A DNA stretch of 64,000 bases from Cryobacterium tepidiphilum (GTDB lineage Bacteria > Actinomycetota > Actinomycetes > Actinomycetales > Microbacteriaceae): contig NZ_RDSR01000004.1 in the NCBI RefSeq assembly GCF_003716325.1, positions 1 through 64,000 on the forward strand, read 5' to 3'. The stretch's first letter is position 1. Each line of letters begins with the position of its first letter. The notes below the pieces were generated by a model. The model was given only the letters and a program-made list of their open reading frames with translations, was not told the origin of the DNA and did no database searches. The translations under genes were made by a program, and so were the position numbers. Positions 1-64,000 of this stretch are shown in pieces.

Positions 1-1290
1 GACTTCGTTGTCTTCGATGTTGGTGTTCGTCGAGTCGTCGTGGTTGAAGGAGTCCTCGTTGAAGGAGTCGTCCAGGGCCACGTCGACATCGGAGTCCACG
101 TCCGTCGAGTTGTCGGAGTTGTCCGAGTTGTCGGAGTTGTCCGAGTTGTCGGAGTTGTCCGAGCTGTCGTTGAGCGAGTCGTCGACGTCCACATCCACCG
201 AGTTGTCGGAGTTGTCGGAGTTGTCCGAGTTGTCCGAGCTGTCGTTGAAGGAGTCCTCCACGTCCGCGTCCAGCGAGTTGTCGACCGAGTTGTCCGAGTT
301 GTCCGAGTTGTCGGAGTTGTCCGAGTTGTCGGAGTTGTCGTTCAAGGAGTCGTCAAGCTCGACGTTGGTCGAGTTGTCCGAGTTGTCCGAGTTGTCGGAG
401 TTGTCCGAGTTGTCGGAGTTGTCGGAGTTGTCCGAGTTGTCGTTCAGCGAGTCTTCCAGTTCGACGTTCGTCGAGTTGTCGGAGTTGTCGTTCAGCGAGT
501 CGTCCAGATCGATGTTCGTCGAGTTGTCGGAGTTGTCGTTGTTCGAGTCGTTCGTCGAGTTGTCGGAACTGTCGTTGAACGAGTCGGCCAGGTCGATGTT
601 CACGTCGCTCACCGTGCCGCCGACCGCGATGTTCGCGTCGTCGCCGGCGCTGACATTGGTCGAGTTGTCGGTCGAGTTGTCGACATCCGCGTCGTCGCCG
701 GCTGCCACGGCGTGGTCACCGCTCGCAATCACCGCTTCGTTGTCGAACAGCTGCGACACGTCTCCGTCGGCCCAGATGTTCTGGTTGACGGACTGGTCGG
801 TGATCGTGTCGCGGTCGTCGACCGTCGACGTGTAGGAGTAGTTGTTGACGATGTGCATCAACTGCTGCACCGCGTGGCCGTGGTCACTGTCGGATCCGCC
901 GCCGGAGCCGCCGCCGTCCGAGCCGGAGTCATCGCTGCCGGAGTCCGAGCCGCCGCCGGAGCCGCCGGAACCCCAGTCGCCACCGGAGTCACCGCCGGAG
1001 TCGCCACCGGAGTCACCGCCGCCGGAGTCGCCACCCATCATTCCGAGCGAAGCGTTGTTGCCACCGGTGTGGTACTCGCGGTCGAAGGAGGAGTCGATGT
1101 CGGCGTCGACGTCGACGGGGGCGTAGTCGAGGACCACAGGCATGACGGCGTCGATGTCGTCGGCACTGATGTCGCCGAGGCCGGCGTGGTCGAGAGCCTT
1201 GGCCGGGTCTTCGCGGAACGCGTCAGCGGCTTCCGGATCCCTGAGCAGATTCATGATGAAGTCGAGGAGCATGGAGGTGAGTGTGGGCAT
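1..1290 (-). CDS. IniB-like protein with Asn-Ser-Asp repeat tail (partial, C-terminus off the window)
   Basis: The frame is open from an ATG at 1290 to base 1 (430 codons) with no stop, so the C-terminus is missing. AGGGAA lies about 8 bases before the ATG. Residues 1-70 resemble the IniB N-terminal domain: a helical stretch beginning MPTLTSMLLDFIMNLLRDPE, then an Asp/Ala-rich part. Residues about 85-130 are Gly/Ser/Asp-rich. From about residue 190 the chain becomes an acidic low-complexity array of (N)SDN units broken by LDDSFND-type blocks. In mycobacteria iniB heads the isoniazid-induced iniBAC operon with dynamin-like IniA and IniC. Such genes could lie beyond the left edge, but this is inference. 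No signal peptide is seen. The function is unknown; a cell-envelope stress role is suggested only by family and by the neighbouring regulator and Hsp70. Confidence 0.8.
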   Translation of the reverse strand, partial: MPTLTSMLLDFIMNLLRDPEAADAFREDPAKALDHAGLGDISADDIDAVMPVVLDYAPVDVDADIDSSFDREYHTGGNNASLGMMGGDSGGGDSGGDSGGDSGGDWGSGGSGGGSDSGSDDSGSDGGGSGGGSDSDHGHAVQQLMHIVNNYSYTSTVDDRDTITDQSVNQNIWADGDVSQLFDNEAVIASGDHAVAAGDDADVDNSTDNSTNVSAGDDANIAVGGTVSDVNIDLADSFNDSSDNSTNDSNNDNSDNSTNIDLDDSLNDNSDNSTNVELEDSLNDNSDNSDNSDNSDNSDNSDNSDNSTNVELDDSLNDNSDNSDNSDNSDNSDNSVDNSLDADVEDSFNDSSDNSDNSDNSDNSVDVDVDDSLNDSSDNSDNSDNSDNSDNSDNSTDVDSDVDVALDDSFNEDSFNHDDSTNTNIEDNEV

Positions 1291-1388
1291 GATCGGGTTC
1301 CCTCAATCTGTGTTGACATCCACCGGGCGACCTGCCCGGCTTGCGATAAACGTACGGCCGGTGTGCAGCGTGCGGCATCCGGGATTGT

Positions 1389-1413
1389 CCCCCTAATGGC
1401 GGACCCCCAATGG
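1389..1413. promoter_or_regulatory. Putative operator: paired CCCCC(T/A)AATGG boxes upstream of the IniB-like gene
   Basis: Between the LuxR-type gene and the IniB-like gene lie CCCCCTAATGG (1389-1399) and CCCCCAATGG (1404-1413), starting 15 bp apart. The second box extends into CCCCCAATGGGGG, itself a near-perfect inverted repeat. They are about 100-125 bp upstream of the IniB-like start codon. The spacing of one and a half helical turns and the adjacent LuxR-type gene make it reasonable to infer that this regulator binds here. No binding data exist for this sequence. Confidence 0.4.
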
Positions 1414-1458
1414 GGGGGTTCCGTCCAGCGGGATTGGGGAGATGGGACGGTGGACCGA

Positions 1459-3549
1459 TCAGTCCTGATTGTCGCCGTCCAGCACGACGCGCAGCCGGGT
1501 CATGAGGTCGGATCGGGTCGTGGCACCCACGCGGCGACGAATGCGCGCGATGTGGTGCTCCGCGGTGCGGGGGGAGATGAAGATCGTCTCCCCGATCTCG
1601 CGGTAGGTCTTGCCCTCGAGCACAAGGCGCGCCACTTCCCGCTCACGCGGGCTGAGACCGGTGGCATCCGCTGGTCGGGGCGCCGGCGGCGCGCTCGACG
1701 TGGTCGGTGCGTCGTGCGGCCCGTCCATCCGTACCAGCGCCGTCGCGGGGTGCAGGTCCCGGGCACAGGACAGGAGTCGGGCCATGTCGCGGCGGTCTTC
1801 GGCATGGGCGGCCGCGTGCCCCGCGAGGCGGGAGCCGTCCCAGGTCAGACCGACCGACGCCAATTCCCGCGCCGCGGACTCGACGGCCGCGGCATCGACG
1901 GTGCCGGCGAGCACCGACATCCAGCACCGCCCGGCGGCGGAGAAGGCCGAGGCCATGCGACTGCCGGCAGCGGCATGGACGAGAGCGGTCGCGTGCGGTG
2001 CGATCTCACGCGGGCGATCGGTGAGGATGGCCGCCTGGACCGCACACCACCGGAGGGGAACCGACCACAGGGGCGGCTCCCCGAGTCGCGTGAGCAGCGA
2101 CCAGGCCTCGGCAAGGTGGGGTGCCAGACGGCTCGACTCCCTCAGCCTCGCAGAGGTCACCAGTAGCTCTCCGAGCGGAAGGAGGCAGTACAGGTCGACC
2201 GAGACGTGCAGCAGCCGCTCCCGGGCTTGTTTCCACGCGCGCACCAAGGCCGGACGGTCGTCGGTTCGCCGCGCCAGCCCGGCGTCGAGGGCGTGCAGCA
2301 GCAGTTCATCGCGCGGGGCAAGGGGCACTCCGGCTTCGAGTGCGTGGCTGCGAGCGTCACGTGCGGGCTCGGGTTGGTCCAACTGCATCAGGGTCCACCC
2401 GCGTAGCAGGGAGAGTCGCGGGAGCGCCGCCGGACCGCCCTGGTTCGCCGCGATCGCCGCGTCGAGCACGGAGAGGCTGACGTCGAGCTCCCCGCTGTGC
2501 AGGGCGACGAGCGCCGCAAGGGCAGCCGGCGTGTCGGGCAGCGGGGCGGTGGTGACACCAGATGCCGTGAGAGCGTCGGACGCGCGGATGAGAGCAGGCA
2601 GCGCGTGAAATGGCCGCGCCTCAAGGGAGTGCGTGATCCCCTGCCCCATCAGGTCGGCGGCGGCGGCGAGGAGCGATGGGCAATCGCCGGTGGTCGCCGA
2701 GGCGGACATCTCCGCGGCACCTGCGCGGTCACCGATACCGATCATGGCGACGGTGGCGAGAGGGGCCGACAAGCCCGCGGCGCCGGAACCCGGCCACCGG
2801 TAGGCCTCGACGCCCCGGTGGAGCATGCCGCGCCTGGCCCAGACGGATGCTGCCACGTTCGTGGCCCGCCGGAGGTCGGGTGCGTTCTCCTGCGCGAAGA
2901 GGTCGTCCAGGATGCGGGCGGCGGCGTCGAGATCGCCCGTCGCGGCGGCTGCCTGCGCGCGGCGGGCCGCCAGATTCCACTCGTCGGCGCCCGCGCCCTG
3001 CGCCTCGTCATACAGCGCGCGTGCGAGCGCAGGACGGTCGGCCAGTGCCTTGTCGCCGGCGCGCTCGAGCGCATGCGCCACCCGGGCATCCCTGAATCCG
3101 CTCCGGGCCAGTTGACGGGCAACCGCATCCAGCGGATGGCCGCCCTCCTGCAATCCGTCGACGAGCTTGCGCTGAAGAGCACGGATGCGGTGCGCGGGCG
3201 TTGCCGCCAGGAGCGACTGGGCCACCGAGGCGGGGATGTTGCCGTCTGCGTCCAAGTAGCCGCCCTCCTCGGCTTCGCTGATGAGGTCGTCGATGTCCCA
3301 CCCGGGCGGGAGTGGCGGCGAAAGCGGACCCGCGAAGTCGAAGCCCACGGCGTAAGCGAGGAGGAACGCCCGCAGCTCCTGACCGATCTGGCCGAGCTGC
3401 CGGTCGGGCGATCCGTCGCGGGCACCCGGGTGCAGGTCGGGAGTGGCGGCGAGGAACCGGGCGTCGGGAGCCGCGGTGATGTCGGTCACCCGGCCGCGGA
3501 GCCCGGCGCCAGGACGCGGCGCATCTTCGCTCCGTATCGGCTCGCGCAC
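1459..3549 (-). CDS. Large LuxR-family transcriptional regulator
   Basis: This is a 696-residue protein whose last 65 residues form a LuxR/GerE helix-turn-helix, with the core LSPREREVARLVLEGKTYRE followed by ISPRTAEHHIARI. Residues about 100-600 are Ala/Leu-rich and look like helical TPR-type repeats. I see no Walker A motif, so it is not a typical LAL/MalT ATPase. The frame continues upstream into the Hsp70 gene, but the GTG at 3549 is preceded by GGAAGGG at a 7-base gap and follows the Hsp70 stop by 4 bases, so I chose it. Co-transcription with the Hsp70 gene is likely, and the IniB-like gene follows. The signal sensed is unknown. Confidence 0.85.
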   Translation of the reverse strand: MREPIRSEDAPRPGAGLRGRVTDITAAPDARFLAATPDLHPGARDGSPDRQLGQIGQELRAFLLAYAVGFDFAGPLSPPLPPGWDIDDLISEAEEGGYLDADGNIPASVAQSLLAATPAHRIRALQRKLVDGLQEGGHPLDAVARQLARSGFRDARVAHALERAGDKALADRPALARALYDEAQGAGADEWNLAARRAQAAAATGDLDAAARILDDLFAQENAPDLRRATNVAASVWARRGMLHRGVEAYRWPGSGAAGLSAPLATVAMIGIGDRAGAAEMSASATTGDCPSLLAAAADLMGQGITHSLEARPFHALPALIRASDALTASGVTTAPLPDTPAALAALVALHSGELDVSLSVLDAAIAANQGGPAALPRLSLLRGWTLMQLDQPEPARDARSHALEAGVPLAPRDELLLHALDAGLARRTDDRPALVRAWKQARERLLHVSVDLYCLLPLGELLVTSARLRESSRLAPHLAEAWSLLTRLGEPPLWSVPLRWCAVQAAILTDRPREIAPHATALVHAAAGSRMASAFSAAGRCWMSVLAGTVDAAAVESAARELASVGLTWDGSRLAGHAAAHAEDRRDMARLLSCARDLHPATALVRMDGPHDAPTTSSAPPAPRPADATGLSPREREVARLVLEGKTYREIGETIFISPRTAEHHIARIRRRVGATTRSDLMTRLRVVLDGDNQD

Positions 3550-3553
3550 CGGA

Positions 3554-5530
3554 CTACCCTTCCGCTGCCGGTTGCATTGCCGCTGCCGGTTGCATTGCCG
3601 GGTCCGCCGGGTCGGCGGCACCGGGTTCGGCAGGTTCGGCGGGAGGGTCGGTTTCGGCCGGGCCGGGGTCGACCGGGTCGGCCGTCGGGGTCGGCGTCGG
3701 AGTCGGCGTCTCAGTCTCTGTCGGCGTCGGAGTTGGGGTGGGTGTCGGCGTCTCAGTCGGCGTCTCAGTCGGCGTCGGTGTCGGCGTCGGAGTGGGGGTT
3801 GGCGTCGGGGTTGGTGTTGGTGTCGGTGTTGGTGTCGAAGTGGGAGTCGGGGGCGGTGTGTGGGTCGGGGTTGGCGTGGGCGTAGCACTCGGACGCGTTG
3901 TCGGCTCGGGCGTTTCCGGCGGACGGGAGGTCGGACGAGGCGATCCGGTACTAGGCCGGGGCTGGGCGTCGGATCCGCTGCGTGGGCTGACGTCTGACAC
4001 GTTCTCGACCGACAGCGGCGGACTCACGTACTCGTCGTCCTGGGTACCGGGTGCGGCATACAGGTCCGGGCTCGGCGACGGCACCGGTTCCTCGGGTGCC
4101 GGGGCGGGAGCCGGCTTCGGCTTGGCGGTCGATGTGCCGGGAGCCGCGGCGAGGGCGGCACCCGGGTCCGACACGCTGTGGTCGGGTGACGGGCCGGCGG
4201 GGGCATCCGTTGTCTGCGGCGAACTCTGTTTCGTGCCCGCGCTCGCGTCGGCACTCAGCAGGGTGATGCCGGCGAAATGGGAGGCGGTGCCGGTGGCCAC
4301 CATCAACGACGCAACGACGGCGGCGACTGTCGCGACCCGCACCGCCGTGCGGTGGCCGGGTCGCACGACCCTGGCCGGCTTCAGCGCCGACTCCCCGGCT
4401 GCCGGGACGCCGGCGAGCGCCGCCGGCTCGGGCACGGGATGCTGTTCCGCGAAAGCCGCAGCAGCGGCGAAGGCGGCTCCGAGACAGATCGAGGCTTTGG
4501 GGTCGGTGTCGATCGCGATGGGCCGGGCCAACTCGCCGGAGAGCATCTGGGCGATCAGAGGTACGCGGGACGACCCGCCCACCAGGAGGATGGCGTCCAG
4601 GTCGTCGATGTCGCAGCCTGCCGTGTGCACCGAGTGCCGGAGCGCGGTGATGGTCTCGCCGACGGGCCCCTCGATCATGCCCTCGAACTCGGAGCGCACC
4701 AGGCGCACCTGGGATTGCGCGCCGGGCAGGAGCACGGGAATGGAGGCTTCGGAGTCGTAGGAGAGTGCTTCTTTCGCCTCCACGCACTCCCGGCGCACTC
4801 GTGCGAGGGCGGCGAGAACGTCGGGATCGGTGAGGTCGAGGTTGCGGAGGGGCTCGCCGACGCTGGCCACGACATGTTCGAACACCGCCTGGTCGAAGTC
4901 GGCGCCGCCCAGCCGCTCGATGCCCTCTGGCTCCCCGAGCACGGTGAAGCTCTCTGACGACTGCTTACGGACGATCGCGACATCGAATGTTCCGCCGCCG
5001 AAGTCGTAGACGGCGATCGTGCTGCCGACCTCAAGCCGTTCCTGCGAGGCGTACTGAAGGGCCGCCGCCTCGGGTTCGCTGAGGAGTGTGGCGTCGGCGA
5101 GCCCCTCCTGGCCGAGCGCCTCGCGAACGAGCCTGATCTTGTATTCGCCCCAGCTCGCCGGCCGGGTGAGAATGACGGCATCGGGCTCCGCGCCCTCCCG
5201 TTCGGCCGCACGATCCGCCACCCATCGGGCCATGCGCGCGTACAGCGTCTCAGGCGCGAGGGCGCGGTCCCCCACGATTATCGGCACGCTGTCGCCGATG
5301 CGGCGCTTGAACTCACGCACCACGAGATCGGGTCGATCGAGCCCGCGCCTCTCCGCCGCCTCGCCGACCAGCACCTGTCCGTCCTCGCCGAAGTAGAGGA
5401 CGGAGGGCACAGCGGCGTTCCGCGACCCGAGGGTCAGTGCCTGCGACCTGGACTGCCCGGGGTCGCCGACGTGGCCCACGGCCGCTGCCGTGAAACTCGT
5501 TCCGATGTCAATGCCAAGGACGTACGCCAT
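3554..5530 (-). CDS. Membrane-anchored Hsp70-family protein with Pro-Thr repeat tail
   Basis: The 658-residue product starts with an actin-like ATPase domain (about 1-370). It has phosphate-1 DIGTSFTAAA, phosphate-2 YDFGGGTFDVAI and the adenosine motif LLVGGSSRVPLIAQML. There is no canonical peptide-binding domain. Instead a hydrophobic segment (about residues 395-420) is followed by a Ser/Pro linker, a long Pro-Thr repeat and an Ala/Glu-Pro tail. The likely topology is a cytoplasmic ATPase with an extracytoplasmic PT-rich stalk. The ATG at 5530 has AAGGAA six bases upstream; an in-frame ATG at 5554 lacks a good site. It is followed after 4 bases by the LuxR-type gene. Such Hsp70-like proteins sit beside iniB-like genes in Actinobacteria. 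The client or partner is unknown. Confidence 0.85.
   Translation of the reverse strand: MAYVLGIDIGTSFTAAAVGHVGDPGQSRSQALTLGSRNAAVPSVLYFGEDGQVLVGEAAERRGLDRPDLVVREFKRRIGDSVPIIVGDRALAPETLYARMARWVADRAAEREGAEPDAVILTRPASWGEYKIRLVREALGQEGLADATLLSEPEAAALQYASQERLEVGSTIAVYDFGGGTFDVAIVRKQSSESFTVLGEPEGIERLGGADFDQAVFEHVVASVGEPLRNLDLTDPDVLAALARVRRECVEAKEALSYDSEASIPVLLPGAQSQVRLVRSEFEGMIEGPVGETITALRHSVHTAGCDIDDLDAILLVGGSSRVPLIAQMLSGELARPIAIDTDPKASICLGAAFAAAAAFAEQHPVPEPAALAGVPAAGESALKPARVVRPGHRTAVRVATVAAVVASLMVATGTASHFAGITLLSADASAGTKQSSPQTTDAPAGPSPDHSVSDPGAALAAAPGTSTAKPKPAPAPAPEEPVPSPSPDLYAAPGTQDDEYVSPPLSVENVSDVSPRSGSDAQPRPSTGSPRPTSRPPETPEPTTRPSATPTPTPTHTPPPTPTSTPTPTPTPTPTPTPTPTPTPTPTETPTETPTPTPTPTPTETETPTPTPTPTADPVDPGPAETDPPAEPAEPGAADPADPAMQPAAAMQPAAEG
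3681..3893 (-). repeat. Pro-Thr coding repeat (GTCGG-type low-complexity DNA)
   Basis: About 210 bp inside the Hsp70 gene consist of CCN-ACN codon pairs (plus-strand GTCGGNGT units), interrupted by Glu-Thr and Ser-Thr. In protein terms this is roughly 35 PT dipeptides, an extended, probably wall-spanning stalk. The tandem DNA structure makes it prone to length variation by slippage. Boundaries are approximate. Confidence 0.85.
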
Positions 5531-5744
5531 TGTTTCCTTCAAATGAGCAATCATCAGGATTGCCCACTCAGGCTAACACCGGAGTGCCCGCATGTGCCAC
5601 CTCTTCGGGGGCCGTGATGACCAGAATTGCAGATCGTGCGCTCCACGTCGACCCATCGCCCGTCGCCCGCAGCCGCAACCCGTCAACTAACGTCTTCTGT
5701 GGGGCTATGACACCAGCGAGCAGAGTCCCAGGAAAGGCTGGCGG

Positions 5745-6530
5745 ATGCTGCTCTCCCCCGCACCCGACCCCCGCGTCATCCACGCCGCAGACGGTGTCGA
5801 CCTCGCCACCTACGAGTTCGGTAACGCCGGCGCCCCGCCCGTGCTCGCCGTTCACGGATTCGCGTCAAGCGCATCCGCCAATTGGCTCGACACCGGATGG
5901 GTCCGGGATGTGACACGTGCGGGCTTCCGCGTGATCGGCTACGACCAGCGCGGGCACGGCGCCAGCGGCAAGCCGCATTCACCCTCGGCATACTCCGTCG
6001 AGATCCTCGCAGCGGATGTCGACGCGGTGCTGCACGCGTATTGTGTGGACCGCGTCGCCTACCTCGGTTACTCGCTCGGCGCCCGCGTGGGCTGGCAGGC
6101 GGCGCACATCTGGCCGCGGCGCATCACTCGGGCGGTTCTCGGTGGCATCCCCAGTGGCGACCCACTTCGCCGGTTCCGGCTCGACTCGGCCCGCGACTTC
6201 ATCGCCCACGGCGCCGTGGTCTCCGACCGGCTCACGTCGACATATCTCGACATGGCAGGGCGGATCCCCGGGAACGACCTCGAAGCGCTCGTCGCCCTGG
6301 TCGAGGGCATGCGCGGCGGCACGGAGCCGAGCGCACTGAACGCACCGGCACAGCCGGTGCTCTTCGCCACCGGCAGCGAGGATCGGATCTTGCCGGCCTC
6401 TCAGGAACTCGCAGGGATCGCACCGCGCGGCAGGTTCTTCGAGATTCCCGGGCGCAACCATTTCAACGCGCCGACGGCCCGCCCGTTCCGCTCTGCGGCG
6501 ATCGCATTCTTGGCTGAGCAGAACGCGTAG
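5745..6530 (+). CDS. Alpha/beta-fold hydrolase
   Basis: This 261-residue cytoplasmic protein has the alpha/beta-hydrolase pattern. The oxyanion strand is VLAVHGFASS, the nucleophile elbow GYSLGAR (Ser near residue 112), a late acid is in GSEDRI and the catalytic His in GRNHFNAP. The ATG at 5745 is preceded by GGAAAGG. It stands alone on the plus strand, divergent from the Hsp70 gene (about 215 bp apart) and convergent with the CapA operon, whose last stop is 3 bp away. The substrate cannot be told from sequence; esterase, lipase or haloperoxidase-like activity are all possible. Confidence 0.85.
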   Translation: MLLSPAPDPRVIHAADGVDLATYEFGNAGAPPVLAVHGFASSASANWLDTGWVRDVTRAGFRVIGYDQRGHGASGKPHSPSAYSVEILAADVDAVLHAYCVDRVAYLGYSLGARVGWQAAHIWPRRITRAVLGGIPSGDPLRRFRLDSARDFIAHGAVVSDRLTSTYLDMAGRIPGNDLEALVALVEGMRGGTEPSALNAPAQPVLFATGSEDRILPASQELAGIAPRGRFFEIPGRNHFNAPTARPFRSAAIAFLAEQNA

Positions 6531-6533
6531 TCG

Positions 6534-7499
6534 CTACTCCGGGAGGAGTATCGGCAGGGCCGCTCGCGCCATGTCGCCATGCGAGTGGGCGATGCCTGGA
6601 ACGACGATGAGCCTCCAGTTGAAGGTGGCCGATTCTCCCGCGTACTCGCGCGCCGTGCGGTAGAAGTTGAGGCCGCGCGCGAGGCGATCCGTTCCCTGCT
6701 GGTCGGTGTGCCGATCACGTTGCAGCGAGGAATCGTGGGGATCGATGTCGTCGGCACCGAGCAGGATCACGAGCTGTCGTTTGAACGCCTCCTTCATGTC
6801 GTCCGCCCGCACCGGTGCCCCCTTCATCCCATAGGGAAACCGGACCGACTCGTCGAGGACGGTGTACCAGCCGGCGTTGGCGGCGACCGCGATCGTCGCC
6901 TTGGTTTCAGGCATGAACTCCATGAACCGGTGCACGAACTGCGCGCCGGCGGAGTGCCCGAAGAGCTCGTAACCGGTGGCACTGCTGTGGGTTTCGGCCA
7001 CAACGGAGGCGAACAACGACTCGATCATGTTGAAGCTCCACTCCGCCTGCGGCTGCAGATGGCCGTCCTCGTCGATGATGCTTCCGAGGTTGTAGGAGGA
7101 GACACCCGGGTAGTCGTCCTCGGAGAACTCCGGAACGAGAAGCAGTGTGTTCCGGTTCTTGAGCAGCGGCACCCAATCGGCGCGATAGTCCTCGCCGTCG
7201 CGCTGGGTTCCCGTCATCACGATCAGAATGCGCGCGTTCGCCAGGTCGGCCGGGGCGTTGTACCAAACGTGAAGAGGACGCCCGGCCAGCTTCCCCGCGC
7301 CTTCAAACGTGAAGTCGCCGTTCCCGGTCCGCGTGATCGACTTCTGCGCGATGTGTGTCGGTGGTGATGCGGACATGGCGGGACTTCTTCCGTTGTCAGT
7401 GCCTGCAGAACGTGGTGGGGAGCCGACGGTGCACCCCGAGAGGGCGAGGGCCGCTGCAGTGATCGCGATGGTCGCGGGGACGAGGAGCCGCCTGCGCAC
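6534..7499 (-). CDS. Lipoprotein alpha/beta hydrolase (last gene of the P-loop/ABC/CapA operon)
   Basis: The 321-residue product begins with VRRRLLVPATIAI and a lipobox LALSGC (Cys 23), so it should be lipid-anchored outside the membrane. The hydrolase fold shows the nucleophile elbow GHSAGAQ, an acid around LLGADDID and a His in PGIAHSHGD. It is a clear paralogue of the hydrolase encoded at 8622-9458: both share (S)(A/G)GAQF(V/A)HRF, a Tyr-rich block ending FPYG and a PG(I/T)AHS motif. The GTG at 7499 begins one base after the CapA stop, so translation is probably coupled; I see no strong Shine-Dalgarno site. The reaction is unknown. Position suggests it acts on the product that CapA and the exporter handle. 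Confidence 0.8.
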   Translation of the reverse strand: MRRRLLVPATIAITAAALALSGCTVGSPPRSAGTDNGRSPAMSASPPTHIAQKSITRTGNGDFTFEGAGKLAGRPLHVWYNAPADLANARILIVMTGTQRDGEDYRADWVPLLKNRNTLLLVPEFSEDDYPGVSSYNLGSIIDEDGHLQPQAEWSFNMIESLFASVVAETHSSATGYELFGHSAGAQFVHRFMEFMPETKATIAVAANAGWYTVLDESVRFPYGMKGAPVRADDMKEAFKRQLVILLGADDIDPHDSSLQRDRHTDQQGTDRLARGLNFYRTAREYAGESATFNWRLIVVPGIAHSHGDMARAALPILLPE

Positions 7500-7500
7500 G

Positions 7501-8625
7501 TCAACCGTCGCGTTTCGTGAAACAGTCGCACGGCATCCGCGCCTTGTCGCCCTGGACGAAGAACCCTTGGTTGATGGTCGGCGCGACCACGCGGAGTTTG
7601 TCGGGGCTGCAGGGCACGGGGACATAGTTGGTGATCAGATTGTCGGTGAGAATGCACTGGAGGGTGAGTTGCGTCGGCCCCCGCCGATGGAGCTCCACGC
7701 TGAATACCAGCCCGATTCCCTCCCGGCCGAAGCCCTTGAACCGCCCCGGAGCGCCGAAGACGAAGTTGCCGAGGCTGTAGACCACGGGGACGCCATCGAT
7801 GACGTCCATCGGTCCGTCGATGTGCGGCCCGGTGCCGATGATGAGGTCGTAGCCGGCGTCGACCAGCAGCCTTGCCCAGTAGCGCTGTTGCAGGTTCGTG
7901 TCCGTGTAGTTGTCGCCCCAGTGCACGTAGGCCACGACCCAGTCGGCGCCGGCCGCGCGTGCCAGGTCGTATCCGCGTTGCACGGATTCGGGGCTGAAGA
8001 CCACGGTGCCGGCATGGTCGTCCGCTGCCCTGCTGAGCTGTCCGAAGTTCTCGCCGAGCGCCACGATTCCCACCGTGCCGAGGTCGGAGTGAAGGATCAG
8101 CGGCCTCTCGGCTTCGGCCAGGGTCGCACCCGCGCCGAAGGTGACGACGCCGTTCGCTCGGGCGAATCGCTCGGTGTCCCGCAGGCCGGCCACGCCCATG
8201 TCCATGGCGTGGTTGTTCCCCAGCCCGAAGGCGTCCACTCCCGCCTTCTTCAGCGCGGCGGCTGCGACGGGCTTGGAATTGTACGAGTACGACTTGCCGG
8301 GATCGGCGGGGATAGTCTGCTCGCCGATGGGCGCTTCCGCGTTGGCGACGGTGAAGTCGCCGTCGAGCATGGGAGCCACCTTCGACAGCGTCCAGCCGTA
8401 TCCGTACGCGTTCAGTAACGGCTGTGCACCGTCACCGAGCATGGTGTCGCCGACGAACTGGATACTCCAGGTGTCGTTGGCCCCGATGTCGACGGCGTGG
8501 TCGATGGATTCGACGGCCAAGGTGCTGTGTGCACTGAAATCGATGACCATGGTGGCGACGATCGCCGCCGCCGCGAGTGTGCAGATCGCGATCAGGATGC
8601 GGTCGCGAAGGCGTGCCCTTTTCAT
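7501..8625 (-). CDS. CapA/PgsA-family metallophosphatase-fold protein
   Basis: This is a 374-residue protein with one N-terminal membrane helix (about residues 9-27) and an extracytoplasmic CapA domain. All family landmarks are present: FVGDTMLGDG, NNHAMDMG, VAYVHWGDN, GTGPHIDGPM and VYSLGNFVF. In known systems CapA/PgsA belongs to the membrane complex that makes or moves poly-gamma-glutamate capsule. Here no CapB ligase or CapC is adjacent, so a classical polyglutamate operon is not shown. Its ATG overlaps the stop of the upstream hydrolase by 4 bases, and its stop abuts the downstream lipoprotein gene. The substrate is inferred to be an exported anionic peptide or polymer, with low certainty. 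Confidence 0.85.
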   Translation of the reverse strand: MKRARLRDRILIAICTLAAAAIVATMVIDFSAHSTLAVESIDHAVDIGANDTWSIQFVGDTMLGDGAQPLLNAYGYGWTLSKVAPMLDGDFTVANAEAPIGEQTIPADPGKSYSYNSKPVAAAALKKAGVDAFGLGNNHAMDMGVAGLRDTERFARANGVVTFGAGATLAEAERPLILHSDLGTVGIVALGENFGQLSRAADDHAGTVVFSPESVQRGYDLARAAGADWVVAYVHWGDNYTDTNLQQRYWARLLVDAGYDLIIGTGPHIDGPMDVIDGVPVVYSLGNFVFGAPGRFKGFGREGIGLVFSVELHRRGPTQLTLQCILTDNLITNYVPVPCSPDKLRVVAPTINQGFFVQGDKARMPCDCFTKRDG

Positions 8626-9458
8626 GAGTGCATCCTGTTCTGACTGATGGCGGCACCGGACAGCGCCTGGGATCGATGAACGAAATCGACCACCCGTGAC
8701 ACCAGGTCGCCTCGGTGGACGGCGCTCGTGAACGAATGGGCGGTACCGGGCAGCAGGTCGAATGACACCCTGGACGGCCGGTGCCGGACGGATGCGACGG
8801 ACTCCAGATGATCGACCCAGCGGAGCGCGCGCGCGAGACGGTTATCGCCTTGCGCTTGGTCCAATCCGCCTCCGGTGGCGAGGGTGCCCGTGCGTTCCAC
8901 GTCCAGTTCCCCGACGAGCACGTGAATGGGCAACCGCAAGAACGCCTCAACATCCGGGCGCTCGCCGGCGCTGAGGATGCTGGGGCGAATGCCGTAGGGG
9001 AATGGACGGTTGTCGTCGAGGTACGTGTAGTAGCCCGCGGAGGCGGCGACGACGCGACGAACCCGCCCGGGCGCATACAGCGCGAAGCGGTGGGCGAACT
9101 GGGCGCCCCCGGAGAATCCGCAGAGGGCCACGCGATCGGTGCTGAGTCCCAGCACGTTGTCGGCGTCGGCCAGCGTGCTCTCGAGTGCGCGCAGTGCGGA
9201 CAGCGGACCGGCCGCGCCCGCCAGCCGCTGGTAGCCGGGAAAGGCGTCGACGGGAAAGGTGGGAACGATCAGGGGCATGCCCAGGGTGGTGGCATGTGGA
9301 AGGAAAGCGCGGAACATCCGGCCCGTGTTCCGCCGGCTGCCGTGGATCAGCACCAGGGGGGACACCAGGCGCCGGGAGCGTGGGACGAACGCCCAGTAGG
9401 TCAACGGTGGCTCTCCGGATGATTCGTGAACGGTTAGGAAACCAGCGCCGGTTTCCAT
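8622..9458 (-). CDS. Cytoplasmic alpha/beta hydrolase, paralogue of the operon's lipoprotein hydrolase
   Basis: The product has 278 residues and no signal peptide. The fold is shown by VLIHGSRRN (oxyanion region), the nucleophile elbow GFSGGAQ, acid in VGELDVERTG and His in PGTAHSF. This resembles PHB-depolymerase/feruloyl-esterase-like hydrolases. The frame is open further upstream, but AAGGGAG sits 5 bases before the ATG at 9458, so that start is preferred. It overlaps the 3' end of the ABC exporter gene by 25 bases and the CapA gene by 4. Together with the lipoprotein paralogue it makes a pair with one member inside and one outside the membrane. Confidence 0.82.
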   Translation of the reverse strand: METGAGFLTVHESSGEPPLTYWAFVPRSRRLVSPLVLIHGSRRNTGRMFRAFLPHATTLGMPLIVPTFPVDAFPGYQRLAGAAGPLSALRALESTLADADNVLGLSTDRVALCGFSGGAQFAHRFALYAPGRVRRVVAASAGYYTYLDDNRPFPYGIRPSILSAGERPDVEAFLRLPIHVLVGELDVERTGTLATGGGLDQAQGDNRLARALRWVDHLESVASVRHRPSRVSFDLLPGTAHSFTSAVHRGDLVSRVVDFVHRSQALSGAAISQNRMHS

Positions 9459-11155
9459 GGTGCTCCCTTCCGCTCCGCCAGCCACAACTGATCGCGGTAC
9501 TCATCACCGCTGAGCACCTGCGTGACGCGGCCTCCTGCCATCACCACCACCGCGTCGGCGAGTGCGATCTCCTGCGGATCATGCGTCGCCAGGACGGCGG
9601 TGCCCGCATGCCGGCGGAGGAGTGCGATGAAGGCATCCTTCCCCGATCGGTCCAGACCATCTGTGGGTTCGTCCAGGACCAGAATCGGCGGATTGCCCAT
9701 GAGCGCGCGCGCCAGTGCGATACGTTGCCGTTGGCTCACGGACAGGTTGCGGCCGCCCTCCGTCACCCAGGTGTTGATACCGTCGGGAAGTTCGGCCAGG
9801 ACGTCATCGAGTCCGCTGGCGCGTACGACGCGCTCCACTTCATCGTCGTCGGCGTCGGGCAGCGCGTAGGTGATGTTCCGGCGCACCGTGCCGCGCATGA
9901 GGGGAAGGTCCGGCCCGACCACGCCCACTCGCCGCGCCACGGAGTCGGGGATGGTCTGGGCCAGGGGCTGGCCGTCCACGATGACGCTTCCCTCGGTCGG
10001 TTCCACCATACGGGCCAGGAGCCCGAGCAGCGTCGACTTACCGGCACCCCCGGGGCCCGTCACGGCGACGAGCTGCCCCGGCTCAACGTGCAGGACGATG
10101 TCGTGCAGTGCGCCGGACACGGTCACGGAATCGAAACGGATGTCGCCCTTGCGCACGCGCATCCGTTCCAAGCTCAACCGATCGATGGGGCGGCTGGAGC
10201 TACGCAGGTATTCGGCGATCTTCTGCTCAGAGACCTGCGCACGGTGCCAGTAGTCGTGTGCGAGCCCCAGGCGGTGAACCGGGCCCGACAGCTGGCGCGC
10301 AACGACCACGAAGGCGACGACCAGGCCGACCGATGCCGTTCCCCTGCGGATCTCGAACATGCCCACCGTGAGCACGACGCCGACGACGATCAACGAGAAC
10401 GCCGTCGAGATACCGCGCAGGTATCCGCGCAAGCGGGCCACCCGGATCAGGGCGCGGGTGAGGGCGTCGTTCTGACGGGAGAGCCTGGCGAACTCACCCG
10501 CGGAGCGGCCGAACACCTGCACGACCGCGTGGGCATTGAGCTGCTCGTCGATATTGCTCATCACGAGCGAACGCCGGCGGCGCATGGCGCGGGTCGCCCG
10601 CCGCATGGCGCGCCCGGCCGCGAGGGACAGGGCCGCCCCGGTGCAGAGCGCGGCGAGGATCGCCAGCGTCATCCAACTGCTGAGGAACATCAACACGCCG
10701 AGCGTGCCGACGAGGACGACGGCTGCCATGATGCCGCCGAGGATGCCGTGGCTGATCCACATGCGCGTCATTGAGAGGTCGCCCAGAAACCGGAGCAGCA
10801 GTCCTCCGCGCGCGCGTCCCTGCAGTTGACGAGGGGTCATTCCCTGCAGGTGCCGGTACATCTTCATGCGCAGGTCCCGGACGATCCGGTACCCGACCGC
10901 CTCGGTCACCGAGAACTCCCGGGATCGCAGCCACCCGTGGACCAGGGCGACCACGCCGAGGAGGGCCACTTCCCCCAGCGCCACCCGGAAGGCCGCCTCG
11001 GCGGCCTCCCCGACCACTGCGGGTACGAGTGCGTTGACCACGGACCGGAGCAGGAGGACAAAGGACACCAGCGTGATGACCTGTCCGATTCCGAGGACGA
11101 CGACGATGACGATGGAGCGCCTGGGGATGCGGAACAGCCCTTTCGCCGCTCCCAT
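9434..11155 (-). CDS. ABC exporter, fused permease-ATPase
   Basis: This is a 573-residue half-transporter. Residues 1-310 carry hydrophobic helices of an exporter transmembrane domain. Residues about 330-573 form the ATPase with Walker A GPGGAGKST, signature LSVSQRQRIALARALM, Walker B ILVLDEPTDGLD and the switch His in VLATHDPQE. The signature reads LSVSQ rather than LSGGQ, a known type of variation. It probably works as a homodimer exporting a peptide, lipid or small product. Its ATG shares one base with the stop of the P-loop gene (TGATG). Position between a P-loop enzyme and CapA suggests export of the operon's product. Confidence 0.9.
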   Translation of the reverse strand: MGAAKGLFRIPRRSIVIVVVLGIGQVITLVSFVLLLRSVVNALVPAVVGEAAEAAFRVALGEVALLGVVALVHGWLRSREFSVTEAVGYRIVRDLRMKMYRHLQGMTPRQLQGRARGGLLLRFLGDLSMTRMWISHGILGGIMAAVVLVGTLGVLMFLSSWMTLAILAALCTGAALSLAAGRAMRRATRAMRRRRSLVMSNIDEQLNAHAVVQVFGRSAGEFARLSRQNDALTRALIRVARLRGYLRGISTAFSLIVVGVVLTVGMFEIRRGTASVGLVVAFVVVARQLSGPVHRLGLAHDYWHRAQVSEQKIAEYLRSSSRPIDRLSLERMRVRKGDIRFDSVTVSGALHDIVLHVEPGQLVAVTGPGGAGKSTLLGLLARMVEPTEGSVIVDGQPLAQTIPDSVARRVGVVGPDLPLMRGTVRRNITYALPDADDDEVERVVRASGLDDVLAELPDGINTWVTEGGRNLSVSQRQRIALARALMGNPPILVLDEPTDGLDRSGKDAFIALLRRHAGTAVLATHDPQEIALADAVVVMAGGRVTQVLSGDEYRDQLWLAERKGAPWKPALVS

Positions 11156-12378
11156 CAGGCACCCCTCTGGCGCATGACGTGGGCATTGAGCGCGAGGACG
11201 CGCTTCGGGGCGAGCCGGCTGCCAAGCGGTGTGACCTCGTCGCTGGGCATGCGGACGGCCTTCTTGGCCGCTGTGCTGGTGAGTATCGTGTCCTCGATGC
11301 GTGCGGCCCCGGGTCGGAGCAGCCCCGACAGCCCGAGGAGGTCTGCGGAGAGGGCGGGCGTGCTGAGTTCCTGCAGACCGAGCACGGGCAGGCCTGTCGC
11401 ATCCGCTGTCTCGCGGATCGCGAGCGGCGATCGCGTGACCAGACCGGATACGGCAACGACGTTATGGCCCAGCGACCGAAGGTGTGAGACTCCGGCGGCG
11501 GCCCCCATCGCGTCGGGCGCGGCGAAGATGACCACGTCGATCTTCGCGTGGAATACGGGGCAATCGAGCAGGCGTGACGTTTCCGACTGGTAGATCCCGT
11601 CGGCGACCTCGACGAAGTTCACCATGGAACCGGAGTCGGTGAGGTGGTCCAGCAGTTCGCCGAACTTGCGCTCAAGGAGATCCATCGGCTGTAGGTAGGT
11701 CGACGACATCCCGACATCGGTGAAGTCGAGCATGCGGTGGGCGCCCGCGTCGAGCATGCACCAGTAGTCGTTTCCGGAACCGGTGCCGGTCACCTTGGTC
11801 GCACCGACACGGATGCCGGCCCTGCTGAGTCCGTGCACCAGGTAGTGGATGGTGGTGGTCTTGCCGGAATTCATTGCCGTACCGATGACCGCGATGGTGC
11901 GGGGCGGGGTCCGATCCACGAGGACAGGATCCAGCGCGAAGTCCATGACATTGAGTGGACGACCCCGGTCATCCCCGACCAGCCCGACAGGAACGATCTC
12001 GGTCGCCGTGCGGACGGCTTGGCTTCGGGTGATGACCTGAGAGGCGATACCGCCGGAGGCGACCAGTTGGGTGCGCTTCAGGGTGCTCGGCACCCGGGAC
12101 TCGAACTGGTCCGTGGCATACCGATCGCCATACGTGACGATGATCTCGTCGCCGAGGTGAAGCACGGCCCGTCGCCCGTTCGGCTCCTCGATATGCCGGT
12201 GATGGCCGAGCCGGGCGATGCGCGCCAGCACCAGGTCTCCGGTGCGGGGGCGAATGGCCCCGCCGATGATCGTTCGCATGGCATCGTGCGGCACGCGCCG
12301 CGTGGTGAAGGCCGGCTTGGCGGCCTCGCGCTGCGTCTCGTCGAGGGTTTGGACCCAGATGCGTCGTCGGGTAGACAT
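11155..12378 (-). CDS. P-loop NTPase of DUF1611-like type, first gene of the CapA operon
   Basis: The 407-residue protein has an N-terminal region (about 1-150) rich in beta strands without a motif I recognise. A P-loop domain follows: AVIGTAMNSGKTTT near residues 164-178, then GATKVTGTGSGNDYW, a DFTDVG block and VNFVEVADGIYQSE. This order resembles the C-terminal domain of DUF1611 proteins (a family that includes DgcN, tied to D-glutamate N-acetylation) and also MobB-like P-loop proteins. The assignment is by eye. The ATG at 12378 has AAAAGGAG 4 bases upstream; a longer start at 12414 is possible. It opens a five-gene operon. An ATP-dependent acyl or peptide ligase role is plausible but unproved. 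Confidence 0.65.
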   Translation of the reverse strand: MSTRRRIWVQTLDETQREAAKPAFTTRRVPHDAMRTIIGGAIRPRTGDLVLARIARLGHHRHIEEPNGRRAVLHLGDEIIVTYGDRYATDQFESRVPSTLKRTQLVASGGIASQVITRSQAVRTATEIVPVGLVGDDRGRPLNVMDFALDPVLVDRTPPRTIAVIGTAMNSGKTTTIHYLVHGLSRAGIRVGATKVTGTGSGNDYWCMLDAGAHRMLDFTDVGMSSTYLQPMDLLERKFGELLDHLTDSGSMVNFVEVADGIYQSETSRLLDCPVFHAKIDVVIFAAPDAMGAAAGVSHLRSLGHNVVAVSGLVTRSPLAIRETADATGLPVLGLQELSTPALSADLLGLSGLLRPGAARIEDTILTSTAAKKAVRMPSDEVTPLGSRLAPKRVLALNAHVMRQRGA

Positions 12379-12567
12379 GGGGCTCCTTTTCGCGTGGTCG
12401 CTTCCTTGTGCCACGCGTCGTCACTCCGCCGGGCCGCGGAACAACGGATTACCCCCCGTTCGGGTGGTAGGCGACATATTCTCAAAATTGTTATGCGCAG
12501 CACAAGCATTTGGTCCGCATCCGTTCGTTCATTGCGGCCGATCACCTCTCGGCTTTACCGTGGTGCC

Positions 12568-12800
12568 ATGTCATTGCGCTTCGAAGAGGTCGTTGTGGAC
12601 TGTTCCTGAATGTCCCCGAGCCGAAGACGGTGAAGAACCGGCTGCACCTCGATTTCGTGCCGGATGATCAAGCCGCCGAGGTCGAACGGCTCGTGGCCCT
12701 GGGCGCCCGGCACGTCGACATCGGCCAGGGCGAACAGACCTGGGTGGTGCTGGCCGACCCGGAGGGCAACGAGTTCTGCGTGCTGAGCGCGCGCTCCTGA
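12568..12800 (+). pseudogene. Remnant of a VOC/glyoxalase-family gene with internal deletion and frameshift
   Basis: An ATG at 12568 opens MSLRFEEVVVDCS and hits TGA at 12607-12609. From about 12600, in another frame, the sequence reads LFLNVPEPKTVKNRLHLDF through GARHVDIG to VVLADPEGNEFCVLSA, then a stop at 12800. Both parts fit the start and the C-terminal half of one small glyoxalase-like VOC protein. The roughly 40 or more residues normally between them are gone, and the join shifts frame. The simplest reading is a deletion that killed the gene. A translated C-terminal fragment from an upstream start in the second frame is possible but would lack half the fold. Confidence 0.75.
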
Positions 12801-12817
12801 TCCGGCTGGATGAGAAA

Positions 12818-13429
12818 GTGGAGGACGAGGGCGGCCGATGGATCACCTTCGGAGTGCTGCCACTTCGCCAGCGCCTGTCTCTGTACCTCTGGGTCGCTGT
12901 CCCCGGCGTGTCCCTGTTGGTGATCCTCTGCGTGGAGTTCGTGCTTCAGGTCTCGTTCCGCCTCTTCGGCTCTTTCGGATACCTGATCCTCATTCTTGTC
13001 GCTATCCCGCTCTCGGGAATCATCCTCGTTGTGTACCTGGCGTCCAAGCGCGCTCCGCAGGTCGATTTCGAGGAGGGGAAGCTCCGCGTAGGACATCGGA
13101 CGCTCGCCCTCGGTGACATCGATACAGCCTCGCTCGTCGTCTTCGACAAGCGCGGTCGGCGCTTGATGGCGCTCAGTCTCGGCACGATGAAGGGGCCGAG
13201 CGCCCTCGTCTACCTCCTGGGAGCGGATGGCCCGGTGCTGTCAGCGCGGGACCAGGCAATCCTCGTGCGCCTCCTGGAGCAGACGTCCATCGCGATGCCC
13301 ACCAGCCCTGACGACCCGACAGGCCGGTTCGCGCGCTACACCTTTCCCGGGCACCTCGACCGGGAGGCCGCGATCGAGGTCGTGAGGAAACCACCGGCGG
13401 TCGGCGATCAGCTTCCCGTCTCGTACTGA
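12818..13429 (+). CDS. Membrane protein of unknown function, two helices plus soluble domain
   Basis: This is a 203-residue protein with two hydrophobic segments, about residues 24-46 (VAVPGVSLLVILCVEFVLQV) and 50-75, followed by a soluble domain with a DFEEGKLRVGHRTLALGDID strand-rich part. The layout is that of small actinobacterial membrane proteins with a PH-like cytoplasmic domain, but I do not recognise the family. The GTG at 12818 is the only start giving the full first helix; its Shine-Dalgarno site is weak. It lies 17 bp after the VOC remnant and 73 bp before the sugar transporter. Confidence 0.65.
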   Translation: MEDEGGRWITFGVLPLRQRLSLYLWVAVPGVSLLVILCVEFVLQVSFRLFGSFGYLILILVAIPLSGIILVVYLASKRAPQVDFEEGKLRVGHRTLALGDIDTASLVVFDKRGRRLMALSLGTMKGPSALVYLLGADGPVLSARDQAILVRLLEQTSIAMPTSPDDPTGRFARYTFPGHLDREAAIEVVRKPPAVGDQLPVSY

Positions 13430-13502
13430 TCTCGCCACCGGCGGAATTCGGGCGCGAATGCCATCGCAGGCGTAGCCTCGGAGCCGACCGAGGAACGGAG
13501 TG

Positions 13503-14969
13503 ATGATGACGACATCGACGAAGAAGAGCGTGAGCAACGCGCGCGTGATCCTGCTGGCGCTGGCCGGAGCCCTCGGCGGCTTCCTCTTCGGCTTCGACTC
13601 GTCGGTCATCAACGGTGCAGTGGATGCCATCCAGGGATCCTTCGAGCTCTCCCCCGCGGTCACCGGGTTCGCCGTTGCCGTCGCCCTGCTCGGCTGCGCG
13701 GTCGGCGCCTACCTGGGCGGCGGATTCGCCGACCGGTGGGGCCGCATCCGCGTCATGATCCTGGGCGCGGCGTTGTTCCTGGTGTCGTCGATCGGTTCGG
13801 GGCTGGCCTTCGGCGTGTTCGATCTCATCATCTGGCGACTCATCGGAGGCCTTGGCATCGGCATCGCCTCGGTCATCGCCCCGGCGTACATCGCCGAGAT
13901 CTCGCCGCGCCAGATCCGAGGACGGCTCGCGTCGCTGCAGCAGCTGGCGATCACGCTCGGCATCTTCGCCGCACTGCTTTCCGACGCGCTCTTCGCCGCC
14001 TCGGCAGGAGGCGCCGAAGGCCAGCTGTGGTTCGGCCTTGAGGCGTGGCGCTGGATGTTCATGGCCTGCGCCGTGCCGGCCGTCGTCTACGGCATCGTCG
14101 CTTTCACGCTGCCCGAGTCGCCCCGCTACCTCGTGCTGAAAGACCGCGAGGAGGAAGCCCGGGGCATTATCGCGCGCATCTGGCCGGGCGGCGAGGAAGA
14201 CCGCGCCATCCGCGACATCCACGACGCCATCGCGAACGACCGACGGGCCGAGCGGAGCGGTTCGCTGCGCGGCAAGGCCTTCGGGCTGAAGCCGATCGTC
14301 TGGACGGGGATCATCCTCTCGGTGTTCCAGCAGTTCGTCGGCATCAACGTGATCTTCTACTACTCGACGACGCTGTGGCAGGCCGTGGGCTTCAAGGAGT
14401 CGCAGTCGTTCGTGATCAGCGTGATCACGTCGATCACCAACGTGGCGGTCACGTTCGTCGCCATCCTGCTCGTCGACCGCATCGGGCGCCGCCCCATCCT
14501 GCTCGCCGGATCGGTCGGCATGACCCTGTCACTCGGCGCGCTGGCGCTTGCTTTCTCCCAGGCATCCGTCGTCAACGGCCAACCGGACCTGCCCGGCGCC
14601 TGGGGGCCGATCGCCCTCGTCGGTGCCAACGTCTTCGTTGTGTGCTTCGGGGCGTCGTGGGGCCCGCTGGTGTGGGTGCTGCTCGGCGAGATCTTCCCGA
14701 ACGACATCCGGGCGAAGGCCCTCGGAATCGGCGCGGCAGCGCAGTGGATCGCCAACTTCATCGTGACGGTGACGTTCCCGCCGCTCGCTGCCGCATCGCT
14801 GCCGTTGACCTACGGCCTGTACACGTTGTTCGCGGCGTTGTCGTTCGTATTCGTGCTCACGAAGATCCCCGAGACCAACGGGATGTCGCTGGAAGAGGCC
14901 AACGCCATCCTTCCGCCGAAGAACTCCGCGAAGCGGAAGGACCCGGCCGTCTCACGCTCTCATCCGTGA
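13503..14969 (+). CDS. Sugar porter (MFS), inositol/hexose type
   Basis: The 488-residue protein has 12 predicted helices and the sugar porter signatures: GFDSSVINGA in helix 1, RWGRIR after helix 2, PAYIAEISPRQIRGRL, PESPRYLV at the end of helix 6, QQFVGINVIFYYS in helix 7, DRIGRRP and PETNG at the C-terminus. It should take up a hexose or inositol with protons. GAGGAA lies 7 bases before the ATG at 13503; GTG at 13500 and ATG at 13506 are alternatives. No sugar-metabolism gene or regulator adjoins it, so the substrate is open. Confidence 0.9.
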   Translation: MMTTSTKKSVSNARVILLALAGALGGFLFGFDSSVINGAVDAIQGSFELSPAVTGFAVAVALLGCAVGAYLGGGFADRWGRIRVMILGAALFLVSSIGSGLAFGVFDLIIWRLIGGLGIGIASVIAPAYIAEISPRQIRGRLASLQQLAITLGIFAALLSDALFAASAGGAEGQLWFGLEAWRWMFMACAVPAVVYGIVAFTLPESPRYLVLKDREEEARGIIARIWPGGEEDRAIRDIHDAIANDRRAERSGSLRGKAFGLKPIVWTGIILSVFQQFVGINVIFYYSTTLWQAVGFKESQSFVISVITSITNVAVTFVAILLVDRIGRRPILLAGSVGMTLSLGALALAFSQASVVNGQPDLPGAWGPIALVGANVFVVCFGASWGPLVWVLLGEIFPNDIRAKALGIGAAAQWIANFIVTVTFPPLAAASLPLTYGLYTLFAALSFVFVLTKIPETNGMSLEEANAILPPKNSAKRKDPAVSRSHP

Positions 14970-15025
14970 GTTACGCACTTTGCACCTTCGTCCGGCGCAG
15001 AAAGGTGCGAACTCCGCACGTCAAC
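14970..15025. repeat. Imperfect palindromic repeat (family with TGACGTGCGGAG arm)
   Basis: Directly after the transporter stop, left arm GTTACGCACTTTGCACCTT (14970-14988) faces right arm 15002-15025, whose complement begins GTTGACGTGCGGAGTT and ends GCACCTT. Related arms recur at 62976-63003 and 63027-63056. It lies between convergent genes and may also stop transcription, but there is no T-run. Confidence 0.5.
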
Positions 15026-15039
15026 GGATGCGGGCCCGC

Positions 15040-15435
15040 TCAGGCGCGTGGCTCGTCGACGATCCCGACAAACCGGCTGCCGATGCCGTCGACCTCGCTG
15101 CGACTGAACCCGGAGGCGGGCTCGGGAAGTTCGTCGTAGCCGTGGTGCGCGCAGGTGAGGTAGCTGAACGCCGGCCACCACTTCTTAGGTCGGGCCGCCT
15201 CCGAGAAGCCGCACACGTCACAGGTCAGCTGCACCCACACGGGCTTCCTGCCGGTGCGGTTCGCGCGCGACTGCAGCAACCATGCCGGCGGATTCTCTTC
15301 CAGGTCGGCGAAGGCGGCCTCTGACATGCGCACGGGGATGCCGTGCCGGCTCGCCATCTCCAGCGGGATGTCCAGGCGCAGCGCTGCTTCTCGTCTCGTG
15401 ATCATCACCCTCAACGATACGGCTGCCGGCAGCAC
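15040..15435 (-). CDS. Small DUF5997-like protein with Cys pairs
   Basis: This is a protein of about 131 residues. The N-terminal half (MITRREAALRLDIPL onward, with FADLEENPPAWL) resembles the actinobacterial DUF5997 family, in which a PPAWL motif is typical. The second half carries CDVCGF and, about 25 residues on, CAHH, which could bind a metal. The GTG at 15435 has GGAGGAG five bases upstream and is preferred; the ATG at 15405 is the alternative. It is divergent from the HAD gene with about 70 bp between. The family match is by eye and the function unknown. Confidence 0.6.
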   Translation of the reverse strand: MLPAAVSLRVMITRREAALRLDIPLEMASRHGIPVRMSEAAFADLEENPPAWLLQSRANRTGRKPVWVQLTCDVCGFSEAARPKKWWPAFSYLTCAHHGYDELPEPASGFSRSEVDGIGSRFVGIVDEPRA

Positions 15436-15506
15436 GGCCACTCCTCCTCGTCGCTGACCGTGCGGAGAACGGCTGACTGCCGCTGCCGGCGTGGAAGAAT
15501 GAGCCC

Positions 15507-16379
15507 ATGCCGGACTCCTCCCCCCTCGGACTGCTCCTCGACGTCGACGGGCCCATCGCGAGCCCGGTCAGCCGCACGATCGCGACGCCGACCATCATCG
15601 ATGACCTGATCACCCTCGCGGCGGCCGACGTTCCCATCGCCTTCATCACCGGGCGGAGCGCCGATTTCATCCGCCACCAGGTCGTGGCGCCGCTCCTCGC
15701 CGCCGGGCTGCCCGAACGCATCCGCATGTACGGTGTGTGCGAAAAGGGGGCAGTTTGGTTCCCCATCACCAGCGCCGGCATGGGCGAGGTCGTGGTCGAC
15801 CACAGCGTCGCGCTTCCCGCCGCGGTCGTCTCCGAGGTGCGCGCCCTCGTGACGGCGACCTACGCCGACACCATGTTCTTCGACGAGACCAAGCGCGCCA
15901 TGGTGTCGGTCGAACAGCGAACGGATGCCTCGCCCGAGGCGTACCTGCCGGCCCAGGAGGCGTTCAACGACGAGGCCTTCGCGCTCCTCGTCGCGCAGGG
16001 TCTCGGTGTGCGCTACCGGGATCGCACGTCGCCTGACGCGAACGGCGAGGTCCCCTTCCGCCTGGACCCCACGATCATCTCCACCGACATCGAATCGGTG
16101 ACGCTCGACAAGGACCGCGGCGCCGAGCGGGCCCTGGCGTTCTTCGCGGAGTCCGGGGAGCTGCCGACCGTCTGGCGTTCCGTCGGCGACTCCCGCAGCG
16201 ACTACCTGATGGCCGACCACCTGCACGCGGCAGGATACGACGTGGCCCACGTCGACGTGCGACCGGCCGACGGCGTGCTGGAGCGCCCGTACCCCGTGAT
16301 CGTGATCGGCGAGGAGATCCACGACGAGGCCGGGGCGAGCTTCCTCGACTACTGGGTCAACAAGCTGGGACTCCGCTAG
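15507..16379 (+). CDS. HAD-superfamily hydrolase
   Basis: The 290-residue protein has HAD motif I as LLLDVDGPIA (Asp 12 and Asp 14), motif II around FITGRS, motif III Lys in DKDRGAERAL and motif IV GDSRSDYLMAD. The large cap between motifs II and III fits a C2-type phosphatase such as sugar- or trehalose-phosphate phosphatases. The substrate cannot be read from the sequence. The ATG at 15507 follows GGAAGAATGAG. It converges with the J-domain gene. Confidence 0.75.
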   Translation: MPDSSPLGLLLDVDGPIASPVSRTIATPTIIDDLITLAAADVPIAFITGRSADFIRHQVVAPLLAAGLPERIRMYGVCEKGAVWFPITSAGMGEVVVDHSVALPAAVVSEVRALVTATYADTMFFDETKRAMVSVEQRTDASPEAYLPAQEAFNDEAFALLVAQGLGVRYRDRTSPDANGEVPFRLDPTIISTDIESVTLDKDRGAERALAFFAESGELPTVWRSVGDSRSDYLMADHLHAAGYDVAHVDVRPADGVLERPYPVIVIGEEIHDEAGASFLDYWVNKLGLR

Positions 16380-16384
16380 CCGCG

Positions 16385-17350
16385 TCAGTCGACGAAGCGC
16401 ACGCCGTTCTGCAGGCGGCTGCGCAGCTCGAACACCTTCTCGAAACTGCCCCGCTCCATGCCGGGCAGGCCGTTGCGCAGCAGGTCGGCGAGCCGGGCGC
16501 GCGGGAGGACGACCACAGCGGGGTGCCGGCCGCGCCCGGGCAGGGTGAACGCGTCGTACAGCGCGTCGTCGGGAACGACGACCACGAGCGCGGTGAACCG
16601 CACCTTGAGTGCCTTGCTGAGCGCCCGGGCGTTGGCGTCGAGCTGCTGCAACGGATGCTCGTCGTCGGGTATCGCGTCGCCCACCAGTTCGCCGCGCTTC
16701 AGCTGCACCTGCCCGCCCCAGTCCTCCGAGAGCACGGCGAACAGCCCGGCCGGGCCGAGCACCACGTGGTCGAGCTTGGACAGGTAGCGTGACCACACGT
16801 CGCCGGGGTGGCGTTCGGTGTCGACGTCGTGCCACGCGGTGTAGCCGATGCCGAGCCGGGAGACGGTGCGGGCGGTCTCCTCCTCGGCCAGGGCCTTGGC
16901 CAGCGCATGCCGGATCTCCTGCGGCGCGGAGCGGATGAGCTCGGGCGCGTATGGGTCGTCGACGCTGGTGCCCCGCCCGGTCCACTCGCGCATGAGCGAC
17001 AGGTAGCGCTGGCGTGCGGCGCCGCCCGGGTGCCCGTGCATGCGCGTGCGCGGGCGGGACTGGGGGCGACCGGCTGACCCGCCGGCTGATGCCGGGCGTG
17101 CCTGTGTGCCGTTGTCGCCGGCATCCGTTGCCTGCGTGTAGCGCTGCCCGTCGTACGCGGCACGGTCCGCGGGCGTGCCGATGCGCTCCCAGGCCAGCTG
17201 CACGGCATGGAAGCGCTCGGCGCTGCCGCCGACGTCGGGATGCGTCTGCCGCAGCAGGCGGCGATACGCGCGGCGGATCTCGTCATCGGACGCCGACGCG
17301 GGTATCCCGAGCACTTCGTACGGCGTGGCCGCGGCGGGGCTCTCCGGCAT
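16385..17350 (-). CDS. J-domain protein fused to a NERD-like domain
   Basis: The product has 321 residues. Residues 8-70 form a DnaJ J-domain: YEVLGIPASASDDEIRRAYR, then the HPD tripeptide in RQTHPDVGG, needed to stimulate Hsp70 ATPase. A Gly/Arg/Pro-rich linker follows. Residues about 180-290 contain LDHVVLGPAGLFAVLS and WGGQVQLKRGELVGD, which match the nuclease-related NERD domain pattern. There is no zinc-finger or DnaJ C-terminal substrate domain. The partner could be a house-keeping DnaK or the unusual Hsp70 at 3554-5530; neither is shown. The ATG at 17350 follows GAAAGGGAC. Confidence 0.8.
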   Translation of the reverse strand: MPESPAAATPYEVLGIPASASDDEIRRAYRRLLRQTHPDVGGSAERFHAVQLAWERIGTPADRAAYDGQRYTQATDAGDNGTQARPASAGGSAGRPQSRPRTRMHGHPGGAARQRYLSLMREWTGRGTSVDDPYAPELIRSAPQEIRHALAKALAEEETARTVSRLGIGYTAWHDVDTERHPGDVWSRYLSKLDHVVLGPAGLFAVLSEDWGGQVQLKRGELVGDAIPDDEHPLQQLDANARALSKALKVRFTALVVVVPDDALYDAFTLPGRGRHPAVVVLPRARLADLLRNGLPGMERGSFEKVFELRSRLQNGVRFVD

Positions 17351-17482
17351 CCTGTGCTGTCCCTTTCACGCTCCGGCGGTCGTCGTTCAGTACCTCAATG
17401 TACCGGTCCCGCCTGTGCGGGCCGCCCGAACCCGTCGGGCGCGCACGCGCGGCGGGTTCTCCCGAGGGCTAGGCTCGGCGGC

Positions 17483-18295
17483 GTGAGAGACACCATTAGG
17501 TATGAGCGCGACGGGCTGACCCTGGTCGTGCACCGTCACCGGGCGATGAGAGCGGATGCGTCGCCCCCGGTCTTCCTGCTGGTGCACGGCATCGGCGTCT
17601 CCTCGAAGTATTACCGCCGGCTGATCCCCGAGCTCGTGCCCCACGGCACCGTGTACGCCGTCGACATGCCCGGCTTCGGTACCGCGCCGAAACCGCACCC
17701 CGTCCGGCGGCTGTCCGTGGAGGACCTGGCCGACCTGCTGACGGCGTTCCTCGCCGACGCGGGCATCGCCCCAGCGGTGCTGGTCGGGCAGTCCATGGGC
17801 ACCCAGGTCGTCACCGAGATGGCCGCGCGGCATCCGGAACAGGCGAGCCACGTCGTACTCATCGGTCCGGTCGTGGACCCGGCTGCGCCCACGGCCCTCG
17901 CGCAGGGTCTCCGGCTCGGCCATGACACGTGCATCGAACCGCCGAGCGCCAATCGGGTGGTGCTGACCGAGTACATCCGTTGTGGGCCGCGCTGGTACCT
18001 CACCGAGTTGCCCAGCATGCTCGACTACCCCATGCTGGAACGGCTCGCATCCGTGCAGGCGCCCACCCTCGTGATGCGCGGCGCCCACGACCCGATCGCC
18101 CCCGGGGAGTGGACGCAGCAGGTCACCGACGCGCTCCCGCGCGCCACCCGCTTCGACGTGCCGAAGGCCGCCCACCTGGCCCAGTTCCGCTCACCGCGCG
18201 TGGTCGCCGATGCGATCCTTGCGCACGTGGGCACCCTGACCGGCGACAGCGAGTCGCCGGAGCAGGCCGACTCTCCCGGCGGCCTGCCGCGATGA
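17483..18295 (+). CDS. Alpha/beta-fold hydrolase
   Basis: This 270-residue protein has LLVHGIGVSS, nucleophile elbow GQSMGTQ, acid in GAHDPIAPG and His in KAAHLAQ. It fits the broad epoxide hydrolase/esterase group. The frame is open much further upstream through the J-domain gene, but the GTG at 17483 (VRDTIRYERDGL) is the first start giving a normal domain; its Shine-Dalgarno site is poor. The stop overlaps the next hydrolase start by 4 bases (ATGA), so the two are translated together. Confidence 0.8.
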   Translation: MRDTIRYERDGLTLVVHRHRAMRADASPPVFLLVHGIGVSSKYYRRLIPELVPHGTVYAVDMPGFGTAPKPHPVRRLSVEDLADLLTAFLADAGIAPAVLVGQSMGTQVVTEMAARHPEQASHVVLIGPVVDPAAPTALAQGLRLGHDTCIEPPSANRVVLTEYIRCGPRWYLTELPSMLDYPMLERLASVQAPTLVMRGAHDPIAPGEWTQQVTDALPRATRFDVPKAAHLAQFRSPRVVADAILAHVGTLTGDSESPEQADSPGGLPR

Positions 18296-18960
18296 CCCTC
18301 CGCGCCAAGGCCTGGGCCTGGCTGCTCGACTACCTGTATGCCGCATTCTGGCAGGTGCACGCCTTCCTCCGCCCCGGCACCCCCGATCGCTACCGCAACG
18401 GCGGAAAGCGGCCGGTGCTGCTGCTTCCCGGCATCTACGAGACCTGGCAGTTCATGCGTCCCCTCGCCGAAGAGCTGCACGCCGCCGGCCACCCGGTGCA
18501 CGTCGCCACCGGCCTCGGCCGCAACCGCGCCACGATCCCCGACGCCGCCCGCGTCGTCACCAAGGTGCTCGACGCCCGCGACCTGCGCGATGTCATCGTC
18601 GTCGCCCACAGCAAAGGCGGGCTGATCGGCAAATACCTGATGATGCAGACGGATGCCGCCGACCGCATCGACAGCATGGCCGCCGTCGTCGCACCCTTCT
18701 CCGGCTCCTCGCTGGCGCGCTACACGGTGCTGCCGAGCCTGCGCGCCTTCGCCCCGACCGACGCCATGATCCGCCTGCTCGGCGAGGAGCGCGCCGTGAA
18801 CGCCCGCATCACCTCCGTCTACGGGGTGTTCGACCCGCACATCCCCGGCGGCAGCATGCTCCCCGGCGCCACGAACGTGCAGCTCGAGGTGGCCGGCCAC
18901 TTCCGCATCCTGGGCGACCCGGCCGTGCGGCACGCCGTGATGACGGCCTGCGGCGATTGA
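18292..18960 (+). CDS. Lipase-like alpha/beta hydrolase
   Basis: The 222-residue protein opens with an amphipathic or membrane-associated helix (AWAWLLDYLYAAFWQVHAFL). A lipase-type fold follows, with VLLLPGIYETW, nucleophile elbow AHSKGGLIG and a terminal His in VAGHFRILG. The Ser-Lys-Gly-Gly elbow resembles triacylglycerol lipases of the class 2 type. It overlaps the preceding hydrolase by 4 bases. The pair may act in sequence on one ester, which is inference from coupling only. Confidence 0.8.
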   Translation: MTLRAKAWAWLLDYLYAAFWQVHAFLRPGTPDRYRNGGKRPVLLLPGIYETWQFMRPLAEELHAAGHPVHVATGLGRNRATIPDAARVVTKVLDARDLRDVIVVAHSKGGLIGKYLMMQTDAADRIDSMAAVVAPFSGSSLARYTVLPSLRAFAPTDAMIRLLGEERAVNARITSVYGVFDPHIPGGSMLPGATNVQLEVAGHFRILGDPAVRHAVMTACGD

Positions 18961-18990
18961 GCCTCAGCCTCAGCCTCAGCCTCAGCCTCA
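18961..18990. repeat. Perfect tandem hexanucleotide (GCCTCA)x5
   Basis: Five perfect GCCTCA copies fill the gap between the convergent lipase and topoisomerase genes. The last three bases are the reverse complement of the topoisomerase stop codon (TGA at 18990-18988). Copy-number change in the array would therefore shift the distance between the convergent stops without altering either protein. Confidence 0.95.
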
Positions 18991-19959
18991 GTCCGATCCC
19001 AGCAGCGCGACGAGTTCCGACTCGGCCGATCCCACCCGGGCCGGGTTGATCGTCGTTCCCGCCTGGTAATGGTCGACCACCCGGGGGTCGACGTAGCTGG
19101 CCCGCGCGATCGCAGGCGTGTTCCCCAGAACGGATGCCGCATCGCGCATGGCATCCGCAACGGCACCTGCCCGGCCCCGCTGCGTGCGCTCCGGCCCATG
19201 CTGGGCGAGGCTCACGGCCGCCGCGATGGTGCCGTGCAGGGTGCGGAAGTCCTTGGCGGTGAACTCTCCCCCGGTGCGCAGCCGAACGAACTCGTTGATG
19301 TCGGCCGCCGACACCTCGCGCCACTCCTCACCGTTGCGCCAGGTGAGAAGCCGTCCGTCGGGTCCCCAGCTCATGCGGTCCCGCACGTAGGCCGCGAGGT
19401 CGGCGTCCTCCAGCTCGCTGTGCCACTCCTGGCCGCTCTTGGCGGGGAAGGTCAGCTCGAGCACATCCTCGTGCAGCAGCACGTGTGAGCACAGCAGCGT
19501 GGAGAGGCCGTGGCTGCCGTACTCGGCTTCGTACTGCTCGCTGCCCACGCGGAGCGAACCGACGTCGAGGAGCCGGAACGCCGCCGCGAGGGCACGGTCG
19601 CTGTCGTCGCCGCCGGCCCGGAGGGCACGGGTCACCTGCCCCCGGGCCCGCGGCAGCGAGGCGGCGAGTTCCAGCGCCCGGTCGAACTTGATCCGGTTGC
19701 GCTGCTCCCGCCACTGCGGATGGTAGATGTACTGGCGGCGGCCGGCGCCGTCGATGCCCGTCGCCTGGATGTGGCCGTTGGGATACGGGCAGATCCACAC
19801 GTTGGTCCAGGCCGGCGGGATGGCCAGGCTGTTGAAGCGGCGGCGGAGCTCCGGATCGGTCACGGTGGCGCCGGTGAAGTCCCGGTAACTGGGTGCGCGA
19901 CCGGAACGCGCGCGGGTGTACCCGGGGCGTGACGTGTTGCTGCGGCGAAGCCTGGGCAT
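18988..19959 (-). CDS. DNA topoisomerase IB
   Basis: This 323-residue protein is of the short bacterial (poxvirus-like) type IB. It has the N-terminal domain with AIPPAWTNVWICPYPNGHIQ, the catalytic core with RVGSEQY (catalytic Arg), FPAKSG and RTLHGT. The C-terminal active-site Tyr lies in NTPAIARASYVDPRVVDHY. It relaxes supercoils through a 3'-phosphotyrosine intermediate. It lies 12 bp downstream of the SMP-30 gene and is probably co-transcribed with it. The ATG at 19959 has a weak ribosome site. Confidence 0.92.
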   Translation of the reverse strand: MPRLRRSNTSRPGYTRARSGRAPSYRDFTGATVTDPELRRRFNSLAIPPAWTNVWICPYPNGHIQATGIDGAGRRQYIYHPQWREQRNRIKFDRALELAASLPRARGQVTRALRAGGDDSDRALAAAFRLLDVGSLRVGSEQYEAEYGSHGLSTLLCSHVLLHEDVLELTFPAKSGQEWHSELEDADLAAYVRDRMSWGPDGRLLTWRNGEEWREVSAADINEFVRLRTGGEFTAKDFRTLHGTIAAAVSLAQHGPERTQRGRAGAVADAMRDAASVLGNTPAIARASYVDPRVVDHYQAGTTINPARVGSAESELVALLGSD

Positions 19960-19971
19960 GAACGCGCCCGC

Positions 19972-20820
19972 TCAGCCGGCGAACGGGCGCACGGGCATCC
20001 CGGTCACGCCGACCTTCGCCCGGAACAGGGCGCCGGCCTGCGGCTGCTCGTCGGGCGCGAGCTCTTCCCGTGACGTCGTGATGAACAGTTCGTCGAGGCC
20101 CGCCCCACCGAAGGTGCAGGCCGTCACCTGCTTCGGCCCGACCTCGATGACCTCGTCCAGCTTTCCCTCGGGCGAGTACCGGTGCACGGTGCCGCTACCG
20201 TAGAGCGCGGTCCACACGCCGCCGTCGGCGTCCACGGTCAGCCCGTCGGGATGCCCGTGGCCGTCCGGGATCTCCACGAACGTGCGCCGACCGGTCAGCC
20301 CGGCGTCCCGGTCGTAATCGAACACGGCGATGCGACCGGTCGGCGTGTCGTTGTAGTAGGCGAGAGCCCCGTCGGGGCTCCACTCCAGCCCGTTCGAGAT
20401 GGTGACGTCCTCGAGCACGATCCGCGTCGACAGGTCGGGGTCGAGCCGGTAGACCTTCCCCGCCCCCTGGCGCTTGTCGTATGCCATCGAGCCGCAGTAG
20501 AACCGGCCGTCGGGGTCGCATCCGCCCTCGTTCATGCGGATGTCCGGCGCACTCCAGAGCTCGGCCAGCGCCTGCACGCTGCCGTCGGGCGCCTGCAGGC
20601 CGAACCCGCGCTCCAGCCCGATCACCGCCCCTCCCCCGCGGCGCGGACGCACCACGGCCGCCACGGCTCCGACGTGCTCCCGCGTGACGGAGCCCGTGTC
20701 GGCGAGCGTGAGGATGTCGCCGGCCAGCATGTCGACGAAGCGCAGCCCGCCCCAGCTTTCCGACCAGACCGGCCCTTCGCCGTGGTACGTGATGGACGGG
20801 GTGATCTGCTCGGCTCGCAT
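19972..20820 (-). CDS. SMP-30/gluconolactonase/LRE-family protein
   Basis: The 282-residue beta-propeller protein has the family's EGPVW start (Glu metal ligand), NEGGCDPDGRFYCGSM, the central ISNGLEWSPDG and the C-terminal DGGVWTALYGSGTVHRY. Known members are metal-dependent sugar lactonases. The exact substrate is unknown. No secretion signal is present. It is upstream of topoisomerase IB in a two-gene unit. Confidence 0.88.
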   Translation of the reverse strand: MRAEQITPSITYHGEGPVWSESWGGLRFVDMLAGDILTLADTGSVTREHVGAVAAVVRPRRGGGAVIGLERGFGLQAPDGSVQALAELWSAPDIRMNEGGCDPDGRFYCGSMAYDKRQGAGKVYRLDPDLSTRIVLEDVTISNGLEWSPDGALAYYNDTPTGRIAVFDYDRDAGLTGRRTFVEIPDGHGHPDGLTVDADGGVWTALYGSGTVHRYSPEGKLDEVIEVGPKQVTACTFGGAGLDELFITTSREELAPDEQPQAGALFRAKVGVTGMPVRPFAG

Positions 20821-20856
20821 ATCCCGAATCTAGCCCCGTGTGCGTCAACGCCCCAG

Positions 20857-21531
20857 TCAGCCGCTGACGCCCGTGGCGGCGTGGGCGGCGCCGACCGGCT
20901 TCGATTCGGAGGACCCGCGTTGGCGCAGGAAGATCGACAGGGTGACCATGCTCCCGACCGCCAGGAACTCGGACTGCCAGTTCTGCAGCGTGCGGTTCCA
21001 GAACTCGGGAGACGACACGTACCCCAGCCACGACACCGGGTCTTCGAGGTTCCTCAACTGCTCCTCGTTGAACTGCACCAGCCCCGCGACCGACTGCGCG
21101 CTCCAGGAGAGGAGGAAGATCAGCCCCATCACGATCAGGAGCGAATTCGAGAAGACGGCCAGACGCCATCCGCCGGCCTTCGCCCAGGTCGGGGAATCCG
21201 GCTTGATGTAGGCACCGACCATCTGTTCCTCGTCGGATTCGAACCCCTGCGTGCCGATTGCGCTGGATTCCGGTGAGCCTTTCTGCACCAGCCAGATCGT
21301 TGCGCCGATGAGCAGGAAGAACTGCAGGTACTCCGACTGCCAGTTCTCCGCCACGTCGACGACGAAGTCGGATGACGTGATGTACTGCAGGAACGACACC
21401 GGGCTCAGGCCGCTGCCGAGCTGTTGCTGGTTGTACAGCGCCACCCCGCTCACGGCCTGGCCGACGAGCGTGAGCAGGAAGATCACGCTGAAGAAGATGC
21501 TGAGTCCGTGCGGACCGAGTTTTGGTTTCAT
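20857..21531 (-). CDS. DUF6766-like membrane protein with internal duplication
   Basis: This is a 224-residue protein with four hydrophobic helices in two similar halves. FLQYITSSDFVVDVAENWQS with KGSPES in the first half pairs with WLGYVSSPEFWNRTLQNWQS with RGSSES in the second. I recognise the LSW-Q--AG and ENWQSE patterns of the DUF6766 family. The function is unknown. It is the last gene of a minus-strand run of membrane proteins, 10 bp after the 27-residue peptide gene. Confidence 0.75.
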   Translation of the reverse strand: MKPKLGPHGLSIFFSVIFLLTLVGQAVSGVALYNQQQLGSGLSPVSFLQYITSSDFVVDVAENWQSEYLQFFLLIGATIWLVQKGSPESSAIGTQGFESDEEQMVGAYIKPDSPTWAKAGGWRLAVFSNSLLIVMGLIFLLSWSAQSVAGLVQFNEEQLRNLEDPVSWLGYVSSPEFWNRTLQNWQSEFLAVGSMVTLSIFLRQRGSSESKPVGAAHAATGVSG

Positions 21532-21541
21532 GATGTGCCCC

Positions 21542-21625
21542 TTACCGCTGCATCGCCGCGATGACGAACATGTACAGGAGGCCGGCGCCGATGAAGACGA
21601 GGTATCCGGTGAATGCGGTGCGCAT
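21542..21625 (-). CDS. 27-residue membrane peptide
   Basis: The short frame encodes MRTAFTGYLVFIGAGLLYMF then VIAAMQR and a TAA stop. It is a single hydrophobic helix with a positive start and a positive end. It begins 6 bases after the stop of the lipoprotein gene and ends 10 bases before the DUF6766-like start, so it looks like a true member of the run. GGAAG lies upstream within the end of the lipoprotein gene. A chance frame is possible given its size. Confidence 0.6.
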   Translation of the reverse strand: MRTAFTGYLVFIGAGLLYMFVIAAMQR

Positions 21626-21631
21626 GGTCAC

Positions 21632-22072
21632 TCACTTCCCTTCCAGGTCACACAGGTACGGGCGGTCGACCCGGGCCGTGCATCCGGCGGCAGTCACGCG
21701 CCATCCGCTCGGCTCGAGGGCAAGGAACAGCACGTCGTTCTGGAGCATGACCTGGGCGGCGCGGGCGTAGGCGCGGCTGCTGTCGATCGCTCCCCCGGCG
21801 TCGAGGCCCAGTGCGGTGATGGCGCTGGCGCAGGGTGCTCCCTGATCGTCCTCGAGGGTGATGCGGGTGTTGTCGGTGAGGAGCCGGCAGGCGGCCGCTC
21901 CGTCGCCCGACGACAGGGCTGATTCGAAGTCGTCGGCAACGGATGCCGCTGCCGCGTCATTGCCGGCCGGGCCGGCGCATCCGCTGAGGGCGGCCACGAC
22001 CGCGGCTGCCGCGGTGAGAGCGGCGAGGCGCGGCATCCGCGTGCGGAGTGGCGCATATTCCCGAGATGTCAT
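21632..22072 (-). CDS. Small lipoprotein of unknown function
   Basis: The 146-residue product has a signal sequence ending in the lipobox AALSGC, followed by an acidic mature domain with ACRLLTDNT, APCASAI and a C-terminal GCTARVDRPYLCDLEG. Four Cys after the lipid Cys could form disulfides. The ATG at 22072 has no clear ribosome site; an in-frame ATG at 22036 (MPRLAALTAAAAV) would also give a complete signal peptide. It resembles small periplasmic DUF-type lipoproteins, but I do not recognise the family. Confidence 0.7.
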   Translation of the reverse strand: MTSREYAPLRTRMPRLAALTAAAAVVAALSGCAGPAGNDAAAASVADDFESALSSGDGAAACRLLTDNTRITLEDDQGAPCASAITALGLDAGGAIDSSRAYARAAQVMLQNDVLFLALEPSGWRVTAAGCTARVDRPYLCDLEGK

Positions 22073-22164
22073 ATTCGCAATGTAGTCCGAATAGACAACG
22101 GCAGCAGGCCGGTGTTCGGGAAAAAAGCTGTCCAACCGTTATTTCCGCCGCTTGGCGGTGGGGG

Positions 22165-22329
22165 CTAGCGGCGCAGGATGTTCGCCGGGAGGGCGAGGGC
22201 GAGACAGACGCAGACGATGCCGGCGAAGAAGATGGGGAGCTGGAACGTGGTGACGGCGAAGGCCAGCCCGAACAGCCAGAAGCCGAGGATGAAGACGGCC
22301 AGCGCGACGATGAAGGCGATGACGTTCAT
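22165..22329 (-). CDS. 54-residue membrane protein
   Basis: The frame encodes MNVIAFIVALAVFILGFWLF and a second hydrophobic stretch, ending LPANILRR and TAG. Two helices with a short turn and a basic tail make a convincing small membrane protein. AAGGAAG lies about 9 bases before the ATG at 22329. An inverted repeat CCGCC-GCTT-GGCGG (22146-22159) follows the stop and could pause transcription. It lies between the lipoprotein and DUF6328 genes on the same strand. Confidence 0.65.
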   Translation of the reverse strand: MNVIAFIVALAVFILGFWLFGLAFAVTTFQLPIFFAGIVCVCLALALPANILRR

Positions 22330-22386
22330 GGGAGGAGGCTTCCTTTCACTGCGGGGACCGGGGTGCCGGTATATCGAGCGTACCGG

Positions 22387-22893
22387 TCATTCGCGCGATG
22401 GCTTCACCAGGCGCGGCAGGACGAGCCAGACCAGCAGCGTGAGCAGGCACACCACCCCGCCGGCGATGAACCCGGCTGTCCGGCCGAGGACCACGTCGAA
22501 GATCAGCAGAACGGTGCCGATGAGGATCGCGGCGACGCCGACGAGGGTGGAACGCACCAGGATGTTGCCGACCGCGACGATCTGTTCCATCGCGCGCCGG
22601 CGGAACAGCAGCCGGTGCAGGCTCACCGGGCCGAGCCCGAGGGCGGTGGTCAGGGCGGCCGTGCACACGAGGATCAGGTACACGGTGACCTGGTAACGGT
22701 CGAGGTCGGTGAACCGGGACTGGAACGCGACCGAGAGCAGGAAACCGGCGATGATCTGCGAGCCGGTCTGCGTGACGCGCAGCTCCTGGAGGAGGGCGTC
22801 CCAGTTGCGGTCCAGGCGTTCGGTCTCGGTCTCGTCGCGGCCGTCGTTCGGGAGCGCGTCGCGTTTCGAGTCCGATGTGTCACGGCGGGGCAT
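22387..22893 (-). CDS. DUF6328-family membrane protein
   Basis: This is a 168-residue protein with a charged N-terminus, the conserved RNWDALLQELRVTQTG block and then four hydrophobic helices. This block followed by GFLLSVAFQSRF is typical of DUF6328. The function is unknown. The ATG at 22893 is used here; an in-frame ATG at 22914 is possible and neither has a strong ribosome site. It is divergent from imuA'. Confidence 0.8.
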   Translation of the reverse strand: MPRRDTSDSKRDALPNDGRDETETERLDRNWDALLQELRVTQTGSQIIAGFLLSVAFQSRFTDLDRYQVTVYLILVCTAALTTALGLGPVSLHRLLFRRRAMEQIVAVGNILVRSTLVGVAAILIGTVLLIFDVVLGRTAGFIAGGVVCLLTLLVWLVLPRLVKPSRE

Positions 22894-22920
22894 GCTGCAG
22901 ATGATAACCCGCATCCGTTG

Positions 22921-22977
22921 CCGCGAAACCGGGGTCGGTATTCCCGAGTTTTAGCGGCCACAACTCCGGTTTCGCGG
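22921..22977. repeat. Palindromic repeat, copy 1 (upstream of imuA')
   Basis: CCGCGAAACCGG (22921-22932) and CCGGTTTCGCGG (22966-22977) are perfect inverted arms. The right arm continues inward as CCACAACTCC. The block CCACAACTCC(G/C)GTTTCGCG recurs at 28768-28786 beyond dnaE2, so two copies bracket the mutagenesis cassette. Confidence 0.75.
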
Positions 22978-23015
22978 AAGGAGACGGGGAGGCGCGCGCG
23001 GGGTGAATTCGGCAA

Positions 23016-23050
23016 TTGACTTCTTCGAAGAGGTGTTCGAACATTGGAGT
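23016..23050 (+). promoter_or_regulatory. SOS promoter with LexA box upstream of imuA'
   Basis: TCGAAGAGGTGTTCGA at 23025-23040 matches the actinobacterial LexA consensus TCGAAC-N4-GTTCGA with one mismatch. It lies between a -35-like TTGACT (23016-23021) and, 17 bp on, a -10-like GAACAT (23039-23044). LexA bound here would block the promoter, and cleavage after RecA activation would release it. The predicted transcription start falls at about 23050-23051, on the imuA' ATG, so the message may be leaderless. Confidence 0.85.
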
Positions 23051-23761
23051 ATGTCGTTGCCCCTGCCGAGCTCCCCTCCCGCCACCGCGCGGGAGCAGGT
23101 CGCCGTGCTGCAGCAGCGTATCTCCAGCATGCAGGCCACCAAGCTGGAGACCAAAACCCTCCCCACATCACCGGCGCTCGCCGCGGTGCTGCCCGGCGGC
23201 GCGCTCCGGCAGGGCGCCGCCTATTCCGTCGAAGGTTCGACCACCCTGGTGATGGCGCTTCTGGCCGGCCCGTCGCAAAGCGGATCCTGGTGCGGCGTCG
23301 TCGGCCTGCCGGGTTTCGGCGTCGAAGCGGCCGCCCGGTTCGGCATCGAGCTGTCGCGCCTCGTGCTCGTTCCCACTCCGGGCGAGCAATGGCTCACCGT
23401 CACCGCCGCGCTCGTCGACGTGCTGGGCGTGGTGGTCACCCGCCCGCCGGCCGGCACCAGCGACGCGGAGGCCGCCCGGCTCGCCGCCCGACTGCGCCAG
23501 CGCGGCTGCACCCTCATCGTGGTGGGCGGCTGGCCGCAGAGCGAGGCCGTGCTCCGCATCGATTCCAGCCGGTGGACCGGCCTCGGACGCGGGCACGGCT
23601 ACCTGTCGGGGCGCGAGGTGACCGTCGCCTCCGCCGGCCGCACCGGCTTCGACCGGCCGCGGCGCGCCGGGTTATGGCTGCCGGATGCGGAACAGCGTTT
23701 CCACGCATCGGCTCGGCCCCGTCCGGCCATCGTCCCCGATCTCCGGGAAGCGACCGGGTGA
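23051..23761 (+). CDS. imuA': ImuA' mutasome accessory protein
   Basis: This 236-residue RecA-like protein fits actinobacterial ImuA', which binds and supports ImuB and DnaE2 in damage-induced mutagenesis. The region where RecA has a Walker A motif reads VEGSTTLVMALL and lacks the GKT core, as expected for this non-ATPase relative. The ATG at 23051 lies just downstream of the SOS promoter. GGAG is only one base before it, too close to act as a normal ribosome site, which fits a leaderless start. Only one base separates its stop from the imuB ATG. Confidence 0.85.
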   Translation: MSLPLPSSPPATAREQVAVLQQRISSMQATKLETKTLPTSPALAAVLPGGALRQGAAYSVEGSTTLVMALLAGPSQSGSWCGVVGLPGFGVEAAARFGIELSRLVLVPTPGEQWLTVTAALVDVLGVVVTRPPAGTSDAEAARLAARLRQRGCTLIVVGGWPQSEAVLRIDSSRWTGLGRGHGYLSGREVTVASAGRTGFDRPRRAGLWLPDAEQRFHASARPRPAIVPDLREATG

Positions 23762-23762
23762 C

Positions 23763-25322
23763 ATGTCCGGCCGGCTGACCCGCACCATCGTGTTCTGGTG
23801 CCCGGACTGGCCCGTCGTCGCGGCCGGCCAGGCGGCCGGGCACGCGACGGAGGTGCCCCTCGCCCTCATCGACCGGGGCCTCGTCTTCGCCTGCTCCGCC
23901 GCCGCGCGGCGCGACGGGGTGCGCCGGGGCCTCCGCGTGCGGGAGGCGCAGTACCGCTGCACCGGGCTCGTCGTGGCGCCGTACGACCCGGTGCAGGACA
24001 GCCGCGCCTTCGAACCGGTGATCAGCAGGATCGAGGAGATCACCCCCGGGGTGCAGGTGGTGCGCCCGGGCACCTGTGCCATCCGTTCCCGGGGGCCGAG
24101 CCGGTACTACGGGGGCGAGGAGCAGGCCGCGGAAGCCGTCATCCGTTGCCTGCTGGAACTCGGTATCGAAGGCGCCCGCATCGGCATCGCCGACGGGCCG
24201 TTCGCCGCCGAGCAGGCCGCCCGCGCCACCGTGCCGGGCGCGCCGGTGCACGTCGTGCCGCCGGGCGGGTCGCCGGCGTTCCTCGCGCCGCTGCCGATCG
24301 GGATCCTCGCGGGCGACCGCCTCGCCACCCTGCTGCGGCGCCTCGGCGTGCACACGCTCGGGGAGTTCGCCGCCCTCGACGCGGGCGACGTGCGCCGCCG
24401 CTTCGGCGCCGACGGGGCCTTCGCCCACGAGAAGGCCGGCGGACGCGACAGCCGGAGCGTCGTGCCGCGGGTGCCTCCGAAGCTGTTCGACGCGGACGTC
24501 GTATTCGAACCGGCCCTCGACCGCACCGACCAGGTGACCTTCGGCATCCGCGCCACCGCCGACCGGTTCATCGAGACGCTCACGGCCGCGCGCCTGGTGT
24601 GCACGGCCGTGCGGGTGGCCGTGTACACGGAGTCCGGCGAGGTATCGGAACGCGTCTGGCTGCACCCTCGCTGGTTCAGCCCCGGTGATGTGGTCGACCG
24701 GGTGCGCTGGCAACTGCAGGGCGGCCAGGCGATCGACACCGGGCTGCGCTCCGGGGTCGCCCGGGTGCACATCAGCCCCGAGCGGATGGACTCCACGGCC
24801 CACCACGAGCAGGGACTCTGGGGATCCGGCCCCGACGAACGCATCCACCACGGCCTCACCCGGGTGCAGAGCATGCTCGGCCATGAGGGCGTGCTCACCG
24901 CGGTCATCGGCGGAGGCCGCCTGTTCGCCGACCGCCAGGTGCTGGTGCCGTGGGGCGACCGGCCCGCCGGCGACGGCCGGGCAGAGGCCGAGCCGTGGCC
25001 GGGGAGCCTGCCGGGGGTGGCGCCGGCCACGGTGTTCCCGGCCCGGCAGCCGGTGGCGCTGCTGCAAGCGGATGGCGCGCCCGTCGACGTCGACGACCGC
25101 GGGCTGGTCACCGGGGAACCCGCCCACTTCTCCCCCACCGGCAGCGCCCGTGACTACCGCGACGTGGAGGCCTGGGCGGGCCCGTGGCCGGTGACCGAAC
25201 GCTGGTGGGACGCGGAACACGGTCGCGCCCTGCACCGGTTCCAGCTCGTCGACACCGACGGGAACGCCTGGCTGCTCACGCTGGAGGACCACCGCTGGTG
25301 GGCGGAGGGCTGCTATGACTAG
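23763..25322 (+). CDS. imuB: ImuB, catalytically inactive Y-family polymerase scaffold
   Basis: The 519-residue protein has the Y-family layout: palm and fingers (about 1-200), a helix-hairpin-helix region near RRLGVHTLGEFAAL, a little finger, and a long C-terminal tail. The N-terminal catalytic motif of active polymerases (DxDxF) is replaced by VFWCPDWP, and the second acidic motif is not evident. This is the known ImuB condition of a dead polymerase that recruits others. EQGLWG near residues 349-354 resembles the beta-clamp motif QLPLWG of mycobacterial ImuB. It joins ImuA' and DnaE2 at stalled forks. Confidence 0.92.
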   Translation: MSGRLTRTIVFWCPDWPVVAAGQAAGHATEVPLALIDRGLVFACSAAARRDGVRRGLRVREAQYRCTGLVVAPYDPVQDSRAFEPVISRIEEITPGVQVVRPGTCAIRSRGPSRYYGGEEQAAEAVIRCLLELGIEGARIGIADGPFAAEQAARATVPGAPVHVVPPGGSPAFLAPLPIGILAGDRLATLLRRLGVHTLGEFAALDAGDVRRRFGADGAFAHEKAGGRDSRSVVPRVPPKLFDADVVFEPALDRTDQVTFGIRATADRFIETLTAARLVCTAVRVAVYTESGEVSERVWLHPRWFSPGDVVDRVRWQLQGGQAIDTGLRSGVARVHISPERMDSTAHHEQGLWGSGPDERIHHGLTRVQSMLGHEGVLTAVIGGGRLFADRQVLVPWGDRPAGDGRAEAEPWPGSLPGVAPATVFPARQPVALLQADGAPVDVDDRGLVTGEPAHFSPTGSARDYRDVEAWAGPWPVTERWWDAEHGRALHRFQLVDTDGNAWLLTLEDHRWWAEGCYD

Positions 25323-25336
25323 GGAAGGGACGAGCG

Positions 25337-28300
25337 ATGGGTTGGACTAACCCGCCGGTCTCCTGGTCGGAACTGGAGCGCAAGCTCTCCGACCCGCGCC
25401 CCGGCGCGCCCGCGAAGCCGGCGCAGCCGTCGGCGCGCGCCTCCGTGGCGCCGGCCGACCCGCTGCCGGTGGGTTCGGGCGCCCCGGCCGTGCCGTACGC
25501 CGAGTTGCACGCGCACTCCAACTTCAGCTTCCTCGACGGCGCCAGCTCGCCCGAACAGCTCCTGACGGAGGCGTCCCGGCTCGGCCTGTCCGCCCTCGCC
25601 CTGACCGACCACGACGGCCTCTACGGGGCGGTGCGCCTGGCCGAGACCGCGGAGGGCTTTCCGGGCGTAGCGACGGTGTTCGGCGCCGAGCTCTCGCTGG
25701 GCCTCGGCGCCCCGCAGAACGGCGTCGCTGACCCCGAGGGCACCCACCTTCTGGTGCTCGCGCGCGGGCAGGAGGGCTATCACAGGCTGGCGTCCGCGCT
25801 CACCCACGGGCAGCTGGGCGGAGGCGAGAAGGGCCGCCCCGTCTACGACCTCGACGAGCTGGCCGAGCAGGCCGGTGAGCGCTGGGTGATCCTCAGCGGA
25901 TGCCGCAAGGGCACCGTGCGCCAGGCCCTCGCCTCGGGCGGCCCCGACGCCGCTGCCCGGGAGCTCATGCGCCTCGCCGAGCGCTTCGGTGCCGACAACG
26001 TGCACGTGGAGCTGTTCGACCACGGGCATCCGCTCGACAGCAGCACCAACGACATTCTGGCCGGCCTCGCCGGCGAGCTCGGCCTGCCCCTGGTCGCCAC
26101 CACCAACGCCCACTACGCCCGGCCGGAGGAGCACCGGCTGGCGAACGCCGTGGCGGCGGTGCGCGCCAGGCGGAGCCTCGACGAGATGAACGGCTGGCTG
26201 CCCGCGGCGCCGTCGGCGCACCTGCGGAGCGGCGCCGAGATGGCCGCGCGGTTCGCCCGGTTCCCCGGCGCCGTGGCCGCGACCGTTCCCCTCGCGAAGG
26301 AGCTGGCCTTCCCGCTGCGGCGGGCCCGGCCGAAGCTCCCGCGGCAGGAGGTGCCGGAGGGACACACCCCGATGAGCTGGCTGCGCACGCTCACCTGGCA
26401 GGGCGCGGAGCGGAAGTACCCCGGGTACAACGACAACGTGCGCCGGCGCATCGAGAACGAGCTGGCCGTCATCGAGGCGAAGGACTTCCCCGGCTACTTC
26501 CTCATCGTCTACGACATCGTGCAGTACGCCCGCAGCCGCGGCATCCTCTGCCAGGGCCGGGGCTCGGCCGCGAACTCGGCCGTGTGCTACCTGCTCGACA
26601 TCACCGCCGTGGACTCGATCTTCTACCGGCTGCCGTTCGAGCGGTTCCTTTCCAGCCTGCGCGAGGAGGAACCCGACATCGACGTGGACTTCGACTCCGA
26701 CCGCCGGGAGGAGGTGATCCAGTACGTGTACGCGAAGTACGGGCGGCTGAACGCGGCGCAGGTGGCGAACGTCATCAGTTACCGGCCGAAGTTCGCGGTG
26801 CGCGACATGGCCAAGGCCCTCGGCTACAGCCCGGGGCAGCAGGATGCCTGGTCGAAGCAGATCGAACGCTGGGGCGGGCAGGTGGCGCCGACCGACCACG
26901 ACATCCCGCAGCCGGTCATCGACCTCGCCGACAAGGTGCTGAAATTCCCGCGGCACCTCGGCATCCACTCCGGCGGCATGGTGCTCACCGACCGCCCGGT
27001 GGGCGAGGTGTGCCCCATCGAGCATGCCCGCAAGGAGAACCGCACGGTGCTGCAGTGGGACAAGGACGACTGCGCCTGGATGGGCCTGGTGAAGTTCGAC
27101 CTGCTGGGCCTCGGCATGCTCGCCGCCCTGCAGTACACCTTCGACCTCGTCGGCGAGCACCTCGGCGAGCACTGGGCGCTCGACACGATCCCCAAGGAGG
27201 AGGCCGGCGTCTACGACATGCTGTGCCGCGCCGACTCGATCGGCGTGTTCCAGGTGGAGAGCCGCGCGCAGATGGGAACGCTCCCCCGGCTGCAGCCGCG
27301 CCGGTTCTACGACCTCGTGGTGGAGATCGCACTGATCCGGCCGGGCCCCATCCAGGGTGGGGCGGTGCATCCGTATATTCGCCGCCGCACCGGCGCGGAG
27401 AAGGTGACCTACCTGCATCCGAAACTCGAACCGGTGCTGGAGCGCACGCTCGGGGTGCCGCTCTTTCAGGAGCAGCTCATGCAGATGGCGATGGCCATCG
27501 GCGGCTGCACCGGGGAGGACGCCGACCTGCTGCGCCGGGCGATGGGCTCCAAGCGCGGGGTGGAGAAGATCGAGGTGCTGAAGAATCGGCTGTACGAGGG
27601 CATGGCGGGCAATGGCATCACCGGCCAGGTCGCCGACAGCATCTACGAGAAGATCGAGGCGTTCGCCAACTTCGGGTTCGCCGAGAGCCACTCGATCAGC
27701 TTCGCCCTGCTCGTCTACGCGAGCTCGTGGCTGAAGCTGCACTACCCGGGGGCGTTTCTGGCCGCGCTGCTGCGGGCGCAGCCGATGGGGTTCTACTCCC
27801 CGCAGTCGTTGGTGGCGGATGCGAGGCGGCACGGCGTCGAGGTGCGCCGGCCCGACATCCTGCTCTCGGGTTCCGAGGCCGGGCTGGAGCCGCTGGCGGG
27901 GAGCACGGCCGCGACCGGGCGGGCGGACTGCCTCGACCCGGAGCAGCCGGCCGTGCCGCCGTTCGACCGTTCGGTGCCGCCGAACACACAGGCGCACCGC
28001 CGCGACGGCGCCTTCGCCGTGCGGCTCGGACTTGCCGAGGTCAGCGGCATCGGCGAGGCGCTGGCGGAGCGCATCGTCGCCGAGCGCACCGCGGACGGCC
28101 CCTACCGGTCCATGGCGGATGTCGCGCGCCGGGTGGGGCTCACCACCGAGCAGCTCGAGGCGCTCGCGGCCGCCGGCGCCTTCGCCGGCCTCGGCCTGGA
28201 GCGCCGGGAGGCGCTGTGGAGCGCCGGCGAGGCGAGCCAGGAGCGGGCCGACTACCTGAAGGGCTCGGTGGTGGTCGTGCAGCCGCCGCTGCTGCCGATG

Positions 28301-28717
28301 CTGAGCCCCGCCGAGCAGGTGGTGTACGACCTCTGGGCCACCGGCATCTCCCCCGACGACCACCCGATCCGGCACGCCCGCGACGCCCTCCGCGCCCGCG
28401 GGGCGCTCCCCATCGAGACGCTGGCCGGCCACGAGACCGGGCGCCGCATCCACGTGGGCGGCGTGGTCACCCACCGGCAGCGCCCGTCGACGGCCGGCGG
28501 CGTCACCTTCTTGAACCTCGAGGACGAGACCGGCACGCTCAACGTGATCGCGGGCGTCGGGGTGTGGAACCGGTACCGGCGCATCGCCCGGGAGGCGCCC
28601 GCCCTGGTGGTGCGCGGCATCCTGGAGCGCTCGCCGGAGGGCGTCACCAACCTCGTCGCCGACGCATTCGAGCCGCTCCCGATCAGCGCGCCGCACGCCT
28701 CCCGCGACTTCCGCTGA
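25337..28717 (+). CDS. dnaE2: Error-prone DNA polymerase DnaE2
   Basis: The protein has 1126 residues, near the usual length for DnaE2. In order it has a PHP domain (ELHAHSNFSFLDGASSPEQL near residue 56), the C-family palm with catalytic Asp residues in PDIDVDFDSDRRE (about 446-458), a fingers region with GRGSAANSAVCYLLDIT, tandem HhH segments and a C-terminal OB fold (VGGVVTHRQRP). It performs translesion synthesis with ImuA' and ImuB after SOS induction. AGGGAAGGGACGAG precedes the ATG at 25337, 14 bases after the imuB stop. Confidence 0.95.
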   Translation: MGWTNPPVSWSELERKLSDPRPGAPAKPAQPSARASVAPADPLPVGSGAPAVPYAELHAHSNFSFLDGASSPEQLLTEASRLGLSALALTDHDGLYGAVRLAETAEGFPGVATVFGAELSLGLGAPQNGVADPEGTHLLVLARGQEGYHRLASALTHGQLGGGEKGRPVYDLDELAEQAGERWVILSGCRKGTVRQALASGGPDAAARELMRLAERFGADNVHVELFDHGHPLDSSTNDILAGLAGELGLPLVATTNAHYARPEEHRLANAVAAVRARRSLDEMNGWLPAAPSAHLRSGAEMAARFARFPGAVAATVPLAKELAFPLRRARPKLPRQEVPEGHTPMSWLRTLTWQGAERKYPGYNDNVRRRIENELAVIEAKDFPGYFLIVYDIVQYARSRGILCQGRGSAANSAVCYLLDITAVDSIFYRLPFERFLSSLREEEPDIDVDFDSDRREEVIQYVYAKYGRLNAAQVANVISYRPKFAVRDMAKALGYSPGQQDAWSKQIERWGGQVAPTDHDIPQPVIDLADKVLKFPRHLGIHSGGMVLTDRPVGEVCPIEHARKENRTVLQWDKDDCAWMGLVKFDLLGLGMLAALQYTFDLVGEHLGEHWALDTIPKEEAGVYDMLCRADSIGVFQVESRAQMGTLPRLQPRRFYDLVVEIALIRPGPIQGGAVHPYIRRRTGAEKVTYLHPKLEPVLERTLGVPLFQEQLMQMAMAIGGCTGEDADLLRRAMGSKRGVEKIEVLKNRLYEGMAGNGITGQVADSIYEKIEAFANFGFAESHSISFALLVYASSWLKLHYPGAFLAALLRAQPMGFYSPQSLVADARRHGVEVRRPDILLSGSEAGLEPLAGSTAATGRADCLDPEQPAVPPFDRSVPPNTQAHRRDGAFAVRLGLAEVSGIGEALAERIVAERTADGPYRSMADVARRVGLTTEQLEALAAAGAFAGLGLERREALWSAGEASQERADYLKGSVVVVQPPLLPMLSPAEQVVYDLWATGISPDDHPIRHARDALRARGALPIETLAGHETGRRIHVGGVVTHRQRPSTAGGVTFLNLEDETGTLNVIAGVGVWNRYRRIAREAPALVVRGILERSPEGVTNLVADAFEPLPISAPHASRDFR

Positions 28718-28734
28718 CCTCCCGCGCTCAGCCC

Positions 28735-28786
28735 CGCGACACCGGACTTGTGGTCGCTATATAACGACCACAACTCCCGTTTCGCG
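28735..28786. repeat. Palindromic repeat, copy 2 (downstream of dnaE2)
   Basis: Left arm 28735-28756 begins CGCGACACCGGACTTGTGG. Right arm 28765-28786 is its complement with 3 mismatches in 22. The spacer is CTATATAA. The right arm's CCACAACTCCCGTTTCGCG matches copy 1 upstream of imuA' with one difference. The hairpin may also terminate the imuA'-imuB-dnaE2 message. Confidence 0.8.
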
Positions 28787-28856
28787 TCACGTGTTTCGGC
28801 GCACAGCGGAGGGTCACACGGGCGCGACCCATGGGCTCGGTTACCCTCGAACGGTG

Positions 28857-29699
28857 ATGGATGACCGCTACGGGCAGGACGTGCTCGCCCCCGGCTGGCA
28901 GAAGGCCGGCCGTATCGCCATTCCCCGCCAGGAGGCCACCCGCGATCTCGTGGTCGAGGACGTGGCGACCGGGTTCTGCGGGGCGGTGGTCCGCGTGGAG
29001 AAGAACATCGTCACCCTCGAGGACCGGCGTGGCAAGCTGCGCCTGTTCCCGCTGGGCGGCGGGTTCCTCATCGATGGGCAGCCCGTCGTGCTCGTGAACC
29101 CCACCATGGCCGCGACGAAGACCCGGGCACGCACGGCATCCGGCTCGTTCGCGGTGACGGATGCGCCGGCCCGCGTCGCCCGCGCCAGCCGCATCTTCGT
29201 CGAGGGCCGGCACGACGCCGAGCTGGTGGAGAAGGTGTGGGGCGCCGACCTCCGCGTCGAGGGCGTCGTCGTCGAGTACATCGAGGGTGTCGACAACCTC
29301 GCGGAGCTTCTCGCCGAGTTCCAGCCCGGCCCCACCCGCAAGGTCGGCGTGCTCGTCGACCACCTCGTCACCGGGTCGAAGGAGAGCCGGATCGCCGACG
29401 CCGTGGCGCGCGGCCCGCACGGGCGCAATGTGCTCGTGGTTGGGCATCCGTTCGTCGACATCTGGCAGGCGGTGAAGCCCGCACGGGTGGGCCTCACCGC
29501 GTGGCCGAAGGTGCCGCGGGCGATCGAGTGGAAGCACGGCATCTGCCAGGCGCTCGGCTGGCCCCATGACGACCAGGCCGACATCGCGCGGGCGTGGCAG
29601 CGCATCCTCGGCCAGGTGCGCACCTATGCCGACCTGGAACCCGACCTGCTTGGCCGGGTGGAGCAGCTGATCGACTTCGTCACCGTCGACCGCCACTAG
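28857..29699 (+). CDS. DUF3097-family protein with Toprim-like segment
   Basis: This 280-residue actinobacterial protein is recognised by its start DDRYGQDVLAPGWQ and the middle block SRIFVEGRHDAELVEKVWG. The VEGRHD motif with following acidic residues (VDNL, VDHLVTGSKE) resembles a Toprim fold as in RNase M5, so a nucleic-acid role is possible. It has no known function. The ATG at 28857 (or GTG at 28854) lacks a strong ribosome site. It stands alone after the dnaE2 repeat. Confidence 0.85.
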   Translation: MDDRYGQDVLAPGWQKAGRIAIPRQEATRDLVVEDVATGFCGAVVRVEKNIVTLEDRRGKLRLFPLGGGFLIDGQPVVLVNPTMAATKTRARTASGSFAVTDAPARVARASRIFVEGRHDAELVEKVWGADLRVEGVVVEYIEGVDNLAELLAEFQPGPTRKVGVLVDHLVTGSKESRIADAVARGPHGRNVLVVGHPFVDIWQAVKPARVGLTAWPKVPRAIEWKHGICQALGWPHDDQADIARAWQRILGQVRTYADLEPDLLGRVEQLIDFVTVDRH

Positions 29700-30016
29700 C
29701 ACTGCCCGCCTGCTCCCTGCTCGCCTGCCTGCCCGCCCCGAGCCGTTTGCAGGAGCGGAGGTGTGTCGCAGGCCCGCCTGCCCACAGACGCACGCCGACA
29801 CGCCGGCGGCATCCTGCCAGCAACGGATGCCGATGGCACCGGCAGGTGACGGCAAAGTAACAGTTTGAAACTTTTCTCAAATGAGGGCGGCGGATACACA
29901 GGCAAGTGAGCTAGTGTCTGTAAGGAAGTTGTAGTGATTGCACGTCTTAACGCATTGACCCCGGTCTGTGCGCCATATTCCTTTTGGAAGCGGACGACGA
30001 ATACCGCGACGAACGG
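29700..30016. other. Long gene-free leader region before the cold-shock gene
   Basis: This 317-bp stretch has no convincing gene. Its left half is GC-rich with TGCC/GCCTG runs. From about 29855 it becomes AT-richer (TTTGAAACTTTTCTCAAATG), which is where a promoter for the cold-shock gene is most likely, although I could not assign a well-spaced -35/-10 pair. A long 5' leader is normal for this gene class. Confidence 0.5.
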
Positions 30017-30055
30017 CCCCGACAGTCGGGGTCGATCTAACACTCCTGGAGGAGT
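30017..30055 (+). promoter_or_regulatory. Two hairpins in the cold-shock mRNA leader, one covering the ribosome site
   Basis: CCCCGA-CAG-TCGGGG can form a stem at 30017-30031 (central loop about 3 bases). ACTCC-TGGA-GGAGT (30042-30055) pairs the Shine-Dalgarno sequence GGAGGAG (30048-30054) with upstream bases, 8 bases before the ATG at 30063. The second stem is short (5 bp), so it would melt or be remodelled easily. Control of translation by temperature or by the protein itself is inferred. Confidence 0.5.
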
Positions 30056-30062
30056 TTCAACA

Positions 30063-30266
30063 ATGGCAACAGGTACCGTGAAATGGTTCAACGCTGAAAA
30101 GGGCTTCGGCTTCATCGCTCCCGACGACGGAAGCGCCGACGTGTTCGCGCACTACTCCGCGATCGCTTCGAGCGGCTACCGCTCGCTCGACGAGAACCAG
30201 AAGGTCGAGTTCGAGGTGACGCAGGGCCCCAAGGGTCCGCAGGCCGAGAACATCCGCGGCCTCTAA
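30063..30266 (+). CDS. Cold-shock protein (CspA family)
   Basis: The 67-residue single OB-fold protein has RNP1 [11 protein letters not shown] and RNP2 DVFAHYSAI. It binds single-stranded RNA and DNA, melts mRNA structure and helps translation in the cold. The length is that of the whole family. The frame is open upstream, but the ATG at 30063 with GGAGGAG 8 bases before it is clearly the start. It is monocistronic and ends at a strong terminator. Confidence 0.97.
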
Positions 30267-30302
30267 TCTCAGAGCCCCGCAGCTTCTAGACACGTTCTAG
30301 AG

Positions 30303-30332
30303 GAAACGCCCCCGCTTCGGCGGGGGCGTTTC
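30303..30332. terminator. Bidirectional intrinsic terminator
   Basis: A 13-bp perfect stem, GAAACGCCCCCGC and its complement, closes a TTCG tetraloop. The ends are AAA on the left and TTT on the right, so it can serve both the cold-shock gene (plus) and the DUF72 gene (minus), which converge here. Confidence 0.95.
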
Positions 30333-30346
30333 TGTGTTCGCGGCGT

Positions 30347-31216
30347 TCAGGAAGCGGTGGCGGCGTCGACCAGGGCACGCAGGGCGATTGCGTCGAACGG
30401 CGCGTGCACCTTCGCGTCGTTGTCGAAGTACACGTACACGTCGCGGCCGAGACCGTCGGGGCACGTTTCGCCGCTGGTCCAGCCGGCGATCCGCTCGGCC
30501 CACTGCGCCAGCAGCTCCTCGGAATACCCCGACACGTACAGCTCCTCCGCCCCGTGCAGGCGCACGTACACGAAATCCGACGTGACCTCGGTGAGCAGCG
30601 GCCAGCGGTTCGCGGTGTCCGCCACGACCAGCCCGATGTCGTGCCGGCGCAGCACGTCGTAGAACCGGTCGTCGACGAAGCTGGCCGAGCGCACCTCGAG
30701 TGCATGGCGCAACGGATGCTCCGCCCGGGCCACCAGATGCGTGCGCCCGTCGACCTTCGCGTCGTGTTCGGTCGCCAGGTCGGCGGCCGCGGTGGTGCTG
30801 CGTGGCAGCAGCGCGAAGAACCGTTCCAGCTGCTCCTCGTCGAAGGCGTGCCGCTCGGGCAGCTGCCACAGGATCGGCCCGAGCTTGTCCCCGAGCGCCA
30901 GCACCCCGGATGCGAAGAAGTTCGCCAGCGCGGTGCGCGAATCGCGCAGTCGCAGCATGTGCGTGATGTACCGGGGACCCTTGACCGTGAACACGAAGTC
31001 GTCGGGCGTCTCATCGTGCCAGCGCTGGTAGCTCTCCGGGCGCTGCAGCGAATAGAAGGAGCCGTTCAGCTCCACCGAGTCGAACTTCCGCGAAGCGAAC
31101 TCGAGCTCGCGCCGCTGCGGGAGACCCGCCGGGTAGAAGACCTTGCGCCACGGGGCATACCGCCACCCCGAAATGCCGATCCGCACCCGAGGTGCCGCAG
31201 AGCCCACGTTCCCCAC
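30347..31216 (-). CDS. DUF72-family protein (YecE-like)
   Basis: This TIM-barrel-like protein of about 289 residues has the DUF72 start IGISGWRYAPWRKVFYPAGL, then ELNGSFYSLQRPESYQRWHD, FVFTVKGPRYITHMLRL and the C-terminal VYVYFDNDAKVHAP. The biochemical role is not established. GTG at 31216 or 31207 may be the start; both have weak ribosome sites and lie within 40 bp of the divergent VOC gene start. Confidence 0.88.
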   Translation of the reverse strand: MGNVGSAAPRVRIGISGWRYAPWRKVFYPAGLPQRRELEFASRKFDSVELNGSFYSLQRPESYQRWHDETPDDFVFTVKGPRYITHMLRLRDSRTALANFFASGVLALGDKLGPILWQLPERHAFDEEQLERFFALLPRSTTAAADLATEHDAKVDGRTHLVARAEHPLRHALEVRSASFVDDRFYDVLRRHDIGLVVADTANRWPLLTEVTSDFVYVRLHGAEELYVSGYSEELLAQWAERIAGWTSGETCPDGLGRDVYVYFDNDAKVHAPFDAIALRALVDAATAS

Positions 31217-31243
31217 GCTACCCGGCTCGGTAGCATGACACCC

Positions 31244-31681
31244 ATGTCCATCAAACTTGAGAATGTCGGCATCGCCGTTCGTGACCTCGAAGCGACGATC
31301 TCCTTCTTCACCGATCTCGGCCTGAGGGTCGTCGGCCGTGACACGGTCAGCGGTGACTGGACCGACACCGCTGTCGGCCTTGACGGCAACCACGCGAACA
31401 TCGCGATGCTGCAGACGCCGGACGGTCACGGGCGCCTCGAGCTCTTCGAGTACATCCACCCCGACGCGATCGACACGGAGCCGACCCGCCCCAACGAGAT
31501 CGGCATGCACCGCGTCGCCTTCTCCGTCGACGACATCGACACAGCCCTCGAGATCGCCGCGCGGCACGGCTGCTACCCGCTGCGTGGCGTGGCGACCTAT
31601 GAGGACATCTACAAGCTCACGTACCTCCGCGGTCCCAGCGGCATCCTCGTGATGCTCGCCGAGGAGCTGAAGAAGAACTGA
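31244..31681 (+). CDS. VOC-family protein (glyoxalase-like)
   Basis: This is a 145-residue protein of two paired VOC motifs: LENVGIAVRDLEATISFFTD at the start and HRVAFSVDDIDTALEIA in the second half, ending GPSGILVMLAEEL. Metal ligands of the family would be His/Glu, but position 1 is Asn-Val-Gly and there is no obvious His there, so catalytic activity is uncertain. The ATG at 31244 is used; an in-frame ATG at 31234 is equally possible. No Shine-Dalgarno site is seen, so it may be leaderless. Confidence 0.85.
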   Translation: MSIKLENVGIAVRDLEATISFFTDLGLRVVGRDTVSGDWTDTAVGLDGNHANIAMLQTPDGHGRLELFEYIHPDAIDTEPTRPNEIGMHRVAFSVDDIDTALEIAARHGCYPLRGVATYEDIYKLTYLRGPSGILVMLAEELKKN

Positions 31682-31816
31682 GGGCCGACCGGCCGTCAAT
31701 AGCGGTCGCGGCATCCGTTGCCCTGACTGCTGCGGCATGGGTCTGGGAAGGGGGCAGGCGCCAGAACACGCGCCCGCTTCGCAAACCCACGCTGGGCGGT
31801 CTCTTCGCGACGCGGA

Positions 31817-32296
31817 CTACCCGACCAGGTCCTGCCAGCCGTCGCCGTCGACGTACTCGAAGATGAGGTTCGTCTCGGTGTGTGCGACCGCCGGATGCTC
31901 GGTGAGGTGCTCGAGAACGAAGTCGCGGAGATCGGAAGCGTCGACGGCGGCCACGTGGATGAGGTAGTCGTCGGCCCCGGCGACATGGAACATGCCGATC
32001 ACGCCGGGCCAGTGCGGCGCCGAGTTGCGGAAGTCGTCGATCTGCTCGCGCGCGTGCCTCACCAGCCGCACGGCGATGAGGGCCTGCAGCGACGCGCCCA
32101 GGGCGGCGAGGTCGATGTTGGCCCGGTATCCACGGATGTGCCCGAGCTGCTGCAGCCGACGCAGCCGCAGCGACACGGTGGACTCGGCGACACCGATCTC
32201 CGACGCCAGTGCGGCACCGGATGCCCGCGCGTTCACGGAGAGGGCGCGGAGCAGGGCCCGGTCGACGCGGTCGAGGTCCGACTTGTGTGAGTCCAT
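31817..32296 (-). CDS. Lrp/AsnC-family transcriptional regulator
   Basis: The 159-residue protein has an N-terminal winged helix-turn-helix (DRVDRALLRALSVNARASGA to SEIGVAESTVSLRLRRL) and a C-terminal RAM ligand domain with GADDYLIHVA. Lrp proteins sense amino acids and control their metabolism. The ATG at 32296 follows AGGAGAATC. No obvious target gene adjoins, so the effector is unknown. The helicase gene upstream is on the same strand. Confidence 0.93.
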   Translation of the reverse strand: MDSHKSDLDRVDRALLRALSVNARASGAALASEIGVAESTVSLRLRRLQQLGHIRGYRANIDLAALGASLQALIAVRLVRHAREQIDDFRNSAPHWPGVIGMFHVAGADDYLIHVAAVDASDLRDFVLEHLTEHPAVAHTETNLIFEYVDGDGWQDLVG

Positions 32297-32332
32297 GATT
32301 CTCCTGTCCTCGTGCAGTTTACGCGGGGCGCA

Positions 32333-34141
32333 TCAGCTGCGACCGAGCCGGCGGCGCAGCAGGTCGATGCGCTTCTGCAGCTGGGTGACGCTCGCCTGCG
32401 CGACCGCGGGGCCGCCGCAGAGCCGGCGCAGCTCGGCGTGCACCATGCCGTGCGGCTCCTGCGACAGCTTGGACCACATGCCGACGAGGCTGTTGAGCAG
32501 CGCGCGTTGCTCCTTGAGCGTGCGGTACAGCGCCACGGGTTCCTCCGGGGCGTCAGCGGATGCCGGCTGGCTCTTGCGGCGGTCCGACGCACGCTTGGCC
32601 TGCCGGGCCTGCCGCTGCCGCAGCAGCTCCGACACCTGCTCGGGCTCGAGCAGCCCCGGGATGCCGATGAAGTCGAATTCCTCGTCGGTGCCCGGCTCGG
32701 CGAGCTGCCCGAACTCGGTGCCGTCGAAGACGACCTTGTCGAACGTCGCCTGCGAGTCGAGGGCCTCCCAGGTGAACTCCTGGGTGAGGTCCTCCGAGGC
32801 CTTGTCCTCGCGGTTCGCCTCGGCCACCATGGCGTCTTCCGGGTTCTCCGTCTCGTCGTCACCGTGGTTGCGGCGGTCGAGGGCATGGTCGCGCTCGAGC
32901 TCGAGGGCGTTCGCGAGGGCCATCAGCCCGGGCACGTTCGGCAGGAAGATCGACGCCGTCTCGCCGCGGCGCCTGGCGCGCACGAAGCGCCCGATCGCCT
33001 GCGCGAAGAACAGCGGGGTGGATGCGCTGGTCGCGTACACCCCGACGGCGAGGCGCGGCACGTCGACGCCTTCCGACACCATGCGCACGGCCACCATCCA
33101 CCGGCTGGTGCCCTGCGAGTACTCCTCGATCCGGTCGCTGGCCTCCTTCTCGTCGGAGAGCACGACCGTGACCGGTTGGCCCGAGATCTCCCGGAGGATG
33201 TCGGCGTACGCGCGCGCGGTCGTCTGGTCGGTCGCGATCACGAGGCCCCCGGCATCCGGGATCGCCGAGCGCACCTCGCTCAGGCGTTGGTTCGCCGCCC
33301 GCAACACGGCCGGGATCCACTCCCCCGTCGGCTCCAGCGCCGTGCGCCACGCCTGGGAGGTGATGTCCTTGGTGTTTCCCTCGCCGAGCTTGGCCTCCAT
33401 CTCGTCGCCGGCCCGGGTGCGCCAGCGCATCTGCCCGGCGTAGACCATGAACATGACCGGCCGCACGACGCCGTCTTCGAGCGCGCGCCCATAGCCGTAG
33501 TTGTAGTCGGTCTGCGAGACGCGGATGCCCTCCCGGTCGGGCAGGTAACTCACGAACGGGATGGGCGCCGTGTCGGAGCGGAACGGGGTTCCGGTGAGCG
33601 AGAGGCGCTTCGTCGCCGGCTCGAACGCCTCACGGATGGCGTCGCCCCAGCTGAGCGCATCGCCACCGTGGTGCACCTCATCGAGGATCACGAGGGTGCG
33701 CGCCGATTGGGTGAGCTCGCGGTGCAGCGCGGCCCGCGCGGCGACCTGCGCGTAGGTGACCGCGATGCCCTGGAAGTGGCTGCCGTAGCGGCCATGACTG
33801 TTTCTGAACGACGGGTCCAAACGGATGCCGGCGCGCGCGGCAGCATCCGCCCACTGCTTCTTGAGGTGTTCGGTCGGTGCCACCACGGTGACCCGGTCGA
33901 TGATGCGGCGCGCGCGCAGCTCAGCGGCCAACCGCAGGGCGAACGTCGTCTTGCCGGCGCCCGGCGTGGCGGCGGCGAGGAAGTCGCGCGGCTCGTGCAC
34001 GAAGTAGGCCTCGAGGGCCTCGGCCTGCCAGGCGCGCAGCTTCTGAGCGGTGCCCCAGGCGGCGCGCTCCGGGAACCCGGGGGGAAGGTGCTCGGCTGCG
34101 CTGGTGCCCGGATGGGGACCGGAGGCAGGCGAGGTAGTCAC
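32333..34141 (-). CDS. DEAD/DEAH-box superfamily 2 helicase
   Basis: The 602-residue protein has motif Q/I region LRAWQAEALEAYF and AATPGAGKTTFAL (Walker A), motif II LILDEVHHGGD, motif III SLTGTPFR and a C-terminal helicase domain with MVSEGVDVPRL and QAIGRFVRARR (motifs V and VI). The pattern is that of DNA-repair or restriction-type SF2 ATPases (RadD/XPB-like). The start at GTG 34141 (VTTSPASG) avoids overlap with the divergent SGNH gene; a start at 34204 is open too. The substrate is unknown. Confidence 0.88.
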   Translation of the reverse strand: MTTSPASGPHPGTSAAEHLPPGFPERAAWGTAQKLRAWQAEALEAYFVHEPRDFLAAATPGAGKTTFALRLAAELRARRIIDRVTVVAPTEHLKKQWADAAARAGIRLDPSFRNSHGRYGSHFQGIAVTYAQVAARAALHRELTQSARTLVILDEVHHGGDALSWGDAIREAFEPATKRLSLTGTPFRSDTAPIPFVSYLPDREGIRVSQTDYNYGYGRALEDGVVRPVMFMVYAGQMRWRTRAGDEMEAKLGEGNTKDITSQAWRTALEPTGEWIPAVLRAANQRLSEVRSAIPDAGGLVIATDQTTARAYADILREISGQPVTVVLSDEKEASDRIEEYSQGTSRWMVAVRMVSEGVDVPRLAVGVYATSASTPLFFAQAIGRFVRARRRGETASIFLPNVPGLMALANALELERDHALDRRNHGDDETENPEDAMVAEANREDKASEDLTQEFTWEALDSQATFDKVVFDGTEFGQLAEPGTDEEFDFIGIPGLLEPEQVSELLRQRQARQAKRASDRRKSQPASADAPEEPVALYRTLKEQRALLNSLVGMWSKLSQEPHGMVHAELRRLCGGPAVAQASVTQLQKRIDLLRRRLGRS

Positions 34142-34203
34142 GTGGCCCCAGTCTACCAAGCGCTCGCTCCTGCTCACTCGCGGCAGAGGTGCAGAATGAA
34201 ACA

Positions 34204-34980
34204 ATGACGAACCAGCAGCATCCGTGGTCGAGGTATGTGGCGCTCGGTGACTCCTTCACCGAGGGGATCGGGGATCCCGAGCCGGACAGTCCGGGCGGCC
34301 ACCGGGGTTGGGCCGACCGGGTCGCGGAGGTTCTGAGCCAGGGCAGCGACGACTTCGCCTACGCCAACCTCGCCGTGCGCGGCAAGCTCATCGCCCAGAT
34401 CGTCGACCAGCAGGTGGACGCCGCGATCGAGCTGCACCCCGACCTCATCACCATCTCGGCCGGCGGCAACGATGTCATCCGGCCCGGCACCGACCCGGAT
34501 GCGATCGGCGCGCTGTTCGAGTCGGCCATCGAGCGCCTCGGCAGCACGGGCGCCACGATCGTGATCTTCACCGGCGTCGACGTGGCCTTCACGCCCGTCT
34601 TCCGCGGCATCCGTGGCAAGGTGGCGATCTACAACGAGAACCTGCGCGCCATCGCCGAGAAGTACGACTGCATCGTCGCCGACCTCTGGGCGCTGCGGGA
34701 GGTGCAGACGACCCTGATGTGGTCGGCGGACCGGCTGCACCTCAACCCGCTCGGCCACCATACGGTGGCGCGCATGGTCCTCGACGCGCTGAACGTGCCG
34801 AACGACCTCGAGCCGCGGCGCCCCGAGCCGATGCCCGGGGTCACGTGGCGCAAGGCCAGAAGCGAGGACCTCGTCTGGGCGCGGGAGTACCTGGTGCCGT
34901 GGGTGCTGCGGCGCATCCGCCACCAGTCCTCCGGCGACCACGTGTCGCCGAAGCGGCCGCACGCCGCGCCGTACCGCTGA
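34204..34980 (+). CDS. SGNH/GDSL-type hydrolase
   Basis: This 258-residue protein has block I ALGDSFTEGIGD (Ser nucleophile), block III SAGGNDV and block V DRLHLNPLGHH (Asp and His). It is a lipase/esterase-type enzyme with no signal peptide, so it acts in the cytoplasm. The ATG at 34204 (MTNQQH) is chosen; GTG at 34189 is possible. It is divergent from the helicase gene. Confidence 0.9.
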   Translation: MTNQQHPWSRYVALGDSFTEGIGDPEPDSPGGHRGWADRVAEVLSQGSDDFAYANLAVRGKLIAQIVDQQVDAAIELHPDLITISAGGNDVIRPGTDPDAIGALFESAIERLGSTGATIVIFTGVDVAFTPVFRGIRGKVAIYNENLRAIAEKYDCIVADLWALREVQTTLMWSADRLHLNPLGHHTVARMVLDALNVPNDLEPRRPEPMPGVTWRKARSEDLVWAREYLVPWVLRRIRHQSSGDHVSPKRPHAAPYR

Positions 34981-35007
34981 GGCGGGCCCGCGCCTCGCTG
35001 ACGCCGC

Positions 35008-36117
35008 TCAGCCGGTGTGGCCGACCGCCGAGCCCGGCCAGGGCACCTCTTCACCGGGGCGTGGCGGCGCCGGCGGGGTGCCGTCCCCGAACGGGCGGCC
35101 GCCGAGCTCCTCGCGGTGGTGCGGCAGCAGCCATCCGCTCTCATCGGGCCCCTTCGGCACGATGCCGGTCGGATTGATGTCGCTCTGCACGATGTAGTAA
35201 TGCTTCTTGATCTGCGCGAAGTCGATCGTGTCGCCGAAGCCGGGCGTCTGGAACAGGTCACGCGCGTATGCCCAGAGCACCGGCATCTCGGTGAGCTTGT
35301 TGCGGTTGCACTTGAAGTGGCCGTTGTAGACGGCGTCGAAGCGGGCGAGGGTCGTGAACAAGCGGATGTCCGCCTCGCTGATGCTCTCCCCCACCAGGTA
35401 GCGCTGGGTCGCCAGGCGTTCCTCGAGCCAATCGAGCCGGGCGAAGAGGCGGTCGTACGCGCGGTCGTACGCGCCCTGCGTCCCCGCGAACCCCGCGCGG
35501 TAGACGCCGTTGTTGACGTCGCGGAAGACGACCGCGTTCACCTCGTCGATCTCATCGCGGAGCCGCTCCGGGTAGAGGTCGGGGGCGCCGTCGCGGTGGA
35601 ACGCGGTCCACTCGGTCATGAAATCGAGGGTGATCTGCGGGAAGTTGTTCGTGACGACCTGCCCGCTCGGCACGTCGACGATCGCGGGCACCGTGATGCC
35701 GCGCGGGTAGTCGGGGTAGCGGGCGAAGAACGCCTGCTGCAGGCGGTCGATCCCGAGCACCGGGTCCACTCCCCCGGGGTCGAGGTCGAAGGTCCAGCTG
35801 CGGGCGTCGTGGGTGGGGCCGGGCAGGCCCAGCGAGATGGCGTCCTCGAGGCCGAGCAGGCGCCGGGAGATCACCGTGCGGTTCGCCCACGGGCAGGCGC
35901 GTGCGGCAACGAGGCGGTAGCGGCCCGCCTCGACCGGCCACAGCAGGCGTCCATCCGCATCGCGGGCGCGTTCGCTGTCGGGCAGCACCCGTCCGTCGGC
36001 GTCGTGGTCGCCCTGCGCGTCGGCGGTGATGCGGTCGTCGATGTAGTTCGTGTCCCGGGTGTATTCCTGGCCGCCGGTCACATAGCGGCCCGGTTGCGTG
36101 GTGTCGGTCTGGCTCAT
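35008..36117 (-). CDS. Glutathione S-transferase-like protein of the Xi class (YqjG/ECM4-type)
   Basis: The 369-residue protein has the CPWA catalytic motif in ARACPWANRTVISR, VPAIVD of the thioredoxin fold and a C-terminal helical domain with SEADIRLFTTLARFD. It matches glutathionyl-hydroquinone reductases. Actinobacteria usually make mycothiol rather than glutathione, so the true thiol may be mycothiol; this is inference. GGAGGG directly precedes the ATG at 36117, closer than usual. It is a single gene between converging neighbours. Confidence 0.9.
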   Translation of the reverse strand: MSQTDTTQPGRYVTGGQEYTRDTNYIDDRITADAQGDHDADGRVLPDSERARDADGRLLWPVEAGRYRLVAARACPWANRTVISRRLLGLEDAISLGLPGPTHDARSWTFDLDPGGVDPVLGIDRLQQAFFARYPDYPRGITVPAIVDVPSGQVVTNNFPQITLDFMTEWTAFHRDGAPDLYPERLRDEIDEVNAVVFRDVNNGVYRAGFAGTQGAYDRAYDRLFARLDWLEERLATQRYLVGESISEADIRLFTTLARFDAVYNGHFKCNRNKLTEMPVLWAYARDLFQTPGFGDTIDFAQIKKHYYIVQSDINPTGIVPKGPDESGWLLPHHREELGGRPFGDGTPPAPPRPGEEVPWPGSAVGHTG

Positions 36118-36135
36118 CCCTCCACGCTAACCCCG

Positions 36136-37356
36136 TCAGCGCCCGGGGTGTGTGAGCCGCCAGCCGAGGCTGGGGCCGGCCACGTCGTCCGCGAGCACCA
36201 GCGGAACGCTCACCGCCTTCGCCCCTCCGGTGAACTCCACGGAGCCCACCTCATCCCCCGCGTCGCCCTCGGTCACGGGGCGGGCGGTGACCGCAGAGGT
36301 CACCGGCGTGTCCGACCAGACCAGCACCGAGGCATCCGTCGCCGCGACCAGGGTCGCCGACTCGCCCCATTCGGTCGTGTATCGGCCGAAGGACTCCCCC
36401 TTCGTGGCGAGGCCCAACTGCTGGAACCCCGGTTGCACGCTGTCGATGAGGGCGCCGATGTCGTCGTCGAGCTCGGGATGCGTGTCGCCGCCGAGGAGCA
36501 CGCCGACGAGCGTGACGGTGGTGTCGCCGACGGGCACCTGGGCCGCGAAGAGCAGGCACGCGCCTGCTTCATCGGTGGTGCCGGTCTTGATGCCGGTGAC
36601 CCCGTGCGTGCCCAGCAGGTGGTTGGTGTTGGTGAGCGCGCCGACCGTTGGCAGGGTCGCGGTGGGCAGGGCGACAATGGATGCGAGGACCGGATTGGCC
36701 ATCACGAGCTTGGCCAGGTCGACGAGGTCGGCGGGCGTGCTCCGGCTGGACGGGGACAGCCCGCTCGTGTCCGCGACCGTCGTGCCGTCGAGGCCATGCG
36801 CCTTCAGCCAGTCCTTGGCGATGGGGAGGTAGGCGTCCACCGATCCGTAGGCCCAGTTGACCAGGGTCACGGCGTAGTTGTTCGCGGAGGGAAGCAGCAT
36901 GCCGGTGAGGGCCTGGCGTTCGGTCAGCACCATGCCGGGCACGACGGGGGCGACCGAACCGTTCTCGGCGAGCTCGTCGTAGTAGATGTCGACGTCCGCA
37001 TCGGTGAAGGTGATGTCCGGCCCCTGCTCGTCACCCGAGAGCGGCTTCGCCTGCAGGATCAGCAGGGCCGTGACCATCTTGGTGATGCTCGCGATCGGAA
37101 CCGGTGACTGGTCACCGTGGGTCTCCAGCACGCCGGGGAAACCGACCGCGCCGATCGCGCCCGCGCCGTAGTCCGGCCAGTCCGGCTGCACGGCGGGGGC
37201 TGCGAGGGTGGCGGGCTTCGCCAGTGTTGCGGCGACGGCGGAGACCGGCGCTGTCGCGGCGGTGACCGTGTAGATGAGGGCGGCCAGGACCAGGGCGAGC
37301 GCCCCGAAGACGGTCAGGCGGCGTCGACGGTAGACCTGGCGACGGGACAACGGCAT
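36136..37356 (-). CDS. D-alanyl-D-alanine carboxypeptidase (PBP5-type)
   Basis: The 406-residue protein has an N-terminal basic stretch and one membrane helix (about 17-37). The three penicillin-binding motifs follow in order: SITK (SxxK), SAN (SxN) in LLPSANNYAV, and KTG in GIKTGTTDEAG. It trims the terminal D-Ala of peptidoglycan peptides outside the membrane. The C-terminal Val/Thr-rich part is like the accessory domain of DacA-type enzymes. The next gene upstream on the same strand is the TrmH-type methyltransferase. Confidence 0.92.
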   Translation of the reverse strand: MPLSRRQVYRRRRLTVFGALALVLAALIYTVTAATAPVSAVAATLAKPATLAAPAVQPDWPDYGAGAIGAVGFPGVLETHGDQSPVPIASITKMVTALLILQAKPLSGDEQGPDITFTDADVDIYYDELAENGSVAPVVPGMVLTERQALTGMLLPSANNYAVTLVNWAYGSVDAYLPIAKDWLKAHGLDGTTVADTSGLSPSSRSTPADLVDLAKLVMANPVLASIVALPTATLPTVGALTNTNHLLGTHGVTGIKTGTTDEAGACLLFAAQVPVGDTTVTLVGVLLGGDTHPELDDDIGALIDSVQPGFQQLGLATKGESFGRYTTEWGESATLVAATDASVLVWSDTPVTSAVTARPVTEGDAGDEVGSVEFTGGAKAVSVPLVLADDVAGPSLGWRLTHPGR

Positions 37357-37408
37357 TGGTCGATTCTATCGGCGGCCCCCTGTGCTGATGCCGGGAGGGC
37401 GGGCGCGG

Positions 37409-38212
37409 TCAGGTGCGGAGCGCGTACAGCGCGACGGCGCTGGCCGAGGCGACGTTCAGCGAATCCACCCCGTGCCGCATCGGGATCGTGACAACCGTGT
37501 CGGCGTGGCCGAGGGCGGCCCGACTGAGCCCGTCCCCCTCCGCGCCGAGCACCAGGGCGACGCGCTCGGGCGCATCGGCCGCGAACGCGTCGAGCGACAC
37601 CGCGTGGTCGGCGAGTGCCAGCGCGGCGATGTGAAAGCCGGCAGCGTGCAGCATCGGCGCCGCCTCGCCCCACTCGGGAAGGCGTGTCCACGGCACCTGC
37701 AGCACGGTGCCCATGCTGACCCGCACGCTGCGGCGGTAGAGCGGGTCGGCGCAGCGCGGCGTGACCAGCACGGCGTCGGCGCCGAGGCCCGCGACCGAGC
37801 GGAAGATCGCGCCGACGTTGGTGTGGTCGACGATGTCCTCGAGGATCACGATGCGCCGGGCGTCGCCGATGAGCTCCGGCACCGGTGCGAGCGCCGGGCG
37901 GTGCATGGCGGCCAGGGCCCCGCGGTGCAGGTTGAACCCGGTGAGCTGCTCGAGAAGCGCCGGCTCGGCGACGTACACGGGGAGATCGGGGTAGTCCTCG
38001 AGTGCCGGTGCCAGGTCGGCGAGCCATTGCTCCTGCAACAGCACCGACCGCGGACGGTGGCCGGCGGCGAGGGCCCGCCGGATCACCTTGGGCGACTCGG
38101 CGATGTACAGGCCCCCCTCGGGCTCGAGCACCCGCCGCAGGGCCACGTCGGTCAGCTTCGCGAAGTCGGCCAGCCCCGGCAGGCCGAGGTCGGAAACGGG
38201 GATGATCTGCAC
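37409..38212 (-). CDS. TrmH/SpoU-family RNA methyltransferase
   Basis: This 267-residue protein has an N-terminal L30e-like substrate domain and the SPOUT motifs: motif 1 VDHTNVGAIFRSVAGLGADA, motif 2 LVLGAEGDGL and motif 3 IPMRHGVDSLNVASASAVAL, which together form the knot that binds SAM. It 2'-O-methylates ribose in tRNA or rRNA; the site is unknown. The GTG at 38212 has AAGGAAAGG about 8 bases upstream. Confidence 0.92.
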   Translation of the reverse strand: MQIIPVSDLGLPGLADFAKLTDVALRRVLEPEGGLYIAESPKVIRRALAAGHRPRSVLLQEQWLADLAPALEDYPDLPVYVAEPALLEQLTGFNLHRGALAAMHRPALAPVPELIGDARRIVILEDIVDHTNVGAIFRSVAGLGADAVLVTPRCADPLYRRSVRVSMGTVLQVPWTRLPEWGEAAPMLHAAGFHIAALALADHAVSLDAFAADAPERVALVLGAEGDGLSRAALGHADTVVTIPMRHGVDSLNVASASAVALYALRT

Positions 38213-38319
38213 GGGGTCGCCTTTCCTTAGGACGCGTGTCCCAGCGTGCCATTTTACGGAAACAAAGCGGCCCGCCTGCGCGTTGCAGGTGGTGGCGTAG
38301 GGTCACGGGAGAGGTGTGA

Positions 38320-39177
38320 ATGAGAACGAGCACAACGGATGCGGCGGTGGACCGCCTCGCGCAGCTGCTGCGGGGCAAGACGGTGGCGGTGCTCACCGGG
38401 GCCGGGGTGAGCACGGACTCGGGAATCCCCGACTATCGCGGCGAGGGCGCGCCGCGGCGCACCCCGATGACGTTCCAGACGTTCCTGGCCGACGAGCGGG
38501 CGCGGAAGCGGTACTGGGCCGGCAGCCACCTCGGGTGGCGGCGGTTCCGGTCGGCGCAGCCGAACGCCGGCCACCGGGCGCTCGCCGAGCTGGAGGCATC
38601 CGGCGTCATCAACGGCGTCATCACCCAGAACGTCGACGGGCTGCACACGCGTGCCGGCTCCCGTCGGGTCGTGGAACTGCACGGTTCGATGGACAAGGTG
38701 GTGTGCCTCCGCTGCGGACAGGCCTACGCCCGGGAGAGCGTTGCCGCCCGGCTGGAACAAGAGAACCCCGGCCTGGCCGAGGCGGTGACGATCGCGCCCG
38801 ACGGCGACGCGGAGGTGTCCGACGTCGGCGCGTTCACCATCCCGGTCTGCACAGTCTGCGGGGGCATGCTGAAGCCCGACGTGGTCTTCTTCGGGGAGCT
38901 CGTGCCGGTGCGGCGCTTCGCCGCCGCCGCTTCCCTCGTGGCGGGTGCTGACGCGCTCCTGGTGGCGGGCTCCTCCCTCGCGGTCAATTCCGGCATCCGC
39001 CTGGTGGAACTGGCCAGGCGCGGCGGTGCGCCGATCGCCGTCGTGAATCGCGGCCTCACCAAGGGCGACGCGCGGGCTCTGGTTAAACTGGACGCCGGAA
39101 CGTCGGAGACGCTGGCTGCGCTCGCCGCCAGGCTCTCCGGTTCGAGGACCGACAGCAAAGAAATGGCAGGCGGATGA
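38320..39177 (+). CDS. Sirtuin (Sir2-family NAD-dependent deacylase)
   Basis: The 285-residue protein has the NAD-binding GAGVSTDSGIPDYRG, the catalytic TQNVDGLHTRAG, the active-site His in ELHGSMDKV, two Cys pairs (CLRCG and CTVCGG) for zinc, and KPDVVFFGE. It removes acyl groups from lysines. GGGAGAGGTGTGA precedes the ATG. Its stop overlaps the phosphatase start (ATGA), so the two are co-translated. Confidence 0.95.
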   Translation: MRTSTTDAAVDRLAQLLRGKTVAVLTGAGVSTDSGIPDYRGEGAPRRTPMTFQTFLADERARKRYWAGSHLGWRRFRSAQPNAGHRALAELEASGVINGVITQNVDGLHTRAGSRRVVELHGSMDKVVCLRCGQAYARESVAARLEQENPGLAEAVTIAPDGDAEVSDVGAFTIPVCTVCGGMLKPDVVFFGELVPVRRFAAAASLVAGADALLVAGSSLAVNSGIRLVELARRGGAPIAVVNRGLTKGDARALVKLDAGTSETLAALAARLSGSRTDSKEMAGG

Positions 39178-39767
39178 CTCGTTTTTCGATTGTGCGGCAC
39201 GGCCAGACCGACTGGAACCGGGAACAGCGGATCCAGGGCAGCACGGACATCCCCCTGAATTCGACCGGACGCGCCGAGGCGGCCGAGACCGGCGCGCGGC
39301 TGCGGGACCGGGTGTGGCACGGGGTAGTGGCGAGCCCGCTCGCTCGCGCGGAGGAGACGGCCCGCATCATCGCCGGGGAGCTCGGGCTGCCGGCGCCCCG
39401 GGTGCTCGAGGGCTTCACGGAGCGGCGCCACGGTGCGATCGAGGGTCTGACGTTCGCCGAGCGCCAGGCGCGCTTTCCCGACGGCGTGCCGGTTCCGGGT
39501 CTCGAAACCCGCCGCGAGGTGCTCGACCGGGTGCTGCCGGCCCTCGGGGAGCTCGCGAGCGAGAACGACGGCCGTTCCCTGCTGGTCGTGACGCACGGGG
39601 GCGTGATCGGCACGCTCATCCGGCACAGCACCAACGGCGAACGGCCCCGTCACGATGAGCTCATCGCCAACGGCTCGGTGCACGACTTCGAGTGGCAGGG
39701 CGGCCGCCTCGTCCTGACGAAGTTCGAGTCCACGTTCCGGAACGTCGACGAGATGGTCAAGCGCTGA
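39174..39767 (+). CDS. Histidine phosphatase family protein
   Basis: This 197-residue phosphoglycerate-mutase-like enzyme has the RHG motif SIVRHGQTDWN (His nucleophile), SPLARAEETA, ERRHGAIEG (Glu) and the second His in VVTHGGVIG. The substrate (a phosphosugar, phosphoglycerate or other small ester) is unknown. It overlaps the sirtuin gene by 4 bases. Confidence 0.92.
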   Translation: MTRFSIVRHGQTDWNREQRIQGSTDIPLNSTGRAEAAETGARLRDRVWHGVVASPLARAEETARIIAGELGLPAPRVLEGFTERRHGAIEGLTFAERQARFPDGVPVPGLETRREVLDRVLPALGELASENDGRSLLVVTHGGVIGTLIRHSTNGERPRHDELIANGSVHDFEWQGGRLVLTKFESTFRNVDEMVKR

Positions 39768-39779
39768 CGCGCACGCCGG

Positions 39780-40757
39780 TCAGGGCACGCGCACGGTGAG
39801 AGCGCCGGGCACGACCCAGGTCGTGAGCGCGACGCAGTCGCCGAAGCCGTCGCCGTCGAGTTCGACGGCCTCCTCGCGGCGGAGCGACACCGTCAGCGAC
39901 CGGCCGCGCGAGTAGTTCAGCGCGCGCACCTCGCCCATCATCATCTTCCGGCCCAGCCGGGAGCGGCGCAGTACGCCGTTCTCCCAGACGATCTTGATCA
40001 CGATCTGCACCCAGCCGACGAACCCTTCCGGACGCAGCACGATAATGTCGAGCAGCCCGTCGTCGACGGCCGCGTCGGGCAGCAGCAGCACGTTCGCCTG
40101 CAGGGAGCCGCAGTTGCCGACGATGATGGTGTGCGCCCACACGGACCGCACGCGTCCGTCGTCGAGTTTCATCCGCATCCGCAGCCGGTTCTTGTCGCGC
40201 AGCGCTTTCACGATGGCGCCCACGTAGGCGATCCAGCCGAACTTCTTCTTGAGCTCCTCGTCGGTGTTGGCGAGCATCTTGGCGTCGAGGCCCAGCCCGG
40301 CCATCACGAGGTAGGCGTGCCGGCTCTTCGTGCCGTCGCCGTGGCGGAGGTCGATCATGCCCAGGTCGATCGCGCGGTCCTGGCCGGAGAACGCCGTGTG
40401 GATGGAGTGCCCGAGGTCGTCGAGGGTGAGGTCCATGTTGCGGGCGAGGAGGTTCCCCGTTCCCGACGGGACGAGGGCCAGCGGCAGGCCGCTGCCCTGG
40501 AGCTGCTCGGCCACCGCGCGCACCGTGCCGTCGCCGCCGGCGACGATGACCATGCTCGCCCCGGCATCGACGGCCTGGGTGGTCGCGCCCTGCCCGGGGT
40601 CCTCGGCGGTGGTCTCGTACCACTGCGTCTCGCCCCAGCCGGCCTCGGCCTGCTCCGTGGCCACGACCGGCTCGAGGGTCTCGCGGTCGACCTTGGTGGG
40701 GTTGTAGACGACGGCCGCGAACCGGGTTGCGGGAGCTGGTTTGCGGGGCTCGGTCAT
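39780..40757 (-). CDS. Diacylglycerol kinase-like lipid kinase
   Basis: The 325-residue protein has the DAGK catalytic pattern AAVVYNPTKVD at the start, GGDGTVRAVAEQLQGSGLP (nucleotide loop) and SGTGNLLARNMDL. The C-terminal half is a beta-sandwich with DDGLLDIIVL. It phosphorylates a lipid such as diacylglycerol in the membrane. TTGAGGTC precedes the ATG at 40757. It converges with the phosphatase gene. Confidence 0.92.
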   Translation of the reverse strand: MTEPRKPAPATRFAAVVYNPTKVDRETLEPVVATEQAEAGWGETQWYETTAEDPGQGATTQAVDAGASMVIVAGGDGTVRAVAEQLQGSGLPLALVPSGTGNLLARNMDLTLDDLGHSIHTAFSGQDRAIDLGMIDLRHGDGTKSRHAYLVMAGLGLDAKMLANTDEELKKKFGWIAYVGAIVKALRDKNRLRMRMKLDDGRVRSVWAHTIIVGNCGSLQANVLLLPDAAVDDGLLDIIVLRPEGFVGWVQIVIKIVWENGVLRRSRLGRKMMMGEVRALNYSRGRSLTVSLRREEAVELDGDGFGDCVALTTWVVPGALTVRVP

Positions 40758-40789
40758 GACCTCAACCTAGCGCGGTGTGCTCGCTCGCG

Positions 40790-41533
40790 TCAGGCGTCGG
40801 CGAGCGACCACTCGAGGAACGCGAGCAGCCGCGCCCACGCGTCCGCCGCCGCCGCCGGGTCGTACGTCTGGGGGTTGGTGTCGTTGAAGAACGCATGCCC
40901 GGCACCCGGGTACACCTGCGCCGTGAGGTCGACGCCGGCGTCCGTCATGGCCGCCGTCACCTCGGGCAGGCTCCGCATGAGCCTCTCGTCGGTCCCCCCG
41001 TAGAAGGCGTAGACGGATGCCGTGATGTCGCCCACCGCGTCAAGCGCCGGCGGGCTGCCGTAGAACGGTGCGGCCGCGACGATGCGCGGGTCTGCCGCCG
41101 CGAGGGCGAAACTGTAGCTGCCGCCGAAGCAGAAGCCGGTGACGGCGATGCGCTCCGCCACCTCCGGCCGCGCGGCGAGGTGGTCGACGCAGGCGTGCAG
41201 CGCGTCGAGGGCGAAGCGCGCGAAGTCGGGGGCATGGATCGGGGCCATGCGCTCTCGCAGCAGGGGCTGGCCGGCGCTCCGCACGGCGGGGTCGGGGTTG
41301 AACATGATCGACTGGAGCTCGGTGCCGAGCTCCGCCGGGATGCCGACCGGGCCGAGGAGGTCGGGGGCGATCGTGATGTAGCCCTCCGCAGCCAGCCGGT
41401 CCGCGACATCCGTGATGTGGTCGACGAGTCCCCAGATCTCGTGGATGAGGACCACCCCGCCCCGGGCCGGCCCGGTTGGCTCGCAGAGGTACGCGGAGAC
41501 GGCGCCGCCTGGCAGGTCGATCATCTGGCCCAT
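40790..41533 (-). CDS. Dienelactone hydrolase family protein
   Basis: The 247-residue protein has the family's Cys nucleophile in VTGFCFGGSYSFALAAAD, an acid near YGGTD and His in YPGAGHAFFND. The family opens lactones in aromatic degradation but is also widely used as a general esterase. A start at 41533 or the ATG at 41524 is possible; neither ribosome site is strong. It is followed on the same strand by the lipid kinase gene 32 bp away. Confidence 0.9.
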   Translation of the reverse strand: MGQMIDLPGGAVSAYLCEPTGPARGGVVLIHEIWGLVDHITDVADRLAAEGYITIAPDLLGPVGIPAELGTELQSIMFNPDPAVRSAGQPLLRERMAPIHAPDFARFALDALHACVDHLAARPEVAERIAVTGFCFGGSYSFALAAADPRIVAAAPFYGSPPALDAVGDITASVYAFYGGTDERLMRSLPEVTAAMTDAGVDLTAQVYPGAGHAFFNDTNPQTYDPAAAADAWARLLAFLEWSLADA

Positions 41534-41565
41534 GGCGTCAGGCTAACACCGGGGCACCACGGCGT

Positions 41566-42477
41566 TCAGGGGGTCGGCGTGGGACTCTCGGTCATGCTCT
41601 TCTTCAGCATCTCGTCCATCACAGGCGCCTTCTTGTCGTTCGTCGTCAGCGGCGGGATGCCCCAGTCGCTCTCGATGGTGTGCAGCAGCGAATAGTGGGT
41701 GAACGCGGTGTCGGTGGAGTATGAGGCCTTGGCGGCGGGCCCGGCGAAGATCGTCGTGACCCGGTTGTCGCGCTTCTCACCCTCGTCCCAGGTGACGACC
41801 AGCAGCGAGTTCTGGGTGGTGAACGCGGGCGACGCGAGGATCCGTGGAACCTCAGCGGCCAGCCAGTCGTCGCCGGTCGTGATCGGGCAGTCGTGCATGT
41901 CGTTGCAGAGGTCGGGGGTGATGAACGCGTAGTCGGGAAACGTCGACTCCTGCTTCAGGTCGTGCGCCAGGCGGCTGAACGGAACGTCGTGGGCCCTGCA
42001 GTACTTTTCGCTGTCGGTCACCTCGGGGTAGTACAGGAACGGGTTGTGCCGCACCGCGTACGGGTCGGCGTCATGGTCGGTGCACGGCGCCGGCATGCCC
42101 TCGGCGTACAGCTTCCAGGTGCGTCCCGCCTGTTCGATCCGCCGTGCGATCGACGGCACCTTCGCGGCGCATTTCGACGACACGCAGTCCGTGGTGATGC
42201 CGGCGGTGGTGCCGCTGGTGAGGGCGATGTAGTTCGGGAGGCTCGGGTTGGTGATGGCCGAGTAGTTCGTTGCCAGCGCCCCCTCGTCGGCGAGCTTGTT
42301 GATGAACGGGGCGTCCGCGTTGCCCAGGATGCGGGTGGCCGGCTTGTTCTCCTCGACGATGATGACGACGTGGTCGATGCTGCCCTGCTTCTGCGGGCCC
42401 GCGGGCGTGCAGCCCGCGAGGGCGAGGCCGATGCATACGAGGCCGATGGTGCCGAGAAGTCGGCGGCTGCTGCTCAT
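41566..42477 (-). CDS. Phosphoesterase-family lipoprotein (phospholipase C/acid phosphatase-like)
   Basis: The 303-residue product has a signal peptide with lipobox LALAGC (Cys 23). A domain of the PF04185 phosphoesterase type follows: DHVVIIVEENKP, NPSLPNYIALTSG, TPDLCNDMHDCP and VVTWDEGEK, with His and Asp ligands. It probably acts outside the membrane on phosphate esters or phospholipids. It is divergent from the MarR gene, with a 269-bp gap that contains the 15-bp tandem repeat. Confidence 0.9.
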   Translation of the reverse strand: MSSSRRLLGTIGLVCIGLALAGCTPAGPQKQGSIDHVVIIVEENKPATRILGNADAPFINKLADEGALATNYSAITNPSLPNYIALTSGTTAGITTDCVSSKCAAKVPSIARRIEQAGRTWKLYAEGMPAPCTDHDADPYAVRHNPFLYYPEVTDSEKYCRAHDVPFSRLAHDLKQESTFPDYAFITPDLCNDMHDCPITTGDDWLAAEVPRILASPAFTTQNSLLVVTWDEGEKRDNRVTTIFAGPAAKASYSTDTAFTHYSLLHTIESDWGIPPLTTNDKKAPVMDEMLKKSMTESPTPTP

Positions 42478-42607
42478 CTGCTGATGCTAATGGCGGTCTG
42501 CGTCGACGGGCCACTCACCACGCTCGTATGTTGATGGCGACGATCAATTCTTCTCCGGCTCAGCTCCGGGCCCTTCGGCGCGGGCTGCTCCTCGTCGTCG
42601 CGGCGGC

Positions 42608-42667
42608 GCCCGTCATGTCGGTGACCGTCATGTCGGCGCCCGTCGTGGCGGCGCCCGTCGTATCGGT
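42608..42667. repeat. Tandem 15-bp repeat (4 copies) upstream of marR-type gene
   Basis: Four units, GCCCGTCATGTCGGT, GACCGTCATGTCGGC, GCCCGTCGTGGCGGC and GCCCGTCGTATCGGT, follow head to tail, 80 bp before the MarR start. The rest of the 42478-42746 gap shows nothing else that I can name. Such iterons near a regulator could be binding sites, but a slippage array is also possible. Confidence 0.85.
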
Positions 42668-42746
42668 GACCGAGTCGTGGCACGAAGCACCCGCATACGG
42701 GAGAATTGTCCTCGACCAAACGGATGATGGACGAAAGTCGGGTGTG

Positions 42747-43277
42747 ATGGGGCAACAGCTCTCAGCTGCGGATGAGGACGACCGGTCGGCTGTCGCCACA
42801 CGACTGGCCGTCGCGATCGGACGCATCAATCGCCGCATCCGGCCGAGCAACCCGGAACTGAGTTACGGGCAGCTCTCGGCGCTTTCGAGCATCGTGCGGC
42901 TCGGGCCGCTTCGCCCGGGCGACCTGGCTCGTCTCGAATCGGTCAGCGCCCCGAGCGTGACCCGGCTGATCGCCAATCTCGAGGCGAAGGGATTCGTGGA
43001 ACGCACACCCGACCCCGTCGACGGTCGTGCGTTCTACATCAGTGCGTCCGAGGCGGGCGCGGACGCGGTGCTGCGGGCCCGCCAGGAGCGCGCGGCCCTG
43101 CTGCGGGAGCTGCTGGCCGACTGCAGCCAGGACGACCTCGACCGGCTGACCGCGGCACTTCCCGCCCTGGAGAACGCCGGCCACGTCGACGAGGCGCCCG
43201 CCGACGTGGCTGCCGCCGCGGGCGACCGCTCCTCAGCCCCGCTCGTCCCGGCCGCCGAAACGAATCACGCGGGTTGA
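42747..43277 (+). CDS. MarR-family transcriptional regulator
   Basis: The 176-residue protein has the winged helix of MarR: LSYGQLSALSSIVRLGPLRP, GDLARLESVSAPSVTRLIAN and the wing GFVERTPDPVDGRAFYISAS. The frame is open to 42528, but that extension is repeat-derived and I chose the ATG at 42747 (MGQQLSAADEDD). The target may be itself or the divergent phosphoesterase gene. Its stop lies inside a long palindrome. Confidence 0.88.
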   Translation: MGQQLSAADEDDRSAVATRLAVAIGRINRRIRPSNPELSYGQLSALSSIVRLGPLRPGDLARLESVSAPSVTRLIANLEAKGFVERTPDPVDGRAFYISASEAGADAVLRARQERAALLRELLADCSQDDLDRLTAALPALENAGHVDEAPADVAAAAGDRSSAPLVPAAETNHAG

Positions 43278-43327
43278 ACGCCGCTGCGCGGGTTGCACAC
43301 CACCCGCGGAGCGGCGTTCAACCCGCG
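43268..43327. repeat. Long perfect palindrome at the MarR stop
   Basis: CGCGGGTTGAACGCCGCT (43268-43285) and its exact complement (43310-43327) form an 18-bp inverted repeat. The stop of the MarR gene (43275-43277) is in the left arm. The loop carries another CGCGGGTTG copy. It could end MarR transcription or be a repeat element of the REP type. Confidence 0.85.
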
Positions 43328-43372
43328 CAGATCGGTCGCACCGCCCGCCGCCGGGGACGCTAACCTTGCCGC

Positions 43373-44128
43373 ATGGGAACGCGAGGGAGCTTCACCAGGA
43401 GGCCGCTGATCGTGAGTGGGAGCGCGATGGTGCTCCTCGCCGGGATGCTGGCCGGCTGTGCGCCGGCCGGCACCGGCGTGTCCGGCACGGGCCCACCGGC
43501 ACCCGAGCCCTCGGGCTCCTCCCCCGCGGTGACGGCCGAGCCAACGCCGTCCCTGCCGGCCACCCCGGCGCCCGGGCCCTCCGCATCCGCGGATTCGGGC
43601 GAGCGCCCCACGCCGTCGAACGGCAGCGGCGACGGAGGTCGCGCGGTGTCCGGGGCCGACGGATACGTGTGGCCGCAGCCCGGGTACCCTGCGTCGGGCG
43701 ATCTCGGCGCCGGAGCGCCCTGCCGCTTCGACGTGCTCGACGTCTCGCTGCTGCACCGCCCGCACGACAGCGGCGCCGGGAGCTTCTTCGCCGACATCGT
43801 GTTCCTGAACTACTCCGACGTGGAGTGCACGCTCCGCGGCTACCCTGCCGTCGCGTTCGTCGACGATGCGGGCGGGACGATCGGGCCGCCGGCCACGCGG
43901 TCCGGCGCCTCGTCCCCGGCGCTCGTGCTGTCTCCCGGCGGAACGGCCACCGCACGCCTGCACTTCACGCAGGCCGGCGCATACGGCTGCGAGATGGCGA
44001 CGGCGACCGGACTGCGCGTGCGCGCGCCGGGCCTGCAGGACGCGACCTTCCTGCCGTACCGTGTGGACACCTGCGCGGACGACACCAGCACGGTCACGGT
44101 CTCCCCCGTCATAGCGCCCACCTCCTGA
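43373..44128 (+). CDS. DUF4232-family lipoprotein
   Basis: The 251-residue product has a lipobox MLAGC (Cys 29), a Pro/Ser/Thr/Ala-rich linker (about 35-95) and a DUF4232 domain containing DIVFLNYSDVECTLRGYPAV, then LSPGGTATARLHF and CADDTSTVTVSP. The domain is a beta-sandwich of unknown function common on actinobacterial surfaces. The ATG at 43373 lies after the MarR palindrome. Confidence 0.88.
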   Translation: MGTRGSFTRRPLIVSGSAMVLLAGMLAGCAPAGTGVSGTGPPAPEPSGSSPAVTAEPTPSLPATPAPGPSASADSGERPTPSNGSGDGGRAVSGADGYVWPQPGYPASGDLGAGAPCRFDVLDVSLLHRPHDSGAGSFFADIVFLNYSDVECTLRGYPAVAFVDDAGGTIGPPATRSGASSPALVLSPGGTATARLHFTQAGAYGCEMATATGLRVRAPGLQDATFLPYRVDTCADDTSTVTVSPVIAPTS

Positions 44129-44194
44129 CGCCATTGCCGCAGCCGGCGCGGCGTCCTAGGGTGGCCAGAGATCCACAAGGAAAGGGGCCACGCC

Positions 44195-44395
44195 ATGGCA
44201 GACGGCGATGTCGAGACGATGGACAAGGACGGCCAGTGGGTGAACCGGGTGATCGGGGAACCCGAGCGGTCCCGAAGCTACTCCAGTCGCGCGGAGGCGA
44301 TCGAGGCGGGCAGCGCCCTCGCCGCTGAGCTCGGCACCACGCACACCGTGATCGAGGCGACACCGACCGGGGACATCACCGACCCGGGCGTATGA
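44195..44395 (+). CDS. DUF2188-family small protein
   Basis: The 66-residue protein has the pattern GQWVNRVIGEPERSRSYSSR followed by AEAIEAG and HTVIEATPTGDITD, as in the DUF2188 family. The function is unknown. AAGGAAAGG lies about 9 bases before the ATG. Its 3' end overlaps the convergent glycosyltransferase gene by 20 bases. Confidence 0.8.
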   Translation: MADGDVETMDKDGQWVNRVIGEPERSRSYSSRAEAIEAGSALAAELGTTHTVIEATPTGDITDPGV

Positions 44396-45458
44396 CCCCG
44401 AGCAGCACGTCGAGCAGGGCGCGGGCCGAGCGGTCCCAGCGGAACCGTTCCGACACGGCTCGGGCGCGCTGTGAGCGCCGCTCCCACTCCCCCGGCTCCT
44501 CCAGCCGGCGCACGGCGTCGGCGACACGGTCGGGGCGGCGCGGGTCCACGTAGAGCGCGGCGTCCGCGCCGATCTCCCGGAAGATGGGGATGTCGCTCAC
44601 GATCACCGGTACGCCCAGGCTCATCGCCTCCACGAGCGGAATGCCGAACCCCTCGTCGAACGAGGCGCTTACGAGCGCCACCGCCGACCGCAGGGTCGCC
44701 ACGTACTCCGCGTCGCTCGCGCCGTTGTGGAAGACCAGGTGCGCCTGCGGAGCGAGCCTCGTGAGACGCTCGCGCTCGGCGTCGTCCACACGGCTCATCA
44801 GGTGCAATTCGTGGTCGGGCAGCTCCGCGGTCGCCCGCACCAGCGTGTCGACGTTCTTGTACGCCATGAACGAGCCCATGTACACCAGTCGCTTCGGCGC
44901 CCCGGTCCGAGGACCGGCGGGCAACGGCTGCTCCCGCAACGCCTCATCCGCCGCGTTGTAGACCACGGTGACGGGCGCCACCGTGAGCTCGTGCTCGGCG
45001 ATGAGCGCCTTGGTGGTCTCGGAGACCGCCACGACGGCGTCGGCGCGGTTCAGCAGCATCCGCTGTGGCAACCATGACAGGTGGTACAGCCGCCAGAGCA
45101 GGCGGATACCGGCGGGCAGGTTGCCAGGCGGCGTGCGGTGACGGTAGTAGATGAGATCGTGCACGGTGAGCACGAGCCTGTACCGGCGGCCGAAGGACCC
45201 CATGGTCTGCATGGGGCTGTACACCACGTCGGGGCGCAGTTTGTTCACCCGCAGGGCGACGAACGGTTCACGGATGCTGGTGGGCGCGTTGACGAGTTCC
45301 CACGGCAGGTCGGGCAGCAGGGCCAGCTGGCGGTGGTCGCTGATCAACATGATGACCGGGTGCAGCTTCGCCAGCTCGGTCACGAGGCTCGACGTGTAGC
45401 GGCTGATGCCGTCGTGCCGGTCGAAGCGCGTGTATCGGCAGTCGAAGACGATCCTCAT
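44376..45458 (-). CDS. Glycosyltransferase family 4 protein
   Basis: The 360-residue protein has a GT-B fold: N-terminal RYTRFDRHDGISRYTSSLV and a C-terminal nucleotide-sugar domain with YMGSFMAYKNVDTLVRA and EGFGIPLVEAMSLGVPVIVSD (the GT4 E-x7-E motif). It transfers a sugar to an unknown acceptor, perhaps a cell-surface glycan. Its ATG overlaps the upstream hydrolase stop (ATGA), so the two genes form an operon. Confidence 0.9.
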   Translation of the reverse strand: MRIVFDCRYTRFDRHDGISRYTSSLVTELAKLHPVIMLISDHRQLALLPDLPWELVNAPTSIREPFVALRVNKLRPDVVYSPMQTMGSFGRRYRLVLTVHDLIYYRHRTPPGNLPAGIRLLWRLYHLSWLPQRMLLNRADAVVAVSETTKALIAEHELTVAPVTVVYNAADEALREQPLPAGPRTGAPKRLVYMGSFMAYKNVDTLVRATAELPDHELHLMSRVDDAERERLTRLAPQAHLVFHNGASDAEYVATLRSAVALVSASFDEGFGIPLVEAMSLGVPVIVSDIPIFREIGADAALYVDPRRPDRVADAVRRLEEPGEWERRSQRARAVSERFRWDRSARALLDVLLGVIRPGR

Positions 45459-46351
45459 GCGTTCTCGGCCTCCAGGAACTCCTGTACGAACTGCGCGGCG
45501 GCGGCGGGCGCCTCGTAGTGGATGAGATGACCGACGTCCGGGATCACCCGAAGGGCGGCATTCGGGAACAGCGTCGCCAGCCGCTCCTGCGCGGGAAGCG
45601 GCGTGATGTCGTCACGGTCCGATGCGACGAGCAGGGTGGGCTGCGGGATACGGGCGGCGAACTCGCTCACGTCGCTCCCGACCGAGGCGCGGAACGCCTC
45701 CAGCACCACGCGGCGGTCGGCGAACGCGGAGAAGTACCGGTCGTGCTGATCGTGGATGAACCGGCGGAGGTCCGGGTCGCGGGTCTTGGCCATGGCGATG
45801 CTCATGATCCGCACGACGGCCCGGTTGCGCAGCAAGCCGAACCCGGCACGCTCCGGCAGGCGGGCGCCGGCCCAGTAGTAGAAGACGGCGAGACGGGTGA
45901 GGATGCCGCGTGGCCCGGACAGGGCGGGGGCGGCGATCGGGTTGACCAGCACCACGTCGTCGGCCCCGAGACCGTGCGCCAGCGCCGCTGACACGACGAT
46001 GGAGCCGAAGGAGTGGCCCAGGATGACGAAGCGGCCCGCGCCGCGCACAGCCGCGCTGAACTCGGCGAGCCAGGCGGCGTATCCGTCGATGTCGTGCGGA
46101 CGGCCGGACAGCGGCTCGGATTCGCCGAAACCGGGGAGGTCGGGGGAAACGATGCGCACACCGCCCAGGTGCGCCACGATTGGCTCGAGGCCGTGGTGGT
46201 CGCCGCGGAAGCCGTGGACCATGATCACCGTGACCCGGGCGTCGGCGACGCCGTACTCCCAGTAGCGCGTGCTGCCCGTGGCAAGCTGCACGCTGCGGGC
46301 ACGCCCCGTGACGCGGGCGAGCCGCTCATTGCCGGGCAGGGGAAGGGACAT
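45455..46351 (-). CDS. Alpha/beta-fold hydrolase
   Basis: This 298-residue protein has VIMVHGFRGDHH, nucleophile elbow GHSFGSIVVS, acid in ASDRDDITPL and His in DVGHLIHYE. It is first in a two-gene unit with the glycosyltransferase. The substrate is unknown. The ATG at 46351 is followed by MSLPLPGNERL; the ribosome site is weak. Confidence 0.85.
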   Translation of the reverse strand: MSLPLPGNERLARVTGRARSVQLATGSTRYWEYGVADARVTVIMVHGFRGDHHGLEPIVAHLGGVRIVSPDLPGFGESEPLSGRPHDIDGYAAWLAEFSAAVRGAGRFVILGHSFGSIVVSAALAHGLGADDVVLVNPIAAPALSGPRGILTRLAVFYYWAGARLPERAGFGLLRNRAVVRIMSIAMAKTRDPDLRRFIHDQHDRYFSAFADRRVVLEAFRASVGSDVSEFAARIPQPTLLVASDRDDITPLPAQERLATLFPNAALRVIPDVGHLIHYEAPAAAAQFVQEFLEAENA

Positions 46352-46471
46352 CGCAACCAGTTTAGGGGCCCCGGCAGCCGAGAAGTCTCCGGCGCTGCCC
46401 TACCCGCGGGCGGCGACTCGTCGTAGTGTTCAGACAGAAGAGACGCCCTGGTCGGGCTCGGAAGGAACGCC

Positions 46472-48178
<1,707 letters not shown>

Positions 48179-48243
48179 TCGCTTCGACCGCTCCACGCGC
48201 GTGGCAGTCCGACACTGTCGGTGGCCGCCCCTAGGCTCGGGCT

Positions 48244-48930
48244 ATGAGCAGCTGGAGTGACACCCTCGCGGTTTTCGACCTTGAAACGACCGGCATCGAC
48301 GTGGAGGCGTGCCGCATCGTCACGGCCACCGTCGCCGTGCTCGACGCCGACGGCACGGTCCTGGAGCGCCTGGACTGGCTGGTCAATCCCGGCATCGAGA
48401 TCCCCGTGGAGGCGACCCGGGTGCACGGCATCAGCACCGATCACGCCACCGCCAACGGATGCGCGCCGCTCGAGGGTGTAGCCGAGATCGTGGCGGCGGT
48501 CCGGGGCCACCTCGGCCGCGGCATCCCCCTGGTCGCGTACAACGCGCCGTACGACCTCACGCTGCTCAACCGGGAGTCGATGCGGCACGGCATTCCCCCG
48601 CTGGCCGGCCCCTCACCCGTGATCGACCCGCTCGTCATCGACAAAGCCGTCGACCGGTACCGCAAGGGCAAGCGCACCCTGGAGGCGGCGTGCGCCGAGT
48701 ACGGCGTCACGCTCGACGGGGCGCATGACTCCGGCGCCGACGCGATCGCGGCCGGCCGGGTCGCGCAGGCCATCGCGCGCCGGCACGCGGGCGTGCTGCC
48801 CACCGCGGTCGACCAGCTGCACGCCCTGCAGGTGGAGTGGTGCCGGCAGCAGGCGGAGAGCTTCCAGGAGTACATGCGCCGGGTGCGCGACCCCGAGTTC
48901 GTCGCGCACGGTGGCTGGCCCGAGCGCTGA
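48244..48930 (+). CDS. DnaQ-like 3'-5' exonuclease (DEDDh)
   Basis: The 228-residue protein has Exo I FDLETTGID, Exo II NAPYDLTLL and Exo III HDSGADAIAAG (His of DEDDh). It removes 3'-terminal nucleotides from DNA or RNA. The C-terminal helical region, with LQVEWCRQQAESFQEYMRRV, is typical of actinobacterial members of unknown exact role. It follows treS by 66 bp. Confidence 0.9.
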   Translation: MSSWSDTLAVFDLETTGIDVEACRIVTATVAVLDADGTVLERLDWLVNPGIEIPVEATRVHGISTDHATANGCAPLEGVAEIVAAVRGHLGRGIPLVAYNAPYDLTLLNRESMRHGIPPLAGPSPVIDPLVIDKAVDRYRKGKRTLEAACAEYGVTLDGAHDSGADAIAAGRVAQAIARRHAGVLPTAVDQLHALQVEWCRQQAESFQEYMRRVRDPEFVAHGGWPER

Positions 48931-48933
48931 CGC

Positions 48934-49021
48934 CCGGGTGTCGTCCCTGACGCCGCCCTGCCACGACCCTGACGCGGCCTTGCCACGTCCCTGCCACCAC
49001 CCTGCCACGACCCTGACGGCG
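48934..49021. repeat. Minisatellite: about 3-4 units of 22 bp
   Basis: CCCTGCCACGACCCTGACG occurs at 48956-48974 and identically at 49000-49018. A degenerate unit CCTTGCCACGTCCCTGCCA lies between at 48978, giving a 22-bp period. A weaker copy precedes them. The array is in the non-coding gap after the exonuclease gene; nothing else in 49022-49098 is recognised. Confidence 0.8.
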
Positions 49022-49098
49022 CCCACCCTCGTCCCGAAGCCGCCGGCCCCGGCATCCGCTCTGTCGTGTCCTCGGCCGCTGCAGGCGCGTCTCCCGTC

Positions 49099-49178
49099 GC
49101 GAGAACAGGACGAATTGGCTTCCCGTGAGCGAAAACAGGAGCGATCGGGTCTCTGCGGTCGCGCGCTCCTGTTTTCGC
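49099..49178. repeat. Palindromic repeat with GCGAAAACAGGAGCG arms
   Basis: GCGAAAACAGGAGCG (49129-49143) and its exact complement (49164-49178) form a 15-bp inverted repeat, with a third related arm GCGAGAACAGGAC at 49099-49111. The arms recall the CGCGAAAC-GGAG arms flanking the imuA'-dnaE2 cassette. It lies upstream of the L31 terminator. Confidence 0.8.
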
Positions 49179-49226
49179 GACCGGCTCTGCTGGGGGCTGC
49201 GCCCAGGCCGTGCAGGCCGGCGGACG

Positions 49227-49266
49227 CGAGAAAGGGCGACCCGCCGAAGCGGATCGCCCTTTCTCG
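49227..49266 (-). terminator. Intrinsic terminator of rpmE2
   Basis: A 13-bp perfect inverted repeat CGAGAAAGGGCGA (49227-49239) and TCGCCCTTTCTCG (49254-49266), with extra pairs inside, lies just after the L31 stop at 49277. On the minus strand it ends in CTTTCTCG, a form common in high-GC genomes. Confidence 0.9.
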
Positions 49267-49276
49267 ATGAGGCGTG

Positions 49277-49528
49277 TTATTTGCCGAAGCCCTTGTAACG
49301 CGAGTTGAACTTCTCGACGCGGCCGGCGGAGTCCATGATGCGCTGCTTGCCCGTGTAGAACGGGTGCGACTCCGACGAGATCTCGACGTCGATGACCGGG
49401 TAGGTCGCGCCGTCTTCCCACTCGATGGTCTTCGAGCTGGAGACCGTCGAACGGGTCAGGAACGTTGCACCCGACGCGAGGTCGCGGAAGACCACGGGAG
49501 CGTACTCGGGGTGAATGCCAGACTTCAT
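49277..49528 (-). CDS. rpmE2: 50S ribosomal protein L31, type B (zinc-free)
   Basis: The 83-residue protein [20 protein letters not shown] onward, with [12 protein letters not shown] and a C-terminal FNSRYKGFG, is a type B L31. It lacks the CxxC zinc ligands of type A. In Actinobacteria the zinc-free form often replaces the zinc form when Zur senses low zinc, but I see no clear Zur box upstream. AAGGAAG lies before the ATG at 49528. Confidence 0.95.
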
Positions 49529-49657
49529 GAAGACTTCCTTGTTACGTTTCGAAATGGGTTCGATTCCGCCGCCGCGGGCGAAAAAGCGAAAGTGGCCGTG
49601 GGGCCAGCTAACGAGTTTACCAGAAAGCCGACCCTGCCACGGACATCCGCCGTGTCG

Positions 49658-50440
49658 TCAGACGGCGCGGGCGGTGTAGCGGCCGTCGCGTTCGGCAAGC
49701 TCGATGTCGAGGCCGAACGTGGTGCTGAGCGTCTCGGAGCTGAGCGCCTCGGCGAGCGGGCCGGCAGCGACGATCCCACCGTCTTTCAGCAGCAGCACGT
49801 GGGTGAATCCGCGCGGGATCTCCTCCACGTGGTGCGTGACCATGATGATGGCGGGCGAGTCGGCGGCGCTCGCGTATCCGCTCAGCAGTTGCAGGAGTTC
49901 TTCGCGCGCGCCGAGGTCGAGGCTCGACGCCGGCTCGTCGAGCAGCAGCAGCTCCGGATCGGTCATGACGGCTCGCGCGATCTGCACGCGCTTCTGCTCG
50001 CCGTCGCTCAGCGTGCCGAAGGTGCGGTCGGCGAGGTGGGCGAGCTTCCACTCCCCCAGCACACGCTGCGCGCGACGTTCGTCGAGCTCGTCGTACTCCT
50101 CGTTCCACCGGCCGGTCACCGAATAGGCGGCCGTCATGACCACGTCGACGACCTTCTCGTTGCGGGGAACCCGGCGGGCCATCGCGGAGGAGGCGAAGCC
50201 GATGCGGGGCCGCAGCTCGAACAGGTCGGTGCCGCCGAGGGGCTCTTCGAGCACCTCGGCCGTGCCGCTGGTGGGGTGGAGCAGCGCGGCGGCGATCTGC
50301 AGGGTCGTGGTCTTCCCGGCTCCGTTGGGGCCGAGGATCACCCACCGCTGGTCGTCGTCGACACTCCAGGTGGCGGAGCCGAGGATGGCGGTGCCACCTC
50401 GGACGACGGACACGTCGGAGAGCTGCAGAACATTGACCAT
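49658..50440 (-). CDS. ABC transporter ATP-binding protein without adjacent permease
   Basis: The 260-residue ATPase has Walker A GPNGAGKTTT, Q-loop, signature LSDGEQKRVQIARAV, Walker B LLLLDEPASSLD and switch His in MVTHHVEEI. The signature and length resemble iron or molybdate type ATPases (ModF-like). No permease or binding protein is next to it. It lies just downstream of glgA on the same strand. Confidence 0.85.
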   Translation of the reverse strand: MVNVLQLSDVSVVRGGTAILGSATWSVDDDQRWVILGPNGAGKTTTLQIAAALLHPTSGTAEVLEEPLGGTDLFELRPRIGFASSAMARRVPRNEKVVDVVMTAAYSVTGRWNEEYDELDERRAQRVLGEWKLAHLADRTFGTLSDGEQKRVQIARAVMTDPELLLLDEPASSLDLGAREELLQLLSGYASAADSPAIIMVTHHVEEIPRGFTHVLLLKDGGIVAAGPLAEALSSETLSTTFGLDIELAERDGRYTARAV

Positions 50441-50453
50441 GCAGCAATGCTAT

Positions 50454-51662
50454 CTATCCGGCTGCGGCGCTCCCCGACGCGGCGGCCAGCGCGGCGTAGA
50501 TCTCCCGCGTGCGCGTGGCGATCTGGTCCCAGCTGAACTCCGCCTCCGCACGCCGTCGGCCGGCCTCGCCCATCTGCCGGGCGCGATCCGGGTCGGAGAG
50601 CACCTCCGAGAGCGCCGCCGCGAGGTCTGCGACGAACACGTCGGGATCGGTGGGCGTGCCGGTGCCGTCGTCGACCTGGTCGATCGGCACGAGGCGGCCG
50701 GTCTCACCGTCGACGACGACCTCGGGGATGCCGCCGGTGGCGGTGCCGACGACCGGCAGCCCGCAGGCCATGGCCTCGAGGTTCACGATCCCGAGCGGCT
50801 CATACACCGACGGGCAGACGAAGACGGTGCCGGCGGTGAGCACGGCGGAGAGCTCATGGTGCGGCAGCAGTCGCTCGATCCAGACGACGCCGTCCCGCTC
50901 GCGCTGCAGCTGCTGCACCCCCGCGGTCACCTCGGCAAGGATGCCGGGGGTGTCCGGGGCGCCGGCGCAGAGCACCACCTGCACCTCGGGCGGCAGCAGG
51001 GCGGCCGCCCGGATCAGGTACGGCAGGCCCTTCTGGCGGGTGATGCGACCGACGAAGACCACCGAGGGCCGGTCGGGGTCGATGCCGAGGGACCGCACGA
51101 GCTCCGCGTCCTGGACGGGCTTCCAGCGCTCCAGGTCGATGCCGTTGTACACGACGTGCACCCGCTCGGGGTCGAGCGCCGGGTAGCTGCGGAGGATGTC
51201 GCGGCGCATGCCGTCGCTCACGGCGATCACGGCATCCGCCGCCTCGAAGGCGGTCTTCTCGATCCAGCCGGACACCCGGTAGCCGCCGCCGAGCTGCTCG
51301 GCCTTCCACGGGCGCAGCGGCTCGAGGCTGTGGGCGGTGACGACGTGCGGGATGCCGTGGAGCAGCTTCGCGAGGTGACCGGCACCGTTCGCGTACCAGG
51401 TGTGCGAGTGCACGATGTCGGCGCCGGCGCAGTCCTGGGCGATCTGGAGGTCGACCCCGAGGGTCGCGAGCGCGCCGTTGGCGTCGGCGAGTTCGGCGGG
51501 CACGCGGTAGGCCGTCGTGTCGGGCTCGTCGCGCGCGGTGCCGAAGCAGCGCACCTGCACCTCGATGTCGGCGCGGAGGGCCTTCACCAGCTCGGCCGCG
51601 TGCACACCCGCGCCGCCGTAGATCTCCGGCGGGTACTCCTTGGTCAACAGATCCACTCGCAT
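50454..51662 (-). CDS. glgA: Glycogen synthase / alpha-maltose-1-phosphate synthase, GT4 type
   Basis: The 402-residue protein has KEYPPEIYGGAGVHAAELVK at the start, and VFVGRITRQKGLPYLIRAA and PSVYEPLGIVNLEAMACGLP in the nucleotide-sugar domain. In Actinobacteria this GT4 enzyme uses ADP-glucose and glucose-1-phosphate to make maltose-1-phosphate (GlgM activity) for the GlgE pathway. Both readings of its activity are possible. It is divergent from glgC, whose product supplies ADP-glucose, with a shared 100-bp promoter region. Confidence 0.93.
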   Translation of the reverse strand: MRVDLLTKEYPPEIYGGAGVHAAELVKALRADIEVQVRCFGTARDEPDTTAYRVPAELADANGALATLGVDLQIAQDCAGADIVHSHTWYANGAGHLAKLLHGIPHVVTAHSLEPLRPWKAEQLGGGYRVSGWIEKTAFEAADAVIAVSDGMRRDILRSYPALDPERVHVVYNGIDLERWKPVQDAELVRSLGIDPDRPSVVFVGRITRQKGLPYLIRAAALLPPEVQVVLCAGAPDTPGILAEVTAGVQQLQRERDGVVWIERLLPHHELSAVLTAGTVFVCPSVYEPLGIVNLEAMACGLPVVGTATGGIPEVVVDGETGRLVPIDQVDDGTGTPTDPDVFVADLAAALSEVLSDPDRARQMGEAGRRRAEAEFSWDQIATRTREIYAALAAASGSAAAG

Positions 51663-51762
51663 GCAGCCAAGCTAGCGCAGGAGCACCCCCTGCACAGCGG
51701 ATCCGGCGTCTTTCGCCGCCGCAAAGCTGGCCGCCGCCCCGGGGTGGCCCTACTGTAAAGAC

Positions 51763-53004
51763 ATGAAGTCCACGAAGATCTTCGGCATCGTTCTGGCCGG
51801 CGGCGAGGGGAAACGGCTGATGCCGCTGACCGAGGACCGTGCGAAGCCGGCGGTGCCGTTCGGCGGCCACTACCGCCTGATCGATTTCGCCCTCTCCAAC
51901 CTCACCAACTCCGGCCTCGGGCAGATCGTCGTGTTGACGCAGTACAAGTCGCACAGCCTCGACCGCCACGTGTCGCAGACGTGGCACGTCTCCGGGCTGC
52001 TGAACGCCTATATCGCCTCCGTGCCGGCGCAGCAGCGTCTCGGCAAGCGCTGGTTCTCGGGGTCGGCCGACGCCATCCTGCAGAGCCTCAACCTCATCCA
52101 CGACGAGAAGCCCGACATCGTCGTCGTCGTCGGTGCCGACCACGTGTACCGCATGGACTTCAGCCAGATGATCGACGCGCACGTCGCATCCGGTGCGCCC
52201 GCCACCGTCGCGGCGATCCGGCAGCCGATCGGCCTCGCCGACCAGTTCGGCGTGATCGAGGTCGACCCGAAGGCGCCCGACCGCATCAGCCGGTTTCTTG
52301 ATCAGCCCAAGCACACCACCGGCCTCGCCGACTCCCCCGACGAGATCCTCGCCTCCATGGGAAATTACGTGTTCGACGCCGACGCGCTCATCGAGGCGGT
52401 CCGCGCCGACGGGGAACGCACCGACTCCAACCACGACATGGGCGGCGACATCATCCCTTATTTCGTGAACCGGGGCGAGGCGGGCGTGTACGACCTCAAG
52501 CGCAACGAGGTACCCGGCTCCACCGACCGCGACCGCTACTACTGGCGCGACGTGGGGACCATCGACTCCTTCTTCGAGGCGCACCAGGACCTGATCTCGG
52601 CGCTGCCGGTCTTCAACCTGTACAACCAGGAATGGCCCATCTTCAGCCGGCAGCTCAACTCGCCGCCGGCGAAGTTCGTGCGCGACGCGAAGGGGCGCCT
52701 CGGCACCATGATCGACTCGATCGTGTCGCTCGGCTGCGTCATCTCCGGCGGGCACATCGAACGCAGCGTCCTCGGCCCGTGGGCGTCCATCGAGTCCGGT
52801 TCGACGGTCGTCGACTCCATCATCTTCGACCGGGTGCACCTGAAGCCCGGCGCGGTGGTGCAGCGGACGATCCTCGACAAGGACGTCGTCGTCGAGGCCG
52901 GCGCCGCGGTGGGCGTCGACAGGGAGCGCGACCTCGCGCGTGGATTCAGCGTGACCGATTCCGGCATCACCGTGGTGGCCAAAGGAGTGACCGTTCGCCC
53001 GTGA
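51763..53004 (+). CDS. glgC: Glucose-1-phosphate adenylyltransferase
   Basis: The 413-residue protein has the pyrophosphorylase loop [30 protein letters not shown] and the C-terminal left-handed beta helix with [12 protein letters not shown] and [10 protein letters not shown]. It makes ADP-glucose, the committed donor for glycogen and maltose-1-phosphate. It is divergent from glgA. Its stop overlaps the serB start (GTGA). Confidence 0.95.
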
Positions 53005-53648
53005 ACCCGGCCACTCGCTTCCTCGTCGTCCTCGACGCCGACTCAACGCTCATCCAGGACGAAGTCATCGAGCTTCTCGCCGACGTCGCAGGTTCCGGTC
53101 CCGAGGTGGCCGAGGTCACCGAGCGCGCCATGCGCGGGGAACTCGACTTCGCCGAGAGCCTCCGGGCGCGGGTGAAGACCTTGGCGGGGCTCCCCGACAC
53201 GGTCTTTGCCGACGTGGGGCGCCGCATCCGCCCCACCGACGGTGTGCGCGAGCTCATCGCGGGCCTGCACGCTCACGGAAGCCGGGTGGGCGTCGTGTCC
53301 GGCGGCTTCCACGAGTTGCTCGATCCGCTGGCGGCCGACCTCGGCCTCGACCACTGGCGCGCCAACCGGCTCGAGGTCGAGGACGGCGTGCTCACCGGCG
53401 GGCTGCTCGGGCCCGTCATCGACGCCGCTGCGAAGGCGGCGGCCCTTCAGGAGTGGGCCGCTGCGCTCGGCGTGGACGCCGCGCAGACGATCGCCGTCGG
53501 CGACGGTGCGAACGACCTGCAGATGATGGGCGTCGCCGGGCTCGCTGTCGCGTTCAACGCCAAGCCGCGGGTGCGCGAGGAGGCCGACGTGATCGTCGAC
53601 GTCGCCGATCTCAGCCAGCTGCTCCCGGTGCTCGGCCTCCGCGGCTGA
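53001..53648 (+). CDS. serB: Phosphoserine phosphatase
   Basis: The 215-residue HAD phosphatase has motif [20 protein letters not shown] (DxDST, with Glu for substrate), motif [17 protein letters not shown], the Lys of motif III and motif [12 protein letters not shown]. It makes serine from phosphoserine. The GTG at 53001 overlaps the glgC stop by 4 bases, an unusual partner for serine synthesis. No ACT domain precedes it. Confidence 0.93.
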
Positions 53649-53656
53649 CCTGCCGC

Positions 53657-54367
53657 CTAGTGGCCCATTCCCAGGCCGCCGTCGACGGGAATGACGGCGC
53701 CGGAGATGTAGCCCGCGTCATCACCGGAGAGCCACGCCACGGCCTTCGCCACCTCGGCGGGGCTGGCGAACCGGCCGGCGGGGATGTTCTTCTTGTACTC
53801 CGCCTGCTGCGCTTCCGGGAGCTCGGCCGTCATGTCCGTCTCGATGAAACCGGGGGCGACGACGTTGGCGGTGATCCCGCGGGCGCCGAGTTCACGCGTC
53901 ACGGAGCGGGCGAGGCCCACGAGGCCGCTCTTGGAGGCCGAGTAGTTGACCTGGCCGGCCGAGCCGTAGAGGCCGACGACGCTCGAGATCAGAACGATGC
54001 GGCCGAAACGGGCCTTGAGCATCCCCTTGGACGCGCGCTTGACGACACGGAACGCGCCGGTGAGGTTGGTGTCGATGACCGACGTGAAGTCGTCCTCCGA
54101 CATGCGCATCATGAGGGTGTCGCGGGTGATGCCCGCGTTGGCGACGACGACCTCGACCGGGCCGAGGGCCGCTTCGACCTCGGCGAACGCGGCGTCGACG
54201 GATGCCGCGTCCGTCACGTCGGCCTTCACCGTGAGCGTTCCCTCGGGGCCGTTGCCCGAGCGCGCCGTGACGGCCACGCGGTGGCCCTGCGCCACGAACT
54301 CCTCCGCGATGGCGAAACCGATTCCGCGGTTGCCGCCGGTGACAAGGACCGTCCTGGGTGTGCTCAT
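53657..54367 (-). CDS. fabG: 3-oxoacyl-ACP reductase (short-chain dehydrogenase)
   Basis: The 236-residue protein has the NADP motif TGGNRGIGFAI, NAG in VVVANAG, the catalytic Ser-Tyr-Lys set in SSVVGLYGS and NYSASKSGL, and the C-terminal GAVIPVDGGLGMGH. It reduces 3-oxoacyl-ACP in fatty acid synthesis. GGGAGG directly precedes the ATG. The homologue in mycobacteria is MabA; other FAS genes are not in this window. Confidence 0.93.
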   Translation of the reverse strand: MSTPRTVLVTGGNRGIGFAIAEEFVAQGHRVAVTARSGNGPEGTLTVKADVTDAASVDAAFAEVEAALGPVEVVVANAGITRDTLMMRMSEDDFTSVIDTNLTGAFRVVKRASKGMLKARFGRIVLISSVVGLYGSAGQVNYSASKSGLVGLARSVTRELGARGITANVVAPGFIETDMTAELPEAQQAEYKKNIPAGRFASPAEVAKAVAWLSGDDAGYISGAVIPVDGGLGMGH

Positions 54368-54456
54368 CCTCCCAGCTTAGGGCGTGCTCATCGCCGCCCC
54401 CGGGGACGTAGGCTTGGATGAGGACCGAACCCGGTCCCGCCGAGCGTTAGCCGAAG

Positions 54457-54801
54457 ATGAAGCAACAGTCCATCACTTCCCTCCCCCTCTCCCCCGAGGA
54501 GGAGCGACGCCGTCGCATGATCAAGTACTCGATCGCGATGGGCGTGCGTGTGCTGTGCATCGTGGCGATGCTCTTCGTGCACGGCTGGTGGCTTGTCGTG
54601 TGCGCCGCAGGCGCGATCCTGCTGCCCTACTTCGCGGTCGTGGTCGCAAACGTGCACTCCGACCCGCGCGGGGCGCGGGTCGTGCGTCCCGGTGGCGTGG
54701 AGGTGTACCGGCCGGAGGGTCCGCCCTACCAACCGGAGACGCCGCATCCCGCCGCACGGGCCGCGGATGCGCCGGGCACGCCCGAGGACCAACCGCGGTG
54801 A
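54457..54801 (+). CDS. DUF3099-family membrane protein
   Basis: This is a 114-residue protein with a basic RRRRMIKYS stretch, two hydrophobic helices (about residues 28-65, RVLCIVAMLFVHGWWLVVCA onward) and a Pro-rich hydrophilic tail. This matches the actinobacterial DUF3099 family. The function is unknown. Its stop overlaps the next start (GTGA), so it is co-translated with the Cys protein and SURF1. Confidence 0.88.
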   Translation: MKQQSITSLPLSPEEERRRRMIKYSIAMGVRVLCIVAMLFVHGWWLVVCAAGAILLPYFAVVVANVHSDPRGARVVRPGGVEVYRPEGPPYQPETPHPAARAADAPGTPEDQPR

Positions 54802-55016
54802 TCGGCGGCGACCTTGCCCACGCGACCTGCTCGCGTGCCGGGTGCAGTGAGCGCGCCACCTGGCGGCTGGACTGGCGGAACCCCAAGCTGCACACGGAGG
54901 AGCGCGTGAAGACCTGGCTGGCGTGCGAGGACCATGTCGGTTTCCTGCAGGACTTCCTCGCCGCACGCGATTTCCCGCTGACGGTGTCCGCCTACACCGA
55001 GGAGCAGCAGGCGTGA
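54798..55016 (+). CDS. Small conserved Cys protein between DUF3099 and SURF1
   Basis: The 72-residue protein from the GTG at 54798 has CSRAGCSERATWRLDWRNPK and later ACEDHVGFL. Two Cys early and a Cys/His pair later may bind a metal. I recognise it only as a conserved neighbour of SURF1 genes in Actinobacteria. It overlaps both neighbours by 4 bases, which argues strongly that it is real despite its size. Confidence 0.75.
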   Translation: MIGGDLAHATCSRAGCSERATWRLDWRNPKLHTEERVKTWLACEDHVGFLQDFLAARDFPLTVSAYTEEQQA

Positions 55017-55852
55017 TCGGCTGGCGGTTCCTGTTCTCCCGGCAGTGGGCGGGCTACCTCGCACTCACCATCCTCTTCGCGGTGGTGTGCGCGGGCCTCG
55101 GCATGTGGCAGCTGGACCGCCGCGGGCAGGCGCTTGCCGAGATCGCCCTCGTGCAGCAGAACTTCGACAGCGAGCCCGTGCCGATCGCGCAGGCTCTGCC
55201 GAGCCTGGGCGCGTTCGATGAGTCGCAGAAGTGGCTGCGGGTCACCGTCTCGGGCACCTACCTCACCGACCACACGATGTTGGTGCGAAACCGCCCGCTG
55301 AACGGCAACCCGGGCTTCGAGGAGCTGGTGCCCCTGCAGCTGGACGACGGAACGGTCTTCGTCGTCGACCGCGGATGGCTGCCCACCGGCCAGCGGCAGG
55401 ACGCTCCGGACGTCGTGCCCGAGGCGCCCGCGGGACCGGTCACGGTGACCGCCCGGCTGAAGGCGGGCGAGCCGACGATCGCCGGCCGGAGCGCGAGCGG
55501 CCACCAGATCGCCACCATTCACCTGCCCGAGATCGAGGGCCGCGTCGACGCGCCCACCTACACGGGCGCCTACGGGCTCCTCGCCACGGAGGACCCGGCG
55601 CCGGCGCAGCGTCCCGTCGCCGTCACCAAGCCGATCCCCGATGAGGGACCGCACCTGTCCTACGCGTTCCAGTGGTTCACGTTCGGCGTGCTCGGCTTCG
55701 CCGGGCTCATCTGGGCCGCCCGGCAGGAATTCCGCAGCCGCAACGCCGACGATCCGGAGGAGCGTGAGCGTGCCGCCGAGCGGGCGCGCCGGAAGGCCGC
55801 CAAGCCGCGGAGCGACGCCGAGGTGGAAGACGAGCTGCTGGGCCACCGCTGA
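55013..55852 (+). CDS. SURF1-family cytochrome c oxidase assembly protein
   Basis: The 279-residue protein has a membrane helix near its start (YLALTILFAVVCAGLGMWQL), the family motif GLGMWQLDRR, a middle domain with VDRGWLPTGQR and a second helix near FQWFTFGVLGFAGLIWA, then a charged tail. SURF1 helps insert heme A into the oxidase. It is the last of three overlapping genes. The ctaA and ctaB genes at 62-64 kb supply heme A. Confidence 0.9.
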   Translation: MIGWRFLFSRQWAGYLALTILFAVVCAGLGMWQLDRRGQALAEIALVQQNFDSEPVPIAQALPSLGAFDESQKWLRVTVSGTYLTDHTMLVRNRPLNGNPGFEELVPLQLDDGTVFVVDRGWLPTGQRQDAPDVVPEAPAGPVTVTARLKAGEPTIAGRSASGHQIATIHLPEIEGRVDAPTYTGAYGLLATEDPAPAQRPVAVTKPIPDEGPHLSYAFQWFTFGVLGFAGLIWAARQEFRSRNADDPEERERAAERARRKAAKPRSDAEVEDELLGHR

Positions 55853-55898
55853 CGCGCGCAGGCGCATCCGCTGGCGTCGCGCGCCCCGTGCACCAGTC

Positions 55899-57497
<1,599 letters not shown>

Positions 57498-57569
57498 AGC
57501 GAATGGTCCGTTCCGGGGGTTGGGGGTTGATCAGGCGTGATCATGGGTGAATCGGGGGCAGCACGCGAG

Positions 57570-57597
57570 TCGCCCGTGGCCGGTGGGCCACGGGCGA
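57570..57597 (-). terminator. Intrinsic terminator after the suf operon
   Basis: TCGCCCGTGGCC and its exact complement (12 bp) face each other across GGTG at 57570-57597, just after the sufT stop at 57610. It ends the suf transcript and separates it from the ABC-F gene on the same strand. Confidence 0.85.
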
Positions 57598-57609
57598 CGG
57601 GGACGCAGG

Positions 57610-57939
57610 TCAGATGGCGAAGCCGAGGGCCCGCATCATCTCGCGCCCGTCATCGGTGATCTTCTCGGGACCCCACGGCGGCATCCACACCCAGTTGATG
57701 CGGAACTGCTCCACGACCCCGTCGAGGGCTTCGGCCGTCTGCTCCTCCAGCACGTCGGTGAGCGGGCAGCCGGCGGATGTCAGGGTCATGTGGATGATCA
57801 GGGCGTCGTTCTCGTCGTCCCAGCCGAGGTCGTAGATGAGCCCGAGGTCGACGACGTTGACGCCGAGCTCGGGGTCCATGACGTCTTTGAGCGCTTCTTC
57901 GATCTCGTCGTAGCGCGCAGGGCTGAGCGTGGAAACCAT
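57610..57939 (-). CDS. sufT: SufT-like metal-sulfur cluster assembly factor (DUF59/MIP18 family)
   Basis: The 109-residue protein has VMDPELGVNVVDLGLIYDLG, the Cys of the family in TSAGCPLTD and a C-terminal WVWMPPWGPEKITDDGREMM. It helps mature Fe-S proteins. It starts 4 bases after the sufC stop and ends the suf operon. Confidence 0.93.
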   Translation of the reverse strand: MVSTLSPARYDEIEEALKDVMDPELGVNVVDLGLIYDLGWDDENDALIIHMTLTSAGCPLTDVLEEQTAEALDGVVEQFRINWVWMPPWGPEKITDDGREMMRALGFAI

Positions 57940-57943
57940 GGTC

Positions 57944-58708
57944 TTATTCTACGTTCGCGGTGTCGACATAGCGATCGTAGCCCTCGTCTTCGAGCCGGTC
58001 GGCGAGTTCGGGACCGCCCTGCTCGGCGATCCGGCCGGCCACGAAGACGTGAACGAAGTCGGGCCGGATGTAGCGGAGGATGCGCGTGTAGTGCGTGATG
58101 AGGAGCACGCCGAGGCCGGTGGTGGCCTTGGCGCGGTTGACGCCCTCGGACACGATCTTGAGCGCGTCGACGTCGAGGCCGGAGTCGGTCTCGTCGAGGA
58201 CCGCGAACCGGGGCTTCAGCAGCTCGAGCTGCAGGATCTCAGTGCGCTTCTTCTCGCCACCGGAGAACCCCTCGTTGACGTTGCGCTCGGCGAAGCTCTT
58301 GTCCATGCGGAGGTTCGACATGGAGTCGCGGACCTCCTTGATCCAGCCGCGGATGGCGGGTGCCTCGCCGGCGATGGCGGTCTTCGCGGTGCGGAGGAAG
58401 TTGCTCACGCTCACACCCGGGATCTCCACCGGGTACTGCATAGCGAGGAACAGACCCGCCCGCGCGCGCTCGTCGACGGTCATCGCCAGCACGTCTTCGC
58501 CGTCGAGCGTGATGGTGCCGCCCGTGACGGTGTACTTCGGGTGACCGGCGATCGTGTAGGCCAGCGTCGACTTGCCGGAGCCGTTGGGGCCCATGATCGC
58601 GTGGATCTCCCCTTCGTTGATCGTCAGGTCGACGCCGCGCAGGATCGGCTTGATGCCCTGGTCGGTCTCCACGGTGACGTGCAGGTCTTTGATCTCAAGA
58701 ACAGACAT
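57944..58708 (-). CDS. sufC: Fe-S cluster assembly ATPase SufC
   Basis: The 254-residue ATPase has Walker A GPNGSGKSTLAYTIAG, signature FSGGEKKRTEILQLE, Walker B AVLDETDSGLDVD and switch His LITHYTRIL. It binds SufB-SufD and powers cluster assembly. The frame runs on upstream, but the ATG at 58708 (MSVLEIKDLHV) is the family start. It is preceded by the Rieske protein gene. Confidence 0.95.
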   Translation of the reverse strand: MSVLEIKDLHVTVETDQGIKPILRGVDLTINEGEIHAIMGPNGSGKSTLAYTIAGHPKYTVTGGTITLDGEDVLAMTVDERARAGLFLAMQYPVEIPGVSVSNFLRTAKTAIAGEAPAIRGWIKEVRDSMSNLRMDKSFAERNVNEGFSGGEKKRTEILQLELLKPRFAVLDETDSGLDVDALKIVSEGVNRAKATTGLGVLLITHYTRILRYIRPDFVHVFVAGRIAEQGGPELADRLEDEGYDRYVDTANVE

Positions 58709-58746
58709 GAATTTCGATTTCGCTTTCTGACGTTTCTGGACGCGCG

Positions 58747-59073
58747 CTAAACGGCGACGGTCACGGAGGGGTCGATGTAGACGTCGCCGTCTTTGAGCTC
58801 GACCTGGTAGACCGGGACCGGCTCGTAGGCGGGAAGGGAGAGCGGGCGACCGGTGCGGAGCGAGAACTTCGAGCCGTGGGCCCAGCACTCCAGACTGTCG
58901 TCCTCGACGAAGCCCTCCGAGAGGGAGATGTCGCCGTGCGTGCAGGTGTCGCCGATGGCGAAGATGTCACCGGCGGAGTCTTTGACCAGGGCGATCGCGA
59001 CGCCGTCGATGTCGACCTTCACCGGCTGGTCGGCCTCGAGGTCGTCCACGCCGCATACTTTCACTGCCGCCAT
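58747..59073 (-). CDS. Rieske-type ferredoxin within the suf operon
   Basis: The 108-residue protein has the Rieske pair CTHGDISL and CWAHG that binds a 2Fe-2S cluster, as in the small ferredoxin subunits of non-heme oxygenases. The ATG at 59073 has GGAAGG upstream. It sits between sufD and sufC, an arrangement found in Actinobacteria. It may donate electrons to cluster assembly; this is inference. Confidence 0.92.
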   Translation of the reverse strand: MAAVKVCGVDDLEADQPVKVDIDGVAIALVKDSAGDIFAIGDTCTHGDISLSEGFVEDDSLECWAHGSKFSLRTGRPLSLPAYEPVPVYQVELKDGDVYIDPSVTVAV

Positions 59074-59075
59074 CG

Positions 59076-60260
59076 TTATTCGCCTTCCGTTCCGCGCAGT
59101 TCGTCCTCGATCGCCTGGTGCAGCCGCTCTTCGAGCGCAGGCGAGCCGATCTGCTGCACGATCTCCGCGAGGAAGCCGCGCACGACCAGGCGGCGTGCCT
59201 CGCCCTCCGGGATGCCGCGCGCCTGCAGGTAGAACAACTGCTCGTCGTCGAACCGCCCGGTGGCGCTGGCGTGGCCGGCTCCCTGGATGTCGCCGGTCTC
59301 GATCTCGAGGTTCGGCACCGAGTCGGCGCGCGTGCCCTCGGTGAGCACCAGGTTGCGGTTCTGCTCGTAGCTGTCGGTGCCGGTCGCGGCCCGCCCGATG
59401 AGCACGTCGCCGATCCACACGGTGCGGGCACCCTCGCCCTGCAGGGCGCCCTTGTAGGTGACCCGGCTGCGGCTGTGGGGAGCGTCGTGGTTGATGTACA
59501 CCTGCTGCTCGAGGTGCTGCCCGGCGTCGGCGAAATAGAGGCCGAGCGCTTCGATGTCGGAGCCGGCGCCGGCGAGGTGCACCGAGGGGTTCACCCTGAC
59601 GATGCCGCCGCCGAGGGAGACGACGACGTGCTTGAGCTTGGCGTCGCGGCCGATGGATGCGAAGTGGCTGGCCAGGTGCACCGCGGTGTCGTCCCACTCC
59701 TGGAGCGACACGACGGTGAGGTTCGCCGACTCACCGACGATGATCTCGACGTTCTCGCTCAGCCGGGCGTCGCCGGTGCTCTGCAGGATGACGACGGCGT
59801 TGCTGAACGGCTTCGCCTCGATGATGGTGTGCGCGGCACGCGGGGCCGAACCGAGCCCGGAGCGCACGACGGTCAGTTCCCTGCGCCCCTCGCCGGCGAC
59901 GGTGATGGCCAGTGCCTTCTCGAATCCTGTCCAGGCGTTCGCCGACGCGCGTTCCTCGGGGAAGCCCGCGGTGCCGATGCGGGCGTCGTCGCGGCCGACC
60001 CACTCCACGCTGATGTCAGCGGCATCCGTTGCCTGGACGGCGTACGGGGAGCCGTCGAGCGGCGCGCCGGTCAGGTCGGTCAGTCGGCTGACGGGCGAGA
60101 AGCGCCACTCGGCCTCCCGGCCGGTGACCGGCGCGAAGTCGGTCACGTCGTAGCTCTTGAACCGCTCCGAGCGCGTCTGCACCGGGACGATCGGGCCGTC
60201 GGAGTGCGCCTTGATTCCGTGCTGTTCTGCCGTGGGCATTGCTGTGGTTACGGCAGTCAT
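59076..60260 (-). CDS. sufD: Fe-S cluster assembly protein SufD
   Basis: The 394-residue beta-helix protein has the SufBD core with YINHDAPHSRSRVTYKGALQ and TGDIQGAGHASATGRFDDEQ followed by LFYLQARGI. It pairs with SufB to form the scaffold. The ATG at 60260 directly follows the sufB stop. It carries the His of the SufD interface in HASATGRF. Confidence 0.93.
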   Translation of the reverse strand: MTAVTTAMPTAEQHGIKAHSDGPIVPVQTRSERFKSYDVTDFAPVTGREAEWRFSPVSRLTDLTGAPLDGSPYAVQATDAADISVEWVGRDDARIGTAGFPEERASANAWTGFEKALAITVAGEGRRELTVVRSGLGSAPRAAHTIIEAKPFSNAVVILQSTGDARLSENVEIIVGESANLTVVSLQEWDDTAVHLASHFASIGRDAKLKHVVVSLGGGIVRVNPSVHLAGAGSDIEALGLYFADAGQHLEQQVYINHDAPHSRSRVTYKGALQGEGARTVWIGDVLIGRAATGTDSYEQNRNLVLTEGTRADSVPNLEIETGDIQGAGHASATGRFDDEQLFYLQARGIPEGEARRLVVRGFLAEIVQQIGSPALEERLHQAIEDELRGTEGE

Positions 60261-61679
60261 CTAGCCGACCGATCCTTCCATGCCCATCTCGATGAGCTTG
60301 TTCAGTTCCAGGGCGTACTCCATGGGGAGCTCCCGGGCGATGGGTTCGATGAAGCCGCGCACGATCATGGCCATGGCTTCGTCTTCGGGCAGTCCGCGGC
60401 TCATCAGGTAGAACAGCTGCTCCTCGCTGACGCGGGAGACGGTGGCCTCGTGGCCGAGCTGCACGTCGTCGACGCGGATGTCGATGGCCGGGTAGGTGTC
60501 GGAGCGCGACTGGGTGTCCACCAGGAGCGCGTCGCAGCGCACGGTGTTGGCGGAGTGGTGCGCGCTGGCATCCACCCGCACCTCACCGCGGTAGCCGGAA
60601 CGGCCGCCGCCGCGGGCGATCGACTTCGACACGATCGACGACTGGGTGTACGGCGCCATGTGCACCATCTTCGCGCCGGCGTCCTGGTGCTGGCCGGGGC
60701 CCGCGAACGCGACTGAGAGCGTTTCGCCCTTGGCGTGCTCGCCCATCAGGTAGATCGACGGGTACTTCATGGTGACCTTCGAGCCGATGTTGCCGTCGAC
60801 CCACTCCATGGTGGCGCCCTCGGCGGCCGTGGCGCGCTTCGTGACCAGGTTGTAGACGTTGTTCGACCAGTTCTGGATGGTCGTGTAGCGCACGCGGGCG
60901 TTCTTCTTCACGACGATCTCGACCACGGCGGAGTGCAGGGAGTCGGACTTGTAGATGGGGGCGGTGCAGCCTTCGATGTAGTGCACGTAGCTGCCCTCGT
61001 CGGCGATGATCAGCGTGCGCTCGAACTGGCCCATGTTCTCGGTGTTGATGCGGAAGTACGCCTGCAGCGGGATCTCGACGTGCACACCCGGCGGCACGTA
61101 GACGAAGGAGCCGCCTGACCAGGCGGCCGTGTTCAGGGCCGCGAACTTGTTGTCGCCGCTCGGGATGACGGTGCCGAAGTACTCCTCGAAGAACTCGGGG
61201 TGTTCGCGCAGCGCCGTGTCGGTGTCGGTGAAGATGACGCCCTGGGCCTCGAGGTCCTCGCGGATCTGGTGGTAGACCACCTCGGACTCGTACTGGGCGG
61301 TGACGCCGGCCACCAGGCGGGAGCGCTCCGCCTCGGGGATGCCGAGCTTCTCGTAGGTGTTCTTGATGTCCTCGGGGAGGTCGTCCCAGGTCTGCGCCTG
61401 CTTCTCGGTGGAGCGCACGAAGTACTTGATGTTGTCGAAGTCGATCTCGGACAGGTCGGCGCCCCAGGTCGGCATGGGCTTGCGCTCGAACAGTTGCAGG
61501 GCCTTGAGTCGGCGCTTCAGCATCCACTCCGGTTCCTTCTTCAGCCGGGAGATGTCTGCGACCACTTCCGGTGAGATGCCGCGCCTGGCCGAGGCCCCCG
61601 CGACGTCGGAGTCGGCCCAGCCGAATTCGTATACGCCCAGACTGTTCAGTTCCGGCCGATCAAGCAAAACGTCCGACAT
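60261..61679 (-). CDS. sufB: Fe-S cluster assembly scaffold SufB
   Basis: The 472-residue protein has [53 protein letters not shown] and [20 protein letters not shown], all SufB blocks. It receives sulfur and builds the cluster with SufD and SufC. The ATG at 61679 has AGAGG 5 bases upstream; the longer frame to 61736 is not preferred. It opens the suf operon. I see no sufR, sufS or sufU in the window. Confidence 0.95.
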
Positions 61680-61955
61680 AATTACCTCTTTCCCACCCAC
61701 AACAACCCGGATATCAGTCCGGTCATTCCCGGGCATGCCCGTTGGAGGGCAATCACAGGGAACGGATTGTGTGGGCGGCTACGTTGCGTACCTAAGATGT
61801 TCACGGACCATGCCGCACCGACTCGTGATGCGACGTGCGGTGCATGTGAAACACCTAATTCTACTGGTTATGTCGGCAATGAATAAAGCATGCTCGGTGG
61901 ATTCACACCCGGGCGGGTTCCGACCGGGTGAGCGCCGGTGTGCGACAGGAAAGTG

Positions 61956-62900
61956 ATGGGAAGCGTGAAGCAGATCTTCTCGTGGATACCCGATCGGGTC
62001 GACCGACGGCTGCGCGTGATCGCCTGGGTGTACCTGGCGGCGCAGATCCTGCTCGTCGGCACGGGAGGACTGGTGCGCCTCACGGGCTCCGGGCTCGGCT
62101 GCCCGACCTGGCCCACCTGCACGGCAGACTCTCTCGTGAACACGCCGGAGATGGGCGTGCACGGCATCATCGAGTTCGGCAACCGGCTGCTGGCCGTCAT
62201 CCTCGGACTCGTCGCGATCCTCGCGTTCGTCGCGATCCTGCGACTCCGCCGCGCCCGCCGCGACCTGTTCTGGCTGACCCTGCTGGCCGGCTTCGGCATC
62301 CCCGCCCAGGCACTGATCGGAGGCATCAGCGTGTGGACAGGCCTGAACCCCTACGTGGTCGGCCTCCACTTCGTGATCTCGGTGGTGCTGGTGACGCTCT
62401 GCGCCGCGTTCGTGCACCGGGTGTCGACCACACCGGGAGCCCGGGCCCTCGCCGTTCCCCGCTGGTACGCGGTGCTCGCCGGGGCCACGGCGTTCTTCGC
62501 CGCCGTGACGATCCTCGTCGGCATCATCACCACCGGCTCCGGTCCGCACGCGGGTGACGCCCACGCGCCCCGCAACGGACTCGACTCGGAGCTGCTGCAG
62601 CACGTGCACAGCTGGCCCGCCTACGCGACCTTCGTGCTGACCGTGCTGCTGGTCGCGTTCGCGCTTCGCCGCCGCCTTCCGGCCGCCGGCTGGGCGACGC
62701 TGCTCCTGGTGATCGAGCTCATGCAGATCGGAGTGGGACTGCTGCAGGCGAACACGGGCCTGCCCCCGTTCCTGGTCGGGCTGCACATGGTGCTCGCGGC
62801 GGCGCTGGCCGCGGCCACGACCGCCGTGCTGCTGAACCTGCGCCAACCGGCCCTCGTCGCGGAGCCGCGGCCCCTCCGCGCGCAGGCCGCGCTTCGCTGA
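61956..62900 (+). CDS. ctaA: Heme A synthase (COX15/CtaA family)
   Basis: The 314-residue protein has about eight membrane helices and conserved GGLVRLTGSGLGCPTWPTC near residue 40 (the paired Cys of CtaA), EFGNRLLA, and HSWPAYATFVLTV and GLHMVLAAAL with heme-binding His. It turns heme O into heme A. The ATG at 61956 has AGGA 5 bases upstream. It is divergent from sufB with a 276-bp gap in which I see no repressor gene; ctaB lies convergent downstream. Confidence 0.93.
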   Translation: MGSVKQIFSWIPDRVDRRLRVIAWVYLAAQILLVGTGGLVRLTGSGLGCPTWPTCTADSLVNTPEMGVHGIIEFGNRLLAVILGLVAILAFVAILRLRRARRDLFWLTLLAGFGIPAQALIGGISVWTGLNPYVVGLHFVISVVLVTLCAAFVHRVSTTPGARALAVPRWYAVLAGATAFFAAVTILVGIITTGSGPHAGDAHAPRNGLDSELLQHVHSWPAYATFVLTVLLVAFALRRRLPAAGWATLLLVIELMQIGVGLLQANTGLPPFLVGLHMVLAAALAAATTAVLLNLRQPALVAEPRPLRAQAALR

Positions 62901-62937
62901 GCAGCCGCGCCCTCGCTGCCTCTGGGCTCCTCGCGTT

Positions 62938-63056
62938 CGCTGAGTCGCGGACAAATGCGCCTTCGCCCGGGCTGCGCGAAGGTGGTTTCTCCGCACGTCA
63001 GCGACGGATCGCCACGGAACGAGCCCGCGAAAAGGCGCGTTCTCCGCAATTCAGCG
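62938..63056. repeat. Palindromic repeats between ctaA and ctaB
   Basis: An imperfect inverted repeat pairs 62938-62966 with 62976-63003 (the right arm contains TCTCCGCACGTCAGCG). A further related arm, TTCTCCGCAATTCAGCG, ends at 63056. These belong with the palindrome at 14970-15025. The 219-bp gap holds no gene; the hairpins may end both convergent transcripts. Confidence 0.6.
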
Positions 63057-63119
63057 AAGGAACGCGAAGGAACGCGCCCGTACCCGCGCCGTCGGTGAGC
63101 CAGGGGCTGAACCGCCGAC

Positions 63120-64000
63120 CTAGAGCCAGGTGATGCCGGTCGGCAGCAGCGGGTCGATGCCCACGGCGAGGAAGACCAGTGACAGGTACGCGATCGAGCC
63201 GTGGAACACCCGCATCGGTGACACGTGCTCGTGCCGGATCGCGAGGTTGTACAGCCGGTGCGTCTCGTAGATGAACCAGGCGCCGACGACGAGAGCGACG
63301 AAGGCGTAGGTGAGCCCCATTCCCGCCACCGGAACCAGGAGCAGCGAGCACGCCACCGTCGCCCAGGCGTACAGGATCACCTGCAGCCCCACCTGCGCGC
63401 GTCCGCGCACCACGGAAAGCATGGGCACGCCCGCCGCCTGGTAGTCGCCGCGGTACTTCATCGACAGCGGCCAGTAGTGCGGGGGCGTCCAGAGGAAGAT
63501 GATCGCGAAGAGAATGAACGGCGGCCAGGAGAGGTCGCCGGTGACGGCCGCCCATCCGATCAGCACCGGCATGCACCCGGCCACCCCGCCCCAGACGATG
63601 TTCTGCGCGGTGCGGCGCTTGAGGATCATCGTGTACAGCACCACGTACAGCACAATCGCTGCCAGGGACAGCACGGCGGCGAGCCAGTTGGTGAATACCC
63701 ACAACCAGGCGATGGATGCCGCGCCGAGCACCCAGGCGAACACCAGCGCCTGCCGGTCGGTGAGCTCGCCCGTCACGAGGGGGCGGTTCTCGGTGCGCTT
63801 CATGACACGGTCGATGTCGCGGTCGAGGTAGCAGTTGAATGCGCCCGCCGAGCCGGCGCTCAGCGCGCCGCCCACGAGGGTCGCGAGCATGAGCCACAGG
63901 CTCGGGATGCCGCCCTCGGCGAGCACCATGGTCGGCGCCGTCACCACGAGCAGCAGTTCGATGACCCGCGGCTTCGTCAACGCGATGTACGCCTTGACGG
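63120..64000 (-). CDS. ctaB: Protoheme IX farnesyltransferase (partial, N-terminus off the window)
   Basis: The frame is open to the right edge, so the start lies beyond base 64000; a TTG at 63980 is not the true start. It has the prenyltransferase motif [16 protein letters not shown], the [20 protein letters not shown] block and nine or so membrane helices. CtaB adds a farnesyl group to heme B to make heme O, the substrate of CtaA. The last residues before the edge, [19 protein letters not shown], fit the N-terminal region of the family. Confidence 0.94.

Follow-up and report, generated by a model that had tools for sequence, protein, structure and literature searches.

A five-gene operon on the minus strand at positions 6534-12378 of the window (the whole analysed stretch of 64,000 nucleotides of Cryobacterium tepidiphilum contig NZ_RDSR01000004.1) is one of a widely conserved family of loci, and it carries two relatives of the poly(aspartic acid) hydrolase PahZ1 together with a P-loop protein, an ABC exporter and a CapA-type protein. 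The operon quite possibly makes, exports and trims a β-linked polymer of the poly-aspartate type, or one close to it; this tentative reading draws on the gene order, the protein families, the modelled folds, the topology signals, the kinship of the two hydrolases and the repeated linkage of such hydrolases to the P-loop protein/exporter pair.

Operon layout

All five open reading frames were found as earlier described, and the junctions that had been taken to bind them into one unit were all seen in the sequence. Genes A (12378-11155) and B (11155-9434) have a TGATG in common. The overlap between B and C is 25 bp with the ATG at 9458 as the start of C (a GTG at 9485 is an alternative start), C shares 4 bp (ATGA) with D, and the end of D at 7501 is separated by 1 bp from a possible GTG start of E at 7499. 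The gene order is not due to chance, because the same order occurs in other genomes. No Rfam families were found at 5000-14000, and a promoter and terminator scan gave signals no higher than in shuffled sequences.

Hydrolases C and E

Gene C (minus strand, 8622..9485) and gene E (minus strand, 6534..7499, 321 aa) encode α/β hydrolases for which no Pfam match was obtained at an E-value of 0.01. The closest solved relative of E is PahZ1 of Sphingomonas sp. KT-1 (6ve6; phmmer 3e-62), onto which the model of E was aligned with a TM-score of 0.93 (by target length), at 1.7 Å and 42% identity; the two have the same fold and a Ser-Asp-His triad. C is a more distant paralogue, matching PahZ1 of Pedobacter sp. 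KP-2 (9o7u) with 3.8e-19. The kinship to PahZ1 is seen in the α/β-hydrolase fold as well as in sequence. The columns G.S.G, HR and QG..R..R are invariant over 28 C/E sequences, and since both proteins match PahZ1 structures and share these columns, they are paralogous hydrolases, as had been proposed. The nucleophile elbow of C is GFSGG (minus strand, 9105..9119) and that of E is GHSAG (minus strand, 6945..6959), which contains Ser183; the triad S183, D251 and H305 of E lies entirely in invariant columns.

The earlier suggestion that the membrane has a hydrolase on either side gained support, in that C has neither a signal peptide nor a hydrophobic N-terminus, whereas E is a predicted lipoprotein with the lipobox LSGC (residues 20-23; minus strand, 7431..7442). 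Of the two members of the PahZ1-type family in the operon, only one bears an export signal.

According to the accessible portion of PMC4456602, PahZ1 of KP-2 cuts β-amide but not α-amide Asp-Asp bonds, and PahZ1 was discovered in degraders of thermal poly-aspartate; that portion gives no answer as to the natural role of the poly-aspartate-degrading enzymes. PahZ1 is known from the degradation of a synthetic polymer, whereas the genes of its relatives here share an operon with those of a P-loop protein, an exporter and a CapA protein.

P-loop protein A and exporter B

Gene A (minus strand, 11155..12378, 407 aa) encodes a predicted amide-forming enzyme made up of a many-stranded N-terminal domain (about residues 1-155) and a P-loop ATPase domain (about 156-356), with the P-loop GTAMNSGKTT at residues 166-175 (minus strand, 11854..11883). 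The ATPase domain has a BioD-type P-loop fold, as in dethiobiotin synthetase, CTP synthase and DUF1611 proteins. Foldseek alone had placed SRP GTPases and HypB nearest, but structural realignment, with differences of less than 1 Z counted as ties, ranked dethiobiotin synthetase and CTP synthase first; the similarity of the domain to SRP GTPases persists alongside. A differs from the dethiobiotin synthetase, CTP synthase and DUF1611 enzymes in its separate N-terminal domain and in its pairing with an exporter. Pfam gave sub-threshold matches only (MobB, AAA_26 and DUF1611_C, the last with 17.1 bits against a cut-off of 25), and neither of the two NCBIfam matches was to a dethiobiotin synthetase model. 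Of the preliminary description of A as a DUF1611-like P-loop protein, the P-loop and the type of fold therefore stand, whereas membership of DUF1611 (PF07755) does not.

Gene B (minus strand, 9434..11155, 573 aa) has hydrophobic segments in its N-terminal half, and both ABC_membrane (PF00664) and ABC_tran (PF00005) matched above the Pfam cut-offs, which bears out its assignment as a fused ABC exporter.

A supposed A-B fusion (P0110) was discarded, since it read as a join with a frameshift. In another protein (P0016) the P-loop domain is present in a second copy. Among viral contigs, 49 pattern matches yielded no relatives of A.

CapA-type protein D

Gene D (minus strand, 7501..8625, 374 aa) matched PGA_cap (PF09587) with 173.4 bits against a cut-off of 27 (8e-51) and has a single N-terminal hydrophobic anchor (segment 6-24), in agreement with its description as a membrane CapA-type protein. 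Its calcineurin-like metal site (D60, E97, N138, H139, D142 and H268) is invariant in 16/16. The solved relatives of D found by sequence were structures of MslH only, which the accessible part of PMC10406935 describes as a CapA-like, Ca-dependent lasso-peptide epimerase. D keeps the residues aligned to D11, E44, N87, H88, D91 and H295 of MslH, so that the metal and His/Asp residues correspond; D differs in its membrane anchor and in an operon without lasso genes, and it scored 56.6 bits against the cut-off of 700 of the NCBIfam equivalog model for MslH (NF038314).

Related loci

The survey covered 79 related A loci, with L039 left out (same contig as L018); the tree was built without L038, whose A the gene caller did not retain, and without the short L087. 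The core A-B pair was found in Actinobacteria through Proteobacteria, with an ABC exporter adjoining or near A in 78 loci. Bearers of the locus include the environmental relatives Arthrobacter sp. OY3WO11 (L032) and Microbacterium nymphoidis W2R (L040). A PahZ1-type hydrolase lies near A in 32 of the 79 loci, once as a hydrolase-A fusion, and is absent from the vicinity in the other 47; D is missing within 10 kb of A in 64. Within the sphingomonad family (298 genomes), 11 of the 13 A-bearing genomes carry the hydrolase, which is at most 2 kb from A in 10, while A is missing from 25 of the 36 hydrolase-bearing genomes. PahZ2 was rejected as a constant partner: 51 of the 298 sphingomonad genomes have it, three of them being among the 13 that carry A, and L048 was the one fetched locus to contain it, as a PahZ1-PahZ2 fusion.

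The preliminary description had made its claim of novelty depend on homologues of the genes being found together elsewhere and on the P-loop protein not being a known capsule ligase. Homologues are co-located in other genomes, and A gave no capsule-ligase match in Pfam or NCBIfam; the PgsB model TIGR04012, which exceeded its cut-off in one of 14 control genomes, had no match in the whole genome, in line with the reported lack of CapB.

Proposed pathway and alternatives

What the polymer is, which reaction A catalyses, what B transports and how D acts are inferred from this evidence. A would work in the cytoplasm and, like dethiobiotin synthetase and CTP synthase, would spend ATP on activating a carboxylate; linking this carboxylate to the amine of the following aspartate would lengthen the chain. 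B would carry the aspartate chain across the membrane, where the anchored D may receive, process or stereochemically edit it. Cleavage at the outer face would fall to lipoprotein E, and cleavage of misplaced or unexported chains within the cell to its cytoplasmic paralogue C. The earlier notion of a peptide or anionic product that is synthesised, exported and trimmed gains support from C and E being related to poly(aspartic acid) hydrolases, and the linkage of this hydrolase family to the P-loop/exporter pair, seen in Proteobacteria as well as in Actinobacteria, suggests a natural polymer and its maker. A more specific version, in which A is the polymerase and B the exporter of a natural β-linked poly-aspartate biosynthesis-and-secretion system, D partly epimerises the chain to D-Asp and PahZ1 trims it, is somewhat doubtful as a whole; D-Asp units would match the preference of the KP-2 PahZ1, whose best cleavage is between L- and D-Asp. 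Neither a dedicated natural poly-aspartate producer nor any report of a polyaspartate synthetase, synthase or biosynthesis was found in the literature searched, most subscription papers lying outside its scope.

It is unlikely that A, B and D instead make and export a different acidic polymer or oligomer with β- or side-chain linkage (a peptide that contains hydroxy-aspartate, a poly-γ-glutamate-like chain or a polymalate-like ester), with PahZ1-type hydrolases of shifted specificity. The distance of C from PahZ1, the membership of D in the poly-γ-glutamate CapA family and an Asp/Asn β-hydroxylase-like gene paired with C in proteobacterial loci are consistent with such a product, as is the fact that the hydrolase family includes LpqC, labelled a putative PHB depolymerase and the best match of the C of L097. 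E, however, is nearer to two characterised PahZ1 enzymes (3e-62 and 7.2e-49) than to LpqC (4.6e-39), and the fusion in L048 points to poly-aspartate. Degradation of poly-aspartate-like material from the environment, with B taking up or recycling the pieces, would fit the source of PahZ1 in degraders of the thermal polymer (PMC4456602, accessible portion) and the many sphingomonads with the hydrolase and no A; a pure degrader would nevertheless be expected to have the hydrolase without A, whereas A and an exporter are present here, B is of the fused exporter type and the operon has no binding-protein gene, which makes this explanation quite improbable.

An envelope-stress or peptide-detoxification pump formed by A-B, with A as an accessory ATPase/GTPase and the hydrolases degrading a toxic peptide, is improbable. 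A histidine kinase of one cluster occurs in the fetched stretch of 35 of the 79 loci, a response regulator often follows A-B, and the likeness of the P-loop domain to SRP GTPases is compatible with such a function; yet the window operon lacks kinase and regulator genes, the one known specificity of the hydrolase family is for β-aspartyl bonds, and PADLOC returned no match for A, C, D and E and only partial matches of the ATPase part of B to mad3, mad8 and AriA. That the operon serves to modify and export a ribosomal peptide, which D would epimerise in the manner of MslH and from which C and E would remove parts, is very improbable: the solved relatives of D and the retained MslH residues would suit it, but the low MslH score and the frequent absence of D near A argue against it, and the genes abut or overlap, so that there is no space for a separate precursor gene from A to E.

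Comparison with known polymers and significance

CapBCA/PgsBCA loci and the window operon have four components in common: a membrane-anchored protein of the CapA type, a P-loop protein, a membrane protein and a hydrolase. The window operon differs in having an ABC exporter in the place of CapC, for which it has no gene, in the PahZ1 type of its hydrolases and in a P-loop protein without a Mur-ligase match in Pfam or NCBIfam, in a genome without a PgsB match. Cyanophycin is stored inside the cell as a reserve, and its backbone is α-linked. The poly-Asp backbone of this multi-arginyl product of CphA is chemistry in common with the proposed product, and base hydrolysis of cyanophycin leaves poly-Asp (PMC8560796, accessible portion); as a candidate, cyanophycin synthetase was rejected, the best genome match to TIGR02068 having 99 bits against a cut-off of 850.

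Thermal poly-aspartate is synthetic, and bacteria isolated as degraders of it were the source of the enzymes responsible. The locus would provide a natural substrate for the PahZ1 family, so far known from synthetic-polymer work, and would account for environmental bacteria that consume synthetic poly-aspartate. If A is a polymerase, the dethiobiotin synthetase/CTP synthase fold, known for the synthesis of biotin and CTP, would be newly used as an amino-acid polymerase that builds a polyamide, offering a biological route to poly-aspartate. The linkage of the hydrolases to the P-loop/exporter pair makes the question of the natural substrate testable with purified proteins.

Further neighbours

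VTC/DUF4956 genes (named by eye), EF-hand proteins, an ECF sigma factor with its anti-sigma factor and an S8 subtilase recur in proteobacterial subsets only, and were left out of the functional model; the exception is one Acidimicrobiales locus, which has a gene of the subtilase cluster.

Operon layout and family assignments

The five genes, lettered A to E in the direction of transcription, all lie on the minus strand at 12378–11155 (A, P-loop protein), 11155–9434 (B, fused ABC exporter), 9485 or 9458–8622 (C, hydrolase), 8625–7501 (D, CapA-type protein) and 7499–6534 (E, hydrolase paralogous to C). Genes and junctions were found in the window sequence just as the preliminary description gave them. 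The genome (2.86 Mb, 31 contigs, completeness 99.88%) carries the window on contig C26. Of the families proposed earlier, the HMM search returned the ABC exporter for B and PGA_cap for D (173.4 bits in Pfam), but not DUF1611 for A, whose matches to MobB, AAA_26 and DUF1611_C were all below threshold. B matched ABC_membrane and ABC_tran in Pfam and stayed under the NCBIfam cut-offs for CydC-like (240.5 bits, cut-off 329) and MsbA-like proteins (235 bits, cut-off 602); C and E gave zero Pfam matches at E 0.01.

Distribution of the A–B core

The locus is built on a conserved A–B core, to which CapA and hydrolases of the PahZ1 type (PahZ1, poly(aspartic acid) hydrolase-1) are added. At least 1,093 relatives of A were obtained at E ≤ 0.001 (protein search, 7,995 candidates scored), and none were found in viral contigs; one relative (P0016) has a second P-loop-domain copy in which the usual P-loop letters are lost. 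The best 80 of 132 loci were taken from a GTDB genome scan for A, and these came from Actinomycetes, Acidimicrobiia, Alpha-, Beta- and Gammaproteobacteria and one cyanobacterium. With L039 left out as a copy of L018, 79 loci were scored with a simple gene caller and ORF-level phmmer, an exporter being counted at ≥40 bits to B if adjacent or ≥130 bits within 6 kb if near, and a PahZ1-type hydrolase at ≥90 bits within 10 kb. The exporter was adjacent to A in 71 loci and adjacent or near in 78 (sole miss, L098), the hydrolase was present in 31 (32 counting a fusion in L089), and D was found within the same 10 kb in 15, 14 of them with the hydrolase; the remaining one (L037) is a 7.7-kb contig. 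The neighbourhood survey placed the five families together elsewhere: besides the window, L031 shows A-B-C-D-E with a strong E, L038 and L041 show A-B-C-D with a weak E-like match, and nine further loci (L018, L032–L036, L040, L052, L087) show the order A-B-D-E. In the Sphingomonadales loci L042 and L048, A, B and D stand with a relative of PahZ1.

Hydrolases C and E

When a profile of 28 C/E-family sequences was searched against PDB sequences, the PahZ1 structures 6ve6 (1.6e-78) and 9o7u (8e-71) both ranked ahead of LpqC (3d0k, 1.3e-65), a putative PHB depolymerase. The order was the same for E alone (6ve6, 3e-62; 9o7u, 7.2e-49; LpqC, 4.6e-39), and C alone gave 9o7u (3.8e-19), 6ve6 (2.9e-14) and LpqC (5.4e-09). 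Of two other C-type proteins examined, that of L055 matched 9o7u best (2.6e-26), whereas that of L097 matched LpqC best (7.7e-17, versus 7.7e-12 for 9o7u). With an AlphaFold model of E as query (mean pLDDT 85.3), Foldseek ranked the two PahZ1 structures first (identity 42% and 34%; TM 0.93 and 0.94 by target length). The nucleophile Ser, the Asp, the His and a QG..R..R motif are kept in every member of the 28-sequence alignment.

According to the report on PahZ1 from Pedobacter sp. KP-2, the enzyme cleaves Asp trimers at beta-amide, not alpha-amide, bonds and is endo-acting, with best cleavage between L-Asp and D-Asp; the substrate there was chemically made thermal poly-Asp, the sections consulted mention no natural substrate, and the authors suggest a common ancestor of PahZ1 and PHB depolymerases (PMC4456602).

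The maximum N-terminal hydropathy (15-residue scale) was ≤1.25 in 19 of 20 C-type proteins (L108, 1.87) and >1.3 in 12 of the 15 E relatives listed; the three at or below 1.3 (L034, the second copy in L043, L052) and the window row read from 7376 may reflect the gene caller's choice of start. Read from GTG at 7499, window E begins with a hydrophobic stretch and carries a lipobox. Since the N-terminus of C is not hydrophobic and that of E is of lipoprotein type, signal prediction for the window puts the two hydrolases on opposite sides of the membrane, as had been proposed. Contig C27 of the same genome carries a third relative of PahZ1 (L111, 5400–6320), whose start is signal-like; judged by eye, its flanking genes resemble a GntR regulator on one side and, on the other, a LacI regulator with a sugar ABC cluster.

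Linkage of A to the hydrolase

On the A tree (78 rows), the label "hydrolase near" requires 10 changes, against a shuffle mean of about 24.5, and at least 7 of them are forced by well supported branches; hydrolase presence is clustered, yet was gained or lost several times. The hydrolase occurred in 30 of 42 loci with a B-like exporter (≥150 bits) versus 1 of 37 others, a comparison that related sequences inflate and in which L089 was entered as hydrolase-lacking. Across 297 genomes of the window's order, A was found in 15, of which 13 are without the hydrolase; it exceeded 80 bits only in the two genomes with the best A matches, G000 (the window's own) and G164, the rest reaching ≤43.9 bits (Fisher p 0.0024). 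Across 298 genomes of the family of Tsuneonella L042, the hydrolase was found in 36 (E ≤ 1e-30), A in 13 (E ≤ 1e-20) and both in 11 (p 1.2e-9). Among these 11, the nearest distance was 226 kb in G395 and 121–1,857 bp in the other 10. The L042 genome (G305) has two separate A matches, each 1,744 bp from a PahZ1-type hydrolase. The source of 6ve6 is a Sphingomonas strain.

Two natural fusions were found. In L089 (8110–10128), hydrolase C and then A form a single 672-aa protein. In L048 (6216–8360), a PahZ1 relative directly upstream of A–B is joined to a PahZ2-type M20 peptidase part (best PDB match 7ljh, a poly(aspartic acid) hydrolase, 9.1e-91); against this fusion as linkage evidence, however, a similar one occurs in G455, which gave no A hit.

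Gene D and assignment of the product

By sequence, D has no solved relatives other than the MslH epimerase structures. D60, E97, N138, H139, D142 and H268 align with MslH D11, E44, N87, H88, D91 and H295, in an alignment that leaves out the stretch with MslH His259 and His261. Because these residues are common to calcineurin-like enzymes in general, and the NCBIfam MslH score (56.6) is below the family cut-off (700), epimerisation of Asp units by D would belong only to the bolder reading.

The absence of CapB noted earlier held up, PgsB giving zero matches in the window's genome, where no CphA scored above cut-off and the one PGA_cap match is D. In function the locus resembles those that synthesise and export poly-amino acids, but it is placed outside CapBCA because CapB was looked for and not found; no published description of an A–B, CapA and PahZ1-type hydrolase locus was found in the literature searched. 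The best reading is a system that builds a beta-linked aspartate polymer, exports it and trims it, held at slightly less than even confidence because the polymer and the reaction of A are inferred and not observed.

Neighbouring genes

A gene of the Asp/Asn beta-hydroxylase-like cluster c9 (one member tested by Pfam, the rest placed by clustering) lies near A in 12 proteobacterial loci, always with hydrolase C (11, plus the L089 fusion). Porin_O_P occurs further along L055 and L057, and 35 of 79 loci contain a histidine kinase belonging to a single cluster. These neighbours are consistent with an acidic extracellular product based on Asp, though they are no proof of one. An ECF sigma factor/anti-sigma pair and a subtilase of the S8 family, rich in Asp in those members that were read, were seen near A in L051, L054, L056, L076, L090 (sigma gene not called), L095, L097, L101, L102, L106 and L110; in L080, L081, L082, L086 and L103 a small EF-hand protein whose tail is rich in Asp precedes A instead.

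Just upstream of the operon, a called stretch of 56 aa (12630–12800, plus strand) matches Glyoxalase_6 over its second half only (profile 57–106 of 106). A 430-codon open stretch at 1–1290 (minus strand), running off the window start, has an acidic product in which long (DNS)n repeats occur; it neighbours a LuxR-type regulator (1459–3489) and an HSP70-like gene (3554–5530), and resembles the IniB/IniA type.
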